In this document: in pieces, positions 1 to 64,000 of the stretch
Layout: the number at the start of each line of letters is the position of its first letter
How positions within the stretch are numbered: position 1 is the stretch's first letter
Assembly (NCBI GenBank): GCA_024123915.1
Contig: CP099650.1
Coordinates: 1,550,001-1,614,000, forward strand
DNA length: 64,000 nucleotides
Direction: 5' to 3'
Origin: Oxalobacteraceae bacterium OTU3CAMAD1
GTDB lineage: Bacteria; Pseudomonadota; Gammaproteobacteria; Burkholderiales; Burkholderiaceae_D
Program-made: the position numbers and the translations under genes
The notes under the pieces: model-generated
Told to the model about the DNA's origin: nothing
What the model saw: the letters and a program-made list of their open reading frames with translations, nothing else
Database searches by the model: none

Positions 1-191
1 GGCGCGGCCGCGCGCTCCTCGCGCGTGGGCTTGGCGGTGCCGATGTCCATGCCGCGATACACCAGCGCCGAATCGACGGAGATGATCTCGGACGGGATGC
101 GCTGCGCGATCGCCAGCGCCGACGCGGTTTTGCCGGACGCCGTCGGTCCCATGATGGCCACCGCCAGCGGCTTTGAAACAGGTGCGTTCAT
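1..191 (-). CDS. miaA: tRNA dimethylallyltransferase, 5' part (cut by window edge)
   Basis: First 63 codons of MiaA, which adds a dimethylallyl group to N6 of A37 in tRNAs reading UNN codons; the rest lies outside the window. The start ATG at 191 is followed by the P-loop MGPTASGKT (about residues 14-22) and by [17 protein letters not shown], the family's conserved substrate-binding strand. The stop codon of mutL ends one base before this ATG, so the two genes are probably co-transcribed and translationally coupled. mutL-miaA is a common bacterial gene order. Identity is secure; only the left end is missing. Confidence 0.95.
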
Positions 192-192
192 G

Positions 193-2202
193 TTATTGGC
201 CGCGCAGGAAAAGCTTGTCGAGCGCGCCGATTTCCACCTGCACCCAGGTCGGGCGGCCGTGGTTGCACTGGTCGGCGCGTTCGGTGGTCTCCATCTGGCG
301 CAGCAGGGCGTTCATTTCCTGCGTCGACAGGATGCGGTTGGCGCGCACCGCCGTGTGGCAGGCGAGGGTGCCGAGCAGTTCGTTCTGGCGCTCGATCAGC
401 ACTCGCGAGCCGCCGAATTCGCGCACGTCGCGCAGCACGTCGCGCGCCAGGGTCTGGGCATCGGCATTCTTCAGCAGCACCGGCACCGAGCGCACCGCCA
501 GCGTGGTCGGCGACAGCGCGGCGATGTCGAAGCCCAGCGCCTGCAAAGTCTCCTGGTGTTCCTGGGCGGTGCCCACTTCCACCGCGTCGGCGTAGAAGGT
601 GACGGGGATCAGCAGGGGCTGCACCTGCATCTCCTCGCCGGCGACGCGGCTTTCCAGCGCGGTCTTCAACTGTTCGTACAGGATGCGTTCGTGCGCGGCG
701 TGCATGTCGACCAGCACCAGGCCCTTGGTGTTCTGCGCCAGGATGTAAATGCCGTGCAGCTGCGCCAGTGCGAAGCCGAGCGGGAACTCCTCCTGCGCCA
801 TCGCGGCGGCAGACACGGTGAACGGGCTGGCCTGCGGCAGCGCCATATCCGCTTCGGCGCGGTAGCCGTCGATGCGGCCGGCGCCGCCGAACAACGCGCC
901 GTACTTTTCGGTGCTCTGGGCGACGCCGCCGTCGTTGCCGCCGAAGCGCGGCGCGCCGAAGCCGCCGCCGGCGCTGAAACCACCGGAACCGTTGCCGCCG
1001 ATGCCGCCGGCATCACCGTTGCGCGATCCGAACGGCGACGGCGAGAACGTCGGCGAATAATTCGGATCCAGAAGCGCGGGCCCCAGCAGTGGTCCGAACG
1101 AGGTTTGCTCGCCGCGCCAGGTCGCACTGCCCAGACTTTCGGCGGCGGGCAGCGGTGACGGCACGCTGCCGTGCGACGTCGCCGATGTCGACGCCAGCGC
1201 GCGCTGCACCGCGTGGAAGACGAATTGGTGCACCGCGCGGCTGTCGCGGAAGCGCACCTCGATCTTGGACGGGTGGACGTTGACGTCGACCAGCGCCGGA
1301 TCGAGTTCGAGCGCCAGCACATACGAGGGGAAGCGGTCGCCGTGCAGCACGTCCTGGTAGGCGGCTTTGACCGCGTGCACCAAGACCTTGTCGCGTACGA
1401 AGCGCCCGTTCACGTAGAAGAACTGGCCGTCGGCGCGCGCCTTGGAGGCGGTCGGCAGGCCGGCGTAGCCGTGCAGGCGCAGCGCGCCGCCCCTCTCGTC
1501 GATCGGCAGGCGCGCCTCGGCGAAGCCGTCGCCGAGGATATGGGCGCTGCGCTTGGCCATTTCGCTGACGTTCCAGTGGTCGATGGTGCGGCCGTTGTGA
1601 CTGAGCGAGAACGACACGTCGGGCCGCGCCAGCGCGATGCGGCGCACGACTTCGGCGCAGTGGCCGAATTCGGTCTGTTCGGATTTGAGGAACTTGCGGC
1701 GCGCGGGCGTGTTGAAGTACAGGTCCTGCACGTCGATGGTGGTGCCCAGGGCGCCGGACGACGGCGACACGGTGCCGTTGTGCGAGCCGACGATTTCCCA
1801 CGCGTGCGCGGCGTCGGCGGTGCGCGAAGTCAGGGTGACGGCGGCCACCGAGGCGATCGAGGCTAGAGCCTCGCCCCGGAAGCCCAGCGTGCCCACGTTT
1901 TCCAGGTCGTTCAGGGAGGCGATCTTCGAGGTCGCGTGCCGGGCCAGCGCCAGCGGCATCTGCTCGGGCGGGATGCCGCGCCCATTGTCGGTGATGGCGA
2001 TGCGTTTGACGCCGCCTTCCTCCAGCCGCACGGTGATCTGCGTGGCGCCGGCGTCGAGCGCGTTTTCCAGCAGCTCCTTGACGACGGCGGACGGCCGCTC
2101 GACCACCTCGCCGGCGGCGATTTGCGAAATCAGCTGGTCGGGCAGGGCCTGGATCGGGCGGGGAGCTGCGGGGGAGAGGGTTTGGGTGTCTGGCGCGTTC
2201 AT
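193..2202 (-). CDS. mutL: DNA mismatch repair protein MutL
   Basis: 669 residues from ATG 2202, the start nearest the conserved N-terminus; an upstream extension to 2253 has no MutL features. MutL couples MutS mismatch recognition to strand incision. The GHKL ATPase motifs are present: [10 protein letters not shown] at about 43-52, TDNGRG at 71-76 and GFRGEAL at 107-113. A Gly/Ser/Pro-rich linker follows, at about 340-460. The C-terminal dimerisation domain has [12 protein letters not shown] (about 499-510), ACHTA (about 615) and CNHGRP (about 647). These match the metal-dependent nicking-endonuclease motifs of MutL from bacteria without MutH, except that the usual Gln of DQHA is Met. Forms an operon with miaA. 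Confidence 0.97.
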
Positions 2203-2210
2203 CGCAGGGA

Positions 2211-3134
2211 TTATAACGCCGGGCGCTCGCGCACCGGTATCGGCGCGTTGCACAGCTCAACGTAGTTGGGCGAGAACTTGTTCCATGGCCCGCCGCGATT
2301 GCGCTGCGCCTCGATCACCCGCTTGTAGATCGGCGCCTCGCTGCGCATCACTTCCAGGTTGCTGCGCTCCGCCTCCGGCACGTCGGCCGCCAGACGCACC
2401 GATTTGATCGGCGTTCTGGCCTCGTTCGCACCATAGAAGCCCATCGCCTCGCCGCCGCGCGGCTGCGTCGCCAGCAGCGCCATGCCCGATACGACCCGTC
2501 CGATGACCGTCACGTTGCGGTCCAGGTGACGCGGTGCGTGGCCGTTGACCGCGTACAGCTCGGCGCCCGTGCCGCTGTCGGTGTCGTTGTCGCGGCCGAT
2601 GCCGACCATGCCGTAGCAGTGCGCGAGCCAGGTGGTTTTGGTCTTCGGATCGCGTCCGACCGGGAAGCCGTTGGAGTGGCCGATTTGCGGCGCGTAGCCG
2701 TCAAAGTCCATCTGGCGCACAAAATGCTTATCGTTGGACATGGGGACGGTGAACTCCGCCGTCACCTTGGCTTTGGCGCTGCCGAGCGGCTTGGGTTTGG
2801 TTTCGGCGTCCGGATCGCCCCACTGGGCCACATAGTTGTCCTGCGAGCGCAGCACGGCCAAGCCGTCGAAGTACTTTTCGTTGACCAGGGTCTTGAGGTT
2901 GGCGATGCTCTGGGGCGCGAAGTCGGGCGCCAGTTCGATCACTACGCGTCCGGCCGGCAGTTCCATGTACAGCGTGTTGTTCGGGTCCAGCGGACGCCAG
3001 TCGGCCGGTTGGGATTGTTTGACCAGATCGCCGGCGCTTGGCCGGACCGGCAGGTCGGCGGCCGAGGCCGCGGCGGCAAGCGCGCTGAGCGGGACTATAT
3101 AAGTACAACTACGTAGAAAATCGGTCAGGGACAT
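2211..3134 (-). CDS. Cyclophilin-type peptidyl-prolyl isomerase, exported
   Basis: 307 residues. The chosen start (ATG 3134) gives a signal peptide ending in AAAASAADLP; an extension upstream to 3254 would bury it. The mature protein has the cyclophilin pattern: ELPAGRVVIELAPDFAPQ, NLKTLVNEKYFDGL, and a later GYGMVGIGR-like segment with NGHAPRHLDRNVTVIGRVVSG. It is larger than minimal cyclophilins (about 165 residues) because of an N-terminal lead and a C-terminal helix-rich tail of about 60 residues. It probably assists folding of periplasmic proteins. Only 8 bases separate its stop from the mutL start on the same strand, so they may share a transcript. Confidence 0.88.
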   Translation of the reverse strand: MSLTDFLRSCTYIVPLSALAAAASAADLPVRPSAGDLVKQSQPADWRPLDPNNTLYMELPAGRVVIELAPDFAPQSIANLKTLVNEKYFDGLAVLRSQDNYVAQWGDPDAETKPKPLGSAKAKVTAEFTVPMSNDKHFVRQMDFDGYAPQIGHSNGFPVGRDPKTKTTWLAHCYGMVGIGRDNDTDSGTGAELYAVNGHAPRHLDRNVTVIGRVVSGMALLATQPRGGEAMGFYGANEARTPIKSVRLAADVPEAERSNLEVMRSEAPIYKRVIEAQRNRGGPWNKFSPNYVELCNAPIPVRERPAL

Positions 3135-3270
3135 CCGTAATCTCCTTGGTTGGACGTATCCGCTTGCTGCGGGTACGCGGACGATTGTAAACTGGTTAAG
3201 ATGACCTGGAAACTTCGAGTTTTCAAGGCATTGTGGTGTATGATTCCGGCGCACACTTTATGGGAAGAAT

Positions 3271-3915
3271 ATGGATTTTATGCAATTCTTCGACATGATC
3301 CTTCATGTCGACAAAACATTGGAAGTGATCATTCAACAATACGGCACCTTGGTTTACGCGGTGCTGTTTGCCATTATTTTCTGCGAAACCGGGCTGGTGG
3401 TGCTGTTTTTCTTCCCAGGTGACACGCTGTTGTTTATCGCCGGCGCGCTGTGCGCGGTGGGCGAGATGCATCTCGGGCTGTTGATGTTCCTGCTGATCAC
3501 AGCGGCGATCACCGGCAACACGCTCAACTACTGGATAGGCGAGGCCATCGGTCAGAAAGTCTTCACCCACGATTACCGCTGGCTCAACAAGGATGCCTTG
3601 CACAAGACGCACGAGTTCTTCGAAAAGCACGGCGGCAAGACCATCGTGCTGGCGCGTTTCGTGCCCGTGGTGCGCACCTTTGCGCCGTTCGTGGCCGGCG
3701 TGTCCGACATGACGCATACGCGCTTCCAGCTGTACAACATCACCGGCGCGGTGCTGTGGGTGGTGCTGCTGACCACCGCCGGCTACTTCTTCGGCAACAT
3801 CCCGCTGGTGCGCGACCATCTGACCGAGATCGTCATGGTCGGCGTCGGCGTGGCCGTGGTGCCGATGTTGCTGGGCGGCGCCTGGAAGCTGGGCCGCCGC
3901 GTGATGGGCCGCTAA
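3271..3915 (+). CDS. DedA family membrane protein
   Basis: 214 residues with several hydrophobic segments. DedA signatures are clear: FFPGDTLLFIAGAL (about 49-62), NTLNYWIGEAIG (about 84-95) and the re-entrant loop motif ARFVPVVRTFAPFVAGV (about 127-143) with its two conserved arginines. DedA proteins act in the cytoplasmic membrane, and family work links them to undecaprenyl-phosphate or lipid scrambling and to proton-motive-force homeostasis. The gene stands alone, divergent from the cyclophilin gene, and a strong hairpin follows it. The exact substrate cannot be read from sequence. Confidence 0.9.
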   Translation: MDFMQFFDMILHVDKTLEVIIQQYGTLVYAVLFAIIFCETGLVVLFFFPGDTLLFIAGALCAVGEMHLGLLMFLLITAAITGNTLNYWIGEAIGQKVFTHDYRWLNKDALHKTHEFFEKHGGKTIVLARFVPVVRTFAPFVAGVSDMTHTRFQLYNITGAVLWVVLLTTAGYFFGNIPLVRDHLTEIVMVGVGVAVVPMLLGGAWKLGRRVMGR

Positions 3916-3949
3916 GCCGCATCCAGCCTCGCTCCTGGCCTGTATCAAG

Positions 3950-3981
3950 CACGCCGCGCCATTCGCGCGGCGTGTTGCTTT
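3950..3981 (+). terminator. Hairpin terminator after the dedA-type gene
   Basis: Perfect 10-bp stem CACGCCGCGC / GCGCGGCGTG with loop CATTC, followed by TTGCTTT. It begins 34 bases after the DedA stop. The T-run is short, so termination may be partial. Confidence 0.7.
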
Positions 3982-4084
3982 AGAAACTCCTCCGAAATAT
4001 TTCTCCCTGCCATCGTCGGCACGTCTCAAGTTTTGCCCAAAAGCATCCGTAAACCAGTATGTAATTCTTTTACTCTGAAAACTC

Positions 4085-5140
4085 ATGCGTACCGTGCCCT
4101 CCCTGCTCACCCTGATTGCCTGCTGCTGCGTCGTCACGACCGCCGGCGCCGCAACCGATCCGCTCATTTCGCCGTCGGCGAAATCCCCGATCGCCGGTGT
4201 GGCAGGCGTGCGCGCCGGCGCGGCCGGTGCCGTCGGTTCGTCCGCCGCCGCAGGGGTATCCAACGCGTCCAGCGCTTCCAGCACGTCGTCGCCGGTCCGC
4301 AAGCCGACCGAGGCCGACGCCGAGGCCGAGCTGTCGGCCAAGATCGCTGCCCGCCTGGCCATCATGCGCGCCAATCAGCAGGCCCGGGCCGCTGCGGCGG
4401 CCAAGGCCAAGAAGGCGGCCGTGGTGGCCGCCGCCGCGCCACCGCCGGCGGCGCCCAAGTTTTTCAGCAACACCTGGTCATACGAGGGTGAGACCGGTCC
4501 CGCCAATTGGGGCAAGATCAATCCCGCGTGGGCCAAGTGCGGCAACGGCAACCGCCAGTCGCCGATCGATATCCGCGACGGCATGAAGGTCGAACTGGAG
4601 CAGATCACCTTCGACTACCATCCGTCGACGTTCAACGTGACCGACAACGGCCACACGGTGCAGGTGATGGTCGGCGGCGGCAATTTCCTCACGGTGCAGA
4701 ACCGCATGTATGAATTGATCCAGTTCCATTTCCACCGGCCGTCGGAGGAGCGCATCAACGGCAAGGGCTACGAGATGGTGGTGCACCTGGTGCACAAGGA
4801 CGTCGAAGGGCGCATCGCCATGCTGGCGCTGCTGCTGGAGCGCGGCAAGCAGCAGCCGGTGATCCAGACGGTGTGGAACAACCTGCCGCTGGAAAAGCTG
4901 GAGACCCTGGCGCCGTCGGTGGTGCTCGATCCGATGGACCTGCTGCCGGCGCGGCGCGACTACTTCACCTTCATGGGATCGATGACGACGCCGCCCTGCC
5001 AGGAGGGCGTGCTATGGCTGGTGATGAAGGAGCCGGTCCAGGCCTCGCCGGCCCAGCTGGCGCTGTTCAGCCGCCTCTATCCGTTGAATTCGCGGCCGAT
5101 CCAGCAGGGCTCCGGCCGCATCATCAAAGAATCGAACTGA
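4085..5140 (+). CDS. Alpha-class carbonic anhydrase with Ala-rich N-terminal extension
   Basis: 351 residues. A signal peptide (about 1-22, ending AGA) suggests periplasmic location. Residues about 25-125 are low-complexity and Ala/Lys-rich, with a likely helical stretch near 75-122. The catalytic domain starts at WSYEGETGPANWGKI (about 133). Zinc-ligand context is intact: QFHFHRPSEE (about 212-221) carries two His and VHLVHKD the third. The C-terminal TPPCQEGVLW segment is also present. It interconverts CO2 and bicarbonate. The long N-terminal region is not part of the usual 220-250 residue family and may be a spacer or wall-interacting arm. Its stop is next to that of the convergent mutarotase gene. 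Confidence 0.92.
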   Translation: MRTVPSLLTLIACCCVVTTAGAATDPLISPSAKSPIAGVAGVRAGAAGAVGSSAAAGVSNASSASSTSSPVRKPTEADAEAELSAKIAARLAIMRANQQARAAAAAKAKKAAVVAAAAPPPAAPKFFSNTWSYEGETGPANWGKINPAWAKCGNGNRQSPIDIRDGMKVELEQITFDYHPSTFNVTDNGHTVQVMVGGGNFLTVQNRMYELIQFHFHRPSEERINGKGYEMVVHLVHKDVEGRIAMLALLLERGKQQPVIQTVWNNLPLEKLETLAPSVVLDPMDLLPARRDYFTFMGSMTTPPCQEGVLWLVMKEPVQASPAQLALFSRLYPLNSRPIQQGSGRIIKESN

Positions 5141-5141
5141 C

Positions 5142-5984
5142 TTAATCGGCGCAGATGCGGTGCTTGCCGGTCCAGGCGGCGCCGGCTTCCAGCGGCCGCT
5201 GGTCCACGCGCGCCGGCTCGATGCAGACGAAGCGCAGGTACTCGTCGTCGGCCAGGTCCACCAGCGCGGCCGCATCGGCCTGACCCGGATTCCACACCAC
5301 CCATTCGCTGAAACCCTGCTGGTCCAGCCGCAGCGTGGCGTTGGCCGTGTTCAGGGTGAGCGACGGCGTCGATTGGTACAGGCGGTCGTGCTTCTCGGTG
5401 AAGTGCAGCGCCGGATGCTCCTGCGTGGCCGTATTCAGATGATGGTCGGTGTACCGCTGGTGTTGCAGGCCGCTGATGCTGGTCGCGCTCAGGTGGCCGA
5501 CGTCGTAATAGGTGTGCAGCGCCACGCCGAACGGGAAGGCCTGCGCGCCACTGTTGCGGACCGTGAATTCGGCGTCGAGCGCGTCGCCGTGCAGGGTGAA
5601 ACGCAAGGTCAGCTCGAAGGCGTGCGGCCAGGCTTGCGCGTGTTCCGCTGCCAGGTCGTCCTGATTGAGGCTGAACTCCAGGAAGGACTGGCCGCCGTCG
5701 CCGCCGCTGTCCGTCAGGCGCCAGGTGCTCACGCGGGCGAAGCCGTGGCGCAGGCCGGGGCCGCGCACATTAAACTGCGGGAAGATGACCGGCACGCCGC
5801 CGCGTATCGCCTTGCTGCCGTCGAGCGGCGTTTGCGAACTGACGAACAGGCGCTCCTTGCCGTCGCCGGTTTTCCAGGACAGCAGGTGGGCGCCGAACAG
5901 CGACACCGTCGCTTGCGCGCCATCGGCGGCGGTGAGTCGCACTGCCGGCAGCGCGCCGAATTCTGTCATCGTAACTACAGCCAT
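5142..5984 (-). CDS. D-hexose-6-phosphate mutarotase (YeaD family)
   Basis: 280 residues, close to the family's usual length. An upstream GGAAG five bases before ATG 5984 supports this start. Motifs of the YeaD-type aldose-1-epimerase fold are visible: RGGVPVIFPQF (about 61-71), HGFARVSTW, the His-containing VALHTYYDVGHLS (about 155-167) and VVWNPG near 225. The family interconverts alpha and beta anomers of glucose-6-phosphate-like sugars in the cytoplasm. It sits alone between two convergent or tandem envelope genes. An epimerase acting on free sugars cannot be excluded. Confidence 0.88.
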   Translation of the reverse strand: MAVVTMTEFGALPAVRLTAADGAQATVSLFGAHLLSWKTGDGKERLFVSSQTPLDGSKAIRGGVPVIFPQFNVRGPGLRHGFARVSTWRLTDSGGDGGQSFLEFSLNQDDLAAEHAQAWPHAFELTLRFTLHGDALDAEFTVRNSGAQAFPFGVALHTYYDVGHLSATSISGLQHQRYTDHHLNTATQEHPALHFTEKHDRLYQSTPSLTLNTANATLRLDQQGFSEWVVWNPGQADAAALVDLADDEYLRFVCIEPARVDQRPLEAGAAWTGKHRICAD

Positions 5985-6029
5985 GGTTCTTCCGTTAATT
6001 AAATGAGTTGATCAGGTGATGGGGCGGGT

Positions 6030-7514
6030 TCAGGTCAGCCGGTTCTTCGCCAGCGGCGGATTCTTGGCGAAATAGCGCCGTATGCCTTTGACGATGGCGT
6101 TGGCCATCTGGTTCTGGTAGCCGTCGTCGAGCAGCTTGGCCTCCTCCTCCGGGTTGGAGATGAAGGCCGTCTCGATCAGGATGGACGGAATGTCGGGCGC
6201 CTTGAGCACCGCGAAGCCGGCCTGCTCGACCGATCCTTTGTGCAGGCGGTTGATGCCGCCGATCTCGCCCAGCACCGATTTGCCCAGCTTCAGGCTGTCG
6301 TTGATCTGCGCCGTGGTGGACAGGTCGAACAGCACGCTGGCCAGCTGGCGGTCGTGGTTCTTGACGTTGACGCCGCCGATGGTGTCGGCCTGGTTTTCCT
6401 TGTCCGCCAGCCAGCGCGCGGCGGTTGAACTGGCGCCTTTTTCCGACAGCACGAACACCGACGAGCCGCGCGCGGACGGCTGCACGAAGGCGTCTGCGTG
6501 GATCGACACGAACAGGTCGGCCTGCACCTTGCGCGCTTTTTCCACGCGTTTGCCCAGCGGGACGAAGTAGTCGCCATCGCGGGTCAGCATCACGCGCATG
6601 TTGGGCGCCTCTTCCAGCTTGGCCTTGAGGCGCTTGGCGATGGACAGTACGATGTCCTTTTCCTTGCTGCCGTTCTTGCCGGAGGCGCCGGGGTCTTCGC
6701 CGCCGTGGCCCGGATCGAGCGCGATGGTGATCATCCGCACGACGTTGTTCTTGTCCGCTTTGTCGGCCTTTTCGGCGGCTTTGGCCTGCGCCTCGGCGGT
6801 CCTGACCTGGTCGCGCAGTTCGGCGCGCGGCTCGGCCTTCATGTCCGGCTTGAGCGCTTCGAGCTGCTCGCGCGGCGTTGGCGCGTTGGCGGCCATCTCC
6901 GCCTCTCCCGGTTTGAGCGGCGGCATGTCGCCTTTCGGCGTGCTGCCGGCGGCCGCCGACGACGATTCCGGCGGCGGCTTGCCGTCGCTGGACCAGTTGC
7001 CCTTTTCGATCATCGCGGCGATCGGGTCGACTTCCTTGACGGGATACAGATCGAAGATCAGGCGGTCCTTGTAGTTACCGGCCGGCGGCAGCGTGAAGAC
7101 CTGCGGCCGCACTTCCTCCTTCAGGTCGAACACCAGGCGCACCACGTTGGGCCGGTTCTGGCCCACGCGCACCTGCTTGATATACGGGTCGTTGGACTGG
7201 ATCTTGGCGACCAGGCTTTTGAGCGTCGGATTGAGCTCCAGCCCTTCGATGTCGACGACCATGCGTTCCGGGTCCTTGACGATGAAGTGGGTGGCCTTGA
7301 GGACGGCGTCGTTCTCCAGGGTGACGCGGGTGTAGTCGTCGGCCGGCCACACGCGCACGGCGAGGATTTGCGCGGCGCTGGCGCGCAACGGCGTCGCGAG
7401 CGCTGTCACGGACAGCATCAGGGTGGCGCCGGCCTTCAGGACGGTGCGCCGCGAGACGGCGGGAGTGGACTCCGCGCTCACATGTTGGGGGCGAATTTGA
7501 GGCTTTGAAGGCAT
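6030..7514 (-). CDS. amiC: N-acetylmuramoyl-L-alanine amidase with AMIN domain, Tat-exported
   Basis: 494 residues. The N-terminus has a twin-arginine signal, SRRTVLKAG at about 21-29, before a hydrophobic stretch. An AMIN domain (about 50-150) follows, as used for septal peptidoglycan targeting, then a charged Ala/Lys/Glu-rich linker (about 190-265). The Amidase_3 catalytic domain has zinc ligands in ALDPGHGGEDPG, KEKDIVLSI and FVSIHAD, and the catalytic Glu in ILIETAFISNP. It cleaves stem peptides from MurNAc during cell separation. Its start lies inside the 3' end of tsaE (37-bp overlap), indicating a tsaE-amiC operon. Confidence 0.95.
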   Translation of the reverse strand: MPSKPQIRPQHVSAESTPAVSRRTVLKAGATLMLSVTALATPLRASAAQILAVRVWPADDYTRVTLENDAVLKATHFIVKDPERMVVDIEGLELNPTLKSLVAKIQSNDPYIKQVRVGQNRPNVVRLVFDLKEEVRPQVFTLPPAGNYKDRLIFDLYPVKEVDPIAAMIEKGNWSSDGKPPPESSSAAAGSTPKGDMPPLKPGEAEMAANAPTPREQLEALKPDMKAEPRAELRDQVRTAEAQAKAAEKADKADKNNVVRMITIALDPGHGGEDPGASGKNGSKEKDIVLSIAKRLKAKLEEAPNMRVMLTRDGDYFVPLGKRVEKARKVQADLFVSIHADAFVQPSARGSSVFVLSEKGASSTAARWLADKENQADTIGGVNVKNHDRQLASVLFDLSTTAQINDSLKLGKSVLGEIGGINRLHKGSVEQAGFAVLKAPDIPSILIETAFISNPEEEAKLLDDGYQNQMANAIVKGIRRYFAKNPPLAKNRLT

Positions 7515-7978
7515 GAGTTACCCAGGGCGGTGGACGCCTGCAATTCTACATCACGGCCGTTGCCGGCCACGGTCAGGTACAGGTCGATATCGGGCGGAGG
7601 CAGCACGCGGTCGGCCTTTTCGGGCCATTCGACGATGCAGATGTTGTCCCCGTTGAAGTCTTCGCGGAAGCCGGCGTCGAGGAATTCCTCCGGGCTGCCC
7701 ATGCGATACAGGTCGAAATGGATGACGTTCACGGCGCGGCCGCCGAGTTCAATTCGATATGGTTCCGACAAGGTGTATGTCGGGCTTTTGACGGTGCCGG
7801 CGTGGCCCGCCGCGTGCAGCAGGGCGCGGGTGAGGGCGGTTTTGCCCGCCCCCAGGTCGCCGTGCAGGTAGATCGTCAGGCCCGGAGCAATCGCGCGCGC
7901 CAGGGCCGAGCCCAGGGCGGCGGTCGCGGTTTCGTCGTGGAGATGGGCTGTGAAGTGCTGCATCGAATAGAATGTCAT
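7478..7978 (-). CDS. tsaE: tRNA threonylcarbamoyladenosine biosynthesis ATPase TsaE
   Basis: 166 residues from ATG 7978. TsaE drives the TsaD/TsaB/TsaE complex that makes t6A37 in ANN-reading tRNAs; its partner tsaD is also in this window, at 32650-33690. P-loop GDLGAGKTALTR is at about 40-51, followed by SPTYTLSEPY, IHFDLYRM and CIVEWPEKA. Length is typical. The 3' end overlaps the amiC start by 37 bases. A second in-frame ATG 15 bases downstream (MQHF) is an equally possible start. Confidence 0.95.
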   Translation of the reverse strand: MTFYSMQHFTAHLHDETATAALGSALARAIAPGLTIYLHGDLGAGKTALTRALLHAAGHAGTVKSPTYTLSEPYRIELGGRAVNVIHFDLYRMGSPEEFLDAGFREDFNGDNICIVEWPEKADRVLPPPDIDLYLTVAGNGRDVELQASTALGNSCLQSLKFAPNM

Positions 7979-8044
7979 GTTGGTGGAATCGCCAGCCATT
8001 GTAACCGCCCGCGTCCTTCCAGGGTGTACCCTCATAAGCCACTG

Positions 8045-9190
8045 ATGTCCTTGCCTGAATCCAATTTAGCCGAACTCGCCCTCAGCATCAAGCGCTGGGG
8101 TGTGGAGCTGGGCTTCGCCGAAATCCGCATCACCGACATCGACCTCAGTCACGCCGAGGCGGGCCTGCGGGCGTGGCTGGACGCCGGCATGCATGGTGAA
8201 ATGGACTACATGGCCGCCCACGGCATGATGCGCGCCCGCCCGGCCGAACTGGTGCCCGGCACGGTGCGCGTGATCAGCGCGCGCATGAACTACCTGCCGA
8301 GGGAGGTGGAAACGGACACCGAAGCGGGCCCGGAGGCGGGCCAAGGGGACGACTGGCGCGAGCAAGAGCGGCGCCGGCTGGCCGATCCTGGCGCCGCCGT
8401 CATCTCGGTCTACGCGCGCGGCAGGGATTATCACAAGGTGCTGCGCGCCCGATTGCAGCAGCTGGCCGACAAGGTCAAGGCGGAAATCGGCGACTTCGGC
8501 TACCGCGTGTTCACCGATTCGGCGCCGCTGATGGAGCTGCCGCTGGCCGAGAAGGCGGGGCTGGGCTGGCGCGGCAAGCATACCTTGCTGCTTAGCCGCA
8601 CCGCCGGCTCGATGTTCTTCATGGGCGAATTCCTGGTCGATTTGCCGCTGCCGGTGGACCCGCCCACCGGCGCCCATTGCGGCCAGTGCTCGGCGTGCAT
8701 CGACATTTGCCCGACGCAGGCGATCCTGGGGCCGGGCCGGCTCGACGCCCGGCGCTGCGTGTCCTACCTGACGATTGAACTGAAAAGCGCGATCCCTGTG
8801 GAGCTGCGGCCCCTGATCGGCAATCGCGTCTACGGCTGCGACGACTGCCAGACCGCCTGCCCGTGGAACAAGTTCGCGCAGCGCGCGGTGCTGCCCGATT
8901 TCGACGAGCGCCATGGTTTCGGCAGCGCCTCGATGGTCGAGCTGTTCTCCTGGAGCGAGGAGGAGTTCAACCGCAAGATGGAAGGCAGTCCGATACGCCG
9001 CATCGGCCATGAGCGCTGGCTGCGCAACCTGGCGGTCGGCCTGGGTAACGCGGCGGCGGCCGGCGCCGCGGGCGACGCGGCCATCGTCGGCGCGCTCACG
9101 GCGCGCCTGGAGCACCCGTCGGCGCTGGTGCGCGAGCATGTCGAATGGGCGCTCGCCCGTCATGCCGAAGGCTCCGCGACACTAGCCTGA
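8045..9190 (+). CDS. queG: Epoxyqueuosine reductase
   Basis: 381 residues from ATG 8045; a longer in-frame extension to 7718 runs back through the divergent tsaE and is not credible. QueG performs the last step of queuosine synthesis in tRNA and is a cobalamin and iron-sulfur enzyme. Two 4Fe-4S cysteine clusters are present: CGQCSACIDICPTQAI (about 215-230) and CDDCQTACPWNKF (about 264-276). The C-terminus is a HEAT-like helical repeat. It diverges from tsaE-amiC across a 66-bp gap. tsaE-queG adjacency is common in betaproteobacteria. Confidence 0.96.
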   Translation: MSLPESNLAELALSIKRWGVELGFAEIRITDIDLSHAEAGLRAWLDAGMHGEMDYMAAHGMMRARPAELVPGTVRVISARMNYLPREVETDTEAGPEAGQGDDWREQERRRLADPGAAVISVYARGRDYHKVLRARLQQLADKVKAEIGDFGYRVFTDSAPLMELPLAEKAGLGWRGKHTLLLSRTAGSMFFMGEFLVDLPLPVDPPTGAHCGQCSACIDICPTQAILGPGRLDARRCVSYLTIELKSAIPVELRPLIGNRVYGCDDCQTACPWNKFAQRAVLPDFDERHGFGSASMVELFSWSEEEFNRKMEGSPIRRIGHERWLRNLAVGLGNAAAAGAAGDAAIVGALTARLEHPSALVREHVEWALARHAEGSATLA

Positions 9191-9257
9191 GCGCTGGTTT
9201 GCGTGGCCCGATTGGGCTACACTCATGCGGTTATCCTCCTTACAAGGCCCGTGTCCC

Positions 9258-11015
9258 ATGCAAACTTCAACCAGGTTCATAGCGCTGCTCGCAGGCGCTT
9301 CCTTCTCCCTCGCCGCACAGGCGGTCAGCTTCGACGCATGGGCCGACAAGGTGGCCGACGCCAAGGTGCGCAGCGATCCGGAGCAGGCTACGCAGAAGCA
9401 GTACTTCAGCGGCAAGGAGCAGGACGCTCTGGACCGGGCGCTGACGCCGAACACGCCGGAATACCGCAAGGCGGAAGTGGCCAAGGCCAAGGTCTCGCTC
9501 AAGCAGCTGGCGGCGATCGATCAGAAGGCGTTGACGCCGCAGCAGCGCGCCAGCGCCGCCGCCATCGCGTGGAATCTGCAGGGCGCGGTCGACGCGGTGG
9601 AGTTCGAGGACCACCAGTTCGTGTTCAACCAGTTCACCGGCCTGCATGTGCAGATCGTGAACTTCCTGTCGCAGCAGCACCCGATCCGCAACCAACGCGA
9701 CATCGAAAACTATCTGGCGCGCCTGAAATCCGTCGCCGGCAAGATCGACACCGGCATCGCCCGCGCGCAGGGCGCCGCCGGCCGTGGCTTCCTGATGCCG
9801 ACCTTTATCACGCAATCGTCGATCGGCCAGTTGGACCGCTTCCTCGACGGCGGCGCGGAGAAGAACGTGCTGGTCGCCTCGCTGGCGCAGCGCATGGCGG
9901 CGTTGAAGGATGTCTCGTCGGAGCAGCAGGCCAAGTTCACGGCGGAGGCCTCGGCGACAGTCAAGCAGACTATCCTGCCGGCGTTCGAGCGCACCCGCAC
10001 ACTGCTGAAGGAACAGCTGCCGCGCACCACCGCCGACGCCGGCCTGTGGCGCCTGCCGAACGGCGACAAGGCCTACGCGCTGGCGCTGCGCCGCATGACC
10101 ACCACGGACTACACGCCGCAGCAGATACACGATATCGGCCTGAAGGAAGTGGCGCGCATCGAGAAGGAGATGGATGGTTTGCTGGCATCGCTGGGCTACA
10201 AGGAGGGCGGCATCAAGGAGCGCATGGTCAAGCTGGAAGCCGATTCGCAGCCGAAGGAGGCCGACCCGCGCCCGGCGATGCTGGCGCGCTACGACGCTTT
10301 GATGCGCGACGCCGAGGCGCGCGCGAAGGAGTTGTTCGATATCACGCCGAAGGCGCCGGTGGTGGTCAAGCGCGAGCCGGCGTTCACGGAGAAGACGGCG
10401 GCCGCGCATTATTCGGCACCGGCCAAGGACGGCACCTTGCCGGGCATTTTCTGGGCGCCGATGCCGGGGCCGGACTTCCGTATCGTCGGCATGCGCACGT
10501 TGGTGTACCACGAGGCGGTGCCGGGCCATCACTTCCAGATCGCGCTGCAGCAGGAGAATACGGGATTGCCGCGCTATCGCCGCGACCGCGTGTTCGCATC
10601 GGGATCGGCGTATGTCGAGGGCTGGGCGCTGTATGCGGAGCAGCTGGCGTCGGAGAATAAATGGTATGACGGCGATACCGTTGGACGTTTGGGGCAGCTC
10701 GACGCGGAGCTGTTCCGCGCCAAGCGTCTGGTGGTGGACACCGGCCTGCACGCGATGAAGTGGACGCGCCAGCAGGGCATCGATTACGGTATTCCGGCGT
10801 CGGAGGTGGAGCGTTATGTGGTGATGCCGGGGCAGGCGTGCGCGTACAAGATCGGCATGATCCGCATCCTGGATCTGCGCGCGAAGGCGGAGAAGGCGCT
10901 GGGCGACAAGTTCTCGATCAAGGGCTTCCACAACACTGTGCTGCAGACGGGCGATGTGCCGCTGTCGGTGCTGGAAAAGGTAGTGGACGAGTGGATCGCC
11001 ACGCAGAAGGGCTGA
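9258..11015 (+). CDS. DUF885 family exported metallopeptidase-like protein
   Basis: 585 residues. The start at 9258 gives a clean signal peptide (MQTSTRFIALLAGASFSLAA, cleavage near AQA); an ATG 33 bases upstream would spoil it. The DUF885 hallmark HEAVPGHHFQIALQQE (about 417-432) resembles the HExxH zinc-peptidase motif, with the third ligand probably in YVEGWALYAEQLA (about 453-465). Proteins of this family are predicted periplasmic peptidases, but the substrates are mostly unknown. It is monocistronic, and a REP doublet begins 15 bases after the stop, between it and the convergent dctR. Confidence 0.85.
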   Translation: MQTSTRFIALLAGASFSLAAQAVSFDAWADKVADAKVRSDPEQATQKQYFSGKEQDALDRALTPNTPEYRKAEVAKAKVSLKQLAAIDQKALTPQQRASAAAIAWNLQGAVDAVEFEDHQFVFNQFTGLHVQIVNFLSQQHPIRNQRDIENYLARLKSVAGKIDTGIARAQGAAGRGFLMPTFITQSSIGQLDRFLDGGAEKNVLVASLAQRMAALKDVSSEQQAKFTAEASATVKQTILPAFERTRTLLKEQLPRTTADAGLWRLPNGDKAYALALRRMTTTDYTPQQIHDIGLKEVARIEKEMDGLLASLGYKEGGIKERMVKLEADSQPKEADPRPAMLARYDALMRDAEARAKELFDITPKAPVVVKREPAFTEKTAAAHYSAPAKDGTLPGIFWAPMPGPDFRIVGMRTLVYHEAVPGHHFQIALQQENTGLPRYRRDRVFASGSAYVEGWALYAEQLASENKWYDGDTVGRLGQLDAELFRAKRLVVDTGLHAMKWTRQQGIDYGIPASEVERYVVMPGQACAYKIGMIRILDLRAKAEKALGDKFSIKGFHNTVLQTGDVPLSVLEKVVDEWIATQKG

Positions 11016-11030
11016 TAGCGGCTCGTCAAT

Positions 11031-11160
11031 GGCGGATTACGGCCTTCGGCCTAATCCGCCCTACGTGTATCCGAGGTATGCATGGGTTTTGGCCGTCGGC
11101 CACTGAACTACGTTTCAATCTGGAGCCACGTAGGGCGGATTAGCGTAGCGTAATCCGCCA
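11031..11160. repeat. REP doublet 1 (two inverted GGGCGGATTA hairpins)
   Basis: Two inverted copies of a REP unit at 11031-11067 and 11127-11160. Each is itself a hairpin (GGCGGATTA paired with TAATCCGCC). The outer ends of the pair are TGGCGG and CCGCCA; the CTACGTG/CACGTAG tips face inwards. It lies between the convergent DUF885 and dctR genes and probably serves as a bidirectional transcript end. Confidence 0.9.
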
Positions 11161-11189
11161 TGCCAGCGCCGCCGATGGCTTAAGCAGCA

Positions 11190-11777
11190 TTATTTCAGCA
11201 AGCCCGCCAGCTCGACCGCCGTCTTAACCTGCATCTTGTCGAAGATGTGCGCGCGGTGAACCTCCACCGTGCGCATGCTGATGCCCAGCTGGTCGGCCAC
11301 CACCTTGTTCATTTTTCCGGCCAGGATCAGGTCCAGCACTTCGCGCTCGCGCACCGACAGCGTCGCCACGCGCGCGTGCACGGCCGCCATCTCGCCGGCC
11401 TTGCGCGAGCCGGCCAGGCCTTCCTGCACCCGGTCCATCAACTGGTTGTCGTTGAACGGCTTCTCGAAGAAATCGAAGGCGCCACGTTTTAGCGTGTCGA
11501 CCGCCATCGGCACGTCGCCGTGACCCGTCAGGAAAATCACCGGCATGCGCTGCGTCAGCCCGCGCGCGGCCAGCTGGTCGAACACCGCCACGCCGTTCAT
11601 GTCCGGCATGCGCACGTCGAGCAGCAGGCAGTCGCCGTCGGCGTCGAATTCGCCCATCTCCACTTGCTGCAGGAATTGCAGCGCGCCCTCGTAGGCGCGC
11701 GACGAGATCCCGCGCGAAGTGGCCAGCCAGGTCAGCGAGTCGCGTACGACCGCTTCGTCATCGACGATATGCAGCAT
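11190..11777 (-). CDS. dctR: C4-dicarboxylate response regulator, FixJ/DctR type
   Basis: 195 residues. The N-terminal receiver domain has VDDEAV (about 5-10), phospho-acceptor Asp54 in LLLDVRMPD, the conserved Thr/Gly of FLTGHGDV and the Lys of FEKPFND. A LuxR/FixJ helix-turn-helix occupies about 135-190 (LSVREREVLDLI, MNKVVADQLGISMRTVEVHRAHI). It follows the kinase gene with 4 bases between them. Next to a TRAP dicarboxylate transporter this is the DctS/DctR arrangement known from Rhodobacter, so it probably activates dctPQM. The symbol is assigned from domains plus context. Confidence 0.88.
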   Translation of the reverse strand: MLHIVDDEAVVRDSLTWLATSRGISSRAYEGALQFLQQVEMGEFDADGDCLLLDVRMPDMNGVAVFDQLAARGLTQRMPVIFLTGHGDVPMAVDTLKRGAFDFFEKPFNDNQLMDRVQEGLAGSRKAGEMAAVHARVATLSVREREVLDLILAGKMNKVVADQLGISMRTVEVHRAHIFDKMQVKTAVELAGLLK

Positions 11778-11781
11778 TTTT

Positions 11782-13809
11782 TTATGTCTCCTGTTCCGTG
11801 GCCACCGTCACCGCCGGCAGCACGAACGTAAATATGGTTCCGCCTTGCGGATTGGGGCTGTAAGTGAGCGAACCGCCGTGGAATTCTATCGCAGTCCGGC
11901 AGATGTTCAATCCCATGCCCATCCCCTCGGCCTTGGTCGAGAAGAAGGGCGAGAACAAACGCTGCGCCACTTCGTCCGGAATGCCGTGCCCCTGGTCGAT
12001 CACCGCCACGCTCACCTGCGCGGTGGTCGCATCATACTCCGCCACCACGTTGAGTATGCGCCGCTGCGGCGGAATGTGCTGCATCGCCTCGATGGCGTTG
12101 CGGGTCAGGTTCAGCAGCACCTGCTCGATCATCACGCGGTCGGCCAGCACCGCCGGCAGATCCTCGGGGATGTTGGTTTGATAGGAGACGTAGCTTTGGC
12201 GCGCCTGCAGCTCGATCAGCGCCTGGATGCCGTCGAGCAGCGACTGGATGCCCACGGACTGGCGCAGCGGCTCGCGCTTCTTGACGAATTCGTGCACGCT
12301 GCGGATGATCTGGCCGGCCCGCTGCGCCTGCGCGCTGGCCTGCTCCAGCGCGGGTTTCAGCAGTCCGGCGTCGACCGTGTCGCCCTTGTCCTGGGCGCGT
12401 CCCAGCACATTGAGCGCGCCGGTGGTGTAGCTGGAGATCGCGGCCAGCGGCTGGTTCAGTTCATGCGCCAGCATCGAGGCGATTTCGCCCATCGTCGCCA
12501 GGCGCGCGCTGGCTTGCAGCTTTTCCTCCTGCTGGCGGTTCAGTTCCTCCACGCGCTTGCGGTCGGAGATGTCGAGGATGGAGCCCATCCAGCCGGTCTG
12601 CTTGCCGTGGTTGTCCACCAGCGGCGCCTCGAACACCAGGACCGGCACGCGCTGGCCGTCCGGGCGCTGGAAGAAGGTCTCGAACTGCGGCGTGACCCTG
12701 CCCGCCAGGACGGAGGCGAAGCGGCTCTGGTATTCCTCCATCGCTTCCGGCGCCCAGTAGGGCATGGGCGGCAGGCGGCCGACGATGTCCTCGGCCGGAT
12801 AGCCGACGATCTGGCAGAACGCCGGATTGACGTAGGTGATGCGGCCTTCCAGGTCGCGCGCGCGCAGGCCGGTCACCAGCGAGTTCTCCATCGCGGTGCG
12901 GAACGACATTTGCTGGCGCAGCGCGCCTTCGGCCGCCAGGCGCCGCGAGATGTGGCCCCACAGCGCCACCAGGCTCCATAACAATCCGAGCGAGAGCACG
13001 ATGACCGAGCCGACCAGCAAATTGGGCAGCAGCTTGGGCGCGCTCTTGACGCTGTCCGTCACCAGCCGCACCGAGGCGCCGGGCAGGTCGAGCGCGCGCT
13101 TGTGGGTGTAGACGCCGTGGCCCGGACCGGCCGCCGCGCGCCGCGCCAGCACCTTGTCGTCGCGGTCGACCAGGGTGACCTGGTTGTCCTGCGCGAACCA
13201 CCACGGCACCATCTCTTCGAGCAGGGCGCTGGTTTTATAGGTGGCGACCAGGTCGCCCAGGTAGTCGGCGCCGCTGAACAGCGGCACGTGATAGTCCATC
13301 AGCACCTCGGAAGGCGCGGCCGAGGGATTGGCCGCTTGCACCTCCGGCTGCGTGTACATGGCGTTGCGGGTCTTGCGGGTCAGCTCCATGGTCGCGCGCG
13401 AGGCCGCCGTCAGCACAATGGGAGTGGTTTGCGGGTCGCTGGTGGCCACCAGCGAGCCGTCCGGCCGCAGCCAGACCACCCGCAGCAGCTCCTTGCCGTT
13501 CTTGAGAACCCGGCTCAGCCGGTCGTGGCCCTGTGACGGCGTCAGGCGGCCGAGGCCGATTTCCTGCGCCAGCGCGGCCAGGCTTTCCTCGTCCCGGCCC
13601 AGCTGAAAACGTATCGTTTGCTCAACCCACAGCGTGTCGGCGATCAGTTGTTCCTGCCGTTCGTTGCTTTCCATCTGACGAGCTTGCCACGGAAGCCAGA
13701 TCAAAATCGCTAGAAAAAACAACACCAGCACGATGGGCAAAACCCAGCGCAGCGTCGAGTTTGCGCTGGGTCGTCGGGCTGGGAGCGGCTGGGAATGCGG
13801 GTTTGTCAT
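11782..13809 (-). CDS. dctS: C4-dicarboxylate sensor histidine kinase, DctS/DctB-like
   Basis: 675 residues. A transmembrane segment near 24-43 precedes a periplasmic sensor region (about 50-285), and a second membrane span lies near 290-310. Next come a PAS domain (about 325-430), the phospho-acceptor His449 in MLAHELNQPLAA, and an HATPase domain with NLTRNAIEAM, IDQGHGIP and GMGMGLNICR. It senses external succinate/malate/fumarate-type acids and phosphorylates DctR, judged from context. It diverges from dctP over a 128-bp intergenic region carrying a palindrome. Confidence 0.88.
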   Translation of the reverse strand: MTNPHSQPLPARRPSANSTLRWVLPIVLVLFFLAILIWLPWQARQMESNERQEQLIADTLWVEQTIRFQLGRDEESLAALAQEIGLGRLTPSQGHDRLSRVLKNGKELLRVVWLRPDGSLVATSDPQTTPIVLTAASRATMELTRKTRNAMYTQPEVQAANPSAAPSEVLMDYHVPLFSGADYLGDLVATYKTSALLEEMVPWWFAQDNQVTLVDRDDKVLARRAAAGPGHGVYTHKRALDLPGASVRLVTDSVKSAPKLLPNLLVGSVIVLSLGLLWSLVALWGHISRRLAAEGALRQQMSFRTAMENSLVTGLRARDLEGRITYVNPAFCQIVGYPAEDIVGRLPPMPYWAPEAMEEYQSRFASVLAGRVTPQFETFFQRPDGQRVPVLVFEAPLVDNHGKQTGWMGSILDISDRKRVEELNRQQEEKLQASARLATMGEIASMLAHELNQPLAAISSYTTGALNVLGRAQDKGDTVDAGLLKPALEQASAQAQRAGQIIRSVHEFVKKREPLRQSVGIQSLLDGIQALIELQARQSYVSYQTNIPEDLPAVLADRVMIEQVLLNLTRNAIEAMQHIPPQRRILNVVAEYDATTAQVSVAVIDQGHGIPDEVAQRLFSPFFSTKAEGMGMGLNICRTAIEFHGGSLTYSPNPQGGTIFTFVLPAVTVATEQET

Positions 13810-13844
13810 GGGCGCTCAGGGTATAGCGTTGGCGGGAAACGGGC

Positions 13845-13862
13845 ATTGTGGTTTTCCACAAT
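13845..13862. promoter_or_regulatory. Candidate DctR operator (inverted repeat)
   Basis: Perfect inverted repeat ATTGTGG-TTTT-CCACAAT in the dctS-dctP divergent gap. Its centre is 23 bases upstream of the predicted dctP -35 box, about -58 from the expected start, a normal place for an activator of the FixJ/NarL class. Assigning it to DctR is inference. Confidence 0.5.
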
Positions 13863-13876
13863 TGAAAGATGCGACG

Positions 13877-13905
13877 TTGTCCTGAAGAATCTATCAAACT
13901 ACAAT
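13877..13905 (+). promoter_or_regulatory. Predicted sigma-70 promoter of dctPQM
   Basis: TTGTCC (13877-13882), 17-bp spacer, TACAAT (13900-13905). A Shine-Dalgarno sequence (CAGGAGA) lies just before the dctP start at 13938. Confidence 0.65.
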
Positions 13906-13937
13906 AATAGTGTACTTTCAAACCCTCAGGAGACCGT

Positions 13938-14924
13938 ATGAAACTGAAACACGCCTTGCTCGTGCTGAGCGCCGCATTGAGCTTTAACGCCTATGCGCAA
14001 GCTCCTATCGTCATTAAATTCAGCCACGTCGTGGCGACCGACACCCCGAAGGGCCAGGCGGCAGAGCGTTTTAAACAACTTGCCGAAAAGGCCACCAACG
14101 GCCGCGTCAAGGTCGAGGTCTATCCGAACAGCCAGCTGTACAAGGACAAGGAAGAACTCGAGGCGCTGCAGCTGGGCGCCGTGCAAATGCTGGCGCCATC
14201 GCTGGCCAAGTTCGGCCCGCTGGGCGTGAAGGAATTCGAAGCCTTCGACCTGCCGTTCATCTTCCCGTCCAAAACCGCGCTGTACAACGTCACCGAAGGC
14301 GAAATCGGCAAGGGCCTGATGAAGAAGCTGGAGCCGAAGGGCATCACTGGCCTGGCGTTCTGGGATAACGGCTTCAAGGTCATGTCGGCCAACAAGCCGC
14401 TGCGCGTGCCGGCCGACTTCAAAGGCCTGAAGCTGCGTATCCAGTCGTCCAAAGTGCTGGACGCGCAGATGCGCGCGCTGGGCGCGAACCCGCAGGTGCT
14501 GGCGTTCTCGGAAGTGTATCAAGCGCTGCAGACCGGCGTGGTCGATGGCACGGAGAATCCGCCGTCGAACATGTACACGCAGAAGATGCACGAAGTGCAG
14601 AAGTACGTGACCGTGTCCAACCACGGCTACCTGGGCTACGCGGTCATCGTCAACAAGAAGTTCTGGGACGGCCTGCCGCCGGACATCCGCACCGCGCTCG
14701 ACAAGGCGATGAAGGAAGCGACCACGTTCGAGAAAGCCATCGCCCAGCGCGACAACGATCTGGCGCTCGAAGCCATCAAGAAGACCGGCAAGACCGAGAT
14801 CTACACCTTGAGCGTGAAAGAACAGGCGGAGTGGCGCAAGGCCCTGCTGCCGGTACAGCAATCGATGGAAAGCCGAATCGGTAAAGACCTGATCTCGGCC
14901 ATCAACAAAGAAGCGGCGAAGTAA
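13938..14924 (+). CDS. dctP: TRAP transporter dicarboxylate-binding protein
   Basis: 328 residues with a signal peptide (about 1-20, ending AYAQA). DctP family features are seen throughout: IKFSHVVATDTPKGQAAERF, VEVYPNSQLYKDKEELEALQLG, and LKLRIQSSKV with the conserved Arg that pairs with the ligand carboxylate, then VYQALQTGVVDGTENPPSN. This is the periplasmic solute-binding subunit delivering C4-dicarboxylates to DctQM. A GC-rich hairpin separates it from dctQ and probably keeps the dctP message more abundant than the membrane genes. Confidence 0.95.
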   Translation: MKLKHALLVLSAALSFNAYAQAPIVIKFSHVVATDTPKGQAAERFKQLAEKATNGRVKVEVYPNSQLYKDKEELEALQLGAVQMLAPSLAKFGPLGVKEFEAFDLPFIFPSKTALYNVTEGEIGKGLMKKLEPKGITGLAFWDNGFKVMSANKPLRVPADFKGLKLRIQSSKVLDAQMRALGANPQVLAFSEVYQALQTGVVDGTENPPSNMYTQKMHEVQKYVTVSNHGYLGYAVIVNKKFWDGLPPDIRTALDKAMKEATTFEKAIAQRDNDLALEAIKKTGKTEIYTLSVKEQAEWRKALLPVQQSMESRIGKDLISAINKEAAK

Positions 14925-14958
14925 GCTTTACAGCACAGCTTTAAAGCACAGCCTGCCA

Positions 14959-14984
14959 GACGGGGCGGCGCTCGCCGCCCCGTC
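14959..14984 (+). terminator. Stable intercistronic hairpin between dctP and dctQ
   Basis: 10-bp stem GACGGGGCGG / CCGCCCCGTC with loop CGCTCG and no T-run. It is likely an mRNA 3'-end stabiliser or attenuator that favours dctP over dctQM. Confidence 0.65.
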
Positions 14985-15011
14985 CACAATTCCTCACTGA
15001 AGGATCCCTCC

Positions 15012-15581
15012 ATGAAATTCCTCGATAAACTCGAAGAATGGCTGATCGCGACCCTAATGGGCGCGGCCACCGTTCTGATCTTCGTATCGGTGGTCCACCG
15101 CTACATGTCCGGGCTGCCTATTCCCGGCCTGCAGGACTACCTGATTCAACTCAATACCAGCTGGGCGCAGGAAGCCTGTATCTATATGTTCGTCTGGATG
15201 GCCAAGTTCGGCGCGGCCTACGGCGTGCGCACCGGCATCCACGTCGGCGTCGACGTCATTATCAACCGCATGAGCACCCCGTGGCGCGCCAAGTTCGTCG
15301 TCTTCGGCCTGCTGGCGGGTGCGCTGTTCACGGGCATCATCGGCACCCTGGGCGCCAACTTCGTGCACCACATGTCGCAGACCGACCAGGTCTCGGCCGA
15401 CCTGGAAATGCCGATGTGGATCGTCTACCTGGCCGTGCCGCTGGGCTCCTACCTGATGTGCTTCCGCTTCCTGCAGGTGCTGGTGTCGTTCGTCAAGACC
15501 GGCGACCTGCCAAAACACGACCACTCGCACGTCGAGGGACTGGAAGAAGAACTGTCGAATGACAAGGGAGCCAAAGCATGA
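15012..15581 (+). CDS. dctQ: TRAP transporter small permease subunit
   Basis: 189 residues, four predicted membrane helices and a charged C-terminal tail. Typical DctQ segments include WAQEACIYMFVWMAKFGAAYGVR (about 54-76), with the conserved Trp/Glu pair, and HVGVDVIINRM. It forms the small transmembrane subunit that pairs with DctM. Its stop overlaps the dctM start by 4 bases (ATGA), so translation is coupled. Confidence 0.94.
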   Translation: MKFLDKLEEWLIATLMGAATVLIFVSVVHRYMSGLPIPGLQDYLIQLNTSWAQEACIYMFVWMAKFGAAYGVRTGIHVGVDVIINRMSTPWRAKFVVFGLLAGALFTGIIGTLGANFVHHMSQTDQVSADLEMPMWIVYLAVPLGSYLMCFRFLQVLVSFVKTGDLPKHDHSHVEGLEEELSNDKGAKA

Positions 15582-16858
15582 ACGCCATGATTATCTTCGT
15601 GCTGCTGCTGGCGCTGATGTTGACCGGCATGCCGATCTCCATCTCGCTCGGCCTGACGGTGCTGACCTTCCTGTTCACCATGACCGAGGTGCCGATCGAT
15701 ACGGTGGCCCTCAAGCTGTTCACCGGCATCGAGAAATTCGAGATCATGGCCATCCCGTTCTTTATCCTGGCGGGTAACTTCCTCACGCACGGCGGCGTCG
15801 CGCGGCGCATGATCAACTTCGCCACGTCGATGGTCGGCCACTGGCACGGCGGTTTGGCGCTGGGCGGCGTGCTCGCTTGCGCGCTGTTCGCGGCCGTCTC
15901 CGGCTCGTCGCCGGCCACCGTGGTGGCGATCGGCTCGATCATCCTGCCGGCCATGGTGCGCCAGGGCTATCCGAAATCGTTCGGCGCCGGCGTCATCACC
16001 ACCTCCGGCGCGCTGGGCATCCTGATTCCGCCGTCGATCGTCATGGTGATGTACTCGGTCACCACCAACACCTCGGTCGGCAAACTGTTCATGGCCGGCG
16101 TGGTGCCGGGCATTATGCTGGCGTTCTTCCTCGGCCTGACGACCTGGCATCTGGCGCGCAAGAACAACTATCCGCGCATGCCCAAGGCCGGCTGGGGCGA
16201 GCGCTGGGCGACCTTCCGCAAGAGCGCCTGGGGCCTGCTGCTGATCGTCATTGTCATGGGCGGCATCTACAGCGGCGCGTTCACGCCGACCGAGGCTGCT
16301 GCGATGGCGGCGGTGTACGCGTTCATCATCGCGGTGTTCGTCTACAAGGATTTGAAGCTCAAGCAGGTGGGCAAGGTGCTGCTCGATTCGGCGGCGATGT
16401 CGGCGATGCTGCTCTACATCATCACCAACGCCATCCTGTTCTCGTTCCTGATGACCAGCGAAAATATCCCGCAGGCGATGGCGGAATGGATCACCGGCCA
16501 GGGCCTGGGCGTGATCACCTTCCTGCTGGTGGTGAACGTGTTGCTGCTGTTGGCCGGCAACGTGATGGAACCGTCGTCGATCGTGCTGATCATGGCGCCG
16601 ATCCTGTTCCCGGTGGCGATGAAGTTGGGCATCGATCCTGTGCACTTCGGAATCTTGATCGTGGTCAACATGGAGGTGGGAATGTGCCATCCGCCGGTCG
16701 GCCTGAACCTGTACGTGGCGTCGGGGATTACCAAGATGGGCATAACAGAATTGACTGTTGCCGTGTGGCCATGGCTGCTGACAATGCTGGGCTTCTTGAT
16801 CTTGGTCACATATGTACCACAAATTTCTTTGTGGCTCCCGAATTTAATTTACTCTTAA
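15578..16858 (+). CDS. dctM: TRAP transporter large permease subunit
   Basis: 426 residues with about 12 hydrophobic segments. DctM signatures include IPFFILAGNFLTHGG (about 63-77), ALFAAVSGSSPATVVAIGSI (about 102-121) and GALGILIPPSIVMVMY. It catalyses sodium- or proton-driven dicarboxylate import together with DctQ and DctP. It is the last gene of the dctPQM operon. No terminator immediately follows the stop; the next strong one is at 17130-17158. Confidence 0.95.
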   Translation: MNAMIIFVLLLALMLTGMPISISLGLTVLTFLFTMTEVPIDTVALKLFTGIEKFEIMAIPFFILAGNFLTHGGVARRMINFATSMVGHWHGGLALGGVLACALFAAVSGSSPATVVAIGSIILPAMVRQGYPKSFGAGVITTSGALGILIPPSIVMVMYSVTTNTSVGKLFMAGVVPGIMLAFFLGLTTWHLARKNNYPRMPKAGWGERWATFRKSAWGLLLIVIVMGGIYSGAFTPTEAAAMAAVYAFIIAVFVYKDLKLKQVGKVLLDSAAMSAMLLYIITNAILFSFLMTSENIPQAMAEWITGQGLGVITFLLVVNVLLLLAGNVMEPSSIVLIMAPILFPVAMKLGIDPVHFGILIVVNMEVGMCHPPVGLNLYVASGITKMGITELTVAVWPWLLTMLGFLILVTYVPQISLWLPNLIYS

Positions 16859-16918
16859 AGTAACGCTGCGCTGCAACCTGAAAAAAACGGGAAAAACCGA
16901 AAAAGATGCGTTATGATG

Positions 16919-17158
16919 GCGTCGCTCTCAGGGGTTCCCGAATAAGCAAATTTGGTTCGGTAGCAAGAGCAAGGAATTGTAGGTGGGGAGTGTGATAGAA
17001 ACGGTAATTAATACCGGCAATCGATCGAGGAGACACACGTTTTACAGAATGTCGTTGTGATAGTCGCTGCAGGCCGCCACAAGCGCGCTACGGGGACACG
17101 CAAACGACCGGGAACGTGAAGCAGGTTTAAAAACGCACCTTCAGGTGCGTTTTTTTTT
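16919..17158 (+). ncRNA. Candidate structured intergenic RNA ending in a strong terminator
   Basis: This gap between dctM and the alkyltransferase gene (16859-17319, 461 bases) has no convincing protein gene. TATGAT at 16912-16917 resembles a -10 box, although no good -35 is seen. Downstream is a nested stem: GCTCT 16924-16928 with AGAGC 16966-16970, and inside it CCGAA 16938-16942 with TTCGG 16956-16960. A second hairpin, CGGTA/TACCG, lies near 17011-17026, and an intrinsic terminator ends the region. It could be an independent small RNA or the dctM 3' UTR. It does not carry the conserved cores of RNase P RNA, SRP RNA or tmRNA; 6S RNA could not be tested by eye. Confidence 0.35.
17130..17158 (+). 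terminator. Intrinsic terminator before the alkyltransferase gene
   Basis: Stem ACGCACCT / AGGTGCGT with a two-base loop (17133-17150), flanked by AAAA upstream and a run of nine T downstream. Textbook rho-independent shape. Confidence 0.9.
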
Positions 17159-17319
17159 CGCCTGGCGTTTTACAATGCGGGCGTGGCGCGAAAACCTTCC
17201 CGCCGCCGCCGGACCACTTTCGCGACTTCCACAACAAAAGGTTGTCGCGGGCACGCAACATGATGGTGCGTTGCGAAAAACGGCTGGGATCAACGAAGAC
17301 CTTTTTTGGTGCATCAACT

Positions 17320-17844
17320 GTGACGAATATACAACAGCAGCGTGAAATTTTTTCTGCCATCGTGGAATTGCCATTCGGAAAAATCGGAGTGCGCACCGCA
17401 AGTGGTCTGATCACTGAGCTGTGTTACCTGCCGCCCCATTTTGATGCAAAGGACGCGCAAGGCCCGATTGCCCAGGCAGCGGTGGTTCAGCTGCAGGCGT
17501 ACTGCGAGGATGCCGATTACCGCTTCGACCTGCCGCTCAAGCAGGCCGGCACCGACTTCCAGAAGACGGTGTGGGGCGCCATCAGTTCCATCCCGCGCGG
17601 CAGCGTGCGCACCTATGGCGAGCTGGCCAAGCACATCGGTTCGGCGCCGCGCGCGGTGGGGCAGGCCTGCGGCGCCAACTGGTTCCCGATCGTGGTGCCA
17701 TGCCACCGCGTCACCTCCGCCGCCGGCCTGGGCGGCTTTGCCAACAGCGACGATCCCAACGGCTACCTGCTGGGCATCAAGCGCTGGCTGCTGGCCCACG
17801 AAGGTTCGAGCGAGTACGCATGGCAACAGACAACGCTGCTCTGA
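17320..17844 (+). CDS. ogt: Methylated-DNA--protein-cysteine S-methyltransferase
   Basis: 174 residues if started at GTG 17320 (VTNIQQQ), just before the conserved region; in-frame ATGs at 17260/17263 and 17242 are alternatives and none has a good Shine-Dalgarno sequence. The enzyme repairs O6-alkylguanine by transferring the alkyl group to its own Cys. The helix-turn-helix segment QKTVWGAISSIPRGSVRTYG (about 81-100) and active site IVVPCHRV (Cys128) are intact. A TACAAT -10-like box is at 17171-17176. The 3' end overlaps xerD by 25 bases. Ogt versus the C-terminal half of Ada is decided by the absence of an Ada N-terminal domain. Confidence 0.88.
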   Translation: MTNIQQQREIFSAIVELPFGKIGVRTASGLITELCYLPPHFDAKDAQGPIAQAAVVQLQAYCEDADYRFDLPLKQAGTDFQKTVWGAISSIPRGSVRTYGELAKHIGSAPRAVGQACGANWFPIVVPCHRVTSAAGLGGFANSDDPNGYLLGIKRWLLAHEGSSEYAWQQTTLL

Positions 17845-18725
17845 TCGACGAGTTCTGCGACAGCCTGTGGCTGGAGGACGGCCTGTCGAAAAACACGCTG
17901 GAAGCGTACCGGCGCGACATGCGCCTGTTCGCCCGCTGGCTGGAGTCGCAGCGGCCGAACGTGGCCGGGCTGGCGGCCGTGGCCACGCACGACATCCAGG
18001 GCTATATCGCCGCGCGGCACGAGGACAGCGGCAAGGCCACCTCGTCCAACCGGCGGCTGTCGGTGATCAAGCGCTTCTACCAGCTGCTGCTGCGCCAGCG
18101 GCGCATTACGGACGATCCCAGCCTTAAATTGGTATCGGCCAAGCAGCCGCACCGCTTCGTTCACACCTTGAGCGAAATTCAAGTTGAGGCCTTGCTGGCG
18201 GCGCCTGACGTCAACACGCCGCTGGGCCTGCGCGAGCGCACCATGCTGGAGCTGATGTACGCCAGCGGCCTGCGCGTGTCGGAGCTGGTGGACCTGAAGA
18301 TGCTCGAGCTGAGCTTGAATGACGGGGTGCTCAGGATCACCGGCAAGGGCGCCAAAACGCGGCTGGTGCCGTTCGGCCAGCAGGCCAGGGTGTGGATCGA
18401 GCGCTACGTCAAGGACGCGCGCGGCGTGATCCTGAACGGCCAGGTCGACGACGCGCTGTTCGTCACCGGACGCGGCGGTCCGATGACGCGGCAGATGTTC
18501 TGGGTCGTGATCAAAAAACATGCGTTGAAGGCCGGCATCACCGCGCCGTTGTCGCCGCACACCTTGCGTCACGCTTTCGCCACGCATTTGCTCAACCATG
18601 GCGCCGACCTGCGCGTGGTGCAGTTATTGCTTGGTCATTCGGACATCTCCACGACGCAAATCTATACCCATGTCGCACGGGAACGCCTGAAACATCTGCA
18701 TGCGCAACATCATCCCCGAGGCTGA
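17820..18725 (+). CDS. xerD: Site-specific tyrosine recombinase XerD
   Basis: 301 residues from ATG 17820; the longer frame back to 17571 only shadows the alkyltransferase gene. XerD with XerC resolves chromosome dimers at dif under FtsK control. An N-terminal SAM-like domain (about 8-95) is followed by the catalytic domain with Arg152 (GLRVSELVDL), Lys176 (TGKGAKTR), His247/Arg250 (SPHTLRHAFATHLL), His273 (LLGHSDISTTQ) and Tyr282 (IYTHV). Length and motifs are those of housekeeping XerD rather than of a phage integrase. Overlap with the preceding gene implies co-transcription. Confidence 0.95.
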   Translation: MATDNAALIDEFCDSLWLEDGLSKNTLEAYRRDMRLFARWLESQRPNVAGLAAVATHDIQGYIAARHEDSGKATSSNRRLSVIKRFYQLLLRQRRITDDPSLKLVSAKQPHRFVHTLSEIQVEALLAAPDVNTPLGLRERTMLELMYASGLRVSELVDLKMLELSLNDGVLRITGKGAKTRLVPFGQQARVWIERYVKDARGVILNGQVDDALFVTGRGGPMTRQMFWVVIKKHALKAGITAPLSPHTLRHAFATHLLNHGADLRVVQLLLGHSDISTTQIYTHVARERLKHLHAQHHPRG

Positions 18726-18795
18726 AAAACTTGCATCGGCCGTATCTGCGTCATAATGTGAGCAGGTAATCAACCGGATAGAGAAGAGGTAGCAA

Positions 18796-18975
18796 ATGGC
18801 GAAGACAAACTTCCAGTACGAAAAACGTCAGCGCGAGCTGGAAAAGAAGAAAAAAGCGGATGAAAAAGCCCGGCGCAAGGCCGAGCTGAAGGCCAACCCG
18901 GGCCTGGCCCAGGAGGGCGAAGTGGTCGAGGACGACGAAGAGGGCGGCGAGTCCGCCGAAGCACCCACAGAGTAA
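18796..18975 (+). CDS. Small charged conserved-looking protein (59 aa)
   Basis: 59 residues, preceded by GAGAAGAGG eight bases before ATG 18796. The first half is Lys/Arg-rich and probably helical (KRQRELEKKKKADEKARRK). The second half is acidic (VVEDDEEGGESAEAPTE). No domain is recognised. Strong charge segregation and a good ribosome-binding site argue that it is translated. A nucleic-acid- or ribosome-associated role is possible, but that is a guess from composition only. It is 70 bases after xerD and could belong to the same transcript. Confidence 0.65.
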   Translation: MAKTNFQYEKRQRELEKKKKADEKARRKAELKANPGLAQEGEVVEDDEEGGESAEAPTE

Positions 18976-19022
18976 TGAAATCGGCGGCCGCGGAATGAGC
19001 CGCGCGGCAACCCGAAAAGGCT

Positions 19023-19052
19023 GGGGTCGTACCCCGTACGGGGTACGACCCC
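19023..19052. repeat. 30-bp perfect palindrome
   Basis: A perfect 30-bp palindrome made of GGGGTCGTACCCCGT and its reverse complement, itself containing nested GTACCCC/GGGGTAC. It lies between the 59-residue gene and the 3' end of the convergent RND pump gene. As RNA it would form a very stable hairpin and could end transcripts from both sides. No other copy was noticed in the window. Confidence 0.85.
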
Positions 19053-19100
19053 CGTTCGCCGCCGTGCGGGTTGAACGGTTTCCGCCGCCGCCGCGGTCGA

Positions 19101-22100
19101 TCAGGCCGCGTCGGCTTCGCGCAGGTGCTCGACGGCTTCCTCGTGCTCCTCATGCTGCCTGCGCTTGAAATACCGCACGCAGCGCTTGCCAAGGTTGTCC
19201 AGATACGTGTACGCCACCGGCACCACCACCAACGTCAAAATGGTCGACGTGATCACCCCGCCGATCACCGCGCGGCCCATCGGCGCCTGCGTCTCGCCAC
19301 CTTCGCCCAGGCCTATCGCCATCGGCAACATGCCGAAAACCATCGCCAACGTCGTCATCAGAATCGGACGCAGCCGCACCTGGCCCGCGCTCATGATGGC
19401 CTCGAACTGCCCCGCGCCCTCGCGCTGCGCCTGATTGGTGAAGTCCACCAGCAAGATCGCGTTCTTGGTCACCAGCCCCATCAGCATGATGAAACCGATC
19501 ACCGAGAAGATGTTCAAGGTGCTGCCGGTCGCCAGCAGCGCCACCAGCACGCCGATCAGCGACAGCGGCAAGGACATCATGATCGCCACCGGCTGCAGGA
19601 AGCTGCCGAACTGCGACGCGAGCACCAGGTAGATGAAGATCACCGCGATGCCGAGCGCGATCATGGCCGAGGTCATGCTTTCTTCCATTTCCTGCGCGTT
19701 GCCGCCGACGTCGAAGCGCACGCCGTCCGGCAACTCGATTTCCTTCATCGCCTTGCGCACGTCGCCGTCGACGTCGCCGCCGGGACGGCCCTCGGTGTTG
19801 GCATAGATCGCCACCCGGCGCTGCAACGCCTGGCGCTTGAGCACCTGCGGGCTGAACGACGGCACGAAGTCGACCACCTGGCGCAGCGGCACCATCACCG
19901 GACGGCCGTCCGGCCCCAGCTTGCTCGACGCCAGCGACAGGTCGGCCAGGTCGGCCACCTTTTGCCGGCCCGACTTGGGCAGTTGCACGTTGACGTCGTA
20001 GTTCTGGCCGTCGGAGGCGAGGAAGTGGCTGGTGGTGTCGCCGGCCACGAACGGCCGCAGCGCGGTGCCGATCTGCTGCACCGTCAGGCCCAGGTCGCTG
20101 GCCAGCTCGTTGTTGATTTTGACCGTGGTCGACGGGTTGGCGCCTTCCTGGCTGTACTCCAGGTCGACCAGCCCCTTTATCGGACGCATCTTGTCCATCA
20201 GGCGGTGCGCCACGGCGTCGAGCTTGCCTTCGTCGGTGCCGAGGATGGCGATGAAGATCGGCTTCCAGCCGACCGACATCGTGATGCCGGCGATCTTGCC
20301 CAGACGCGCGCGGATCTTGCCTTCCATGACTTTTTGCGACGGCCGTTTGTGGAACTTGCGGTCGACCAGTTTCATGTCGATGCGGGCGGTGTTGCGGCCG
20401 TCCTCGGTGCCGACCACGGCGATGACGCTGGCGATCTCCGGAAACTCCTTGAGCGCCGCCTCCACCTGTCGCACCTTGTTGTCGTTGTATTCCAGGCTGG
20501 AGCCGACCGGCGTCTTCATCTGCAGGTTGACCCAGCCGTTGTCCTGCTCCGGCATCATCTCGCCGCCGATCATCGGCACCAGCATCAGGCTGCCGGCGAA
20601 CAGCGCGAAGGCGAACGCCAGGGTCAGCTTGCGCCAGCGCAGCGCAAGTCCCAGGACTTTTCCATACACCACGTGCAGCCTGTCGACGCCGCCCTCGAGC
20701 CAGTGCATCAGGCGGCCCAGCCACGGCACGTACTTGAAGCGGTCCTTGACCGGATCGGGCCACACCGACGACAGCATCGGATCGAGCGTGAAGCTGACGA
20801 ACAGCGACACCATCACCGCCACCGCGACCGTGATGCCGAACTGCAGGAAGAAGCGGCCGATGATGCCCTGCATGAAGGCCACCGGGATGAACACGGCGAC
20901 GATGGCGAAGGTGGTGGCCATGACGGCCAGGCCGATCTCGTTGGTGCCGTCCTCGGCCGCCTTGCGGTGGTTCTTGCCCATGCCCAGGTGGCGCACGATG
21001 TTCTCGCGCACCACGATGGCGTCGTCGATCAGCAGGCCGATGCACAGGGACAGGGCCATCAGGGTCAGGAAGTTCAGGGTGAAGCCGAACACCTTCATCG
21101 CAATGAAGCTGGCCATGACCGAGATCGGCAACGTCAGGCCCGTGATGATGGTCGAACGCCACGAGTGCAGGAAGAAGAACACGATGACCATGGTCAGAAC
21201 GGCGCCTTCGATGATCGTGCGCTTGACGTTGTCGAGCTGGCTTTGCACCTTGACCGATTCGTCGTTGAGCAGGGTCAGCGTGATGTCCGACGGCAGCGAC
21301 TTCTGCAGCTCGGCGACCACCTTCTGGATGCGCGTGCCGACTTCGACCACGTTGGCGTCCTGCACCTTGGTGATGTCGATGGTGACGGCGCGCTGGCCGC
21401 TCAGGCGCGAGATCGACATCTCCTCCTGGGCGCCGTCGATCACCGTGGCGACCTGTTCCAGGTAGACCGGGCCGTTGGCGCGGCGGGCGACGATGATCTT
21501 GTTGAAGTCGCGCGCCTCCTTCATCTTGTTCTCGACGCGCACCAGTTGCTCGTTGCCGGCGAAGCTGATCGAGCCGGCCGGCAGGTTGGTGTTGGTGGCC
21601 TGGATCGCGGCGATGACCTCGTCGACGCCGATGGCTTGCGCGGTCAGGTCGTTGGGACGCAGGCTGATCAGGATCTGGCGCGCGGCCATGCCGTTCAGGC
21701 GCACCTGGCCGACGCCGGCCACGCCCTGGAAGCGCTTGCCGATGACCTGGTCGGCCATGGTCGACAGTTCGCGCAGGCTGTGGGCGGTGGCGGTCAGGCC
21801 GATCTGGGCGATGGGGCGGCTGTTCTCGCCTTCGAAGCGGACGATGAACGGGTCCTTGGCTTCCTTCGGGAAGCGCGGCCGGACCTGCGCGATCTTGTCG
21901 CGGATGTCCTGCATGGCCTTGTCCATATTGGTCGACAGCTCGAAGTCGACGTAGACGGCGCCGCGGCCCTCCCACGAGTTGGCGCGCAAGGTCTTGATGC
22001 CGCTGACGGTGTTGACCACTTCTTCGATCGGCCGCGTGATGTCGTTCTCGACCGCCTCCGGCGACGCGCCCGGATAGTTGACTTCGATCAGCGCGCCGGG

Positions 22101-22226
22101 GATATCGACGTTGGGCATCGCTTCCATGCCCAGCTCGCGGTAGGAGAACATGCCCAGCACCACGAGCGCCACCATCACCATGGTGGCGAACACCGGGTTC
22201 TGGATACTGGTTTTAGTGATCCACAT
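19101..22226 (-). CDS. RND efflux pump inner-membrane transporter (HAE1/AcrB-like)
   Basis: 1041 residues, the usual AcrB-family length. N-terminal MWITKTSIQNPVFATMVM is the first membrane helix. The TM4 proton-relay motif GLLIDDAIVVREN has both Asp residues, and the matching Lys is in GLVTKNAILLVDF near the C-terminus. Two large periplasmic loops are present. It exports hydrophobic compounds using proton motive force. It lies 2 bases downstream of the adaptor gene on the same strand. No outer-membrane TolC-type gene is next to it, so it must borrow one from elsewhere. Substrate range is not predictable. Confidence 0.94.
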   Translation of the reverse strand: MWITKTSIQNPVFATMVMVALVVLGMFSYRELGMEAMPNVDIPGALIEVNYPGASPEAVENDITRPIEEVVNTVSGIKTLRANSWEGRGAVYVDFELSTNMDKAMQDIRDKIAQVRPRFPKEAKDPFIVRFEGENSRPIAQIGLTATAHSLRELSTMADQVIGKRFQGVAGVGQVRLNGMAARQILISLRPNDLTAQAIGVDEVIAAIQATNTNLPAGSISFAGNEQLVRVENKMKEARDFNKIIVARRANGPVYLEQVATVIDGAQEEMSISRLSGQRAVTIDITKVQDANVVEVGTRIQKVVAELQKSLPSDITLTLLNDESVKVQSQLDNVKRTIIEGAVLTMVIVFFFLHSWRSTIITGLTLPISVMASFIAMKVFGFTLNFLTLMALSLCIGLLIDDAIVVRENIVRHLGMGKNHRKAAEDGTNEIGLAVMATTFAIVAVFIPVAFMQGIIGRFFLQFGITVAVAVMVSLFVSFTLDPMLSSVWPDPVKDRFKYVPWLGRLMHWLEGGVDRLHVVYGKVLGLALRWRKLTLAFAFALFAGSLMLVPMIGGEMMPEQDNGWVNLQMKTPVGSSLEYNDNKVRQVEAALKEFPEIASVIAVVGTEDGRNTARIDMKLVDRKFHKRPSQKVMEGKIRARLGKIAGITMSVGWKPIFIAILGTDEGKLDAVAHRLMDKMRPIKGLVDLEYSQEGANPSTTVKINNELASDLGLTVQQIGTALRPFVAGDTTSHFLASDGQNYDVNVQLPKSGRQKVADLADLSLASSKLGPDGRPVMVPLRQVVDFVPSFSPQVLKRQALQRRVAIYANTEGRPGGDVDGDVRKAMKEIELPDGVRFDVGGNAQEMEESMTSAMIALGIAVIFIYLVLASQFGSFLQPVAIMMSLPLSLIGVLVALLATGSTLNIFSVIGFIMLMGLVTKNAILLVDFTNQAQREGAGQFEAIMSAGQVRLRPILMTTLAMVFGMLPMAIGLGEGGETQAPMGRAVIGGVITSTILTLVVVPVAYTYLDNLGKRCVRYFKRRQHEEHEEAVEHLREADAA

Positions 22227-22228
22227 GA

Positions 22229-23455
22229 TCAGCCCTTCGCCAGCATGGCCGCTTTGGCTGGAGCGGAAGGTATCGTGGAGGCGGGCAGCTTGACCTGCGC
22301 GCCCGGTTTGACGGCGTTGAGCTTGGAGACGATGACGTTGGCGCCCTTGTCGAGGCCGTCGGTGACCTCGGCGTAGCCCTCGTCGTCGTTGCGCAAGCCC
22401 AGGGTGACGGGTTGCGCCACCACCTTGCCGTTCTCAATCTTGTAGACCACCTGTTTGCCCTGGTCGTCGCGCAGCGCCGTCATCGGCACGATAGGCGCGA
22501 CGCCGGAGCGGTCTGTGACGATGGTGCCCTTGGCGAACATGCCGGCGCGCAGCGCGCTGTCGTCGTTGCGCACGGCGATGTAGACCAGCATCGAGCGCGA
22601 ACCGGCCTCGGTGGCCGGATTGATGCGCGCGACCTTGCCGTCGAACTCGCGCTTCTGGAAACCGTCAACCTTGAAGCGCACGTCCTGGCCGACCTTCACG
22701 CGCGGGATTTCCGACGCCGGCACCTGTGCCTCCAGGGTCAGCTCCGACAGGTTGACGATGCTGTAGACCGCCATGTCCGGCGCCAGCTTCTCGCCGGCCT
22801 GCACGTGGCGCTTGCTGACAATGCCGCTGATGGGCGCCTTGATGATGCCGTCGTTGAGCGCGATACGGGCGATCTCGACCATCGCGGCGGCCGATTTGAC
22901 GTTGGCGCGCGCCAGCGCCACGGTGTTCTGCGTGGAATCGAAGGCGTTTTGCGAGATGTATTTTTGCGACAGCAGCGCCTGGCTGTTGGCTTCGTTCTTG
23001 GTCGCCATCGACAGCTTGGCCTGGGCTTCGTCGAGCATGGCCTGCTGCTGTTGCAGGCGCGCGCGCAGGTCGGCCTGGTCGATGCGCGCCAGCACCTGGC
23101 CGGCGCTGACGGCCATGCCTTCCTGCACCGTGGTGGCCTCCACCACGCCCGAGATCTTGGACTTGATGGTGGCCGAACTCAGGGGCGCCAGCGAGCCGGA
23201 TAAGGGCAAGCTGACCGCCAATGATCTGGCATCGATGGCCGCGATGTCGCCGCTGGCCAGTTCGAAGACTTCCTGTTTCTGCTCTTTCTTGCCCTCGGCC
23301 TGCGCCACTGGTGGCGTCGGCGCGGCCTGGTTGCCGCGCATGACGGTCCAGCCGCCGGCCGCCAGGCCCAGCACGATCAGGACAGCCAACGGTTTGCGCC
23401 AGTTCTTGTTGCTTACCGTGGGCATGGAGGTGAGGGGCAAGGTTTCAATTTTCAT
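22229..23455 (-). CDS. RND efflux periplasmic adaptor (membrane fusion protein)
   Basis: 408 residues from ATG 23455; a longer frame to 23575 adds a segment without homology features. A single N-terminal membrane anchor (LAVLIVLGLAAGGWTV, about 22-37) is followed by a barrel-sandwich lipoyl half-motif (SGVVEATTVQEGMAVSAGQVLA), an alpha-hairpin (about 130-200), the second lipoyl half (IKAPISGIVSKRHVQAGEKL) and beta-barrel segments. It connects the RND transporter to an outer-membrane channel. It forms a two-gene operon with the pump gene. No divergent TetR-type repressor is present. Confidence 0.92.
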   Translation of the reverse strand: MKIETLPLTSMPTVSNKNWRKPLAVLIVLGLAAGGWTVMRGNQAAPTPPVAQAEGKKEQKQEVFELASGDIAAIDARSLAVSLPLSGSLAPLSSATIKSKISGVVEATTVQEGMAVSAGQVLARIDQADLRARLQQQQAMLDEAQAKLSMATKNEANSQALLSQKYISQNAFDSTQNTVALARANVKSAAAMVEIARIALNDGIIKAPISGIVSKRHVQAGEKLAPDMAVYSIVNLSELTLEAQVPASEIPRVKVGQDVRFKVDGFQKREFDGKVARINPATEAGSRSMLVYIAVRNDDSALRAGMFAKGTIVTDRSGVAPIVPMTALRDDQGKQVVYKIENGKVVAQPVTLGLRNDDEGYAEVTDGLDKGANVIVSKLNAVKPGAQVKLPASTIPSAPAKAAMLAKG

Positions 23456-23677
23456 ATCGTTCTTCTGCGAATGTTGTGGCGCCGGAGGGACCGCGCATGT
23501 TGGCACTTTATGAATTTGCAAGGACGATCGCCATCGAAATGCGACGAGTGGCGCAAAAGCGCGGCTGAAATGCATAAAACCGGCATCAAGCGTGTTTGAG
23601 GCAAGTCAATGGGGCTTCCGCCGCAGGCGCAAGAATGGCGAAGGCCTGCGAGGGCGCGATCGCCAAGAGAGGGCCAT

Positions 23678-25417
23678 GTGTCTGTCGACTTCCAAGTGAT
23701 GTACGAAAACACCAGTGACGCCATCGTGCTGGTGCGGGACGGGCGCGTCGTCGGCGCCAATCCGGCCGCGCTCGCCATGTTCGAATGCGACGACGCGGCG
23801 GACATGCTCGGCCAGGAGCTGGCCGACTTCTCGCCGCTGCAGCAGGCCGAAGGCGCGCTGTCGGCGCCGTTGCTGCGCCAACTGGCGGCGCGCGCCCAGG
23901 GCGACGGCAACCACCGTTTCGAGTGGTGCTGCGTCGGCCGCCGGGGCCGCCAGTTCTGGGCCGAGATACTGATGACGACGGTCGCCCAGGAGGATGGCGC
24001 GCTGCTGTACACGGCGATCCGCGACATCTCCGCGCGCCGCAACGAGCAAATGACGATGTACCTGGCGCTGATGAACGATCTGGCCGACCGCCGCCGCACC
24101 GAGGCGCGCACCCGCCACCTTGCCGAGCACGATTTTCTGACCGACCTGCCGAACCGCGTGCTGCTGCTCGACCGCATGAGCCTGGCGCTGGCGGCGGCCC
24201 GGCGCAACCAGCGCATGGCCGCCATCCTGTTCCTCGACCTGGACCGCTTCAAGTACATCAACGATACGCTCGGCCACCACGTCGGCGACCTGCTGCTCAA
24301 GGAGGTGGCGGCGCGGCTGGTCAAATGCGTGCGCGGGGTCGACACGGTCAGCCGCCAGGGCGGCGACGAGTTCGTCGTCATCCTGGCCGATATCGGCAGC
24401 ATCGCCCAGGCCGCCCACGTGGCGGCCACCATCCAGCAAGCCATCGCCCAGGAGTTCGTGCTGGAGCCGCACCGGCTGCACGTGAGCACGTCCATCGGCG
24501 TCAGTATTTTTCCCGACGACGGCGCCGACATCGAGACCCTGATGAAAAACGCCGACCTGGCGATGTACCACGTCAAGGAAAGCGGCAGGAACGGCTACCA
24601 GTTCTTCAGCCCGGAGATGAACGCGCAGATCGTCGAGCGCGTGGCGTTCGAGAACGAGCTGCGGCGCGCGTTGACGAACCGGCAATTTATCCTGGAGTAC
24701 GAGGCCGAGGTCGACATCGCCAGCGGGCAGCCGCTCGCGGCCGAGGCGCTGATACGCTGGCGCCATCCGACCCTGGGCCTGCTGCGGCCCGAGCGCTTCA
24801 TCGGCGTGGCCGAGGACAGCGGGCTGATGGTGCGGATCGGCGATTGGGTGCTGGAGCAGGCCTGCCTGGAGGCGCGGCGCTGGCGCGACGCCGGCCATCC
24901 GCTGGTGGTGGGCGTCAACCTGTCGCAGACGCAGTTCCTGCAAAAGAACCTGGTCGACAAGGTGCGCGCGGCGCTGGAGGCGTCCGGCCTGCCGCCGGCG
25001 CTGCTGCAGCTGGAGTTGACCGAGGCCATGCTGATGAAGCACAGCGCCGGCGCGGCCGCCACCCTGGGCGCGTTGCGGGCACTGGGCGTGCGGCTGGCGC
25101 TGGACGACTTCGGCACCGGCTACACGCGCGTGGGGCATTTGAAGGAGTATCCGCTGGACAAGGTGAAGATCGACCTGTCGTTCGTCAGCGGCATCGGCGA
25201 AGGGGAGGGCGGCGGTGGCGACGCCGTGGTGCACGCCCCGGTGGTCAACGCCATCATCGCGATGGCGCACAGCCTGGGGCTGACGGTGCTGGCCGAGGGC
25301 GTGCAGACCGAGGCGCAGTTGCGCTTTCTGCGTGAGCATGGTTGCGACCAGTACCAGGGACGCTATGCGCGCGTAAGTGGAAGCCTCGACGGTTTAGGCG
25401 GTCTGTTAGACGCCTGA
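23678..25417 (+). CDS. PAS-GGDEF-EAL protein with abnormal C-terminus
   Basis: 579 residues from GTG 23678, chosen because AGAGAGG lies six bases before it; ATG 23609 is the longer alternative. A PAS domain (about 5-130) is followed by GGDEF (RQGGDEF, about 225-231, intact) and EAL (AAEALIRW, about 352; LDDFGTGY, about 474-481, intact). The protein should make and/or hydrolyse cyclic-di-GMP in the cytoplasm. EAL domains normally end with GxxxQGYxFSRPxP and a final helix. Here QYQG is followed by an unrelated tail (RYARVSGSLDGL) and an early stop, so the end of the EAL domain seems replaced. Phosphodiesterase activity is therefore doubtful. Confidence 0.88.
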   Translation: MSVDFQVMYENTSDAIVLVRDGRVVGANPAALAMFECDDAADMLGQELADFSPLQQAEGALSAPLLRQLAARAQGDGNHRFEWCCVGRRGRQFWAEILMTTVAQEDGALLYTAIRDISARRNEQMTMYLALMNDLADRRRTEARTRHLAEHDFLTDLPNRVLLLDRMSLALAAARRNQRMAAILFLDLDRFKYINDTLGHHVGDLLLKEVAARLVKCVRGVDTVSRQGGDEFVVILADIGSIAQAAHVAATIQQAIAQEFVLEPHRLHVSTSIGVSIFPDDGADIETLMKNADLAMYHVKESGRNGYQFFSPEMNAQIVERVAFENELRRALTNRQFILEYEAEVDIASGQPLAAEALIRWRHPTLGLLRPERFIGVAEDSGLMVRIGDWVLEQACLEARRWRDAGHPLVVGVNLSQTQFLQKNLVDKVRAALEASGLPPALLQLELTEAMLMKHSAGAAATLGALRALGVRLALDDFGTGYTRVGHLKEYPLDKVKIDLSFVSGIGEGEGGGGDAVVHAPVVNAIIAMAHSLGLTVLAEGVQTEAQLRFLREHGCDQYQGRYARVSGSLDGLGGLLDA

Positions 25418-25462
25418 TGGTTCCCTTGCGCTGTGGCCTCGGACGATTGAAACAATCTAAAA

Positions 25463-25561
25463 CACGTAGGGCGGATTAGCGCAGCGTAATCGGCCAATGC
25501 ATGCGTTTCGACGGCACTCGGATTGGCCGATTACGGCGTGCCGCCTAATCCGCCCTACGTG
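25463..25561. repeat. REP doublet 2
   Basis: Two inverted REP hairpins, CACGTAGGGCGGATTAGC... at the left and ...TAATCCGCCCTACGTG at the right, 99 bp end to end. It lies between the convergent GGDEF-EAL and EEP-hydrolase genes, starting 46 bases after the GGDEF-EAL stop. Confidence 0.9.
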
Positions 25562-25579
25562 TCACCACGTTAACGCCAG

Positions 25580-26587
25580 CTACATCTCAGTGGCCCGCTC
25601 ACGGCCCCTGCGCTCGTCATACATCCGCACCCGCACCAGCACCTGCCCGTGGTCGGACGCCTCCGGCTTGGCCTGCAGCAGATGGTCGTTCAGATACGTC
25701 ACGTCCATCACCTCGCCGACCGCGAAGCGCGACGCCGGGTTGAATTCCTCCGACACCAGCACGTGGTCGATGGTCATGTAATGGCCCTCGTGGATGTTGG
25801 TGTAGCCGACATGGCGCAGACGGTCGCGGCCGCGCTGGATCTGGTTGCTGTCGAACAGCCGCCCGCTCAGCTCTTCGTCCGCCAGCCCCACGCAGCCCGA
25901 GCCCATGACGATGGTGGTGGTCACCGCGTCGGCGGTGTCGTTGAAGTCGCCGAGCACGATGCGCGGGCGGCGGCCGTCGCGGTCCATTTGGCTCAGCAGC
26001 GCGCGCAGCGCCACCGCCTCGGTGCCGCGCCGTATCAGCGAGCGCAGGTTGGCTTGCGCGTACAGCATGGCCTCGTCGCCGGGGTCGCCATGGCGGTAGT
26101 CGGGACGCTTGGATTTGAGATGAATCACCAGCACGTCGATGACGCGCTCGTCCGGCAGCAACACCTGCGCGTGCAGCGGCGCGCGGGCGAAGCGGTCGGC
26201 GTCGCGGTTGCCCTCGGGCATGGCCACACCGTCGGGGAACAGCTGGTAGGCGTGGGCCGGCGCGGCCAGCGGCAGGCGCGAGATCAGCGCCACCTGCGGC
26301 GTCAGGCGCGGTTCGCCGGTCAACGGATCGGGCGCCGGGTCGAAGCCGGACAGCGACGCTTCGCGGTAGCGGCGGCTGGCGGCCAGCACGTCGCGCAGCG
26401 CCGCCATCGAAAACACCTCCTGCAAACCGACGACGTCGGCGTCGAGCTGGTCGAGCTGCTGGGCCGTCCACAGCACCTTGGCCTGGTATTGGTCCGGCGT
26501 GAGCGGCGCCAAGTTGTCGTACAATTTCGCCCCAGGCTGGGAAAGATTGCAAACATTGAAAGTGGCAAAGCGAATTTCCTGCTGCAT
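25580..26587 (-). CDS. Endonuclease/exonuclease/phosphatase (EEP) family protein
   Basis: 335 residues, no signal peptide. EEP-fold motifs are in order: IRFATFNVCNL (about 5-15), VGLQEVF (catalytic Glu, about 53-59), VIHLKSKRPD (about 152-161), LGDFNDTAD (catalytic Asp/Asn, about 211-219), YMTIDHVLVS (about 265-274) and the final SDHGQVLV His. It is a metal-dependent phosphodiesterase of unknown substrate, probably cytoplasmic. It stands alone, divergent from ybaK by 48 bases. Confidence 0.85.
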   Translation of the reverse strand: MQQEIRFATFNVCNLSQPGAKLYDNLAPLTPDQYQAKVLWTAQQLDQLDADVVGLQEVFSMAALRDVLAASRRYREASLSGFDPAPDPLTGEPRLTPQVALISRLPLAAPAHAYQLFPDGVAMPEGNRDADRFARAPLHAQVLLPDERVIDVLVIHLKSKRPDYRHGDPGDEAMLYAQANLRSLIRRGTEAVALRALLSQMDRDGRRPRIVLGDFNDTADAVTTTIVMGSGCVGLADEELSGRLFDSNQIQRGRDRLRHVGYTNIHEGHYMTIDHVLVSEEFNPASRFAVGEVMDVTYLNDHLLQAKPEASDHGQVLVRVRMYDERRGRERATEM

Positions 26588-26635
26588 AATGAGAAACTCC
26601 TGTAGACGACAACCTTCACGAACAGCGTATCACGC

Positions 26636-27127
26636 ATGGCCAAAAAAGAGCACATCTCCGAGACCCCGGCGACGCAGTTTCTGCGCAAGCACAAGGTCGT
26701 TTTCACCGAGCATCCCTACGACTACGAGGAGCACGGCGGCACCAGCGTGTCCTCGCGCGAGCTGGGCGTGGACGAACACCACGTCGTCAAGACCCTGGTC
26801 ATGCAGGACGAGGCCGCCAAACCCTTGATCGTGCTGATGCACGGCGATTGCAAGGTATCGACCAAGAACCTGGCGCGCGGCATCGGCTGCAAGTCGGTCG
26901 AGCCCTGCAAACCGGACGTGGCCACGCGCCACAGCGGCTACCAGATCGGCGGTACGTCGCCGTTCGGCACCCGCAAGGCGCTGCCGGTGTACGTCGAGGA
27001 TAGCATCCTTGCGCTGGAAACCATTTATATCAATGGCGGCAGGAAGGGCTATCTGGTCGGCATCGCGCCGCAAGTGCTGGTCGACCTGCTGGGGGCCAAG
27101 CCCGTCCACTGCGCTCTGGCCGACTGA
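26636..27127 (+). CDS. ybaK: Cys-tRNA(Pro)/Cys-tRNA deacylase YbaK/EbsC
   Basis: 163 residues, typical for YbaK. It hydrolyses Cys mis-charged onto tRNA(Pro) in trans with prolyl-tRNA synthetase. Family segments are clear: TPATQFLRKHKVVFTEHPYD, VVKTLVMQDE, the conserved Lys in GDCKVSTKNLAR (about 80-91), GYQIGGTSPFGTRKALPVYV (about 101-120) and YINGGRKGYLVGI. Monocistronic by appearance; a REP doublet begins 47 bases after the stop. Confidence 0.93.
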   Translation: MAKKEHISETPATQFLRKHKVVFTEHPYDYEEHGGTSVSSRELGVDEHHVVKTLVMQDEAAKPLIVLMHGDCKVSTKNLARGIGCKSVEPCKPDVATRHSGYQIGGTSPFGTRKALPVYVEDSILALETIYINGGRKGYLVGIAPQVLVDLLGAKPVHCALAD

Positions 27128-27173
27128 GCCTTGGCAGTGTATATTCACCATCCCCGCCGGATGACCACTGATC

Positions 27174-27272
27174 CACGTAGGGCGGATTAGCGCAGCGTAA
27201 TCGGCCAATGCGTGCGTTTCGACGGCGCATGCATTGGCGGATTACGGCGTTCCGCCTAATCCGCCCTACGTG
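27174..27272. repeat. REP doublet 3
   Basis: Same architecture and length (99 bp) as doublet 2. The left arm is CACGTAGGGCGGATTAGCGC and the right arm ends CCGCCCTACGTG. It lies between ybaK and plsY, both on the plus strand, so it may separate their transcripts. Confidence 0.9.
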
Positions 27273-27331
27273 TTTTAATGGTATTTCCGGCGTCGGCGTT
27301 CATCCGGGACGTCACATTTTTTGAGGAAACA

Positions 27332-27958
27332 ATGAATACAGTTTGGATGACCGTAGCCGCCTATCTGCTCGGTTCGATCTCGTTTGCCGTGATCACGAGC
27401 AAGTTGTTCGGCATCGCCGATCCCCGCACCTACGGTTCCAAAAACCCCGGCGCCACCAATGTCTTGCGCAGCGGTAACAAGGCGGCCGCCATCGTCACCT
27501 TGATCGGCGACGGCGCCAAGGGCTGGCTGGCGGTGTGGCTGGCCATGCGCTACGAGCAGCAGTTGCAGATCGGCGACGCCACCATCGCGCTGGTGGCGAT
27601 CGCCGTGTTCCTGGGCCATCTGTGGCCGGTGTTCTTCCGCTTTGTCGGCGGCAAGGGCGTGGCGACCGCGCTGGGCGTGCTGCTGGGCCTGAATCCATGG
27701 CTGGGCCTGGCGACCTTCGTCACCTGGCTGGCGGTGGCGTTCGCGTTCCGCTACTCGTCGCTGGCGGCGCTGATCGCGGCGCTGTTCGCGCCGTTCTACT
27801 ACGGCTTGCTGTTCGGCTTCGATCCGCAGCTGGCTGCCGTGTTCATCATGTGCGTGCTGTTGATTTTCCGTCATCGTAACAACATCTCGAACTTGATCGC
27901 CGGCAAGGAAAGCCGCATCGGCAGCAAGAGCAAAGACGCTGTCAAAGCCAAAAAATAA
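27332..27958 (+). CDS. plsY: Acyl-phosphate:glycerol-3-phosphate acyltransferase PlsY
   Basis: 208 residues from ATG 27332, with GAGGAAAC seven bases upstream. This is the membrane enzyme for the first acylation in phospholipid synthesis. Three family loops are recognised: [13 protein letters not shown] near the N-terminus, [20 protein letters not shown] (about 34-53) and [23 protein letters not shown] (about 94-116). Five membrane helices are expected. The C-terminal Lys-rich tail ([10 protein letters not shown]) is cytoplasmic. Confidence 0.95.
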
Positions 27959-28036
27959 AGTCTTCAAGGGGCCGGCGCTTGAATTTGAGACGAGCGCCGC
28001 TATATGCTGGCTTATCACTTTCAGCAAAGGCCCCGC

Positions 28037-28690
28037 ATGAGCACTCCTGTCAAAATCGATTTCGTCTCCGATGTTTCCTGCCCGTGGTGCGCGATCGGCC
28101 TCAAGTCGCTGGAACAAGCGCTGGACAACATCGGTGGCGAGGCCGATGTCAGCCTGCATTTCCAGCCGTTCGAACTCAATCCCCAGATGGCCCCCGAAGG
28201 CCAGAACATCGACGAACACCTGACCGAGAAATACGGTTCCACGCCGGAACAGCAGGACCAGGCGCGCAACATGATCCGCGCGCGCGGCGCCGAGGTGGGC
28301 TTCGATTTTGCCATGCACAAGCGTAGCCGTATCTACAACACCTTCGACGCCCACCGCCTGCTGCATTGGGCCGACACCGAGGACGCGGGCAAGCAGCGCG
28401 CCCTGAAGGAGGCGCTGTTCGCCGCCTACTTCACCTTGGGCGACGATCCCAGCTCGCACGAGGTGCTGCTGCGCGTGGCCGGCGAGGTGGGCCTGGACAC
28501 CGCCGTCGCCGCCGAGGTGCTGCAATCGGACCGCTATGCGGCCGAGGTGCGCGAGCGCGAGCAGTTCTTCCAGCGCCACGGCATCAACTCGGTGCCGGCC
28601 GTGATCATCAACGAACGCCATCTGATCTCCGGGGGGCAGCCGGCCGCCGTGTTTGAAAAGGCGCTGCGCGAGATCATGGCGCAAGCGTAA
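28037..28690 (+). CDS. DsbA family oxidoreductase, FrnE-like
   Basis: 217 residues from ATG 28037, no signal peptide, so cytoplasmic. Thioredoxin-fold active site SCPWCAIG (CxxC) is at about residues 14-21. Further family segments are FQPFELNPQMAPEGQNI (about 45-61) and NSVPAVIINERHLISGGQP near the C-terminus, which includes the cis-Pro. FrnE-like proteins act as disulfide oxidoreductases or isomerases; the partner is unknown. It is 78 bases after plsY on the same strand. Confidence 0.88.
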   Translation: MSTPVKIDFVSDVSCPWCAIGLKSLEQALDNIGGEADVSLHFQPFELNPQMAPEGQNIDEHLTEKYGSTPEQQDQARNMIRARGAEVGFDFAMHKRSRIYNTFDAHRLLHWADTEDAGKQRALKEALFAAYFTLGDDPSSHEVLLRVAGEVGLDTAVAAEVLQSDRYAAEVREREQFFQRHGINSVPAVIINERHLISGGQPAAVFEKALREIMAQA

Positions 28691-28798
28691 AAATATGCGG
28701 GTCAGCGGCGCGGCTGCCCGCCGTGACTCCTGGTTTTGTTATAAAATTAACTGGCAGCATCCTTTTATAATAAAACCACGTCGTTACCCGGGAACCCT

Positions 28799-29860
28799 AT
28801 GCTGGCCGCAGACAACGTACACACGCTGAGCACCTCCCGCCCGCCAGCCGACCAGTTCCGGCTGGCCGCGCTGCACCGCTACGACATCCTCGACACCCCC
28901 GCCTGCGAAGACTTCAGCTTCCTCACCGAGCTGGCGGCGCGCATCTGCAACGTCCCCTATGCCTTCGTGTCGCTGGTCGACGCCGACCGCGTGTGGATCA
29001 AATCCTGCGCGGGCATGCACATGGGCGAGCTGCCGCGCGGCGAGAGCTATTGCTCGCTGGCGGTGCTGGGCGAGGCCGCCACCGAGATTCCCGACCTGAC
29101 CGAGGACTACCGCACCGCGCGGATGCCGCTGACCGTCAAGGCCCCGCACATGCGCATGTACAGCAGCGTGGCGCTGACGTCGTCGGACGGCTTCGCCATC
29201 GGCACCTTGTGCGTGATGGACACCAAGCCTGGCGGCCTGGACGAGGAGCAGCGCTCGATCCTGTCGCGGCTGGGGCGCCAGGTGATGGCGCTGATCGAAT
29301 TGCGGGCCAGCGAGCGCACCCTGGGCGACGCCGTGCGCGAGCTCGAAATGCTGGCCACCACCGACGAGCTGACCGGCCTGCACAACCGCCGCTCGCTGCT
29401 GCAGCGGCTGCGCTTCGAGGCGGCGCGCGCCAAGCGCTTCCGTTCGCCGCTGTCGGCGGTGATGATCGATCTGGACCACTTCAAGCGCATCAACGATGAA
29501 CACGGGCACTCCGCCGGCGACCAGGTGCTGGCCGGCGTCGGCCGCCTGTTGCGCGAGAGCGTGCGCGTGATCGACATCGCCGGCCGCTACGGCGGCGAGG
29601 AACTGTGCGTGATCTTGCCGAATACGCCGCTGGAAGGGGCGCTGAAGTTCGCCGAGACCCTGCGCGTCAAGATCGAGGCGCAGCTGCATTACGCCGGCGC
29701 GCGGCCGCTGCCGGTGACGGCCAGCTTCGGCGTGGGCGCGTTCGACCATATGGAAATCGCCGACGCCGAAAGCCTGCTGCGCCAGGCCGACGACGCGCTC
29801 TACCGCGCCAAGCATGCCGGCCGCAACCGCGTCGAAGGCGCGGTCCTTGAACGACACTGA
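28799..29860 (+). CDS. GAF-GGDEF diguanylate cyclase
   Basis: 353 residues. An N-terminal GAF domain (about 20-165, including LVDADRVWIKSCAGM and FAIGTLCVMDTKP) is followed by GGDEF (about 185-350) with active motif YGGEELCVI (about 263-271). It makes cyclic-di-GMP in the cytoplasm in response to a small ligand or redox cue bound by GAF. No RxxD inhibitory site is obvious five residues before the GGEEL. A TATAAT box is at 28766-28771. It is first in a tight four-gene run; the next gene starts 14 bases after its stop. Confidence 0.92.
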   Translation: MLAADNVHTLSTSRPPADQFRLAALHRYDILDTPACEDFSFLTELAARICNVPYAFVSLVDADRVWIKSCAGMHMGELPRGESYCSLAVLGEAATEIPDLTEDYRTARMPLTVKAPHMRMYSSVALTSSDGFAIGTLCVMDTKPGGLDEEQRSILSRLGRQVMALIELRASERTLGDAVRELEMLATTDELTGLHNRRSLLQRLRFEAARAKRFRSPLSAVMIDLDHFKRINDEHGHSAGDQVLAGVGRLLRESVRVIDIAGRYGGEELCVILPNTPLEGALKFAETLRVKIEAQLHYAGARPLPVTASFGVGAFDHMEIADAESLLRQADDALYRAKHAGRNRVEGAVLERH

Positions 29861-29873
29861 AAGGAATTCCCTG

Positions 29874-30164
29874 ATGCCCACCGCCACCTGGAACGGCGCC
29901 GTCATCGCGCAAGCGAGCGACGACGAAGTCGAGATCGTCGAGAACAATGTCTATTTTCCGCCATCGGCGGTCAAATCCGAGTACCTGAAGCCCAGCGACC
30001 ATACCAGCCGCTGCCCGTGGAAGGGACTGGCCAGCTACTACACCGTCAGCGTCGACGGCAAGGACAACGAGAACGCGGCCTGGTACTACCCGCAGCCGTT
30101 GGAAAAGGCGGCACAGATCAAGGACCACATCGCGTTCTGGCGCGGCGTGGACGTGCAGCGCTAG
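29874..30164 (+). CDS. DUF427 domain protein
   Basis: 96 residues. It matches the DUF427 pattern: ATWNGAVIAQASDDEVEIVE (about 4-23), VYFPPSAVKSEYLKPSDHTS and CPWKGLASYYTV (about 47-58), ending WYYPQPLEKAAQIKDHIAF. It is a small beta-rich cytoplasmic protein of unknown function. A GGAATT-type ribosome-binding site precedes ATG 29874. It lies 13 bases after the diguanylate cyclase and 3 bases before the ATPase gene, so it is very likely in an operon. Confidence 0.9.
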   Translation: MPTATWNGAVIAQASDDEVEIVENNVYFPPSAVKSEYLKPSDHTSRCPWKGLASYYTVSVDGKDNENAAWYYPQPLEKAAQIKDHIAFWRGVDVQR

Positions 30165-30167
30165 CCG

Positions 30168-30899
30168 ATGGCGTTGTCGGCCAAGCCGTATCTGCAACGG
30201 ATCACGGCGCAGTTTGGCGACGATGTCGATTGGGAGCGGCATCCGTACAACGTGCCGTCGGTGCGGGAGCTGGAATCGATCAGCTTCCATCCGGACGTGA
30301 CGTTTTTCATTGGTGAGAACGGCGCCGGCAAGTCGACCGTGCTCGAATCGATCGCGCTGGCGCTGGGGTTCAGCATGGAAGGCGGCACGAAGAGTGTGCG
30401 CTTGAACAGCGCCGGGGAAGCGGCTCCACTGCATGAATCGTTGCGGCTTTCGAAAAGTTTCCGCAAGCCACGTGACGAGTATTTTTTTCGGGCGGAGAGC
30501 TTTCACAATGTCGCCACCTATATGGAAACGCTGCCTTATATCGCCAGCTATGGCGGTTCGCTGCATGCGCGCTCGCACGGCGAGGCGTTCATGGCGGTGT
30601 TGCTGAACAAGTTCAAAGGCAACGGCCTGTATTTGCTGGACGAACCGGAGGCGGCGCTGTCGCCCAATCGCCAACTGGCGGCGCTGAGCGCGATCCATCA
30701 ACTGGTGCGGGACGATTCGCAATTCGTCATCGCCACGCACTCGCCCATCCTGCTGGCCTATCCGAACGCGAAGATTTTGCTGTTCGACGGCACCGGCATC
30801 ACCGAAGTGGCTTACGAGGACACCGAGCATTTCGCCATCACGCGCGACTTCCTCAACCACTACCCGCGCCGTTTGCAGCAATTGCTCGATCAAGACTAG
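30168..30899 (+). CDS. AAA/ABC-type ATPase (COG3910-like)
   Basis: 243 residues. Walker A GENGAGKS is at about 49-56, Walker B GLYLLDEPEAAL at about 152-163, and the switch His in ATHSPILLA near 190. There is no membrane domain and no long coiled coil, so this is a compact SMC/RecF-like soluble ATPase rather than a transporter subunit. An ABC signature is weak (SHGEAFMAVL near 140). Similar single-gene ATPases are widespread with no known role. It lies 3 bases after DUF427 and 4 bases before the membrane hydrolase, indicating co-expression. Confidence 0.88.
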   Translation: MALSAKPYLQRITAQFGDDVDWERHPYNVPSVRELESISFHPDVTFFIGENGAGKSTVLESIALALGFSMEGGTKSVRLNSAGEAAPLHESLRLSKSFRKPRDEYFFRAESFHNVATYMETLPYIASYGGSLHARSHGEAFMAVLLNKFKGNGLYLLDEPEAALSPNRQLAALSAIHQLVRDDSQFVIATHSPILLAYPNAKILLFDGTGITEVAYEDTEHFAITRDFLNHYPRRLQQLLDQD

Positions 30900-30903
30900 G
30901 TAC

Positions 30904-32139
30904 ATGGACAATATTACTCATAGCATCATCGGTTTCGGCGTTGGAGAACTGGTACACCGCAGCCTGCCGCGCGAAGCGGACGACAGCGCTCAGCGCGTGC
31001 GGCACCGGCTGTTGCTGGTCTCCTGCGCGCTGGCCAGCAATTTCCCCGACCTGGACCTGTTCCTGACCCGGCTGTTGCCCGACCCGTTGGGCTATCTGCT
31101 GCACCATCGCGGCCATACGCACACAGCGTTGCTGGCGCTGCCGCAGGCCTTGCTGCTGGCGGCGCTGCTATGGCTATGCTGGCCGTCGGCGCGGGCGCTG
31201 CTCAAGTCAAGCCGCACGGCGCGCTGGGGCTTGGCGGCGAGCATCACGACAGGCTTCGCGCTGCATTTGTTGATGGATTACACCAACTCGTACGGTGTGC
31301 ATCCCTGGTATCCGTTCAGCGGCCGCTGGTTCTTCGGTGACATGGTGTTTATCATCGAACCGCTGTTCTGGGTGGCGATCGGCACGCCGATGGCGCTGAT
31401 CATGCGCTGGCGTTTCGCGCGCTGGCTCGGGTTGGCGGGGCTGTTCGCGGCGTTGATGTTCTTTGCCTCAAGGCAGTATCTAGGTTGGCCGTCGGTGAGC
31501 GTACTGGTGCTGATCGCGCTTGCGTGCGGGGCGGCGCAGTGGCGGGCCGGCGCCAACGGCAGGGCGGGCTTGCTGCTGGCGCTGGGGATCAGCGTCGGCT
31601 TTATCGCGGTGCAGGGCGCCGCTTCTCAACTGGGCAGGCGGTTGATCGTCTCGGCGCTGCACCATGCCGATTCGTCGTCGCGCGTGCTCGACGTGGTGAT
31701 GACCGCGTACCCGTCGCAGCCGTTGTGCTGGAGTTATATCAGTGTCGAAAGCCACGAGGCGGCGGGCAGTTACCGCTTGCGGCGCGGGGTGGCGAGCATT
31801 GCTCCGACCTGGCTGGCGCCGCTTTCGTGTCCGGCCGGGCTGGTGGAATCGCCGTCGGCGCGGGCGCTGTCGCCGTCGGTGATGCAGTTCGAGACGAAGG
31901 ACGGCAGTCTCGCCGGGCTGCGTGCGTTGAAAAACGGCAATTGCCAGGTAGACGCCTGGCTGCGTTTCGGGCGCGCGCCTTGGCTGGACATGACCAAGGG
32001 CGATTTGTCGGACTATCGGTTCGCGTTGACGCCGCGCGGCAATTTCACCACGTTGCATATCGTGCCGGCAGGAGCCTGTCCGCAAGGCGTGCCCGGCTGG
32101 GGCTATCCGCGCGAGGACTTGCTTTCACCACAGCATTAA
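30904..32139 (+). CDS. Membrane-bound metal-dependent hydrolase (DUF457/YdjM family)
   Basis: 411 residues. The N-terminal part has the metal-ligand motifs of the YdjM/DUF457 family: MDNITHSIIGFGVGEL (His near 6), NFPDLDLF (about 45-52), HHRGHTHTALL (about 69-79) and HLLMDYTNSYG (about 124-134). At least six hydrophobic helices occupy about 75-250. The C-terminal 150 residues form a probably soluble domain of unknown role. It is last in the four-gene run, with a REP doublet 15 bases after the stop. Enzymatic activity in this family is predicted, not shown. Confidence 0.85.
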   Translation: MDNITHSIIGFGVGELVHRSLPREADDSAQRVRHRLLLVSCALASNFPDLDLFLTRLLPDPLGYLLHHRGHTHTALLALPQALLLAALLWLCWPSARALLKSSRTARWGLAASITTGFALHLLMDYTNSYGVHPWYPFSGRWFFGDMVFIIEPLFWVAIGTPMALIMRWRFARWLGLAGLFAALMFFASRQYLGWPSVSVLVLIALACGAAQWRAGANGRAGLLLALGISVGFIAVQGAASQLGRRLIVSALHHADSSSRVLDVVMTAYPSQPLCWSYISVESHEAAGSYRLRRGVASIAPTWLAPLSCPAGLVESPSARALSPSVMQFETKDGSLAGLRALKNGNCQVDAWLRFGRAPWLDMTKGDLSDYRFALTPRGNFTTLHIVPAGACPQGVPGWGYPREDLLSPQH

Positions 32140-32153
32140 AATTACCACTGTTC

Positions 32154-32250
32154 CACGTAGGGCGGATTAGGCGGAACGCCGTAATCGGCCGATGCATGAG
32201 CCGTCGAAACGCCGCATGGCCGATTACGCTGCGCTAATCCGCCCTACGTA
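32154..32250. repeat. REP doublet 4
   Basis: Two inverted REP hairpins 97 bp end to end. Left arm CACGTAGGGCGGATTAGGCGG uses the GGCGGAACGCC-type loop; right arm ends CCGCCCTACGTA. It sits directly after the four-gene run. Confidence 0.9.
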
Positions 32251-32294
32251 TTTGCTCGATTCCTCGGCTTTCAGTCCACAATATTGGTGCGGCC

Positions 32295-32309
32295 GCACAG
32301 TTTTAGTGC
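32295..32309. promoter_or_regulatory. NtrC-like enhancer site upstream of the 60-residue gene
   Basis: GCAC-AGTTTTA-GTGC keeps the GCAC-N7-GTGC spacing of NtrC sites (family consensus GCACYN5RGTGC). It is centred about 115 bases upstream of the predicted sigma-54 start. One consensus position (Y) is not met, so this is a candidate only. Confidence 0.4.
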
Positions 32310-32367
32310 TTGCCCAGCCGTATCGTGTGGTGTCTTTGAGACAAAAATCTCTAGAATAGGTCGATTA

Positions 32368-32382
32368 GGACAAACTTTGTCC
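32368..32382. promoter_or_regulatory. 15-bp inverted repeat next to the sigma-54 promoter
   Basis: Perfect inverted repeat GGACAAA-C-TTTGTCC ending 8 bases before the -24 box. It could be an operator for a second regulator. Confidence 0.4.
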
Positions 32383-32390
32383 AATCTTCT

Positions 32391-32406
32391 TGGCACGACA
32401 ATTGCA
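32391..32406 (+). promoter_or_regulatory. Sigma-54 promoter of the 60-residue gene
   Basis: TGGCACGACAATTGCA fits the consensus TGGCACRNNNNTTGCW at every defined position. The -24 GG and -12 GC are separated by 10 bases. The start of transcription is expected near 32417, 34 bases before the ATG. Confidence 0.8.
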
Positions 32407-32450
32407 TTGCTATTGAGAAAGGAAGAAGATCGAATCTTAAGGAGGACGTT

Positions 32451-32633
32451 ATGAACGCAACTGAAGACAAAGCAAAATCGAATCTGTTCCACGAATCGGC
32501 AGCCGACGAACACCGTCTGCGCAGCGAGCGTATCGCCGCACGTGGTGTGTCCCTCGGTAAGGTCAAGGGAAAATACCTGATTCCGCTGGTTGGCTTGGCC
32601 GTGCTCGCCTCGATGGCCTTCGCCCAGGGCTAA
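32451..32633 (+). CDS. 60-residue C-terminally anchored membrane protein, RpoN-controlled
   Basis: 60 residues behind an ideal Shine-Dalgarno TAAGGAGG, six bases from ATG 32451. The first 38 residues are polar and charged. Residues about 42-58 (YLIPLVGLAVLASMAFA) form one hydrophobic helix near the C-terminus, so it is probably a tail-anchored inner-membrane protein with a cytoplasmic N-terminus. No domain is recognised. Its promoter is a consensus sigma-54 site with an NtrC-like palindrome upstream, which suggests a role in nitrogen-limitation response. Small membrane proteins of this kind often modulate a transporter or kinase; that is inference. Confidence 0.8.
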   Translation: MNATEDKAKSNLFHESAADEHRLRSERIAARGVSLGKVKGKYLIPLVGLAVLASMAFAQG

Positions 32634-32649
32634 AAACCCAGGACCTGTC

Positions 32650-33690
32650 CTAGACAACCTTGATTTCGTCCAGCGGCCAGCGCGGTCGCACGTTGAACGA
32701 ATAATCGCGTTTGGCCGCGTCAGGGTTGATCATCAGCCGCATCGCGCCCGCGAAGGCGATCATCGCGCCGTTATCGGTGCAAAACTCCAGTTCAGGGTAG
32801 TACACCTTGAATTTCTTCTTGGCCGCGGCGTCGTTCAGCGATGCCCGCAGCTGGGAGTTGGCCCCAACCCCGCCGGCAATCACCAACCGCTTCAACCCCG
32901 TGTGCTTGAGCGCCGACACGCACTTGGCCGTCAGCACTTCCACGATCGCATCGACGAAACCGCGCGCGATGTTGGCCTTGTCCTGCTCGCAGATATTGGC
33001 GATGACCTTCTCGTCGTGATTCTTCACGACCGTCAGCACCGCCGTCTTCAGGCCGGAGAAGCTGAAATTGAAATCCTTGGTGTGCAGCATCGGGCGCGGC
33101 AGCTTGTAGGCCGTCGGATCGCCGAACTCGGCCAGACGGGAGATCGCCGGTCCGCCCGGATACCCCAGGCCCAGCAGCTTGGCCGACTTGTCGAACGCCT
33201 CGCCGGCGGCGTCATCCAGGGTCTCGCCCAGCAGGGTGTACTGGCCGACGCCGTCCACCCGCATCAGCTGCGTGTGGCCGCCCGACACCAGCAGCGCGAT
33301 GAACGGGAACTCCGGCGGCTGCGACGCCAGCAGCGGCGACAGCAGATGGCCTTCCAGGTGGTGCACGCCCAGCACCGGCTTGTCCAACGCCAGGCCGAGG
33401 CTGCACGCGACCGACGAACCGACCAGCAGCGCGCCGGCCAGGCCGGGGCCTTGCGTGTAGGCGATGGCGTCGATGTCGGCCAGCGACTTGCCGGCGCCTT
33501 CCAGGGTTTGCGTCAGCAGCGGAATGGCGCGGCGGATGTGGTCGCGCGAGGCCAGTTCCGGCACCACGCCGCCGTATTCCTCATGCATCGTCACCTGCGA
33601 ATACAGGGCGTGGGAAAGCAGGCCGTGTTGCGTGTCGTACAGCGCAAGGCCGGTTTCGTCACAGGAGGATTCGACGCCGAGAACGATCAT
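32650..33690 (-). CDS. tsaD: tRNA N6-adenosine threonylcarbamoyltransferase TsaD
   Basis: 346 residues from ATG 33690, starting with the family's [19 protein letters not shown]. It transfers threonylcarbamoyl to A37 of ANN-reading tRNAs with TsaB and TsaE. Metal-binding His residues lie in [13 protein letters not shown] (about 106-118). Further signatures are [11 protein letters not shown] (about 133-143), [11 protein letters not shown] and [13 protein letters not shown]. Length is typical. It runs convergent to the 60-residue gene (16-bp gap) and divergent from the NirD-like gene. Confidence 0.96.
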
Positions 33691-33781
33691 GAAAGGGCTG
33701 CAAGGTGAAAGTGTAATCCGCCATTGTAATGGAAAGCGCGCCCGTTGACCTTGCATCGCCGCACCACCCGATGCCGGCACC

Positions 33782-33796
33782 GCACCGGCCGGGTGC
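33782..33796. promoter_or_regulatory. NtrC-like enhancer site upstream of the NirD-like gene
   Basis: GCACCGGCCGGGTGC, a full match to GCACYN5RGTGC and symmetric for one more base on each side. It is centred about 86 bases upstream of the predicted sigma-54 start. The GC-rich centre makes chance occurrence more likely than for an AT-rich site. Confidence 0.5.
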
Positions 33797-33848
33797 GCAA
33801 TTTTGCCAATAGGACAGGGTTTGACCCGGATTTAACGTATTTGCCGTG

Positions 33849-33864
33849 TGGCACCAGTTTTGCT
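33849..33864 (+). promoter_or_regulatory. Sigma-54 promoter of the NirD-like gene
   Basis: TGGCACCAGTTTTGCT matches TGGCACRNNNNTTGCW except for C at the R position. The GG to GC spacing is 10 bases. Transcription should start near 33875, 27 bases before ATG 33902. Confidence 0.75.
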
Positions 33865-33901
33865 TAGGGAAGGGCAAGTAAGTTGACAGCCGGAGGGCGC
33901 T

Positions 33902-34216
33902 ATGTCGGAACAATGGAAGCTGATTTGCAAAGTGAAGGATGTGCCGCTGAGCGGCGCGCGCCTTGTGCCGCGTGGACTGGCTTGGCAGGAGTTGCCGGGC
34001 GTGGCGCTGTACCGCACCGACGAGGAAAGCGTGTTCGCGGTGCTGCAGACGGTGGACGTCGAGCCGCGCGCGAGCGAGGCGCGGCGCTACTCCGTCAAGG
34101 TCGAGGATTGCAAGGTCTATCTGGACCTGGAGGAGTTGAGCGCCCCGGCCAGCAAGGCCGAGGCGGCGCTGGCCGGCTCGTTCGGTGTTGCTACGCGGGT
34201 GATGGCGTTCGGTTAA
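33902..34216 (+). CDS. NirD-like protein lacking the central segment
   Basis: 104 residues with CGGAGG eight bases before the ATG. The N-terminus (SEQWKLICKVKDVPLSGARL, then VALYRTDEESVFAV) and a later segment (RRYSVKVEDCKVYLDLEE) align with the two ends of NirD, the small Rieske-fold subunit of assimilatory nitrite reductase. The 30-40 residues that normally lie between them are missing, replaced by about 13. A C-terminal tail of about 30 residues is extra. No nirB is nearby. It may be a NirD relative with another job, for example binding a partner enzyme. The family link is moderate; the nitrogen link is supported by its sigma-54 promoter. Confidence 0.6.
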   Translation: MSEQWKLICKVKDVPLSGARLVPRGLAWQELPGVALYRTDEESVFAVLQTVDVEPRASEARRYSVKVEDCKVYLDLEELSAPASKAEAALAGSFGVATRVMAFG

Positions 34217-34245
34217 TGGTGCAGAATGAGCCGCCGGCGGCGCTG

Positions 34246-34353
34246 TGGCGGATTACGCTGCGCTAATCCGCCCTACGTGCCTCCGCGTGGGAGCGACATG
34301 TCGTGACCACGGAGACACGTAGGGCGGATTAGGCGGAACGCCGTAATCCGCCA
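34246..34353. repeat. REP doublet 5
   Basis: Inverted REP hairpins at 34246-34279 and 34316-34353, with the CTACGTG/CACGTAG tips facing inwards as in doublet 1. They begin 30 bases after the NirD-like stop and lie between it and convergent aroG. Confidence 0.9.
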
Positions 34354-34379
34354 CCGAGCCGCCAACGGCCTGCGCTAAA

Positions 34380-35438
34380 TTACGGGCGTTTCGACAACTG
34401 CTGATGCGCGTCGCGCAGCATCTTTTCGGTGGTTTCCCAATCGATGCAGCCGTCGGTCACCGAGCAGCCGTATTTCAGCTGGCTCAGATCGGCCGGGATC
34501 TTCTGGTTGCCGCCGACGATGTTCGATTCGATCATCACGCCCACCAGCGACTGGTTGCCCTGCACGATTTGATGGATGACGTCACCCATCACCAGCGGTT
34601 GCAGTTCCGGTTTTTTGTAGCTGTTGGCGTGCGAGCAATCGACCACCAGATTGGCCGGCAGCTTGGCCTTGGCCAGCGCCTGCTCGGCGATCGCGATCGA
34701 CACCGAATCGTAGTTCGGACGGCCGTCGCCGCCGCGCAGCACCACGTGGCCGTAGGCGTTGCCGCGCGTGCGCACGATCGAGACGTTGCCTTGCGCATTG
34801 ATACCGAGGAAGGAGTGCGGATGCGCCGACGACAGGATGGCGTTGATGGCGATGCTGATGTCGCCGTCGGTGCCGTTCTTGAAGCCGACCGGCGTCGACA
34901 GGCCCGACGACATTTCGCGGTGGGTCTGCGATTCGGTGGTGCGCGCGCCGATCGCGGTCCAGGCGATCAGGTCGCCCAGGTATTGCGGCGAGATCGGGTC
35001 CAGCGCTTCGGTCGCGGTCGGCAGGCCCATCTCGCAGACGTCCAGCAGGAACTGGCGCGCCTTTTCCATGCCGACGTTGACGCGGAACGAGTCGTCCATG
35101 TCCGGATCGTTGATATAGCCCTTCCAGCCGGTGGTGGTGCGCGGCTTTTCGAAATACACGCGCATCACCAGCAGCATGGTGTCGGCCACTTCGGCCTGCA
35201 GCGCCTTCAGGCGGCGGGCGTAGTCCAGACCGGCGACCGGGTCGTGGATCGAGCACGGGCCGACCACCACGAACAGGCGCTTGTCCTTGCGGTCGATGAT
35301 GCTGCGCAGGGCTTCGCGGCCCTTCATGACGGTCTCGGACGCGCTGTCGGTCAGCGGCAGCTTGCCGTGCAAGGCCTCGGGCGACGGCATCGGCGCGAAC
35401 GAGGTGACGTTGATATTTTCGATGTCTGGGGAAATCAT
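34380..35438 (-). CDS. aroG: 3-deoxy-7-phosphoheptulonate synthase (DAHP synthase, class I)
   Basis: 352 residues if started at ATG 35438, which puts the conserved RLFVVVGPCSIHDP at the same distance from the N-terminus as in E. coli AroG (350 residues); ATG 35471 would add 11. It condenses phosphoenolpyruvate with erythrose-4-phosphate, the first step of aromatic amino-acid synthesis. Signatures include RVYFEKPRTTTGWKG, GARTTESQTHREMSSGLS, VGFKNGTDG and VDCSHANSYKKP. Which aromatic amino acid inhibits it cannot be told from sequence. Confidence 0.93.
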   Translation of the reverse strand: MISPDIENINVTSFAPMPSPEALHGKLPLTDSASETVMKGREALRSIIDRKDKRLFVVVGPCSIHDPVAGLDYARRLKALQAEVADTMLLVMRVYFEKPRTTTGWKGYINDPDMDDSFRVNVGMEKARQFLLDVCEMGLPTATEALDPISPQYLGDLIAWTAIGARTTESQTHREMSSGLSTPVGFKNGTDGDISIAINAILSSAHPHSFLGINAQGNVSIVRTRGNAYGHVVLRGGDGRPNYDSVSIAIAEQALAKAKLPANLVVDCSHANSYKKPELQPLVMGDVIHQIVQGNQSLVGVMIESNIVGGNQKIPADLSQLKYGCSVTDGCIDWETTEKMLRDAHQQLSKRP

Positions 35439-35550
35439 GATTGGACTGTATTTCTTTTCGAGGGGATACATAGTGTAGCCGAATTAGCTAATACCGGTTC
35501 CGGCAGTAAGGTTTTTTCACATTTCGGCAAAATCGTATAAGCTTGATGTC

Positions 35551-36540
35551 ATGACGATATCGAACACTGAACCCTTCCTCGCCGCCCGACTCATCAAGGA
35601 GATCGGCCGCGGTAAAAACGGCGCCCGCAGCATGACGCGTGATGACGCCCACGACCTCTATCAAGCCATGCTGGACGGACGCGTGTCCGATCTGGAACTG
35701 GGCGGTATTTTGTTGTCAATGCGCATCAAGGGCGAGTCGGTGGAGGAGATCGCCGGCTTCCTCGACGCCGCCGAGGGGGCGTTCGAGCCGCTGACCGCGC
35801 CGCCCGGGCAATTCGCGCCGGTGTGTATTCCAAGCTATAACGGCGCCCGCAAGATGGCCAACCTGACGCCGCTGCTGGCCATGCTGCTGGCGCGCGAAGG
35901 CGTGCCGGTGCTGGTACACGGCGTGGCCCATGACCTGGGCCGCGTCGCCAGCGCCGAGGTATTCGAGGCGCTGGGCGTGACGGCGGTGCGGCATCGCGCC
36001 GAGGCCGAGGAGGAGATGGCCAAGGGCCACGTTGCCTTCATCACCATCGACGCGCTGGCGCCGAAGCTGGCGTACATGCTGTCGCTGCGGCGCCGCCTGG
36101 GCGTGCGCAATTCGACCCACACCCTCGTGAAGATCATGCAGCCGTTCGCCGGACCGGCGCTGCGGCTGGTGTCCTACACCCACCCTGAATACCTGGAAAT
36201 GCTGGGCGAATACTTCACCACGTCGGCGCTGCACGAGCGCGGCGACGCCTTCCTGATGCGCGGCACGGAGGGCGAAACGGTGGCCAACGCCAACAAGGCG
36301 CAGCAGATCGACTGGTTCCACGGCGGCCTGCGCACGACGCTGGTGCCCAAGCAAACCCAGGTTGGCGAGCTGCCGGTGCTGCCGGAGGATAAGAGCGCTG
36401 CGGCCACCGCCGAGTGGATCTCGTCGGTGCTGCGCGGCGAGGTGCCGGTGCCGCCTTCGATCGCCGAGCAGGTGGCGCAATGCCTGCTGGTGTCGCGCAC
36501 CTTGCAGTCGCGCCAGCGGGTCAGCGAGCCGATCGAGTAA
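35551..36540 (+). CDS. ybiB: DNA-binding protein YbiB (TrpD2 family)
   Basis: 329 residues with the anthranilate phosphoribosyltransferase-like fold: AARLIKEIGRGKNGARSMTR at the N-terminus, LDGRVSDLELGGILLSMRIKG (about 42-62) and VPVLVHGVAHDLGRVASAEVF (about 118-138). The phosphoribosyl-pyrophosphate-binding GTGGD loop of true TrpD is absent, as in YbiB, which binds DNA without sequence specificity. It diverges from aroG across 112 bases. A TrpD activity is unlikely for lack of the substrate loop. Confidence 0.88.
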   Translation: MTISNTEPFLAARLIKEIGRGKNGARSMTRDDAHDLYQAMLDGRVSDLELGGILLSMRIKGESVEEIAGFLDAAEGAFEPLTAPPGQFAPVCIPSYNGARKMANLTPLLAMLLAREGVPVLVHGVAHDLGRVASAEVFEALGVTAVRHRAEAEEEMAKGHVAFITIDALAPKLAYMLSLRRRLGVRNSTHTLVKIMQPFAGPALRLVSYTHPEYLEMLGEYFTTSALHERGDAFLMRGTEGETVANANKAQQIDWFHGGLRTTLVPKQTQVGELPVLPEDKSAAATAEWISSVLRGEVPVPPSIAEQVAQCLLVSRTLQSRQRVSEPIE

Positions 36541-36608
36541 GGTCGCCAAGTAGGGGCGGCCGGCGCGACTCGCGTACAATACCGCCCCTTATCTGATGGG
36601 AATCCAAA

Positions 36609-37814
36609 ATGGCAAAGTTTGATGTGGCAGTAATCGGCGCGGGCGCGGCCGGCATGATGTGCGCGGCAACGGCGGCCCAGCGCGGCAAGCGCGTGGTGCT
36701 GGTCGACCATGCCACCAAGCTGGCCGAGAAAATCCGCATCTCCGGCGGCGGGCGCTGCAACTTCACCAACATCAACGCCGGTCCGGCCAACTTCCTGTCC
36801 GAGAATCCCCACTTCTGCAAGAGCGCCTTGTCGCGCTACACGGCGGCCGACTTCGTCGCGCTGGTCAAGAAGCACCGCATCGGCTACCACGAGAAGCATC
36901 GCGGCCAGCTGTTCTGCGACGACTCGGCCGAACAGATCATCGAGATGCTCAAGGACGAATGCGCCGCCGGTGACGTCCACTGGTGGATGCCGTGCAAGGT
37001 CGAGAGCGTGGAGCAGGGCGAAGGCGGCTTTGTGCTGCAAACCGATAGCGGCACGATCGAAGCCGATAGCGTGGTGATCGCCACCGGCGGCCTGTCGATC
37101 CCGAAAATCGGCGCGACCGACTTCGGCTACCGCATTGCCCAGCAGTTCGAACTGCGCATGGTCGAGCCGCGCCCGGCGCTGGTGCCGCTGACCTTCGACC
37201 CGCAAGCCTGGGCGCCGTTCGTCGAAATGGCCGGCATCGCGCTGGAAGTCGATGTCGAGACCGGTTCCTTCAAGGGCCGCAACCCGACCGGCGGACGCTT
37301 CCGCGAGGACTTGCTGTTTACGCACCGTGGCCTGTCCGGTCCGGCGATCCTGCAAATTTCCAGCTACTGGACGCCGGGCACGCCCATCGTCATCAACCTG
37401 ATCCCGGAAATGGACCTGGCCGCTACGCTGATCGAGGGCAAGGGCACCATCAAGAAGCAGCTGGGCAATGTATTGTCTCAATGGCTGCCGGCGCGCCTGG
37501 CCGAAGGCTTGCTGCTGGCGCACGGTTTCGCGCTGGACGCGCGCCTGGCCGACATGCCCGACGCGCAACTGCGCAAGCTGGGCGCGGCCATCAACCAGTG
37601 GACGCTGACGCCGAACGGTTCGGAAGGCTATAAAAAGGCCGAAGTGACGCGCGGCGGCGTCGACACCCGCGAGCTGTCGCAGCAGACCATGATGGTCACC
37701 AAGGTGCCTGGCCTGTACTTCATCGGCGAGGCGGTGGACGTCACCGGCTGGCTGGGCGGCTACAATTTCCAGTGGGCGTGGGCATCGGGTGTGGCGGCGG
37801 GCCAGTCCGTCTGA
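36609..37814 (+). CDS. Flavoprotein, HI0933/YhiN family NAD(P)/FAD-dependent oxidoreductase
   Basis: 401 residues. N-terminal Rossmann motif VAVIGAGAAGMMCA is at about 5-18. Family signatures are KIRISGGGRCNFTN (about 39-52), a second dinucleotide-related segment SVVIATGGLSIPKIGATDFG (about 155-174) and the C-terminal GLYFIGEAVDVTGWLGGYNFQWAWASG (given in parts: LYFIGEAVDVTGW, then GGYNFQWAWASG). The biochemical function of this conserved family is unsettled. It is 68 bases after ybiB on the same strand. Confidence 0.88.
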   Translation: MAKFDVAVIGAGAAGMMCAATAAQRGKRVVLVDHATKLAEKIRISGGGRCNFTNINAGPANFLSENPHFCKSALSRYTAADFVALVKKHRIGYHEKHRGQLFCDDSAEQIIEMLKDECAAGDVHWWMPCKVESVEQGEGGFVLQTDSGTIEADSVVIATGGLSIPKIGATDFGYRIAQQFELRMVEPRPALVPLTFDPQAWAPFVEMAGIALEVDVETGSFKGRNPTGGRFREDLLFTHRGLSGPAILQISSYWTPGTPIVINLIPEMDLAATLIEGKGTIKKQLGNVLSQWLPARLAEGLLLAHGFALDARLADMPDAQLRKLGAAINQWTLTPNGSEGYKKAEVTRGGVDTRELSQQTMMVTKVPGLYFIGEAVDVTGWLGGYNFQWAWASGVAAGQSV

Positions 37815-37974
37815 TATACTCGTCGTTCCTGCTGTAGCGGCGCTTGTGCAATCGTTGAAGTTATAGAAAGATTGCCTCAGGTTGTGTCACTGATGCCGCA
37901 TTGTTTTTGCAGGGAAAACCACATGACGGGCCGTCCACGCGGCCTGTGGGGTTCCATTTTGCTGCAAAAGCTGC

Positions 37975-37980
37975 TATAGT
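37975..37980 (+). promoter_or_regulatory. Probable -10 box of rpsU
   Basis: TATAGT, with a weak -35 (TTCCAT, 37952-37957) 17 bases upstream. A hairpin (CCACATGACGGGCCG ... CGGCCTGTGG) just upstream, about 37920-37950, may terminate read-through from the flavoprotein gene. Confidence 0.45.
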
Positions 37981-38019
37981 CTCTTTCTCCCTATAACCTC
38001 AAACGGTTTGAATTTTTAC

Positions 38020-38232
38020 ATGACCACTATTCGCCTTAAAGAAAACGAGCCGTTCGAAGTCGCAATGCGTCGCTTCAAACGCACCATCGAAAAAACCGGT
38101 CTGCTGACCGAACTGCGCGCACGCGAGTTCTACGAAAAGCCAACGGCTGAGCGTAAGCGCAAGCTGGCAGCTGCAGTGAAGCGTCACTACAAGCGCATCC
38201 GCAGCCAGCAACTGCCGAAAAAACTGTTCTAA
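38020..38232 (+). CDS. rpsU: 30S ribosomal protein S21
   Basis: 70 residues from ATG 38020 ([20 protein letters not shown]), the standard S21 N-terminus and length; an upstream ATG at 38008 adds four residues and is unlikely. The protein is very basic and ends in [16 protein letters not shown]. It binds 16S rRNA and helps initiate translation. It is first in the macromolecular-synthesis block rpsU-yqeY-dnaG-rpoD, which coordinates ribosome, primase and sigma factor supply. Confidence 0.97.
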
Positions 38233-38250
38233 TTCTGCTTTACGCAGACC

Positions 38251-38290
38251 CAACCCGGCAACATGGCGCTTGCGCCGCGGGTTGAGTTTT
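38251..38290 (+). terminator. Hairpin after rpsU
   Basis: CAACCCG (38251-38257) pairs with CGGGTTG (38278-38284), with an inner GGCGC-TT-GCGCC stem, then AGTTTT. It is a likely attenuator lowering read-through from rpsU into yqeY-dnaG. Confidence 0.6.
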
Positions 38291-38297
38291 AGAAGAT

Positions 38298-38326
38298 ACC
38301 CGCTCCGGTCATCCGCAGCGGGTTTT
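38298..38326 (+). terminator. Second hairpin between rpsU and yqeY
   Basis: ACCCGCT (38298-38304) pairs with AGCGGGT (38317-38323), followed by TTTTCG. Together with the previous hairpin it forms a tandem attenuator. Confidence 0.6.
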
Positions 38327-38363
38327 CGCATTTATACACCATCATTTACCGAGGGAAATCCAC

Positions 38364-38813
38364 ATGGGCCTGAGAGAACAAATCACCGAAGACATGAAAA
38401 ACGCGATGCGCGCCAAGGAAGCGTCGCGCCTGGCCACCATCCGCCTGATCCTCGCTGAGATCAAGCGCAAGGAAGTCGACGAGCGTATCGAGGTCAACGA
38501 CGACCAGACCGTCGCCATCGTGGAAAAAATGATCAAGCAGCGCAAGGATTCGATCACCCAGTTCGAAGCCGGCAACCGCCAGGACCTGGCCGATATCGAA
38601 AAAGCCGAGCTGGTCGTGCTGACCGCCTACATGCCCGCCGGCCTGTCGGACGAGGAAATCGCCGCCGAAGTGGCCGCCGCCGTCGCCGCCTCGGGCGCCG
38701 CCGGTCCGCAGGACATGGGCAAGGTCATGGCCATCGTCAAGCCGAAGCTGGCCGGCCGCGCCGACATGACTGTCGTGTCGGCACTGGTCAAGAAGGCGTT
38801 GTCCCCGGCATAA
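38364..38813 (+). CDS. yqeY: GatB/YqeY domain protein
   Basis: 149 residues, typical length. It shows the YqeY pattern: LREQITEDMKNAMRAKEASR (about 3-22), RLILAEIKRKEVD, IVEKMIKQRKDSITQFEAGN (about 50-69), LTAYMPAGLSDEEIAAEV (about 90-107) and GKVMAIVKPKLAGRADM. It is helical and resembles the tRNA-binding tail of GatB, but its role is not established. The position between rpsU and dnaG is conserved in many betaproteobacteria. Confidence 0.93.
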   Translation: MGLREQITEDMKNAMRAKEASRLATIRLILAEIKRKEVDERIEVNDDQTVAIVEKMIKQRKDSITQFEAGNRQDLADIEKAELVVLTAYMPAGLSDEEIAAEVAAAVAASGAAGPQDMGKVMAIVKPKLAGRADMTVVSALVKKALSPA

Positions 38814-38955
38814 TCAGCGTGCCGCCGGTTGGCGGCATGTTGGCGCCCGGGTGTTGTGCCTGGCGCCGTTTTTACCTCCGCCGTGCCTTGATTCGCATCA
38901 AAACCGGATCGGCGCGGCGGTATAGTCTGAAAAATTACCAAGACCGCTCAGCCCT

Positions 38956-40752
38956 GTGATCCCACAATCATTCATCTCCGATTTGCTGAACCGCGTCGAT
39001 ATCGTCGACGTTGTCGGACGCTACGTGCAGCTGAAAAAAGGCGGTGCGAACTTCATGGGCCTGTGCCCGTTCCACAGCGAAAAGTCGCCCAGCTTCACGG
39101 TCAGCCCGACCAAACAGTTTTACCATTGCTTCGGCTGCGGCGCCCACGGCACCTCGATCGGCTTCCTGATCGAATACTCCGGCATGGGCTTTGTCGACGC
39201 CGTCAAAGACCTGGCGCAGAACGTCGGCATGGTGGTGCCCGAGCAGGATGACAAGATTCCGCCGGCGCAACGCGCGCAGATGCAGGCGCAAAGCATGGCC
39301 TTGTCCGACGCGATGACGCAGGCCTGCGACTTTTACCGCGCCCAGCTGCGCGGCGCCACCGACGCCATCGCCTACCTGAAAAATCGCGGCCTGACCGGCG
39401 AAATCGCCGCCCGCTTCGGCCTGGGCTACGCGCCGGCCGGCTGGGACGGCCTGAAAAGCATCTTCCCCGACTACGAGGCGGTGGCGCTGGCCGAGGCCGG
39501 CCTGGTCATCGACAAGGTCGACGAAGATGGCGGCAACCGCAAACGCTACGACCGCTTCCGCGAGCGGATCATGTTTCCTATTAAGAACACCAAAGGCCAG
39601 GTCATCGCCTTCGGTGGCCGGGTCCTGGACCACGGCGAACCAAAGTACTTGAATTCTCCCGAAACGCCTTTATTTTCAAAGGGATTCGAGCTGTATGGCT
39701 TGTTCGAAGCGCGCCAGGCGATCCGCGACGCGGGTTACGTGCTGGTGACGGAAGGCTATATGGATGTGGTGGCGCTGGCCCAGATGGGGTTCCCGCAAGC
39801 GGTGGCGACCCTGGGCACGGCTTGCACCACCCATCATGTACAGAAATTGTTGCGTCAGACCGACATGGTGATCTTCAGTTTCGATGGCGACAAGGCCGGC
39901 CGCCGCGCCGCACGGCGCGCGCTGGAAGCCTGCCTGCCGCACGTGACGGACAACAAGACCATCAAGTTCCTGTTCTTGCCGACCGAGCACGACCCGGACA
40001 GCTATGTCCGCGCGCATGGCAAGGAAGCGTTCGAGCAGGAAATACACGAAGCGATGCCGCTGTCGCAGTTCCTGATCAAGGAAGTGGTTGGCGAGCATGA
40101 TTTGCAAAGTCCGGAGGGGAGGGCGCGCGCGCAGTTCGACGCCAAGCCGCTGCTGCAGTCGATGACGCCGACGGCGTTGCGCCTGCAGATCGTGCGCGGC
40201 CTGGCGCAGCTGACGCAGACCACGCCGTCCGAGATCGAGGTGCTGTTCGAACTGGCCAAGCCGGTCGCGGTGGCCCGCAAGGCGCCGCCCCGCAGCGGCC
40301 GTCCGGTGCCGGTCGGGCTGGAATTGCAGATCGTGCGGCTGCTGGTGGCGCATCCGCCGTTGTCGCTCGATATCGATGCGGCGGCGTTGAAAGCGTTCGA
40401 GTTCTTCGGCGCCGAGCCGGCCGAGCGGCTGGCGCAACTGGTGGGCGCGGCGCAGGCGATGGGGCCGAACGGCAGTTTTGCGGCGTTCGCGCAACATTTG
40501 AAGTCGCAGGGCGACGAGTACGACGGCATCATCGCCGAAGTGGTCAAGGAGTCCGAGTCCGATTTTGATGCAGTGCGGGCGTTCCTGCGCGGGGCGATCC
40601 GCCAGGTCAAGAACGACGCCTTGAAGCAGGAATTGAGTCAGTTGTTCGCCGCCGGCCTGTCGTCCGACGAGATCGGGGTGCGCTATCGGGAGTTGACTTC
40701 GCAGCAGGACCAACTGTTGCGCGAGGCGCAGGCGGAGTTGGCGAACCGATAA
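38956..40752 (+). CDS. dnaG: DNA primase
   Basis: 598 residues from a GTG start (VIPQSFISDLLNRVDIVDVV). It makes RNA primers at the replication fork. The zinc finger has Cys37, His40, Cys58 and Cys61 (LCPFHSEK ... FYHCFGCG). The RNA-polymerase core follows, and the Toprim domain has VTEGYMDVVALAQ (about 261-273) and FSFDGDKAGRRAARRAL (about 308-324). The C-terminal helicase-binding domain spans about 450-598. The GTG start without a strong Shine-Dalgarno suggests modest translation, usual for primase. Confidence 0.97.
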   Translation: MIPQSFISDLLNRVDIVDVVGRYVQLKKGGANFMGLCPFHSEKSPSFTVSPTKQFYHCFGCGAHGTSIGFLIEYSGMGFVDAVKDLAQNVGMVVPEQDDKIPPAQRAQMQAQSMALSDAMTQACDFYRAQLRGATDAIAYLKNRGLTGEIAARFGLGYAPAGWDGLKSIFPDYEAVALAEAGLVIDKVDEDGGNRKRYDRFRERIMFPIKNTKGQVIAFGGRVLDHGEPKYLNSPETPLFSKGFELYGLFEARQAIRDAGYVLVTEGYMDVVALAQMGFPQAVATLGTACTTHHVQKLLRQTDMVIFSFDGDKAGRRAARRALEACLPHVTDNKTIKFLFLPTEHDPDSYVRAHGKEAFEQEIHEAMPLSQFLIKEVVGEHDLQSPEGRARAQFDAKPLLQSMTPTALRLQIVRGLAQLTQTTPSEIEVLFELAKPVAVARKAPPRSGRPVPVGLELQIVRLLVAHPPLSLDIDAAALKAFEFFGAEPAERLAQLVGAAQAMGPNGSFAAFAQHLKSQGDEYDGIIAEVVKESESDFDAVRAFLRGAIRQVKNDALKQELSQLFAAGLSSDEIGVRYRELTSQQDQLLREAQAELANR

Positions 40753-41265
40753 TGTTGCGGTGCGGCGAGTTGAGGTTGCCGCGCGTTTTTGGAAGTAATG
40801 TTTCTGTCATGTTTCTGGAGGGGGAAGTGGGGCTCTTCCCTCTGGATATTGAAAAGTGGCGTGCTATAATAAAACGCTAAGTGTTGTATCTTTTGGCATC
40901 GTTTTTTGTTCAGAGTGTGTTTGTTTTCAGTAAGTTAGGCTCTTGATCGACATGGAAAGACGCAGTGTCGGCGGCCAGGGCCAGCTTTGGTTTAGTCGGC
41001 GAACCTTTAGTGGGACGCTATCAGCGGACCTTCTGTTTGCTGTCTAACCTAGTCATGGTTTCTTGCCCCCACGCACGTGTCCGGATGCAGTAGAATTTTG
41101 CCGACAGCGGTGGAGTTCTGTTGACGTCGATCGGTCTGACCGGGTGTAAGTAAGTCGTAGTATTGTCGAACTGCTCGGCAAGTTCGAAGACGTAGGTTCC
41201 AAGAAAATTGAACCGCAAGAAACTTTATCCTAAATAAGCAAGTCGTTGTGTAATCGAAAGCGCCT
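40753..41265 (+). other. Intergenic region dnaG-rpoD (513 bases) with a promoter
   Basis: No credible protein gene. TATAAT at 40865-40870 is a consensus -10 box; no strong -35 is seen at the right spacing. If used, it gives a leader of nearly 390 bases before rpoD. The leader is AT-richer than its surroundings. I see no known riboswitch motif. Confidence 0.5.
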
Positions 41266-43512
<2,247 letters not shown>

Positions 43513-43515
43513 GGC

Positions 43516-43545
43516 TTGACTAGCGCCGGTGCTAGCCCTTATGCT
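43516..43545 (+). promoter_or_regulatory. Promoter of the tRNA gene
   Basis: TTGACT (43516-43521), 18-bp spacer, TATGCT (43540-43545), then a GC-rich discriminator (CGCGAG) of the kind seen at stringently controlled stable-RNA promoters. It begins 4 bases after the rpoD stop. Confidence 0.6.
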
Positions 43546-43615
43546 CGCGAGTTCGTTTTAAAAGCGAGCGCGCGTCAGAGGGGCTAGCCGGTTCCCAGCG
43601 CATCAGTAATACCCT

Positions 43616-43694
<79 letters not shown>

Positions 43695-43726
43695 AATTCG
43701 GTAGTGACATAAGGCAGGGACACAAA

Positions 43727-43754
43727 GGGTTGGCGATCGCGCTAACCCTTTTTT
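43727..43754 (+). terminator. Terminator of the tRNA gene
   Basis: Nine-pair stem from GGGTTGGCG and CGCTAACCC (with one G-T pair) closing a four-base loop, followed by six T. Confidence 0.85.
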
Positions 43755-43875
43755 ATTTGGGTCTGCGAAGCCTCGGCGGGGCGGGTGGTACCCATAAAAT
43801 CTGAAGTTGGAACTGACGTCATGGCAGAAACGCCAGTACGTTGACAGGGCATCAGACAGCGCGGATGATGGGCAG

Positions 43876-44065
43876 ATGGAAAAGCGTATCGAAAAACTTG
43901 AACGCAGGCTTGCCGCGATCGAGTTGGATCTGGGAATCCTCAAGGCCACTTCCGACCAAGTCGGACCTCGCCGAGGCCAAGGCAACCATTATTTTGTGGG
44001 TTGTAACCGCCGTAATACTGGCGCAGATGCTGCCTGGCCTATTGAAGAAGTTTGGACTTACGTAA
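43876..44065 (+). pseudogene. Frameshifted small coiled-coil membrane protein gene
   Basis: Reading from ATG 43876 gives MEKRIEKLERRLAAIELDLG, a heptad-like coiled coil, up to about 43954. Moving one base forward then gives TKSDLAEAKATIILWVV, continuing TAVILAQMLPGLLKKFGLT to the stop at 44065. The second half is a membrane helix with a basic end. Together they make one sensible protein of about 60 residues, a coiled coil plus transmembrane helix as in XhlA-type or phage-encoded small proteins. Each frame alone is senseless past the junction, so a one-base insertion (or two-base deletion) near 43954 broke the gene. An intrinsic terminator follows, as expected for a once-functional gene. A sequencing error is possible. 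Confidence 0.6.
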
Positions 44066-44071
44066 GAAACC

Positions 44072-44093
44072 AGCCCGCTCCAGCGGGCTTTTT
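44072..44093 (+). terminator. Intrinsic terminator after the frameshifted gene
   Basis: Stem AGCCCGCT / AGCGGGCT with a two-base loop, then TTTTT. Confidence 0.85.
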
Positions 44094-44134
44094 CATATAT
44101 CAACATTTAGCCATCCGCAGCCGGGTGCGGCGCC

Positions 44135-44614
44135 TTAATGTGCCGGCATGACCTCTTTCCTGAACCAGTCATCGAGCATTTGTTTGTCGTGCCCGTACAG
44201 GTCCTGGTTATAGCTGCGCGAACCCATCAGATAGTTCGGATCGGACAATTCGCGGTCGCCGCTGCGCAGCACTTTGCCGTCCTGCTCGATGCTGTAGCGC
44301 AGGTGCATCCTGGGCCAGTCCGCCTGGCCCTTCATCACGCGGACATCCCGCACCGGCACCCTCGGAAACACATCGCCGGCCAAATCGATATCGATAAATT
44401 CGACCTTCAACTCCTGTCCCGCCGGCAGCTTCGACGCCAGCAGATTCAAGTGCTCACGGAAAATCATTTCCATCGATTCGCGGTCCGAAGCAAAGCGCGG
44501 CACATCGGTCATTTTTTCGGGATTGATATAGGTGACCGTCGCCGCCGCCGAGGCGCTGGCGCTGGCCAGCAGAAACACGGCAACCATTCCGACGTTGCGG
44601 ATGAACTTACTCAT
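44135..44614 (-). CDS. DUF3016 family exported protein
   Basis: 159 residues from ATG 44614, which leaves a workable distance to the upstream AAAGG; an ATG three codons earlier lies too close to it. A signal peptide (about 1-23, ending ASAAA) is followed by the DUF3016 pattern: TVTYINPEKMTDVPRFASDR (in part), LPAGQELKVEFIDIDLAGD, RVMKGQADWPRMHLRYSIEQ and a C-terminal LDDWFRKE. It is probably periplasmic and of unknown function. It diverges from the LysE-family gene over about 150 bases. Confidence 0.85.
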   Translation of the reverse strand: MSKFIRNVGMVAVFLLASASASAAATVTYINPEKMTDVPRFASDRESMEMIFREHLNLLASKLPAGQELKVEFIDIDLAGDVFPRVPVRDVRVMKGQADWPRMHLRYSIEQDGKVLRSGDRELSDPNYLMGSRSYNQDLYGHDKQMLDDWFRKEVMPAH

Positions 44615-44765
44615 GAATGACATATCCTTTGCGATGACCTGATTCGTGAGCTGTCAATATACGCTCATTCCAGCGGCAATTCATCCAGCGCATATTTTGC
44701 TGGGCATCCAGTTGCATACATGCCAAAATTACCGCCGCAAGCGCTTCCACAAAAAGGATAACCGA

Positions 44766-45392
44766 ATGAATTTGCCTTCCCTGTCGCAACTGGCTCCGCA
44801 CGGCACCACCTTGATGGCGCTGACCATCGCCGCTGTGTTGCTGACGCCAGGCCCCACCAACACGCTGCTGTTCCTGGCGGGAAGCCGCGATGGATTCCGC
44901 CGTTCGCTGCGTCTGATCGCTGCGGAGTGGGGCGGATACATGATCGCCATCAGCATCTGGTGCGCCTTCCTGGCGCTGGCCGCCGCCGTCGCGCCCTGGG
45001 CGCCGACTGTGGCGCGTGCCTGCGCGGCGACCTACATCGCGTACTCGGCCATCAAATTGTGGCGCACCGCGCCCCAGGCCGGCGCCGCCGGCAGCGCGGC
45101 CATCGGTCCGCGTGAGTTGTTCTTCGTGACCTTGCTGAATCCGAAGGCGTTCTTCTTCGCCACCGTGGTGTTCCCTCCGCTGGCCGATGGCGTCGCCGCG
45201 CTGTCGCAGGCTTACTTGCTGTTCAGTAGCCTGTTGCTGCCAATCGCCGCGCTGTGGATCGCGATGGGCTCGGCCGTGCTGGCCTACCCGAGCGCGACGC
45301 CGCGCCAGCCGCTGGTGCATCGCATCGCGGCAGGCGTGCTGCTGGCATTTTCGGGGTCGATGTTCGTTTCGCTGCTGGCATCCGCGCGCTGA
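44766..45392 (+). CDS. LysE/RhtB family exporter
   Basis: 208 residues from ATG 44766; a longer frame upstream lacks membrane or family features. About six hydrophobic helices. Family motif LTPGPTNTLLFLAGSRDG is at about 26-43 (usual form TPGPxxxxxxxxxxxxG), with NPKAFFFATVVFPP (about 125-138) matching the second conserved NPK segment. Such proteins export amino acids or related small metabolites. The substrate is unknown. No regulator is adjacent. Confidence 0.87.
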   Translation: MNLPSLSQLAPHGTTLMALTIAAVLLTPGPTNTLLFLAGSRDGFRRSLRLIAAEWGGYMIAISIWCAFLALAAAVAPWAPTVARACAATYIAYSAIKLWRTAPQAGAAGSAAIGPRELFFVTLLNPKAFFFATVVFPPLADGVAALSQAYLLFSSLLLPIAALWIAMGSAVLAYPSATPRQPLVHRIAAGVLLAFSGSMFVSLLASAR

Positions 45393-45508
45393 GAACCACG
45401 CCGGACCAACCGGAATTTTTGCGCGCCCATCCAATCGCGCGCGTTGCTTCTATACTAAAATTGCCGTTCAAAACAAACGCCAATTAACGCTCAATGAGGA
45501 GAAACGGG

Positions 45509-46612
45509 ATGATAGATCTGGATCGGCGTAGTCTTGTTCTTGCCGCTGGCGGCGCCTTGGCGGCGACAGCGGTCGGCGCTCCGGTGTGGGCAGCGACGCC
45601 CGAACGTAAAGTCGGTTATGCGATAGTCGGCCTGGGTGGTTACGGCCTTGGCGTCATCATTCCGCAGTTCAAAAACTGCCAGCACAGCAAGCTGGTCGCG
45701 CTGGTCAGCGGCGATGCTGCCAAGGCCAAGCGCGTAGCGGCCGAGTACGGCGTGCCGGAGTCCGGCATCTACGATTACAAGAGCTACGACAAGCTCAAGG
45801 ACAATCCCGAGGTCGATGTCATCTACATCTGCCTGCCTGTTTTCATGCACAAGGAATACACGGTCCGTGGCGCCGCCGCCGGCAAACACATCCTGTGCGA
45901 GAAGCCGATGGCCTTGTCCGCCGCCGAGTGCGAGGAGATGATCGCGGCGTGCAAAAAAGCGGGCAAGAAATTGATGATCGGCTACCGCAGCCACTTCGAG
46001 CCGCATAACCTGGAGGCGATCCGCCGCGCCCGCGCCGGCGAGATCGGCAAGCTGCGTTATTTCCGTTCCGAGCACGGTTTCATGCAGGGCGGCACCTCGT
46101 CGTGGCGCTTGAAGAAGGCGATGTCGGGCGGCGGTTCGCTGATGGATATCGGTATCTATGCGCTGCAGGCGGCGCGCTATATGACGGGCGAGGAGCCGAT
46201 CGCCGTGTACGCCAAGGAAACCACGGATCGCTCCGATCCACGCTTCCGCGAGGTCGAGGACATGATCGAGTTCCAGTTGGAGTTTCCGTCCGGCGTGATC
46301 GGTTCGTGCATGTCGATGTACAGCGCGAATCAAAACCATATCTTGCTGATGGGCGAGAAGGGCCGTATCGAGCTGGAGCCGGGAACCCCTTATAACGGAC
46401 ATCGTTTATGGGTCGGGAACGGGCGCAGCAACGAGATCACGCCGCCGCCGGGGCCGGGCAAGACCCAGTTTGCGGGCCAGCTCGACCATATGTCGACCTG
46501 CGTGATCGACAACCGCGAGCCTATCGTTCCCGGCGAGGAAGGGCTGCGCGACATGCGCATCATCGAGGCGATTTACAAGTCCGCCCGCGAGCAGAAGCGG
46601 ATCGTGCTGTAA
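45509..46612 (+). CDS. Gfo/Idh/MocA family NAD(P)-dependent oxidoreductase, exported
   Basis: 367 residues from ATG 45509, with GAGGAGA eight bases upstream. The N-terminus has two arginines followed by a hydrophobic stretch (DRRSLVLAAGGALAATA), a Tat-like signal as in glucose-fructose oxidoreductase. A Rossmann motif VGLGGYGLGVIIP is at about 38-50, and the family's EKP (CEKPMALS) near 130 is intact. It probably oxidises or reduces a sugar or inositol-type substrate in the periplasm with bound cofactor. The C-terminal alpha/beta domain is complete. It converges on the next gene with one base between stops. Confidence 0.88.
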   Translation: MIDLDRRSLVLAAGGALAATAVGAPVWAATPERKVGYAIVGLGGYGLGVIIPQFKNCQHSKLVALVSGDAAKAKRVAAEYGVPESGIYDYKSYDKLKDNPEVDVIYICLPVFMHKEYTVRGAAAGKHILCEKPMALSAAECEEMIAACKKAGKKLMIGYRSHFEPHNLEAIRRARAGEIGKLRYFRSEHGFMQGGTSSWRLKKAMSGGGSLMDIGIYALQAARYMTGEEPIAVYAKETTDRSDPRFREVEDMIEFQLEFPSGVIGSCMSMYSANQNHILLMGEKGRIELEPGTPYNGHRLWVGNGRSNEITPPPGPGKTQFAGQLDHMSTCVIDNREPIVPGEEGLRDMRIIEAIYKSAREQKRIVL

Positions 46613-46613
46613 T

Positions 46614-47270
46614 TTAACCTTCGGCTTTGCGGGCTTCCTCGGCGATCTTGATGTCCAGCATCGAGATCACGAGGTCGTCCTCGGTCAGCAGTTCCTTCAG
46701 CGGGAAGCCGTCCTCCATCGCGATCACGGCGCCGGCGGTGACCTTTTCCTCCACCTCGCCGCCCGGCGGGGTGTGCGGCATGAAGGCGAATTGCGGGAAC
46801 CTCGTTTTGCCGTGCTCGGCGATTTCGTGCAAGGTCCTCGGCGCGGCGCGCAGCAGGCCGTTGCGCACATGATTCTGGCGGTCCTCGCCGCGTTGCTTGA
46901 GCATCGCCGTCAGCCGGACGATCTCTTCCGTCAGGCGGTCGGACTCCGCCTGTTGATGGCTGAGCTCGTCATCGCTGAGCGCTTCTTCCCACTGGGTCAG
47001 TTTCAGCAGGCCGCGTTTGTGCAAGGTCTGCCGTTGCAGGTCGATCTCGATGGCGGCGGCGCGGCTCTGGTGCGAGTCCAGGTCTTGGGCGATGCTGGCG
47101 TCGCCGTTGGCGCGGTGCCATTTGTCGCCGAAGTTGAATACCAGGCCGTCGAAGTAAAAGTACATCGGCAATCCGTTTGCCGGGCCGTATTCCAGAACTT
47201 GTTTTGCCGTCATATTCCAGCGGGCAGCCAGTTCCGCCAAAGTCAGTGTCAGGGGTTCTATCGTGGGCAT
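46614..47270 (-). CDS. Hypothetical protein with central coiled coil
   Basis: 218 residues from ATG 47270; a TTG codon 24 bases upstream is the alternative. No family recognised. The N-terminal part (LTLTLAELAARWNMTAKQVLEYG, in part) has a helix-turn-helix look, as if selecting a DNA or peptide site, and MYFYFDGLVFNFGDKWHR follows. Residues about 75-140 are helical and charged with heptad spacing (ESDRLTEEIVRLTAMLKQ). The C-terminal 60 residues are mixed and end in a charged helix. No signal peptide or membrane segment. It diverges from the halogenase gene by about 200 bases. Confidence 0.7.
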   Translation of the reverse strand: MPTIEPLTLTLAELAARWNMTAKQVLEYGPANGLPMYFYFDGLVFNFGDKWHRANGDASIAQDLDSHQSRAAAIEIDLQRQTLHKRGLLKLTQWEEALSDDELSHQQAESDRLTEEIVRLTAMLKQRGEDRQNHVRNGLLRAAPRTLHEIAEHGKTRFPQFAFMPHTPPGGEVEEKVTAGAVIAMEDGFPLKELLTEDDLVISMLDIKIAEEARKAEG

Positions 47271-47468
47271 GATGGGCGCTAGTCGAATCGTCAATTATTG
47301 GGCGCCATTTTCTCACAGTCGCTTGCATCCCGCGCCAACTTGTTGTGCCGGCGATTACGATTTTGACGTTTTGCCCCGCTGATTTTGCCCAGTCCGGCTA
47401 TTGTCGACGAAGTCGTTGTTATACTTTCCTGAGAGACAGCGTACGACTGTCCAGACCCAGGAGACGAT

Positions 47469-48956
47469 ATGACGGACAGAAGGTTGAAGAAGATAGTGAT
47501 TGTTGGCGGCGGCACCGCCGGTTGGATGGCGGCCGCGCCCCTTGCCCAGCGGCTGGGCAAGGATTGCGAGATCGTGCTGATCGAGTCGCCCGACATCGCC
47601 ACCGTCGGCGTCGGCGAGGCGACCCTGCCGACCATCCGCTATTTCAACGCCGCGCTGGGCCTGGACCACGCCGAATTCCTCCGCAAAACCCAGGCCTCGT
47701 TCAAGCTGGGGATCGAATTCAAGGATTGGGGCTATATCGGCAACCGTTTCTTCCACGGCTTCGGCGACTTCGGGCCGAAGATAGGGGGCCGTTCGCCGCA
47801 CATGCACTGGCTGCATCTGGCGCGCGTCGACAAGAACATTCCATCGTATGAGAACTGGTCGATCTCGACGGTGATGTCGCGCAACCACCGCTTCGCGCCG
47901 GCCAATCCCGACGATCCGTATTCCTACGGCTTCCACTTCGACGCCGCCCTGTACGCGATCCATCTGCGCGAGTACGCCATCGAGCGCGGCGTGACGCGCA
48001 TCGAGGCCACCATCAACGACGTCGAGCTGCGCCCCGAGGACGGTTTTATCGCCGCCGTGAAGTTGAAGGACGGCCGCCGCATCGATGGTGATTTCTTCAT
48101 CGATTGCTCGGGCTTCCGCGGCTTGCTGATCGAGGGCGCGCTCAAGGCCGGCTATGACGACTGGAGCGACCAGCTGCCGTGCAACAGTGCGCTGGCGATG
48201 CTGTGCGCCAAGGCCGAGAAGCTGGAACCGTTCACCACCGCCACCGCCAAGGCCGCCGGCTGGCAGTGGCGCATTCCGTTGCAGCACCGCACCGGCAACG
48301 GCCACGTCTACAGTAACGCGTTCACCACGGACGAGGAGGCGGCCCGCGTGCTGATCGACGGCCTCGACGGCGCGCCGCTCGACGAGCCACGGCAACTGCG
48401 TTTCGTCACCGGGCGGCGCCGCAAATCGTGGATCAAAAACTGCGTGGCCCTCGGCCTGGCGGCCGGCTTCATCGAGCCGCTGGAATCGACCAGCATCAAC
48501 CTGATCGAGAACGCGGTGGGCAAGCTGATCGAGTGTTTCCCCGATCGCGATTTCCTGCCCGAATCTACCGCCGAGTTCAACCGCTACATGGCGTATCGCT
48601 ACGAGTCCGTACGCGACTTCATCATCATGCATTACAAGCTGACCCAGCGCACCGATACCGAGTTCTGGCGTTACTGCGCCAACATGCCGATCCCGGACAG
48701 CGTGCGGCACCAGATCGAGCTGTTTCGCGAAACCGGCAGGGTGGTCATCTACGATCACGACGGTTTCGGCGATCCGTCGTTCATCTCGATGTTGCTGGGA
48801 CTGGGCGTGGTGCCGAAGGCCGACGATCCGTTTGTTGCCGCCATCGACAGGGATGCTTTGCAAGCCCATATGGCGGGCGTGCGCGCGGACATCATTAAAA
48901 AGGTGTCCGCCATGCCGTACGTCGGCGATTACCTCGCGCGCGCCGTCGCCAAGTAA
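47469..48956 (+). CDS. Flavin-dependent tryptophan-halogenase family protein
   Basis: 495 residues. FAD-binding GGGTAGWMAA is at about 13-22. TQASFKLGIEF (Lys79) aligns with the catalytic Lys79 of PrnA as I recall it. The WxWxIP motif is present as GWQWRIPLQ (about 264-272), which separates halogenases from monooxygenases. GFIEPLESTSINLIE (about 333-347) carries the catalytic-site Glu. It should use FADH2 from a separate reductase to make HOCl/HOBr for aromatic chlorination or bromination. No reductase or biosynthetic cluster is adjacent, so the substrate may be a free indole, a peptide or a protein. Confidence 0.88.
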   Translation: MTDRRLKKIVIVGGGTAGWMAAAPLAQRLGKDCEIVLIESPDIATVGVGEATLPTIRYFNAALGLDHAEFLRKTQASFKLGIEFKDWGYIGNRFFHGFGDFGPKIGGRSPHMHWLHLARVDKNIPSYENWSISTVMSRNHRFAPANPDDPYSYGFHFDAALYAIHLREYAIERGVTRIEATINDVELRPEDGFIAAVKLKDGRRIDGDFFIDCSGFRGLLIEGALKAGYDDWSDQLPCNSALAMLCAKAEKLEPFTTATAKAAGWQWRIPLQHRTGNGHVYSNAFTTDEEAARVLIDGLDGAPLDEPRQLRFVTGRRRKSWIKNCVALGLAAGFIEPLESTSINLIENAVGKLIECFPDRDFLPESTAEFNRYMAYRYESVRDFIIMHYKLTQRTDTEFWRYCANMPIPDSVRHQIELFRETGRVVIYDHDGFGDPSFISMLLGLGVVPKADDPFVAAIDRDALQAHMAGVRADIIKKVSAMPYVGDYLARAVAK

Positions 48957-48969
48957 AGCCGGCCGATGT

Positions 48970-49863
48970 TCAACGCAGCGGCTTGCGCATGAAGATGGTC
49001 GCCTGCGGATTGTCGTTGTAGCGTTCGCAGCGTTCATAGCCCAGCTGGTCGTACAGCCTGATCGCCGCGTGCAGGTCGTCCTTGGTGTCGAGATACACGG
49101 CGGTGTGGCCGGCTTGCGCGGCGTGGTCTTCCAGCGCACGCATCAGCGCCTGAGACAGGCCGCGCCGGCGGTAGCGGTCGGAAACATAGAGGCGTTTGCA
49201 TTCGACCGCGCCGCCACCGGCGATATCGGCAAGCGGCCGCATCGCCACGCAGCCTGCCGGGGCGCCGTCGACATACGCGATCCACATCGCCGAATTAGCG
49301 TCGTCGAGGAAGGCGCGGATGGCGTCGTCGTCGTCGCGCAGCACCACGCCGATGACGTCGAAGTATTCGTACAACAAGTGGCGTGCGTCGTTCAGTTGCG
49401 CGGCCGTGGCGCGCACAAGGTGCGTGGCCGGCGGCGACAGGATTTCCCGCACCTTGCTCATCGCCGCCAGCAACTCGGCGCGCTGCGCCTCGCCCAGCTG
49501 GTCCAGCATGCGCACCGTTTCCGACGAGACGCGGTGATTGATGTCGGCGATCACGGCCTGGCCGTTGGCGGTCAGGCTCAGCAAGGTAGCGCGCTTGTCC
49601 TGCGCCGACCGCACCCCCTCGACCAGTCCGCGTTCGGTCAGCGAGCGCACCATGCGGCTCATGTAGCCGGCGTCCAGGCCGAGCTTGGTGCGCAGATGGT
49701 TGGCGGTGCAGCCCGGACTTTGCGACAGTTCGTACATCATCCGGCTTTCGCTGAGCGAGTAGTCGGTGTCGAGGTAGCGCCCGCGCAGCAATCCCAGATG
49801 CACCGTGTAAAACCGATTGAATTGCCTTACCACCTCGGCCTGTTGCTGCATGTGCTGATCCAT
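48970..49863 (-). CDS. MarR-GNAT fusion: transcriptional regulator with acetyltransferase domain
   Basis: 297 residues from ATG 49863; the longer frame back to 50181 crosses the neighbouring promoter. Residues 1-140 are a MarR winged helix (LLRGRYLDTDYSLSESRMMY, NHLRTKLGLDAGYMSRMVRS, LVEGVRSAQDKRATLLSLT). Residues about 150-297 are a GNAT domain with the acetyl-CoA-binding loop YVSDRYRRRGLSQALM (about 226-241). The fusion is known but rarely studied. It probably autoregulates and may acetylate a small molecule that also serves as its signal. It converges with the halogenase, their stops 13 bases apart, so it might influence that gene. Confidence 0.85.
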   Translation of the reverse strand: MDQHMQQQAEVVRQFNRFYTVHLGLLRGRYLDTDYSLSESRMMYELSQSPGCTANHLRTKLGLDAGYMSRMVRSLTERGLVEGVRSAQDKRATLLSLTANGQAVIADINHRVSSETVRMLDQLGEAQRAELLAAMSKVREILSPPATHLVRATAAQLNDARHLLYEYFDVIGVVLRDDDDAIRAFLDDANSAMWIAYVDGAPAGCVAMRPLADIAGGGAVECKRLYVSDRYRRRGLSQALMRALEDHAAQAGHTAVYLDTKDDLHAAIRLYDQLGYERCERYNDNPQATIFMRKPLR

Positions 49864-49996
49864 ACCACTCCGTTCGGTTGATTTGGTTGCCTTTGGCAAG
49901 TACTTCGAGAGACTATAGCGCCGTTGTGCCGTGCGGTCAACATGGCGCGCGGGGCAGGCGGTAAAATGGCGCCTTCCCCATAGCGGAGTAGCGAAG

Positions 49997-50359
49997 ATGA
50001 TGTTTCTTAAAGTTCCGTTTGCGGAAAAAGACGAGGCCAAGGCGCTGGGCGCGCGTTGGAACGGCGAACGCAAATCCTGGTACGTGCCGGACGGTAAGCC
50101 GACCGAGGCGTTCGAACGCTGGCTGCCGCCGGGCGGCGCCGACTTCGTGCCGGCCAAGGCCGCCGCGGCCCCCAAGGCCAAGCCGGCCTCGGTGGACTCC
50201 TATGTCGGCAAATCGGTGATCGGCAAGCTGTATCAGGAATTGCCGCACGACTGCAATCCGTTCGAGGTGTGCCCGGTCTGCGCGCCGGCCCTGGCCACGT
50301 CCGGCTGGCAGGCCGCGCACGAGGATGTGGCGAAGTTGTTGGTCGGTTTGCGCGGCTGA
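49997..50359 (+). CDS. DUF5710-domain protein
   Basis: 120 residues from ATG 49997 (MMFLKVPFAEKDEAKALGAR), with GGAGTAGCG upstream. The N-terminal 45 residues match DUF5710 (VPFAEKDEAKALGARWNGER, then KSWYVPDGKP and FERWLPP), a short module found alone or in phage and plasmid primase-like proteins and proposed to bind nucleic acid. An Ala/Lys/Pro linker follows. The second half (YVGKSVIGKLYQELPHDCNP, FEVCPVCAPAL) has a CxxC pair that could bind a metal. It begins 133 bases from the divergent MarR-GNAT gene. Confidence 0.8.
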   Translation: MMFLKVPFAEKDEAKALGARWNGERKSWYVPDGKPTEAFERWLPPGGADFVPAKAAAAPKAKPASVDSYVGKSVIGKLYQELPHDCNPFEVCPVCAPALATSGWQAAHEDVAKLLVGLRG

Positions 50360-50438
50360 TACCGTTTTCATTTCAATGGTTAAGCTGAAACTGTTGAGAT
50401 AGTGACCACACGCGGGATCGATCTGTTCTAGAATACTG

Positions 50439-51563
50439 ATGAGATTCACCCACCTGAAGCCGCCGATGAACAGTCACACGATGCCGCCAGTTTTTCGCAC
50501 TGAAGACGGGCCGGTCACACCGGTCGCCAGCTTCAAGCAACCCGCCGATATCTTTGAAGCGCTGTTTCAAAGCATACAAGGCGGTGAAAAGCATGTGCGG
50601 CCGCTGCTGGACCTGGTGCCCGATTCCCGCTTTCTCGGTTTTATCGAGGTCGGTTACGCGCTGCGCGCCTGCCTGGAAGATAAATCACGCCGCGATTACC
50701 TGCTGAAGCGCCTGCGCCCCCATCTGGGCGTGATGATCGGCACTTTGCCGGCGAGCATACAGCCGCACGGCATGCTGCCCAAACAACCGGCGCCGCCCGG
50801 CTTCCGCGATCTGCAACAGATCAGCGACGACGAAATCCGCGCCTGGCTGATCGAAGACGGCGGCCTGATCTACGGCGAATTCGCCCGTTACGAGCTCGAT
50901 AACCTGTTCGACGCGATCGCGCCGTCGATACGCCCCGGCGGCGTCATGGTCGATCTCGGTAGCGGCCTGGGCAAAGTGGTGATGTCGGCGGCGCTGGCGT
51001 TTCCCTTCCAGCGCTGCATCGGTGTCGAATGCATGGGCTACCGCCATCGGATGGCCCAGCAGCGCCTGCACAATCTGCTGGTGCTGGCCGAGCGCGGCGT
51101 GGCGCACCTGCCGGCGCCGCTCACTCCCGACGCCCCGTTGACCCTGCCTTTCGGCGAGGCGACCACCGGCAACCACCTGCTCGACCTCGCATCGCGGATC
51201 GCCTTTGTCGAAAGCGACATGTTCAAGGTGGACGTGCGCGGCGCCAGCCTGGTGTTCTTGTACAGCACCTGTTTCGGTCCGCTGATGGACGCCCTTGCCG
51301 ACAAACTGGCGCGCGAGCTGCAAGAGGGCGCGCTGGTGACGACCACCACCTACGCGCTCAAGCATCCCGCTTTCACACTGCTGCATTACTTCCCGGCCGG
51401 CACGGTCGCCTGGACCAACGTGATGCTCTATAAGCGCACCGGCACCCTGGAGTCGCTGCCGCCGGCGGACATCACGCACCCGCACCAGCCCGACCCGGCC
51501 GAGTGGGAAGCGCGCGCGCGCCAGGACCTGGACGCCATGGACGCGCGGGCGGGCATAGCTTAG
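50439..51563 (+). CDS. Dot1-like SAM-dependent methyltransferase
   Basis: 374 residues. The centre has VDLGSGLGKVVMSAALAFPF (about 171-190) and CIGVEC, the SAM-binding motif I of a class I methyltransferase in the DLGSGxGxxV form typical of Dot1 and its bacterial relatives. The later SLVFLYSTCFGPLMDALADK and TTTYALKHPAF match Dot1's post-motif strand and closing segment. The N-terminal 140 residues are helical and unassigned. It may methylate a lysine on a protein; chromatin-type targets such as HU are only a guess. The start may also be ATG 50466. It converges with argP, overlapping its 3' end by 4 bases. Confidence 0.72.
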   Translation: MRFTHLKPPMNSHTMPPVFRTEDGPVTPVASFKQPADIFEALFQSIQGGEKHVRPLLDLVPDSRFLGFIEVGYALRACLEDKSRRDYLLKRLRPHLGVMIGTLPASIQPHGMLPKQPAPPGFRDLQQISDDEIRAWLIEDGGLIYGEFARYELDNLFDAIAPSIRPGGVMVDLGSGLGKVVMSAALAFPFQRCIGVECMGYRHRMAQQRLHNLLVLAERGVAHLPAPLTPDAPLTLPFGEATTGNHLLDLASRIAFVESDMFKVDVRGASLVFLYSTCFGPLMDALADKLARELQEGALVTTTTYALKHPAFTLLHYFPAGTVAWTNVMLYKRTGTLESLPPADITHPHQPDPAEWEARARQDLDAMDARAGIA

Positions 51564-52462
51564 GCCCCCTGAAGCAACCATTTGCGCGCGGTCGCGACGA
51601 TATTGTCCGACAGCGTGCGGGTGAATGGCGTCTGGATATCCCAGATGTGCCACGTCAGCGGCACGTCCAGCACGTGGCCAGGCGCCAAATCCACCAGTGC
51701 TCCGGCCTTGAGCTGCGCCTCGCACTGCAACAGCGGCAGCATGCCATAAGCGAATCCCGCTTCGAGGAAGCGCACAAAACCTTCCGAACTGGACAAAGAG
51801 TGATGCGGCACCCGCCCCGTATAGCCGGTGCACTGCGCGATAAAGCGTGTTTGCAACGCGTCCTTGCGGTCGAAATGCAAACTTGGCGCGTGCCGCACCG
51901 CCTCGGCCGTAAATCCGTCCGGGAACCAGCGCGCTGCGAAGGCTGGACTGCCGACGCACAGATACCGCATCGCTCCCAGCGGCGTGGCCGAAGTGCCGGC
52001 TACTTGTGCGGTTTCGCTCGTAACGCAGCCGAAAACACGCCCTTCGCGCAGCATCGTCATCGTGTGGTCCTGGTCGTCCAAGCGGATCTGCAACATGCAA
52101 TCACCCGTACTCATCAACGGAGCCACCGCTTCCTGCAGCCAGGTGGCGGCGCTATCGGCGTTGATGGCGATCGCGATCTCCGGCCGGGCCGGAGCGCCGG
52201 GGCCTGCGTGCGGAAACTCAGTCAGGGCCGCCTCCAGCAGTTGCACTTGGCGGTAGTGGGCGATCAGCCGTTGGCCGGCCTCGGTCGCCACCGGCGGCTG
52301 GCTGCGCACGATCAGCAATTCGCCGGCGCTGTTTTCCAGCATGCGGATGCGCTGGGACACGGCCGATTGGGTGATCGACAAAGCTGCTGCGGCCTTGTCA
52401 AAACTTCCATAGTCGATCACGGCGTCGAGCGCCGCCAATCCGCGATAGTCGATCCGGCTCAT
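51560..52462 (-). CDS. argP: LysR-type regulator ArgP (IciA)
   Basis: 300 residues from ATG 52462, the usual ArgP length. N-terminal helix-turn-helix: LDAVIDYGSFDKAAAALSIT (about 11-30) and QSAVSQRIRMLE (about 31-42), followed by an effector-binding domain. It responds to Lys/Arg and controls the neighbouring exporter gene, which it faces across an 88-base AT-rich gap. The symbol is supported by the pair with ArgO. Confidence 0.92.
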   Translation of the reverse strand: MSRIDYRGLAALDAVIDYGSFDKAAAALSITQSAVSQRIRMLENSAGELLIVRSQPPVATEAGQRLIAHYRQVQLLEAALTEFPHAGPGAPARPEIAIAINADSAATWLQEAVAPLMSTGDCMLQIRLDDQDHTMTMLREGRVFGCVTSETAQVAGTSATPLGAMRYLCVGSPAFAARWFPDGFTAEAVRHAPSLHFDRKDALQTRFIAQCTGYTGRVPHHSLSSSEGFVRFLEAGFAYGMLPLLQCEAQLKAGALVDLAPGHVLDVPLTWHIWDIQTPFTRTLSDNIVATARKWLLQGA

Positions 52463-52550
52463 TAGCGTTCCTAATATTTGGTCAGTAATATTAATTATAC
52501 TTATCTTTTGGCGCGGTCTAAGCTGACGTCCTTGAACAGGGGGAGGAAGC
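52463..52550. promoter_or_regulatory. argP-argO divergent control region
   Basis: AT-rich gap (TAATATTTGG ... TAATATTAATTATACTT) with repeated TAATATT elements and a TATACT -10 box for argO at 52496-52501. It is the expected place for ArgP binding. Confidence 0.55.
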
Positions 52551-53156
52551 ATGGAAGTGACCGCATTTTTAAAGGGCATGGGGCTGGGCGGGGGATTGAT
52601 CGTCGCCATCGGATCGCAAAACGCTTATCTGTTGCGACAGGCTTTGAAGAAGGAATACGTACTGACGTGCATAGCCATTTGCATTATCTGCGATGTGATG
52701 CTGATCGGCGCCGGCGTCGCCGGCATGGGCCAATTGATTGTCGAGGCGCCCGCGTTGCTGTTTTGGATTAAATTAGCCGGCGCCGGTTTTTTATTCTGGT
52801 ACGGGGTAAGGGCTGCGCGTTCCGCATTGAATCCGGTTGCGATGAAAACCGATAACGATAAACCCGCGACCAGCCGATACGCGGTGATCGCTGCAATGCT
52901 GGCCTTCAGTTTATTGAATCCGCATGTTTATCTCGATACGGTGGTGCTGCTCGGATCGATAGGTGGCCAGCAACCAGGCGATGGCCGGACTTATTTTGCG
53001 CTGGGAGCGATGCTGGCGTCGGTTATATGGTTTTGCAGTTTGGGTTTGGGCGCTCGGTTCTTGATACCGGTATTCGCACGTCCGCGCGCCTGGCAGATAT
53101 TGGACGGCGTGATCGCGGTGGTGATGTGGATATTGGCGGTCACGTTGTTTCTATAG
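52551..53156 (+). CDS. argO: Arginine/lysine exporter ArgO (LysE family)
   Basis: 201 residues, with GGGGGAGGAAGC upstream. Six hydrophobic helices are predicted. Family segments are KGMGLGGGLIVAIGSQNAYLL (in part, about 8-28), CDVMLIGAGVAGMG (about 47-60) and SLLNPHVYLDTVVLLGSIGG (about 120-139). It exports basic amino acids such as Arg, Lys and the toxic analogue canavanine. Divergence from argP is the conserved regulatory arrangement. Confidence 0.93.
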   Translation: MEVTAFLKGMGLGGGLIVAIGSQNAYLLRQALKKEYVLTCIAICIICDVMLIGAGVAGMGQLIVEAPALLFWIKLAGAGFLFWYGVRAARSALNPVAMKTDNDKPATSRYAVIAAMLAFSLLNPHVYLDTVVLLGSIGGQQPGDGRTYFALGAMLASVIWFCSLGLGARFLIPVFARPRAWQILDGVIAVVMWILAVTLFL

Positions 53157-53367
53157 AGTTCAATCGGAGACAAGCTGAAAAATGGCGGGATCATGCTTAT
53201 TTTTGGCATGAAAACCACATCGAATTGCCTGGATCGTTAGATTTTTAGGTAGTTAAGTTAATCTAGTTGTAAATTTATTTCCATCGAGAACGTCCCTGGC
53301 CGCATTTCGCATACAATGCTGAAAGTCGCCAGGATATTCGGGCGCCGATCAGTGGGAATAAATACGT

Positions 53368-55659
53368 ATGGAACCCGGCAATTACCTGAGCGAATCGACA
53401 ATGGCGGCGGCCCTGGCGTCGGATGCCATTTTGAGCGGCTTGCTTATCTTTCTCTGGTTGACGCAGCGCAAAGAGAAACACGCCTTATTCTGGGGGGCTG
53501 GCCAGTTGGCGATGATGGCCGGTGTCATGGCCTGGTTTATCGGTGAGGATGTGCTGCCACATCAAATCCGCCTGTTTGTATGCGCATTGATGCTGACCTT
53601 CGGGCTGGTCGGTTATTGGGGCGGAACGCAGTATTTTCTGGGCCATTTGAACCGGCGCCATTTGCGCGCGATATCGACCGCCGTTATCGTATTAACCGGT
53701 TTATTTTATCTGCTGTGGAATCTATTCTATGAAATAGTGGTGCCCGCCACTGCGTCGGTGATGGGCGTCGTCATGTTGTGGATGGGCGTGCGATTGGTTC
53801 GCGCGCAAAAGCGTTACCGGTGGCTGGGATATACACTGGTCGCCCGCGGCATATTCAATATCATCTCTTCCATCACCTTGGAACCGGAACTGTATTTGCT
53901 CTGGTTCGCCGGTACCTCCATCCTCAAAACGCTGTCGATGCTCGGCCTGATCTATTCGGTGCAGGACGAGATCCAGCAACGCTACGTGCGCACCATCGAC
54001 AGCCTGAGCCATGGTTTTTTGATACGGGACCGGGGCGGCTATGTCCATGTCGCCAATGAACGCTGCGCCCGCCTTCTGGGCTTCGACAGCGCATCCGACC
54101 TGATCGGCAAGCACGTGTGCCAGCTGCTGCCGGACCTCAGCCGGGAGATGGCCGACGAGTATTTCCAGCGCTTCGATGCCAAGGGCGTCCAGTACCCGAT
54201 GACCGAAACGGCAACGTTTAGATTGCACAATGGCACCCGGCTGCCGGTCGAGATGATGGGTTCGCCCTACATCGAGCGCGGCCGCCTGTATTGCCTGGTC
54301 CAGCTGCTCGACATCAGCGAGCGCAAGAAAAAAGACGACATGTTGTACCAGGCCGCCCGCGTCGACCCGGTGACCGGCTTTTTCAACCGCCATGCGCTGT
54401 CGACTTCGCTGGCGCAGGAGGTCGCGCGCGCGGCGGCGGCCGGACGGGAGTGCGCGGTGCTGTTCCTCGACCTGGACAAGTTCAAGCGGATCAACGACTC
54501 CTTCGGGCACGCCATCGGCGACGAACTGCTGCGCCAGACCGCCCACCGCCTATATGGCGTGCTGCGCCCGAACGACGTGCTGGCCCGTTTCGGCGGCGAC
54601 GAGTTCATCATCGTCATTCCCGACCTGGCGCCGGGCACGGCCGCGCTGATGGCCACGCAGTGCGCCGAGCGCGTCATCGGCGCCATGGCCAGCCGTTTCG
54701 ACCTGTCCCACCACGCGATCGCCGTCTCGGCCAGCGTCGGCGTGGCGTGCTATCCGTTGCACGGAAGCGATAGCGATATGCTGATACGCAACGCCGACAT
54801 CGCCATGTACGAGGCCAAGAAGGCCGGGCGGGGCGAACTGCGCTTCTTCAACGACGCCATGAACGCCGCCGCCAAGGATGCGCTGGTGATCGACGGCGCC
54901 TTGCGCGGCGCCATCGAAGCCGGCGAGTTCAATCTGCTGTACCAGGCCATCGTCGACGCCCGGACCGGCAAGCTGGGCAAGGTGGAGGCGCTGCTGCGCT
55001 GGCACAGCGCCGGGCTGGGGTGGATAGCGCCGGACCGCTTCATTCCGGTCGCCGAGGACAGCGGCATGATCGTCGCCATCGGCAGCTGGGTGCTCGACGA
55101 GGCATGCCGGCAGATGGCGCGATGGCGCGGCGGGCCGCTGGACGGCGTGACCATCAGCATCAACGTCTCGGCCTGGCAACTGGCGGACCCGGCCTTTGTG
55201 ACCCTGGTGGAGCAGGCGCTCGCCAGCAACGGCCTGGACGGCCGCCAGCTGGAGCTGGAATTGACCGAGCGCGTGCTGATCGACGACGGCGGCCAGGTGC
55301 GCGCGGTGCTGCGGCGGCTGCGCGCCTTGGGCGTGAGCATTTCACTGGACGACTTCGGCACCGGCTATTCCTCGCTCAGCTACCTGACCCGTTTCCAGTT
55401 GAACACCTTGAAGATCGACCGCGCCTTCGTCATGGATATCGAGCATAGCGAGCGCATCACCAGTCTGGTGAACGCCATCATCGCCATGGGACACAGCCTG
55501 GGGCTGCAACTGGTGGCCGAGGGCGTCGAGACCGCCGGCCAGGCGGCGATCCTGGAAAAGATGGGGTGCCACTATCTGCAGGGCTATCATTTCTCCCGGC
55601 CGATCCCGCCGGACGAACTGCTGCGCTTTGCCGGCGAGCGGCGGCTACCGGCTTCCTGA
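53368..55659 (+). CDS. Membrane-bound PAS-GGDEF-EAL protein
   Basis: 763 residues. Seven or so membrane helices at about 15-205 form an MHYT/7TM-like sensor block. Then come a PAS domain (about 210-320), GGDEF with RFGGDEFIIVIP (about 406-417) and EAL with KVEALLRWH (about 536-544), DDFGTGYSSLSYL (about 663-675) and a normal ending QGYHFSRPIPPDEL. Both catalytic motifs look intact, so it can be a bifunctional cyclic-di-GMP enzyme or act mainly as a phosphodiesterase. The 211-base gap before it contains a CATGC/GCATG hairpin after argO and nothing else recognised. Confidence 0.93.
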   Translation: MEPGNYLSESTMAAALASDAILSGLLIFLWLTQRKEKHALFWGAGQLAMMAGVMAWFIGEDVLPHQIRLFVCALMLTFGLVGYWGGTQYFLGHLNRRHLRAISTAVIVLTGLFYLLWNLFYEIVVPATASVMGVVMLWMGVRLVRAQKRYRWLGYTLVARGIFNIISSITLEPELYLLWFAGTSILKTLSMLGLIYSVQDEIQQRYVRTIDSLSHGFLIRDRGGYVHVANERCARLLGFDSASDLIGKHVCQLLPDLSREMADEYFQRFDAKGVQYPMTETATFRLHNGTRLPVEMMGSPYIERGRLYCLVQLLDISERKKKDDMLYQAARVDPVTGFFNRHALSTSLAQEVARAAAAGRECAVLFLDLDKFKRINDSFGHAIGDELLRQTAHRLYGVLRPNDVLARFGGDEFIIVIPDLAPGTAALMATQCAERVIGAMASRFDLSHHAIAVSASVGVACYPLHGSDSDMLIRNADIAMYEAKKAGRGELRFFNDAMNAAAKDALVIDGALRGAIEAGEFNLLYQAIVDARTGKLGKVEALLRWHSAGLGWIAPDRFIPVAEDSGMIVAIGSWVLDEACRQMARWRGGPLDGVTISINVSAWQLADPAFVTLVEQALASNGLDGRQLELELTERVLIDDGGQVRAVLRRLRALGVSISLDDFGTGYSSLSYLTRFQLNTLKIDRAFVMDIEHSERITSLVNAIIAMGHSLGLQLVAEGVETAGQAAILEKMGCHYLQGYHFSRPIPPDELLRFAGERRLPAS

Positions 55660-56019
55660 CTTGGCGGCGGCGGCGGCCTCGGCCGCCGTCGGCACTTTCC
55701 GCGCCGCCTCGTCGCGGGTCAGTATCCAGATCCGGTCGATATCGCCCATGGCGTCGACGGTGTAGTTGACCACGATGTCCTTGCCGCGCAGGGAGCTCGG
55801 CATGTCGATCGTGTTCTCCTCATTGAAAATGCGCGCGGAAGGCGACAGCTTGCGCGCCTTGCCGTCGATGCTCAGGTCGGGAAAATAGCCCGGGGTCATC
55901 TTGCCGCGCAGCGCGTTGGGCGGGAAGGGGCGCTCGAAGGCCAGTGCCGGCGGCGACAGCGACGCGGTCAGCAAGGCGACAAAAATCGTCGCCATCAGCA
56001 ACATGATCATCCGCAACAT
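55645..56019 (-). CDS. Small exported protein of unknown function
   Basis: 124 residues from ATG 56019 with a signal peptide (MLRMIMLLMATIFVALLTAS, cleavage near ALA-FE). The mature part (RPFPPNALRGKMTPGYFPDL, then KARKLSPSARIFNEENTIDM) is followed by DIVVNYTVDAMGDIDRIWIL, a beta-rich segment, and an Ala-rich end. No family recognised. It is divergent from the TonB receptor gene and shares its Pho-box region, so it may be co-controlled. Its 3' end overlaps the end of the preceding GGDEF-EAL gene on the other strand by 15 bases. Confidence 0.75.
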   Translation of the reverse strand: MLRMIMLLMATIFVALLTASLSPPALAFERPFPPNALRGKMTPGYFPDLSIDGKARKLSPSARIFNEENTIDMPSSLRGKDIVVNYTVDAMGDIDRIWILTRDEAARKVPTAAEAAAAAKSGSR

Positions 56020-56081
56020 GGCAGCCTCCGCGTCCCCGCAAAATAGCAGCTTACCCGATTCCCCTTGCAAATTGTTGTCAT

Positions 56082-56120
56082 GTCATCCAGATGTCATGTC
56101 GCCGTCATCGCAACGTCACA
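56082..56120 (+). promoter_or_regulatory. PhoB binding region: four 11-bp direct repeats
   Basis: GTCA cores at 56082, 56093, 56104 and 56115, exactly 11 bases apart, read TGTCAT, TGTCAT, CGTCAT and CGTCAC. This is the structure of a Pho box (tandem 11-bp repeats bound by PhoB dimers). The last repeat ends about 10 bases before a TACAAT -10 box (56130-56135), the geometry at which PhoB replaces the -35 contact. Confidence 0.8.
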
Positions 56121-56129
56121 TGCTGTTCC

Positions 56130-56135
56130 TACAAT
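56130..56135 (+). promoter_or_regulatory. -10 box of the TonB receptor gene
   Basis: TACAAT with no -35 consensus; activation probably depends on the Pho box. Transcription should start near 56142, about 39 bases before the ATG. Confidence 0.65.
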
Positions 56136-56180
56136 CTTGCGAGTTGATCATTCCACTAACCGCAAGAAAGAAGAACACTC

Positions 56181-58433
56181 ATGCAACAGCGCTTCCCTCT
56201 GAAACCTTTGTGCCTGGTGGTCCTGCAAGCACTGGCCTTCCAGGCGTATGCAGCCGACACGGCCGATGCCGCCGACGCCGCCGATAGCGCGGCCGTCGCG
56301 GGCGCCCTGGCCGGTCCGATGCAAACGGTGGAAATCACCGGCCGTGGCCAGTCGCGCCAGGTACAGAACATCAACAAGGCCGATCTGGCCGAGGCGCTGC
56401 CGGGCACCAGCCCGCTGAAGGTGCTCGACAAGCTGCCGGGCGTGAACTTCCAGTCCGCCGATCCGTTCGGCGCCTACGAGTGGTCGACCTCGTTCAGCAT
56501 CCGCGGCTTCAACCAGAGCCAGCTGGGTTTCACCCTGGACGGCGTGCCGCTGGGCGACATGAGCTACGGTAACAACAACGGCCTGCACATCAGCCGCGCC
56601 ATCTCGTCGGAAAACATCGGCAGCGTGCAGGTGTCGCAGGGCGCCGGCTCGCTGGGCACCGCCTCCACCAGCAACCTGGGCGGCACGGTGCAGTTCTTCA
56701 CCCTGGCCCCGACCGACGAGTTCGGCCTGACCGCCTCGCAAACCCTGGGCAGCGATTCGACCTCGCGCACCTTCGTCCGCGTCGATACCGGCCTCATCAA
56801 CGGCGCCGTCAAGGCCTTCATCAGCGGCACCCGCCAGCGCACCGACAAGACCAAGGGCGAGGGCGCCCAGGACCAGGACCAGATCAATTCGCGCTTCGTG
56901 TTCAACTTCGGCGAGAACAGCCTGACCGGCTTCCTGAACCATTCGGACCGCAAGGAAGTCGACTATCAGGACATGTCGAAGGAAATGATCAACCGCCTCG
57001 GCTACGAGTGGGACAACTACGAGCCGGACTTCCAGCGCGCGGTCAACGCCGCCAAGGGCCAGTTCAGCGGCGCCGTTAACAGCCTCGACGACGCTTACTA
57101 TTCGGCCGGCGGCCTGCGCAAGGACACCCTGGGCGGCCTGACCCTGGACCTGAACTTCACGCCGACCTTCCAGCTGAAGACCACCGTCTACAACCATGAG
57201 AACGAAGGCCAGGGCCACTGGTACACGCCTTACGTCGCCACCAACGCCGCCAACCCGATCTCGCTGCGCACCACCGAGTACGAGATCAAGCGCCACGGCG
57301 TGACCACCGACCTGACCTGGGACCTGGGCAACCACACGATCACCGCCGGCGCCTGGGGCGAGCGGAACGACCACACCGGCAGCCGCAACTACTACGGCGT
57401 CACCGGCCCGGCTGACACGATGGTCTACCTGCGCAACCCGTTCCGCACCGACTGGGCGCAGAACTTCATCACCACCACCGCCCAGTACTACGTGCAGGAC
57501 AGCCTGAGCCTGATGGACGGCAAGCTCAAGATCAACGCCGGCTTCAAGAGCATGAGCGTGGACATCGCCGCCCGCAACATCGTCGGCACCCGCGCCGCCG
57601 GCAAGCTGTCGGCCGAGAAGAACTTCCTGCCGCAGGCCGGCGTCAACTACGCCATCAGCGCCGACGACGAGGTGTTCGCCTCGGCGTCGAAAAACATGCG
57701 CGCGCACCAGCCAGGCGTGGGCGGTCCGTTCTCCCAAACCCAGGCCGCCTATGACGCCGGCGTCGCCAACCTGAAGCCGGAAACCTCGACCAACGTCGAC
57801 CTCGGCTACCGCTTCAAGCGCGCCGGCATCCAGGGTTCGCTGGCCGTCTACAACGCCCGCTTCGACGACCGCCAGCTGAGCGTGGCCACCTGCGCCGGCA
57901 TCGTCGGTTGCCCGTCGACCTTCGTCAACGTCGGCAAGGTCGACACCAAGGGCGTGGAAGCGATCGCCGTGTGGAAACTGAACCGCGAAATCAGCTGGTT
58001 CAACTCGTACACCTTCAACGATTCGAAATACAAGTCGGACTACATGGACGGCAGCACCCTGGTGCCGGTCAGCGGCAAGACCGTGGTCAACGCGCCGCGC
58101 AACCTGTTCAGCACCGAAGCCTCGTACGAGACCGGCAGCTGGTTCGCCCGCCTGGGCGGCAAGCTCACCGGCAAGCGCTACTACACCTACATGAACGACA
58201 ACGGCGTGCCGTCGTTCTGGCTGGCCAACCTGTCGGCCGGCTACAAGATGAAGTCGCTGGGCATGCTCAAGGAACTGTCGCTGCAGGTGAACGTGACCAA
58301 CCTGCTCGACAAGGAATACATCAGCACGATCGGCACCAACGGCTTCCAGGCCCGCGATCCGAACGGCACCGCGCAAACCTTGCTGACCGGCGCGCCGCGC
58401 CAGATCTTCGTCACCCTGAACGGCAAGCTGTAA
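56181..58433 (+). CDS. TonB-dependent outer-membrane receptor
   Basis: 750 residues. A signal peptide (about 1-25, ending AYA) and an Ala/Asp-rich lead precede the plug domain (about 45-170) with SPLKVLDKLPGVNFQSADPF (in part), FSIRGFNQSQLGFTLDGVPL and GSLGTASTSNLGGTVQ. A 22-strand barrel follows (about 200-750), ending RQIFVTLNGKL. It imports a scarce large ligand using TonB energy. The Pho-box promoter suggests a phosphorus-containing ligand rather than the default iron chelate. No ABC transporter or substrate-specific gene is adjacent. It is divergent from the 124-residue exported protein. Confidence 0.93.
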   Translation: MQQRFPLKPLCLVVLQALAFQAYAADTADAADAADSAAVAGALAGPMQTVEITGRGQSRQVQNINKADLAEALPGTSPLKVLDKLPGVNFQSADPFGAYEWSTSFSIRGFNQSQLGFTLDGVPLGDMSYGNNNGLHISRAISSENIGSVQVSQGAGSLGTASTSNLGGTVQFFTLAPTDEFGLTASQTLGSDSTSRTFVRVDTGLINGAVKAFISGTRQRTDKTKGEGAQDQDQINSRFVFNFGENSLTGFLNHSDRKEVDYQDMSKEMINRLGYEWDNYEPDFQRAVNAAKGQFSGAVNSLDDAYYSAGGLRKDTLGGLTLDLNFTPTFQLKTTVYNHENEGQGHWYTPYVATNAANPISLRTTEYEIKRHGVTTDLTWDLGNHTITAGAWGERNDHTGSRNYYGVTGPADTMVYLRNPFRTDWAQNFITTTAQYYVQDSLSLMDGKLKINAGFKSMSVDIAARNIVGTRAAGKLSAEKNFLPQAGVNYAISADDEVFASASKNMRAHQPGVGGPFSQTQAAYDAGVANLKPETSTNVDLGYRFKRAGIQGSLAVYNARFDDRQLSVATCAGIVGCPSTFVNVGKVDTKGVEAIAVWKLNREISWFNSYTFNDSKYKSDYMDGSTLVPVSGKTVVNAPRNLFSTEASYETGSWFARLGGKLTGKRYYTYMNDNGVPSFWLANLSAGYKMKSLGMLKELSLQVNVTNLLDKEYISTIGTNGFQARDPNGTAQTLLTGAPRQIFVTLNGKL

Positions 58434-58447
58434 GCTAAACCTGGGGC

Positions 58448-58464
58448 CTCCGCCGACGGCGGAG
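58448..58464 (+). terminator. Hairpin after the TonB receptor gene
   Basis: CTCCGCC-GAC-GGCGGAG, perfect seven-pair stem, no T-run. Confidence 0.55.
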
Positions 58465-58465
58465 C

Positions 58466-58524
58466 AAGGCGTTCCAATCGATAAATTTTGCGCATCACGC
58501 AAGGTTTAGAGACTGGAACGCCTT
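58466..58524. repeat. Inverted repeat with inner hairpin upstream of the chemoreceptor gene
   Basis: AAGGCGTTCCA (58466-58476) pairs with TGGAACGCCTT (58514-58524), a perfect 11-base inverted repeat with a 37-base interior. The interior holds TTGCG/CGCAA. It may be a transcript-end stem for the receptor gene or a regulatory leader; no riboswitch consensus was recognised. Confidence 0.6.
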
Positions 58525-58617
58525 TGTTGCTTATGGGCTACAACTGCGGTGTGGCGCTGGCAGCGGCCCGCGCATCGCCTCATACTGATCGGTCTGTTCA
58601 GCTATGAGGAGTACTCC

Positions 58618-60315
58618 GTGAAATGGTTTTATGACCTGAAAATCGCTACCAAATTAATAGTCTCTTTTGGTGTCGTCCTGTTGCTGACTTTGGTGATGGG
58701 CGTGGCCGCGATGTTGTCGACGTCACGGGTCAACCAGGCCTCGAGCGACTTGGCGGAAAACTGGATGCCGAGCGTGCGCATGGCGATGGAATTGCGCGCC
58801 GATATCGGCGAAATGCGCCGCTGGGAGTTGGCGCACCTAATCAATGACAAGCCGGACGGATACGCCACGTACGAAAAGCGCATGGCCGACACCCTGGCCA
58901 CGATGAAGTCCCACCGCGAAGCCTATGACAAGCTGATCAACAGTGCCGAGGAAAAAGCGCTGGTGGCCGAGTTCGACCAGGGCTGGAGCGCATTCATGGT
59001 CGACCACGACAAGATCGTGAAATTCTCGGCCGGCGACCAGAAGGAGGAGGCGCGGGCGCTGTCGCGCGGCTCCTCGGCCAAGACCATGGCCGCGCTGACC
59101 GAATCGATCAACAAGCTCGTCAAGCTGAACGTCGACGGTGGCGATGCCGCCAGCGACGCCGCCACCGCCACCTACGAACACGCGCGCATGACGTCGATCA
59201 TTTTATTGGTGGTCAACATCGGCATCGGCATCGCGCTGGCGCTGTGGATCGCCCGGGTCGTGTCGGCGCCGCTGCGGCAAGCCGTGTCGGTGGCGACCGC
59301 CGTCGCCGGCGGCGACCTGACCCGCACCATCACGGTGGAAAGCGCCTGCGAAACGGGGCAACTGATGGGCGCGCTGCGGGACATGACCAATAATCTGCAG
59401 CGCCTGGTCAGCCAGGTGCGCGGCGGCACCGACACCATCGCCACAGCGTCGGCGCAGATCGCCGCCGGCAACCAGGACTTGTCGTCGCGCACTGAGGAGC
59501 AGGCGTCGAGCCTGGAGGAGACGGCGTCGTCGATGGAGGAGCTGACCAGCACCGTTAAGCAGAACGCCGACAACGCGCGCCAGGCCAACCAGCTGGCGCA
59601 GTCGGCCTCCGGCATCGCCGTCAAGGGCGGCGAGGTGGTGGGGCAGGTGGTCGGCACGATGTCGTCCATCAACGAATCGTCGCGCAAGATCGTCGATATC
59701 ATTTCCGTGATCGACGGCATCGCCTTCCAGACCAACATCCTGGCGCTCAACGCCGCTGTGGAAGCGGCGCGCGCCGGCGAGCAGGGACGCGGCTTCGCCG
59801 TCGTCGCCAGCGAGGTGCGCAACCTGGCGCAGCGTTCGGCGGCGGCGGCCAAGGACATCAAATTGCTCATCAGCGATTCGGTGGAGAAGGTCGAGGCCGG
59901 TTCTCAACTGGTCGACCAGGCCGGCACGACGATGAACGAGATCGTCTCGAGCATCACGCGGGTCACCGACATCATGAGCGAGATCACCTCGGCCAGCGCC
60001 GAGCAGAGCGACGGTATCGAGCAGGTCAACGTGGCGATCACGCAAATGGACCAGGTGACGCAGCAGAACGCGGCGCTGGTGGAGCAGGCCGCGGCGGCCG
60101 CCGAGTCGATGCAGGAGCAGGCGGCGCGCTTGAGCGAGGTGGTGGGTATCTTCAAGCTGGGCGGGACGGCCGCGATGGCGGCGCCGGTGGCGCTGGCCAG
60201 TGCGCCGCGCAAGCCGCTGCCGGCGCCCGCCCGTGAGCGGGTGGCGCTGGCGCCGAAGAAGCCGGCCAAGCCGGTCAAGCAGGTCGCCAATGGCGATGAA
60301 TGGGAAACCTTTTAA
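58618..60315 (+). CDS. Methyl-accepting chemotaxis protein
   Basis: 565 residues from GTG 58618, with ATGAGGAG seven bases upstream; an ATG 69 bases before it is less likely. TM1 (about 12-32) is followed by a four-helix-bundle sensor domain (about 35-190), TM2 (about 193-213), HAMP (about 214-265) and the cytoplasmic signalling domain with the hairpin tip DGIAFQTNILALNAAVEAAR (in part, near 363-382) and RGFAVVASEVRNLAQRSAAA. It senses a periplasmic ligand and feeds CheA. No CheW-binding pentapeptide (NWETF) ends the protein exactly, but EWETF does, which can recruit CheR. Confidence 0.94.
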   Translation: MKWFYDLKIATKLIVSFGVVLLLTLVMGVAAMLSTSRVNQASSDLAENWMPSVRMAMELRADIGEMRRWELAHLINDKPDGYATYEKRMADTLATMKSHREAYDKLINSAEEKALVAEFDQGWSAFMVDHDKIVKFSAGDQKEEARALSRGSSAKTMAALTESINKLVKLNVDGGDAASDAATATYEHARMTSIILLVVNIGIGIALALWIARVVSAPLRQAVSVATAVAGGDLTRTITVESACETGQLMGALRDMTNNLQRLVSQVRGGTDTIATASAQIAAGNQDLSSRTEEQASSLEETASSMEELTSTVKQNADNARQANQLAQSASGIAVKGGEVVGQVVGTMSSINESSRKIVDIISVIDGIAFQTNILALNAAVEAARAGEQGRGFAVVASEVRNLAQRSAAAAKDIKLLISDSVEKVEAGSQLVDQAGTTMNEIVSSITRVTDIMSEITSASAEQSDGIEQVNVAITQMDQVTQQNAALVEQAAAAAESMQEQAARLSEVVGIFKLGGTAAMAAPVALASAPRKPLPAPARERVALAPKKPAKPVKQVANGDEWETF

Positions 60316-60324
60316 CCACGGTTC

Positions 60325-60424
60325 CACGTAGGGCGGATTAGGCGGCACGCCGTAATCGGCCATGCCGGCGTTGTCGGCCGCTCACAAATGGCCGATTACG
60401 GCTTCGCCTAATCCGCCCTACCTG
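60325..60424. repeat. REP doublet 6
   Basis: Two inverted REP hairpins 100 bp end to end (CACGTAGGGCGGATTAGG ... CCTAATCCGCCCTACCTG; the right tip has CTACCTG instead of CTACGTG). It begins 10 bases after the chemoreceptor stop, between convergent genes. Confidence 0.9.
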
Positions 60425-60437
60425 TCTCCCGTGTTTT

Positions 60438-60623
60438 TCATGTGGTTCCGTCGGGGTTCCGGCGCGCCAGCCACGCTTTGTGCGCCGCGCGATACTTCTC
60501 CAACTCGTCCTGGTACATATCGTCGACGCACCACGTGCAGCCGCTGTGGCAGCAGTCGCGCGGGTCCGGCGGCTGCGGCGCCACCGGCTCGGGATCGTCC
60601 GCCTTCATCGCCTTTACCTCCAT
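60438..60623 (-). CDS. Oxidoreductase-like (Oxidored_like) small protein
   Basis: 61 residues from ATG 60623 (MEVKAMKADD); ATG 60608 would give 56. The cysteine-rich core PRDCCHSGCTWCVDDMYQDE (about 22-41) fits the short Oxidored_like domain, CCxSGCxxCVxDxYxxEL, whose function is unknown but which probably binds a metal. The start codon overlaps the stop of the upstream GGDEF gene (TGATG), so its translation is coupled to that sensor. Confidence 0.8.
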   Translation of the reverse strand: MEVKAMKADDPEPVAPQPPDPRDCCHSGCTWCVDDMYQDELEKYRAAHKAWLARRNPDGTT

Positions 60624-63600
60624 CACAACGGCGGCATCGCCAGCAGCGCCATGTTGCGGCCTTTTTCCTTGGCGCGGTACAGCGCCCTGTCGGCCATCTC
60701 CACCAGCACCTCGGGCGAGGTGTCCTCGGTCGGCACGATCACGGCCACGCCGATGCTGATGGTCATGATGCCGAACGGCGACTGCTCGTGCGGCATCCGC
60801 GCCAGCACCAGTTGCGCGCAAATCTCCTCGGCCGCGCCGAAGGCGTCGGTGGCGTCGGTGGCGGCCGCCAGCAGCGCGAACTCCTCGCCGCCGTAGCGCG
60901 CCACGATGTCGGTGGTGCGCCGTCCGTGCGAGGTGATCAGCTCGGCCACGCTGCGCAGCGCGGCGTCGCCGGCCTGGTGGCCGTAGTGGTCGTTGTACTT
61001 CTTGAAGTAGTCGACGTCGAGCATCGACAGCGCCAGGGTCTGGCCGGTGCGGGCGGCGCGCCGCCATTCGGCCTCCAGCGCCAGGTCGAAGCCCCGGCGG
61101 TTGCTCACGCCGGTCAGGCCGTCGGTGGTGCTGAGCGCGGCGAGCTTGCGGTTCGATTCCTCCAGCTCGCCGGTGCGCGCGGCCACCAGCGCCTCCAGCT
61201 CCAGCTGGTGCCGGGTCAGCCGGTGGATGCGGATCTTGTAGGCAAGCACCAGCGAGCCGACGATCAGCACCGCCATGCCCAGCCGGAACCACCAGCGCTG
61301 CCAGAACGGCGGCGTGATGGTGATCTTCAACGTGGCCGGCTCCTCGTTCCACACGCCCAGGTGGTTGGCCGCCTTGACCCGGAACAGGTAGTGGCCCGGA
61401 TTGAGGTTGGTGTAGCTGGCGCTGCGGTGCGCGGCGTCGGTGTGCACCCACTCGCGGTCGAAGCCCTGCAGCTGGTAGGCGTAGCGGTTCTCGGACGGCT
61501 CGGTGTAGTGCAGCGCCGAGAACTCGAGCGAGAACACCGACGCCTGCGACGACAGGGTCAGCGCCGTCGGCGACGTCACCGGCCCCTCGGCCTTGACGTC
61601 GGCCCTCGGCTTGCCGTTTTGCAGCGAGTGGTTGAAGACGGTGATGTCGGTGATCGCGACCTGCGGCGGCACCGAGCGGGTGCGCACGTTGGCCGGCGTC
61701 ACCGCCGTCATGCCGTGCACGCCGCCGAAATACAGCACGCCGTCGGCCGACGTGGCCGACGAGTTGACGGTGAAGCCCTCGGTCAGGCCGTCCGACGAGG
61801 TGTAGTGGCTGACCTTGCCCGTCTCCGGATCGAGGCGGTACAGGCCGGCGATGGTGCTGCACCAGATATTGCCGCCGAGGTCGTGCTCGATGGCGAGGAT
61901 CTTGTGCGCCTTCATCGCCGACGCGTACGACTTGAAGCTGATCTTGCCGTCGGCCCGGGTCTGCATCAGGTTCAGGCCCTTGCTGGTGCCGACCCAGATG
62001 CGGCCCTTGGCGTCCTCGTGCAGGCTGACGATGTTGTCGTCGGACAGGCTGGCCGTGTCGGCGTTGGCGTGGCGGAAGTGGGTGAACTTGCCGCTGGCCT
62101 GGTCGAGCAGGTCGAGCCCGCCGCCATTCCATTCGGAGCCGGCCCACACGCGCCCGCTGCTGTCCTCCAGCACCGCCGAGGTGCCGTTGACGCTGCGGCT
62201 GCTGATGTTCTGCGGATCGTTGTAATAGATCTTGCGGGCGTCGGTCTTCGGGTCGTAGCGGATCAGGCTGTTGCCGGTGGCCAGCCACAGCGCGCCGCCG
62301 CTGGCCGGCGCGATGGCGTTGATGTAGTCGCTGGCCGTGTTGCCGAAGTGGATGGCCTGGAACGGGCTGTCGGGCGTGTCGAGGCGGTTCAAGCCGTTCG
62401 AGGTGCCCAGCCACAGCGGCTTCTTGCCGTCCTTGTCGGCGCGCGTGTCCTGGAACATGCTGTAGACGATGGAGTGCGACAGCTTGCCCGGGGTCTTGTC
62501 GTCGGCGTGGTAGCTCTTGACGACGGTGCTGGTGGCCGGATCGTACAAGCTCATGCCGACATTGCCGCCCATCCACAGGCGCCCGTCCGGCGCCCGCGCC
62601 AGGCTCAGCAAGGCGTTGCTGGCCGGCGCCGAGCGGCGGTCGATGCGGAACGGCACGTGGCGCGTGAAGCCTTCGCTCGACAGGTTGGCCAGGGCGATGC
62701 CGTCGGTGAACGAGGCGATCCACAGCATGCCGCCACGGTCCTGCATCACCGCGCGCAGGTTGTCGCCGGGCAGGCTGTACGGATCGTCGGCCGCGTGCAC
62801 GAACTGGTCGAACTTGCCGTTGGCCTCGTTCCAGCGCAGCAGGCCGGCCGACAGGGTGGTGCACCAGAGGACACCCTTGTCGTCGACGTCGAAGTTGGTG
62901 ATGCGGCTGTACGGCGAGTCGATCGCCTTGCGCGTGTTCCAGTCGCTCTTGCCGTCCCAGCGGATCACGCCCGACTCGGTGCCGATCCACAACGCGCCGG
63001 AGCGGTCGAACTGCAGCGCGCGCACGATGTTCACGCGCGCGTCGGGCACCGGCGCCGGATCGACCTGGTGGTGGCGGAACACCTTGCCGCCCGGCGCCAG
63101 GTAGTCCAGGCCGCCGGGCCAGGTGCCGATCCACACGCCGCCCTTGTCGTCCAGCGCCAGCGCGTTGAGGTCGTTGCTGGCCAGGCTGTCGGGATCGTTG
63201 TCGTCGTGCGCGTAGACGGTGAACTTGCCGGTGTTGGGGTTGAAGTGCTGCAAGCCGCCCCAGCTGCCGATCCACATGCCGTCCTTGCCGTCGGAAATGA
63301 TGTTCTTGACGATGCGGTGGTTCTTCGGCGCCTTGGGCGGGGCCACCACGGTGAAGTTGTTGCTCTCCGGATTGAAGCGGGCCAGCCCGGCCTGGGTGCC
63401 GGCCCAGATGCGGCCCTGCTTGTCCTCGTAGATGGCCGAGACGCGGTCGTGCGGCAGGCTGGTCGGGTCGTTGGGGATGTTGGTGTACTTGACGGCGTGG
63501 TAGCCGTTGTAGCGGTACAGGCCGTTGGTGTGGGTGCCGACCCACACGTAACCTTTGCGGTCCTGCATCATCGACAGCATCGACGGCTCGTCGCCGCCCA

Positions 63601-63760
63601 GCGGCCCCAGCTTCTTGAAACGCAGCGACGGCGCCGGCGCCGATTGGGCCTGCGCGGCCGGGGCGGCCAGCGAGACGGCCAGCAGCGCGGCCAGCAGCGC
63701 GGGGGAAATTGACAGCAATAGGCGATAGCCGCGGCGTAAGGCCGTTAATAGCACAAACAT
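60623..63760 (-). CDS. Two-component-type beta-propeller sensor fused to GGDEF
   Basis: 1045 residues. A signal peptide (about 10-38, ending AQA) precedes a periplasmic double beta-propeller of Reg_prop repeats (about 55-720; motifs GYVWVGTHTNGLYRYN, GRIWAGTQAGLARFN, GMWIGSWGGLQHFN, and more). A Y_Y_Y domain (about 740-805), one membrane helix (WWFRLGMAVLIVGSLVLAY, about 813-831), a short coiled coil and GGDEF with RYGGEEFALL (about 954-963) complete it. It should sense a periplasmic sugar or polysaccharide fragment and make cyclic-di-GMP. This architecture replaces the kinase of hybrid systems by a cyclase. A TATAAT-like box lies upstream near 63845. Confidence 0.92.
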   Translation of the reverse strand: MFVLLTALRRGYRLLLSISPALLAALLAVSLAAPAAQAQSAPAPSLRFKKLGPLGGDEPSMLSMMQDRKGYVWVGTHTNGLYRYNGYHAVKYTNIPNDPTSLPHDRVSAIYEDKQGRIWAGTQAGLARFNPESNNFTVVAPPKAPKNHRIVKNIISDGKDGMWIGSWGGLQHFNPNTGKFTVYAHDDNDPDSLASNDLNALALDDKGGVWIGTWPGGLDYLAPGGKVFRHHQVDPAPVPDARVNIVRALQFDRSGALWIGTESGVIRWDGKSDWNTRKAIDSPYSRITNFDVDDKGVLWCTTLSAGLLRWNEANGKFDQFVHAADDPYSLPGDNLRAVMQDRGGMLWIASFTDGIALANLSSEGFTRHVPFRIDRRSAPASNALLSLARAPDGRLWMGGNVGMSLYDPATSTVVKSYHADDKTPGKLSHSIVYSMFQDTRADKDGKKPLWLGTSNGLNRLDTPDSPFQAIHFGNTASDYINAIAPASGGALWLATGNSLIRYDPKTDARKIYYNDPQNISSRSVNGTSAVLEDSSGRVWAGSEWNGGGLDLLDQASGKFTHFRHANADTASLSDDNIVSLHEDAKGRIWVGTSKGLNLMQTRADGKISFKSYASAMKAHKILAIEHDLGGNIWCSTIAGLYRLDPETGKVSHYTSSDGLTEGFTVNSSATSADGVLYFGGVHGMTAVTPANVRTRSVPPQVAITDITVFNHSLQNGKPRADVKAEGPVTSPTALTLSSQASVFSLEFSALHYTEPSENRYAYQLQGFDREWVHTDAAHRSASYTNLNPGHYLFRVKAANHLGVWNEEPATLKITITPPFWQRWWFRLGMAVLIVGSLVLAYKIRIHRLTRHQLELEALVAARTGELEESNRKLAALSTTDGLTGVSNRRGFDLALEAEWRRAARTGQTLALSMLDVDYFKKYNDHYGHQAGDAALRSVAELITSHGRRTTDIVARYGGEEFALLAAATDATDAFGAAEEICAQLVLARMPHEQSPFGIMTISIGVAVIVPTEDTSPEVLVEMADRALYRAKEKGRNMALLAMPPL

Positions 63761-64000
63761 GGTGGAGTATCCGATGGCGTAACGAAGTGCACGTCAGCGA
63801 GCGGTGTTAGGCTCGACTAAGATAGATTCTGAATAGAAACCGTATTATACATGCCAATGATGCAATGGTTTCGATATAAAAGCTGGCATTTTTAGCGTGT
63901 TTGCCGTATTTAGGGTATAGTTTACGGCGCTTATTGTCTCCTGCTCGTTGTATTTGCTGCCATAGCGCTGCCACCGCATCATCCTTTTCGCACTTCCCCG
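63761..64000. other. Intergenic region at the right edge (240 bases)
   Basis: AT-richer than the rest. On the minus strand TATAAT (about 63844-63849) may be the -10 of the propeller-GGDEF gene. On the plus strand TATAGT near 63917 may promote a gene beyond the window. No coding potential seen. Confidence 0.4.

What the first reader, a model, noticed from the sequence alone, without database searches (positions are those of the whole stretch)
32295..34216. Two sigma-54 promoters with NtrC-like enhancers drive two small unstudied proteins around tsaD
Sigma-54 promoters are rare, yet two near-consensus sites (32391-32406, every defined position met; 33849-33864, one mismatch) lie 1.5 kb apart. 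Each has the required 10-base GG-GC spacing and each leads straight into a small gene with a strong ribosome-binding site. A GCAC-N7-GTGC palindrome sits 115 and 86 bases upstream of the two predicted starts, where NtrC enhancers belong. Together this suggests a nitrogen-limitation pair: a 60-residue membrane protein and a NirD-like protein.
Basis: partly seen in the sequence, partly recalled or inferred. Interest (0 to 1): 0.72.

Follow-up and report, generated by a model that had tools for sequence, protein, structure and literature searches.

The report
Nitrogen-starvation promoters driving two relic genes
Two real, strongly conserved nitrogen-starvation promoters flank a housekeeping gene in Duganella and drive two tiny proteins that look like stripped-down leftovers of a nitrate transporter and a nitrite-reductase subunit, kept by selection although their original jobs appear to be gone.

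Summary
Both sigma-54 sites and both GCAC-N7-GTGC palindromes are at the stated places; the sites are two of only 19 exact TGGCAY-N5-TTGCW sites in the 7.48-Mb genome. Across 73 genomes of the genus, all 47 with the NirD-like gene have a site of at least 9 of 12 (46 at least 10); of 26 without it none reaches 10. Small-gene types 1 and 2 have a site in 47 of 48 genomes; type 3 in 0 of 7. The same palindrome precedes glnA, glnK-amtB, urease and nasA here, so NtrC control is likely (expression untested).

New is what the genes are. In 17 relatives the small gene's place holds a sigma-54-driven nitrate transporter operon, nrtABC. The 60-aa protein matches the N-terminal tail and first helix of that NrtB; none of 35 type-1 genomes has nrtABC there. 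It is probably a relic left when another nrtABC, beside nirBD, took over. The NirD-like protein descends from a Rieske NirD whose cluster ligands were lost about eight times while both ends and the promoter stayed. Both genes are under purifying selection. Their present functions are unknown; binding roles are inferred.

The parts
32295..32309 (+). NtrC-type palindrome GCACAGTTTTAGTGC (probable enhancer); a one-mismatch copy CCACAATATTGGTGC lies at 32276-32290
   Evidence: exact palindrome within 130 bp upstream in 24 of 35 type-1 promoters, one mismatch in 2, none in 9
32391..32406 (+). sigma-54 promoter element (-24/-12), TGGCACGACAATTGCA
   Evidence: at least 10 of 12 in 35 of 35 type-1 genomes
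32451..32633 (+). 60-aa protein with one C-terminal membrane segment; apparent NrtB N-terminal relic (type 1)
   Evidence: hydrophobic segment residues 42-58; NrtB similarity; dN/dS 0.242; no NCBIfam match
32650..33690 (-). tsaD, tRNA threonylcarbamoyladenosine transferase (marker gene of the locus, not part of the regulated pair)
   Evidence: TIGR03723 437.5 bits, cut-off 296.1
33782..33796 (+). NtrC-type palindrome GCACCGGCCGGGTGC (probable enhancer)
   Evidence: exact in 39 of 47 NirD-like promoters, one mismatch in 5, none in 3
33849..33864 (+). sigma-54 promoter element (-24/-12), TGGCACCAGTTTTGCT
   Evidence: at least 9 of 12 in 47 of 47 genomes with the gene
33902..34216 (+). 104-aa NirD-like protein lacking the Rieske cluster-binding stretch
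   Evidence: dN/dS 0.244 in the type-1 clade

Best explanation
Two NtrC-activated sigma-54 promoters switch on two small genes when ammonium is short. Supported by comparison, not by expression data: each -24/-12 element with its upstream palindrome is a working NtrC-dependent promoter. Supported by comparison: the locus once held nitrate-assimilation genes, [sigma-54]-nrtABC on one side of tsaD and a Rieske-type NirD paralogue on the other. In the lineage of this genome a different nrtABC stands next to nasA-nirBD; the tsaD-side copy is gone except for its promoter region and the NrtB N-terminal tail with the first helix, which survives as the 60-aa protein. The NirD paralogue lost its cluster-binding stretch. 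Inferred: both are now binding-only proteins. The small protein would sit in the inner membrane with its basic tail (RSERIAARGVxL) inside, contacting a cytosolic regulator or a nitrogen-uptake system; the NirD-like protein would act by protein contact without electron transfer, tuning nitrogen metabolism while nitrogen is scarce.
For: Promoters conserved: site in 47 of 48 type-1/2 small-gene genomes and 47 of 47 NirD-like genomes, against 0 of 26 reaching 10 of 12 where the NirD-like gene is absent; 48 of 50 named loci. Palindromes conserved with varied cores and shared with glnA, nlmA/glnK/amtB, ureD and nasA; nlmAglnKamtB is NtrC-dependent in Herbaspirillum seropedicae (PMC3023670, passages). 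NrtB relic: nrtABC occupies the same interval in 17 of 73 genomes and in 0 of 35 type-1 genomes; profile score 63.1 against at most 22.9 in 150 shuffles; pairwise 102 against at most 44; NrtB of the two places forms two clades with 100/100 support. NirD origin: orthologues with both Rieske ligand pairs in 8 of 47, scoring as Rieske and NirD. Selection: dN/dS 0.24 for both genes.
Against: No expression data. 11 of 35 type-1 and 8 of 47 NirD-like promoters lack the exact palindrome; type-2 small-gene promoters have it in only 3 of 12, and nas-locus nrtA promoters in only 2 of 21. Type-3 small genes have no site of 10 of 12 (0 of 7). DNA identity between the small gene and nrtB is weak (score 38 against at most 30 shuffled). 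Types 2 and 3 are not explained by one NrtB truncation. NirB occurs in 73 of 74 genomes, so co-occurrence says nothing about function. The small protein persists in 12 of 13 type-2 genomes and in G040 without any NrtB hit, so an NrtABC partner is unlikely. Binding roles are not tested.
Confidence: 0.75

Rival explanations
1. The sites are sigma-54 promoters, but the activator is another enhancer-binding protein (for example one sensing nitrate or another stress), not NtrC.
For: Several promoters lack an exact palindrome (9 of 35 type-1 and 3 of 47 NirD-like have none even with one mismatch; 9 of 12 type-2 have none). Other response regulators with the same output domains were not excluded.
Against: The palindrome recurs at glnA (three copies), nlmA/glnK/amtB, ureD (two) and nasA in this genome, and in Herbaspirillum nlmAglnKamtB is NtrC-dependent (PMC3023670, passages).
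Confidence: 0.15
2. The small protein is not an NrtB remnant but an old independent gene that once stood behind nrtC (type 3) and drifted towards a motif also found in NrtB.
For: Type 3 lies between nrtC and tsaD in 6 of its 7 genomes; type 2 resembles type 3 (53.5) more than NrtB (42.1), and type 2 resembles type 1 (49.6).
Against: Type 1 matches NrtB best (63.1; tail alone 49.0) and type 3 only weakly (19.7), below the largest shuffle score for NrtB of 22.9; the neighbours of the type-1 clade on the TsaD tree (L154, L165, L172, L174 and L184-L186) have nrtABC but no type-3 gene found.
Confidence: 0.2
3. The NirD-like protein inhibits RelA, as E. coli NirD does, and damps the stringent response during nitrogen limitation.
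For: E. coli NirD binds the RelA catalytic domains and inhibits them, and the E50K mutant loses RelA binding but still binds NirB (PMC8321558, abstract and passages).
Against: E50 falls at the edge of the stretch missing from the short form in the alignment to 2jo6, and that stretch is not conserved among short forms.
Confidence: 0.1
4. Both genes are decaying remnants: the promoters persist by inertia and the proteins do nothing.
For: Both have lost the catalytic parts of their ancestors; dN/dS is higher than for tsaD (0.24 against 0.065); one NirD-like copy is frame-shifted (G175).
Against: dN/dS well below 1 over 35 and 30 sequences with mean dS 0.77 and 0.56; conserved blocks at both ends of the NirD-like protein; promoters kept where the gene is kept and not found where it is absent.
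Confidence: 0.12

Closest known systems
NtrC/sigma-54 nitrogen-limitation promoters (nlmA-glnK-amtB of Herbaspirillum seropedicae, PMC3023670; glnA)
   Same: -24/-12 element with GCAC-N7-GTGC palindromes upstream; the same layout stands at glnA, nlmA/glnK/amtB and ureD of this genome
   Different: the genes driven here are two small uncharacterised proteins around tsaD
NrtB, nitrate ABC transporter permease (TIGR01183)
   Same: N-terminal tail RSERxAAxGxxL and first helix, same chromosomal interval in relatives
   Different: the rest of the permease and its partners nrtA and nrtC are absent at this locus
NirD, assimilatory nitrite reductase small subunit (TIGR02378), and Rieske ferredoxins (PF00355)
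   Same: N-terminal WKxICKxxD and strand pattern; long orthologues at the same place carry both Rieske ligand pairs
   Different: the window protein lacks the cluster-binding stretch, has no nirB beside it and carries a conserved APASKAEAALAG tail
E. coli NirD as RelA inhibitor (PMC8321558)
   Same: precedent for a NirD protein working by protein contact apart from nitrite reduction
   Different: the residue that matters there (E50) lies at the edge of the stretch lost here

Membership tests
sigma-54 promoter | GG and GC ten bases apart in TGGCAYR-N4-TTGCW | tested here: met
   12 of 12 and 11 of 12 defined positions
sigma-54 promoter | RpoN encoded in the genome | tested here: met
   PF04552 match E 6.2e-65
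sigma-54 promoter | conserved before the same gene in relatives | tested here: met
   47 of 48 (types 1 and 2) and 47 of 47 genomes; type 3 0 of 7
sigma-54 promoter | transcription lost without rpoN | not testable with these tools
   no expression data
NtrC-activated promoter | GCAC-N7-GTGC operator upstream of the -24 element | tested here: met
   both window promoters; 24 of 35 and 39 of 47 relatives exact
NtrC-activated promoter | same operator at known NtrC targets of this genome, NtrC encoded | tested here: met
   glnA, nlmA/glnK/amtB, ureD, nasA; NtrC TIGR01818
NtrC-activated promoter | expression dependent on NtrC and ammonium | not testable with these tools
   no expression data
NirD (TIGR02378) | score over the curated cut-off | tested here: not met
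   window protein 16.6 against 74.65; long orthologues P0158 77.0 and P0182 86.8 pass, P0145 67.4 does not
NirD (TIGR02378) | encoded with nirB | tested here: not met
   neighbours are tsaD and aroG-like DAHP synthase (the latter named by recall); nirB with its own NirD lies at 7.17 Mb
Rieske [2Fe-2S] protein | C-x-H and C-x2-H cluster ligands | tested here: not met
   absent from the window protein; present in 8 of 47 genus orthologues
Rieske [2Fe-2S] protein | Rieske fold base | tested here: inconclusive
   best PDB matches are Rieske ferredoxins and NirD but E is 0.038 or worse and the model is weak, pLDDT 60.3
NrtB (TIGR01183) | permease with several helices and ABC partner genes | tested here: not met
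   60 aa with one hydrophobic segment; no nrtA or nrtC motif in the 73 neighbourhoods of type-1 genomes (0 of 35)

The most novel reading that the evidence does not exclude
A nitrate-transporter operon that was lost from its site left behind its NtrC/sigma-54 promoter and the first helix of its permease, which became a selected nitrogen-starvation microprotein. Beside it a NirD paralogue repeatedly lost its Rieske cluster site and became a non-redox regulator under the same control. Together they would form an uncharacterised nitrogen-stress module built from the binding parts of nitrate-assimilation proteins.
Probability: 0.35. Interest if true: 0.72.

Novelty: new variant of a known kind. 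Interest (0 to 1): 0.52.

Why it matters
It adds two conserved, uncharacterised proteins to the likely nitrogen-limitation regulon of a common soil and plant-associated group. It gives a traceable case of an operon superseded elsewhere in the genome whose leftover fragment stayed under selection as a microprotein. It also shows about eight apparent losses of the Rieske cluster ligands in one gene with its promoter kept, which points to a NirD-family role that needs no redox chemistry. Both can be tested directly in Duganella strains.

Tried and rejected
Small protein as a regulator of the remaining NrtABC: weakened, because 12 of 13 type-2 genomes and G040 have no NrtB hit at E 1e-60. Co-occurrence with nitrite reduction as a functional test: uninformative, NirB is in 73 of 74 genomes. 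RelA inhibition by the NirD-like protein: kept only as a low rival. Relocation of the tsaD-side nrtABC to the nas locus: less favoured than replacement, since the two NrtB types form two separate clades and G131, outside the type-1 clade, has the nas type. Palindrome frequency alone as evidence: rejected, 6 in the window against 3.07 expected. Clustering of two sites alone is modest, about 0.07 by a hand calculation for 19 sites in 7.48 Mb; conservation carries the claim.

Faults found and corrected: loci of minus-strand genome-search hits are not turned, so one search was redone. A regular expression missed nrtC in three genomes, so 14 became 17; the counter and the nrt labels and nrt change count carry the older number. 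One search extracted NrtB wrongly and was redone. One search stopped with an error and was redone. The TsaD tree is a quick tree of one gene. The eight losses assume irreversible loss, inheritance together with tsaD and an ancestral cluster; states of the eight outgroup rows were set by hand. The structure model is weak (pLDDT 60.3), so the fold search (no match at E 0.001 or better) is only consistent with a Rieske base; the alignment used for the model also held long Rieske forms.

Literature: ten full-text searches. Searches found nothing; the lists of 57, 66, 83, 90 and 111 were cut (10 of 21, 8 of 57, 5 of 203, 6 of 230, 5 of 27). Among the titles and abstracts listed I saw none on these genes, on a cluster-less NirD paralogue or on an NrtB-derived small protein. 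The library holds only open-licence PMC papers.
Full report
The observation. They are the only exact TGGCAYNNNNNTTGCW matches in the window; 0.12 are expected and 1 of 100 shuffles gave two or more. The whole 7.48-Mb genome has 19, against 9 for the reverse-read control. The palindromes at 32295-32309 and 33782-33796 are exact, but such palindromes alone are not rare (6 in the window, 3.07 expected). tsaD is confirmed between the genes. Names given by sources to relatives are Duganella, Rugamonas, Pseudoduganella, Massilia and Janthinobacterium; the closest named relatives of the NirD-like protein are Duganella. The type-1 small protein was found in 3 of 116 genomes sampled over the family, all of the window's genus.

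Conservation. I fetched the tsaD neighbourhood of 72 of the 73 other genomes held for the genus (G169 had no tsaD hit) and added the window, 73 in all. The small gene is present as type 1 in 35, type 2 in 13 and type 3 in 7; the NirD-like gene in 47. A site of at least 10 of 12 lies in the left flank in 35 of 35 type-1 and 12 of 13 type-2 genomes, and in 0 of 7 type-3 genomes. On the right a site of at least 9 lies in 47 of 47 genomes with the NirD-like gene (46 at least 10); among the 26 without the gene three reach 9 and none 10. As controls, the opposite strand reaches 10 in 6 of 73 (left) and 2 of 73 (right) and a stretch inside tsaD in 0 of 73. Among 50 named loci found by protein search, 48 have a TGGCA-type site of at least 9 upstream of the NirD-like start; L278 and L290 have none. 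Rows are related species, many of them the same in both sets, so these are not independent trials.

Activator. Exact GCAC-N7-GTGC stands within 130 bp upstream in 24 of 35 type-1 promoters (2 more with one mismatch, 9 none), 39 of 47 NirD-like promoters (5 with one mismatch, 3 none) and 3 of 12 type-2 promoters; shuffles give 0.2 to 0.6% per region. The N7 cores vary (13 and 19 different ones), as expected for an operator of two half-sites. In NirD-like promoters the distance from the site takes values near 33, 44, 54, 67 and 75; the vector strength at an 11-base period is 0.91 over all rows and 0.85 over the five distance classes. This fits whole helical turns, but few independent events underlie it. 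In this genome the same palindrome precedes sigma-54-like sites at glnA (three), nlmA/glnK/amtB (one, at -139), ureD (two) and nasA (-112); a second amtB has one-mismatch copies, and the nas-locus nrtA has only imperfect copies. The glnA and second amtB sites themselves score only 9 and 10 of 12. UreD, the NarK-type transporter, NrtB, NirD and NtrC were checked against families and AmtB by Pfam; NirB, glnA, glnK and nlmA were named from sequence and position by recall. In Herbaspirillum seropedicae nlmAglnKamtB is NtrC-dependent and an ntrC mutant cannot grow on nitrate (PMC3023670, passages read). NtrC control is therefore the best reading; no expression data were available.

Origin of the 60-aa protein. 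In 17 of 73 genomes the interval before tsaD holds nrtABC (gene order read in L219-L222). All 17 have a sigma-54 site of at least 11 of 12 upstream of nrtB at the distance of the nrtA start, 15 with an exact palindrome within 200 bp. A tsaD-side ATPase passes the nitrate ABC model TIGR01184 (327.7 against 291.8). None of the 35 type-1 genomes has nrtABC there. NrtB from these loci begins with a tail RSERxAAKGxxL followed by KYLPPLIGLALLVLAW (wording of L154); the window protein has RSERIAARGVSL...KYLIPLVGLAVL. Profile comparison scores 63.1 against at most 22.9 in 150 column shuffles; the tail alone gives 49.0. The pairwise score reaches 102 against at most 44 in 500 shuffles for L154 (the best of 35 type-1 sequences was taken for each of eight NrtBs, while the shuffles used that one sequence, which favours the observed value somewhat). 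DNA similarity is weak (38 against at most 30). The region upstream of the promoter also resembles that of nrtA (TTGGTGC followed by GCACA...GTGC), by eye only.

One nrtABC per genome. With the window genome's NrtB as query at E 1e-60, 17 of 74 genomes have the protein at tsaD, 36 have it within about 11 kb of nirB (34 of the 35 type-1 genomes, G131 and G169) and 21 have none, including 12 of 13 type-2 genomes; none has it at both places. Five genomes have a further match of 47-48% identity, which I did not count as NrtB. A tree of 38 NrtB proteins (17 tsaD-side, 21 of the 36 others) separates the two types with 100/100 support. On the TsaD DNA tree the type-1 clade (support 80) lies next to genomes that keep nrtABC at tsaD. 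The simplest history is that another nrtABC took over and the tsaD-side copy was lost, leaving promoter and NrtB N-terminus. Types 2 and 3 are less clear: type 2 matches both NrtB (42.1) and type 3 (53.5), and type 3 stands beside nrtC in 6 of 7 genomes.

Origin of the NirD-like protein. The window protein fails the NirD model (16.6 against 74.65), but orthologues at the same place are 136-139 aa with C-x-H...C-x2-H and match Rieske and NirD models. Of the 47 genus orthologues 8 keep both ligand pairs, 3 are long but degenerate and 36 are short (one of the 36, G175, is frame-shifted). What is left of the middle stretch differs between lineages. With irreversible loss on the TsaD tree and weak branches collapsed, 8 losses of the ligands are needed, outgroup rows included; four of these groups are short forms only, three are long degenerate forms and one is mixed. 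N-terminal MSEQWKxICKxKD, RGLAWQELPG and the tail APASKAEAALAG stay conserved. In many other family genomes the nearest relatives follow an ORF that I take, by recall, for the end of nirB.

Are they real genes? The Nei-Gojobori ratio of mean dN to mean dS is 0.242 for the small gene (35 sequences, 562 of 595 pairs with dS between 0.1 and 1.5), 0.244 for the short NirD-like gene in the type-1 clade (30 sequences, 433 of 435 pairs; L183 dropped as frame-shifted) and 0.065 for tsaD (35 sequences, 594 of 595 pairs). Both are constrained but evolve faster than tsaD. The small protein has one hydrophobic segment, residues 42-58, and a net charge of +3 before it, so it probably sits in the membrane with the tail inside.

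How it may work. Shown by comparison: conserved promoters, operators like those of known nitrogen genes, purifying selection. Inferred: ammonium shortage activates NtrC, which activates sigma-54 polymerase at both promoters; the two products act by contact because the catalytic parts of their ancestors are gone. E. coli NirD gives a precedent, binding and inhibiting RelA (PMC8321558, abstract and passages read), but its critical E50 lies at the edge of the stretch missing here. The small protein persists in genomes without NrtB, so its partner is probably not NrtABC.

Limits. No transcript data; one gene tree; a weak structure model (pLDDT 60.3; best PDB matches are Rieske ferredoxins, with NirD further down, E 0.038 or worse); the genus is as defined by the genome collection. 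Novelty is judged from ten full-text searches with partly cut lists; only two papers were opened, the others were seen as listings.

Noticed in passing
window 11052-11142, 25466-25558, 27177-27269, 32157-32247, 34264-34331, 60328-60421: Six copies of a 68-94 bp element whose ends GTAGGGCGGATTA are inverted to each other (12 matches, 0.02 expected), two of them beside the two genes studied; looks like a MITE or REP-type repeat.
   Followed up: partly
window about 32320-32357: A block between palindrome and -24 element (around GTGTGG and ACAA...AAT) is conserved at a fixed distance in type-1 promoters; no factor assigned.
   Followed up: no
L183 / L230 (G175): The NirD-like gene is frame-shifted in this metagenome-derived genome while its sigma-54 site is intact.
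   Followed up: no
L199, L204, L207-L210: A different small membrane protein (type 3...TGIAAGLLALVGLSAWLLA) lies between nrtC and tsaD without a strong sigma-54 site of its own; its role beside nrtABC is unknown.
   Followed up: partly
G000:C1:1186537 (L124): Another exact sigma-54 site (TGGCACGAGCCTTGCT) lies 27 bases before an ORF that looks like a flavin amine oxidase (named by recall), with no palindrome upstream.
   Followed up: no
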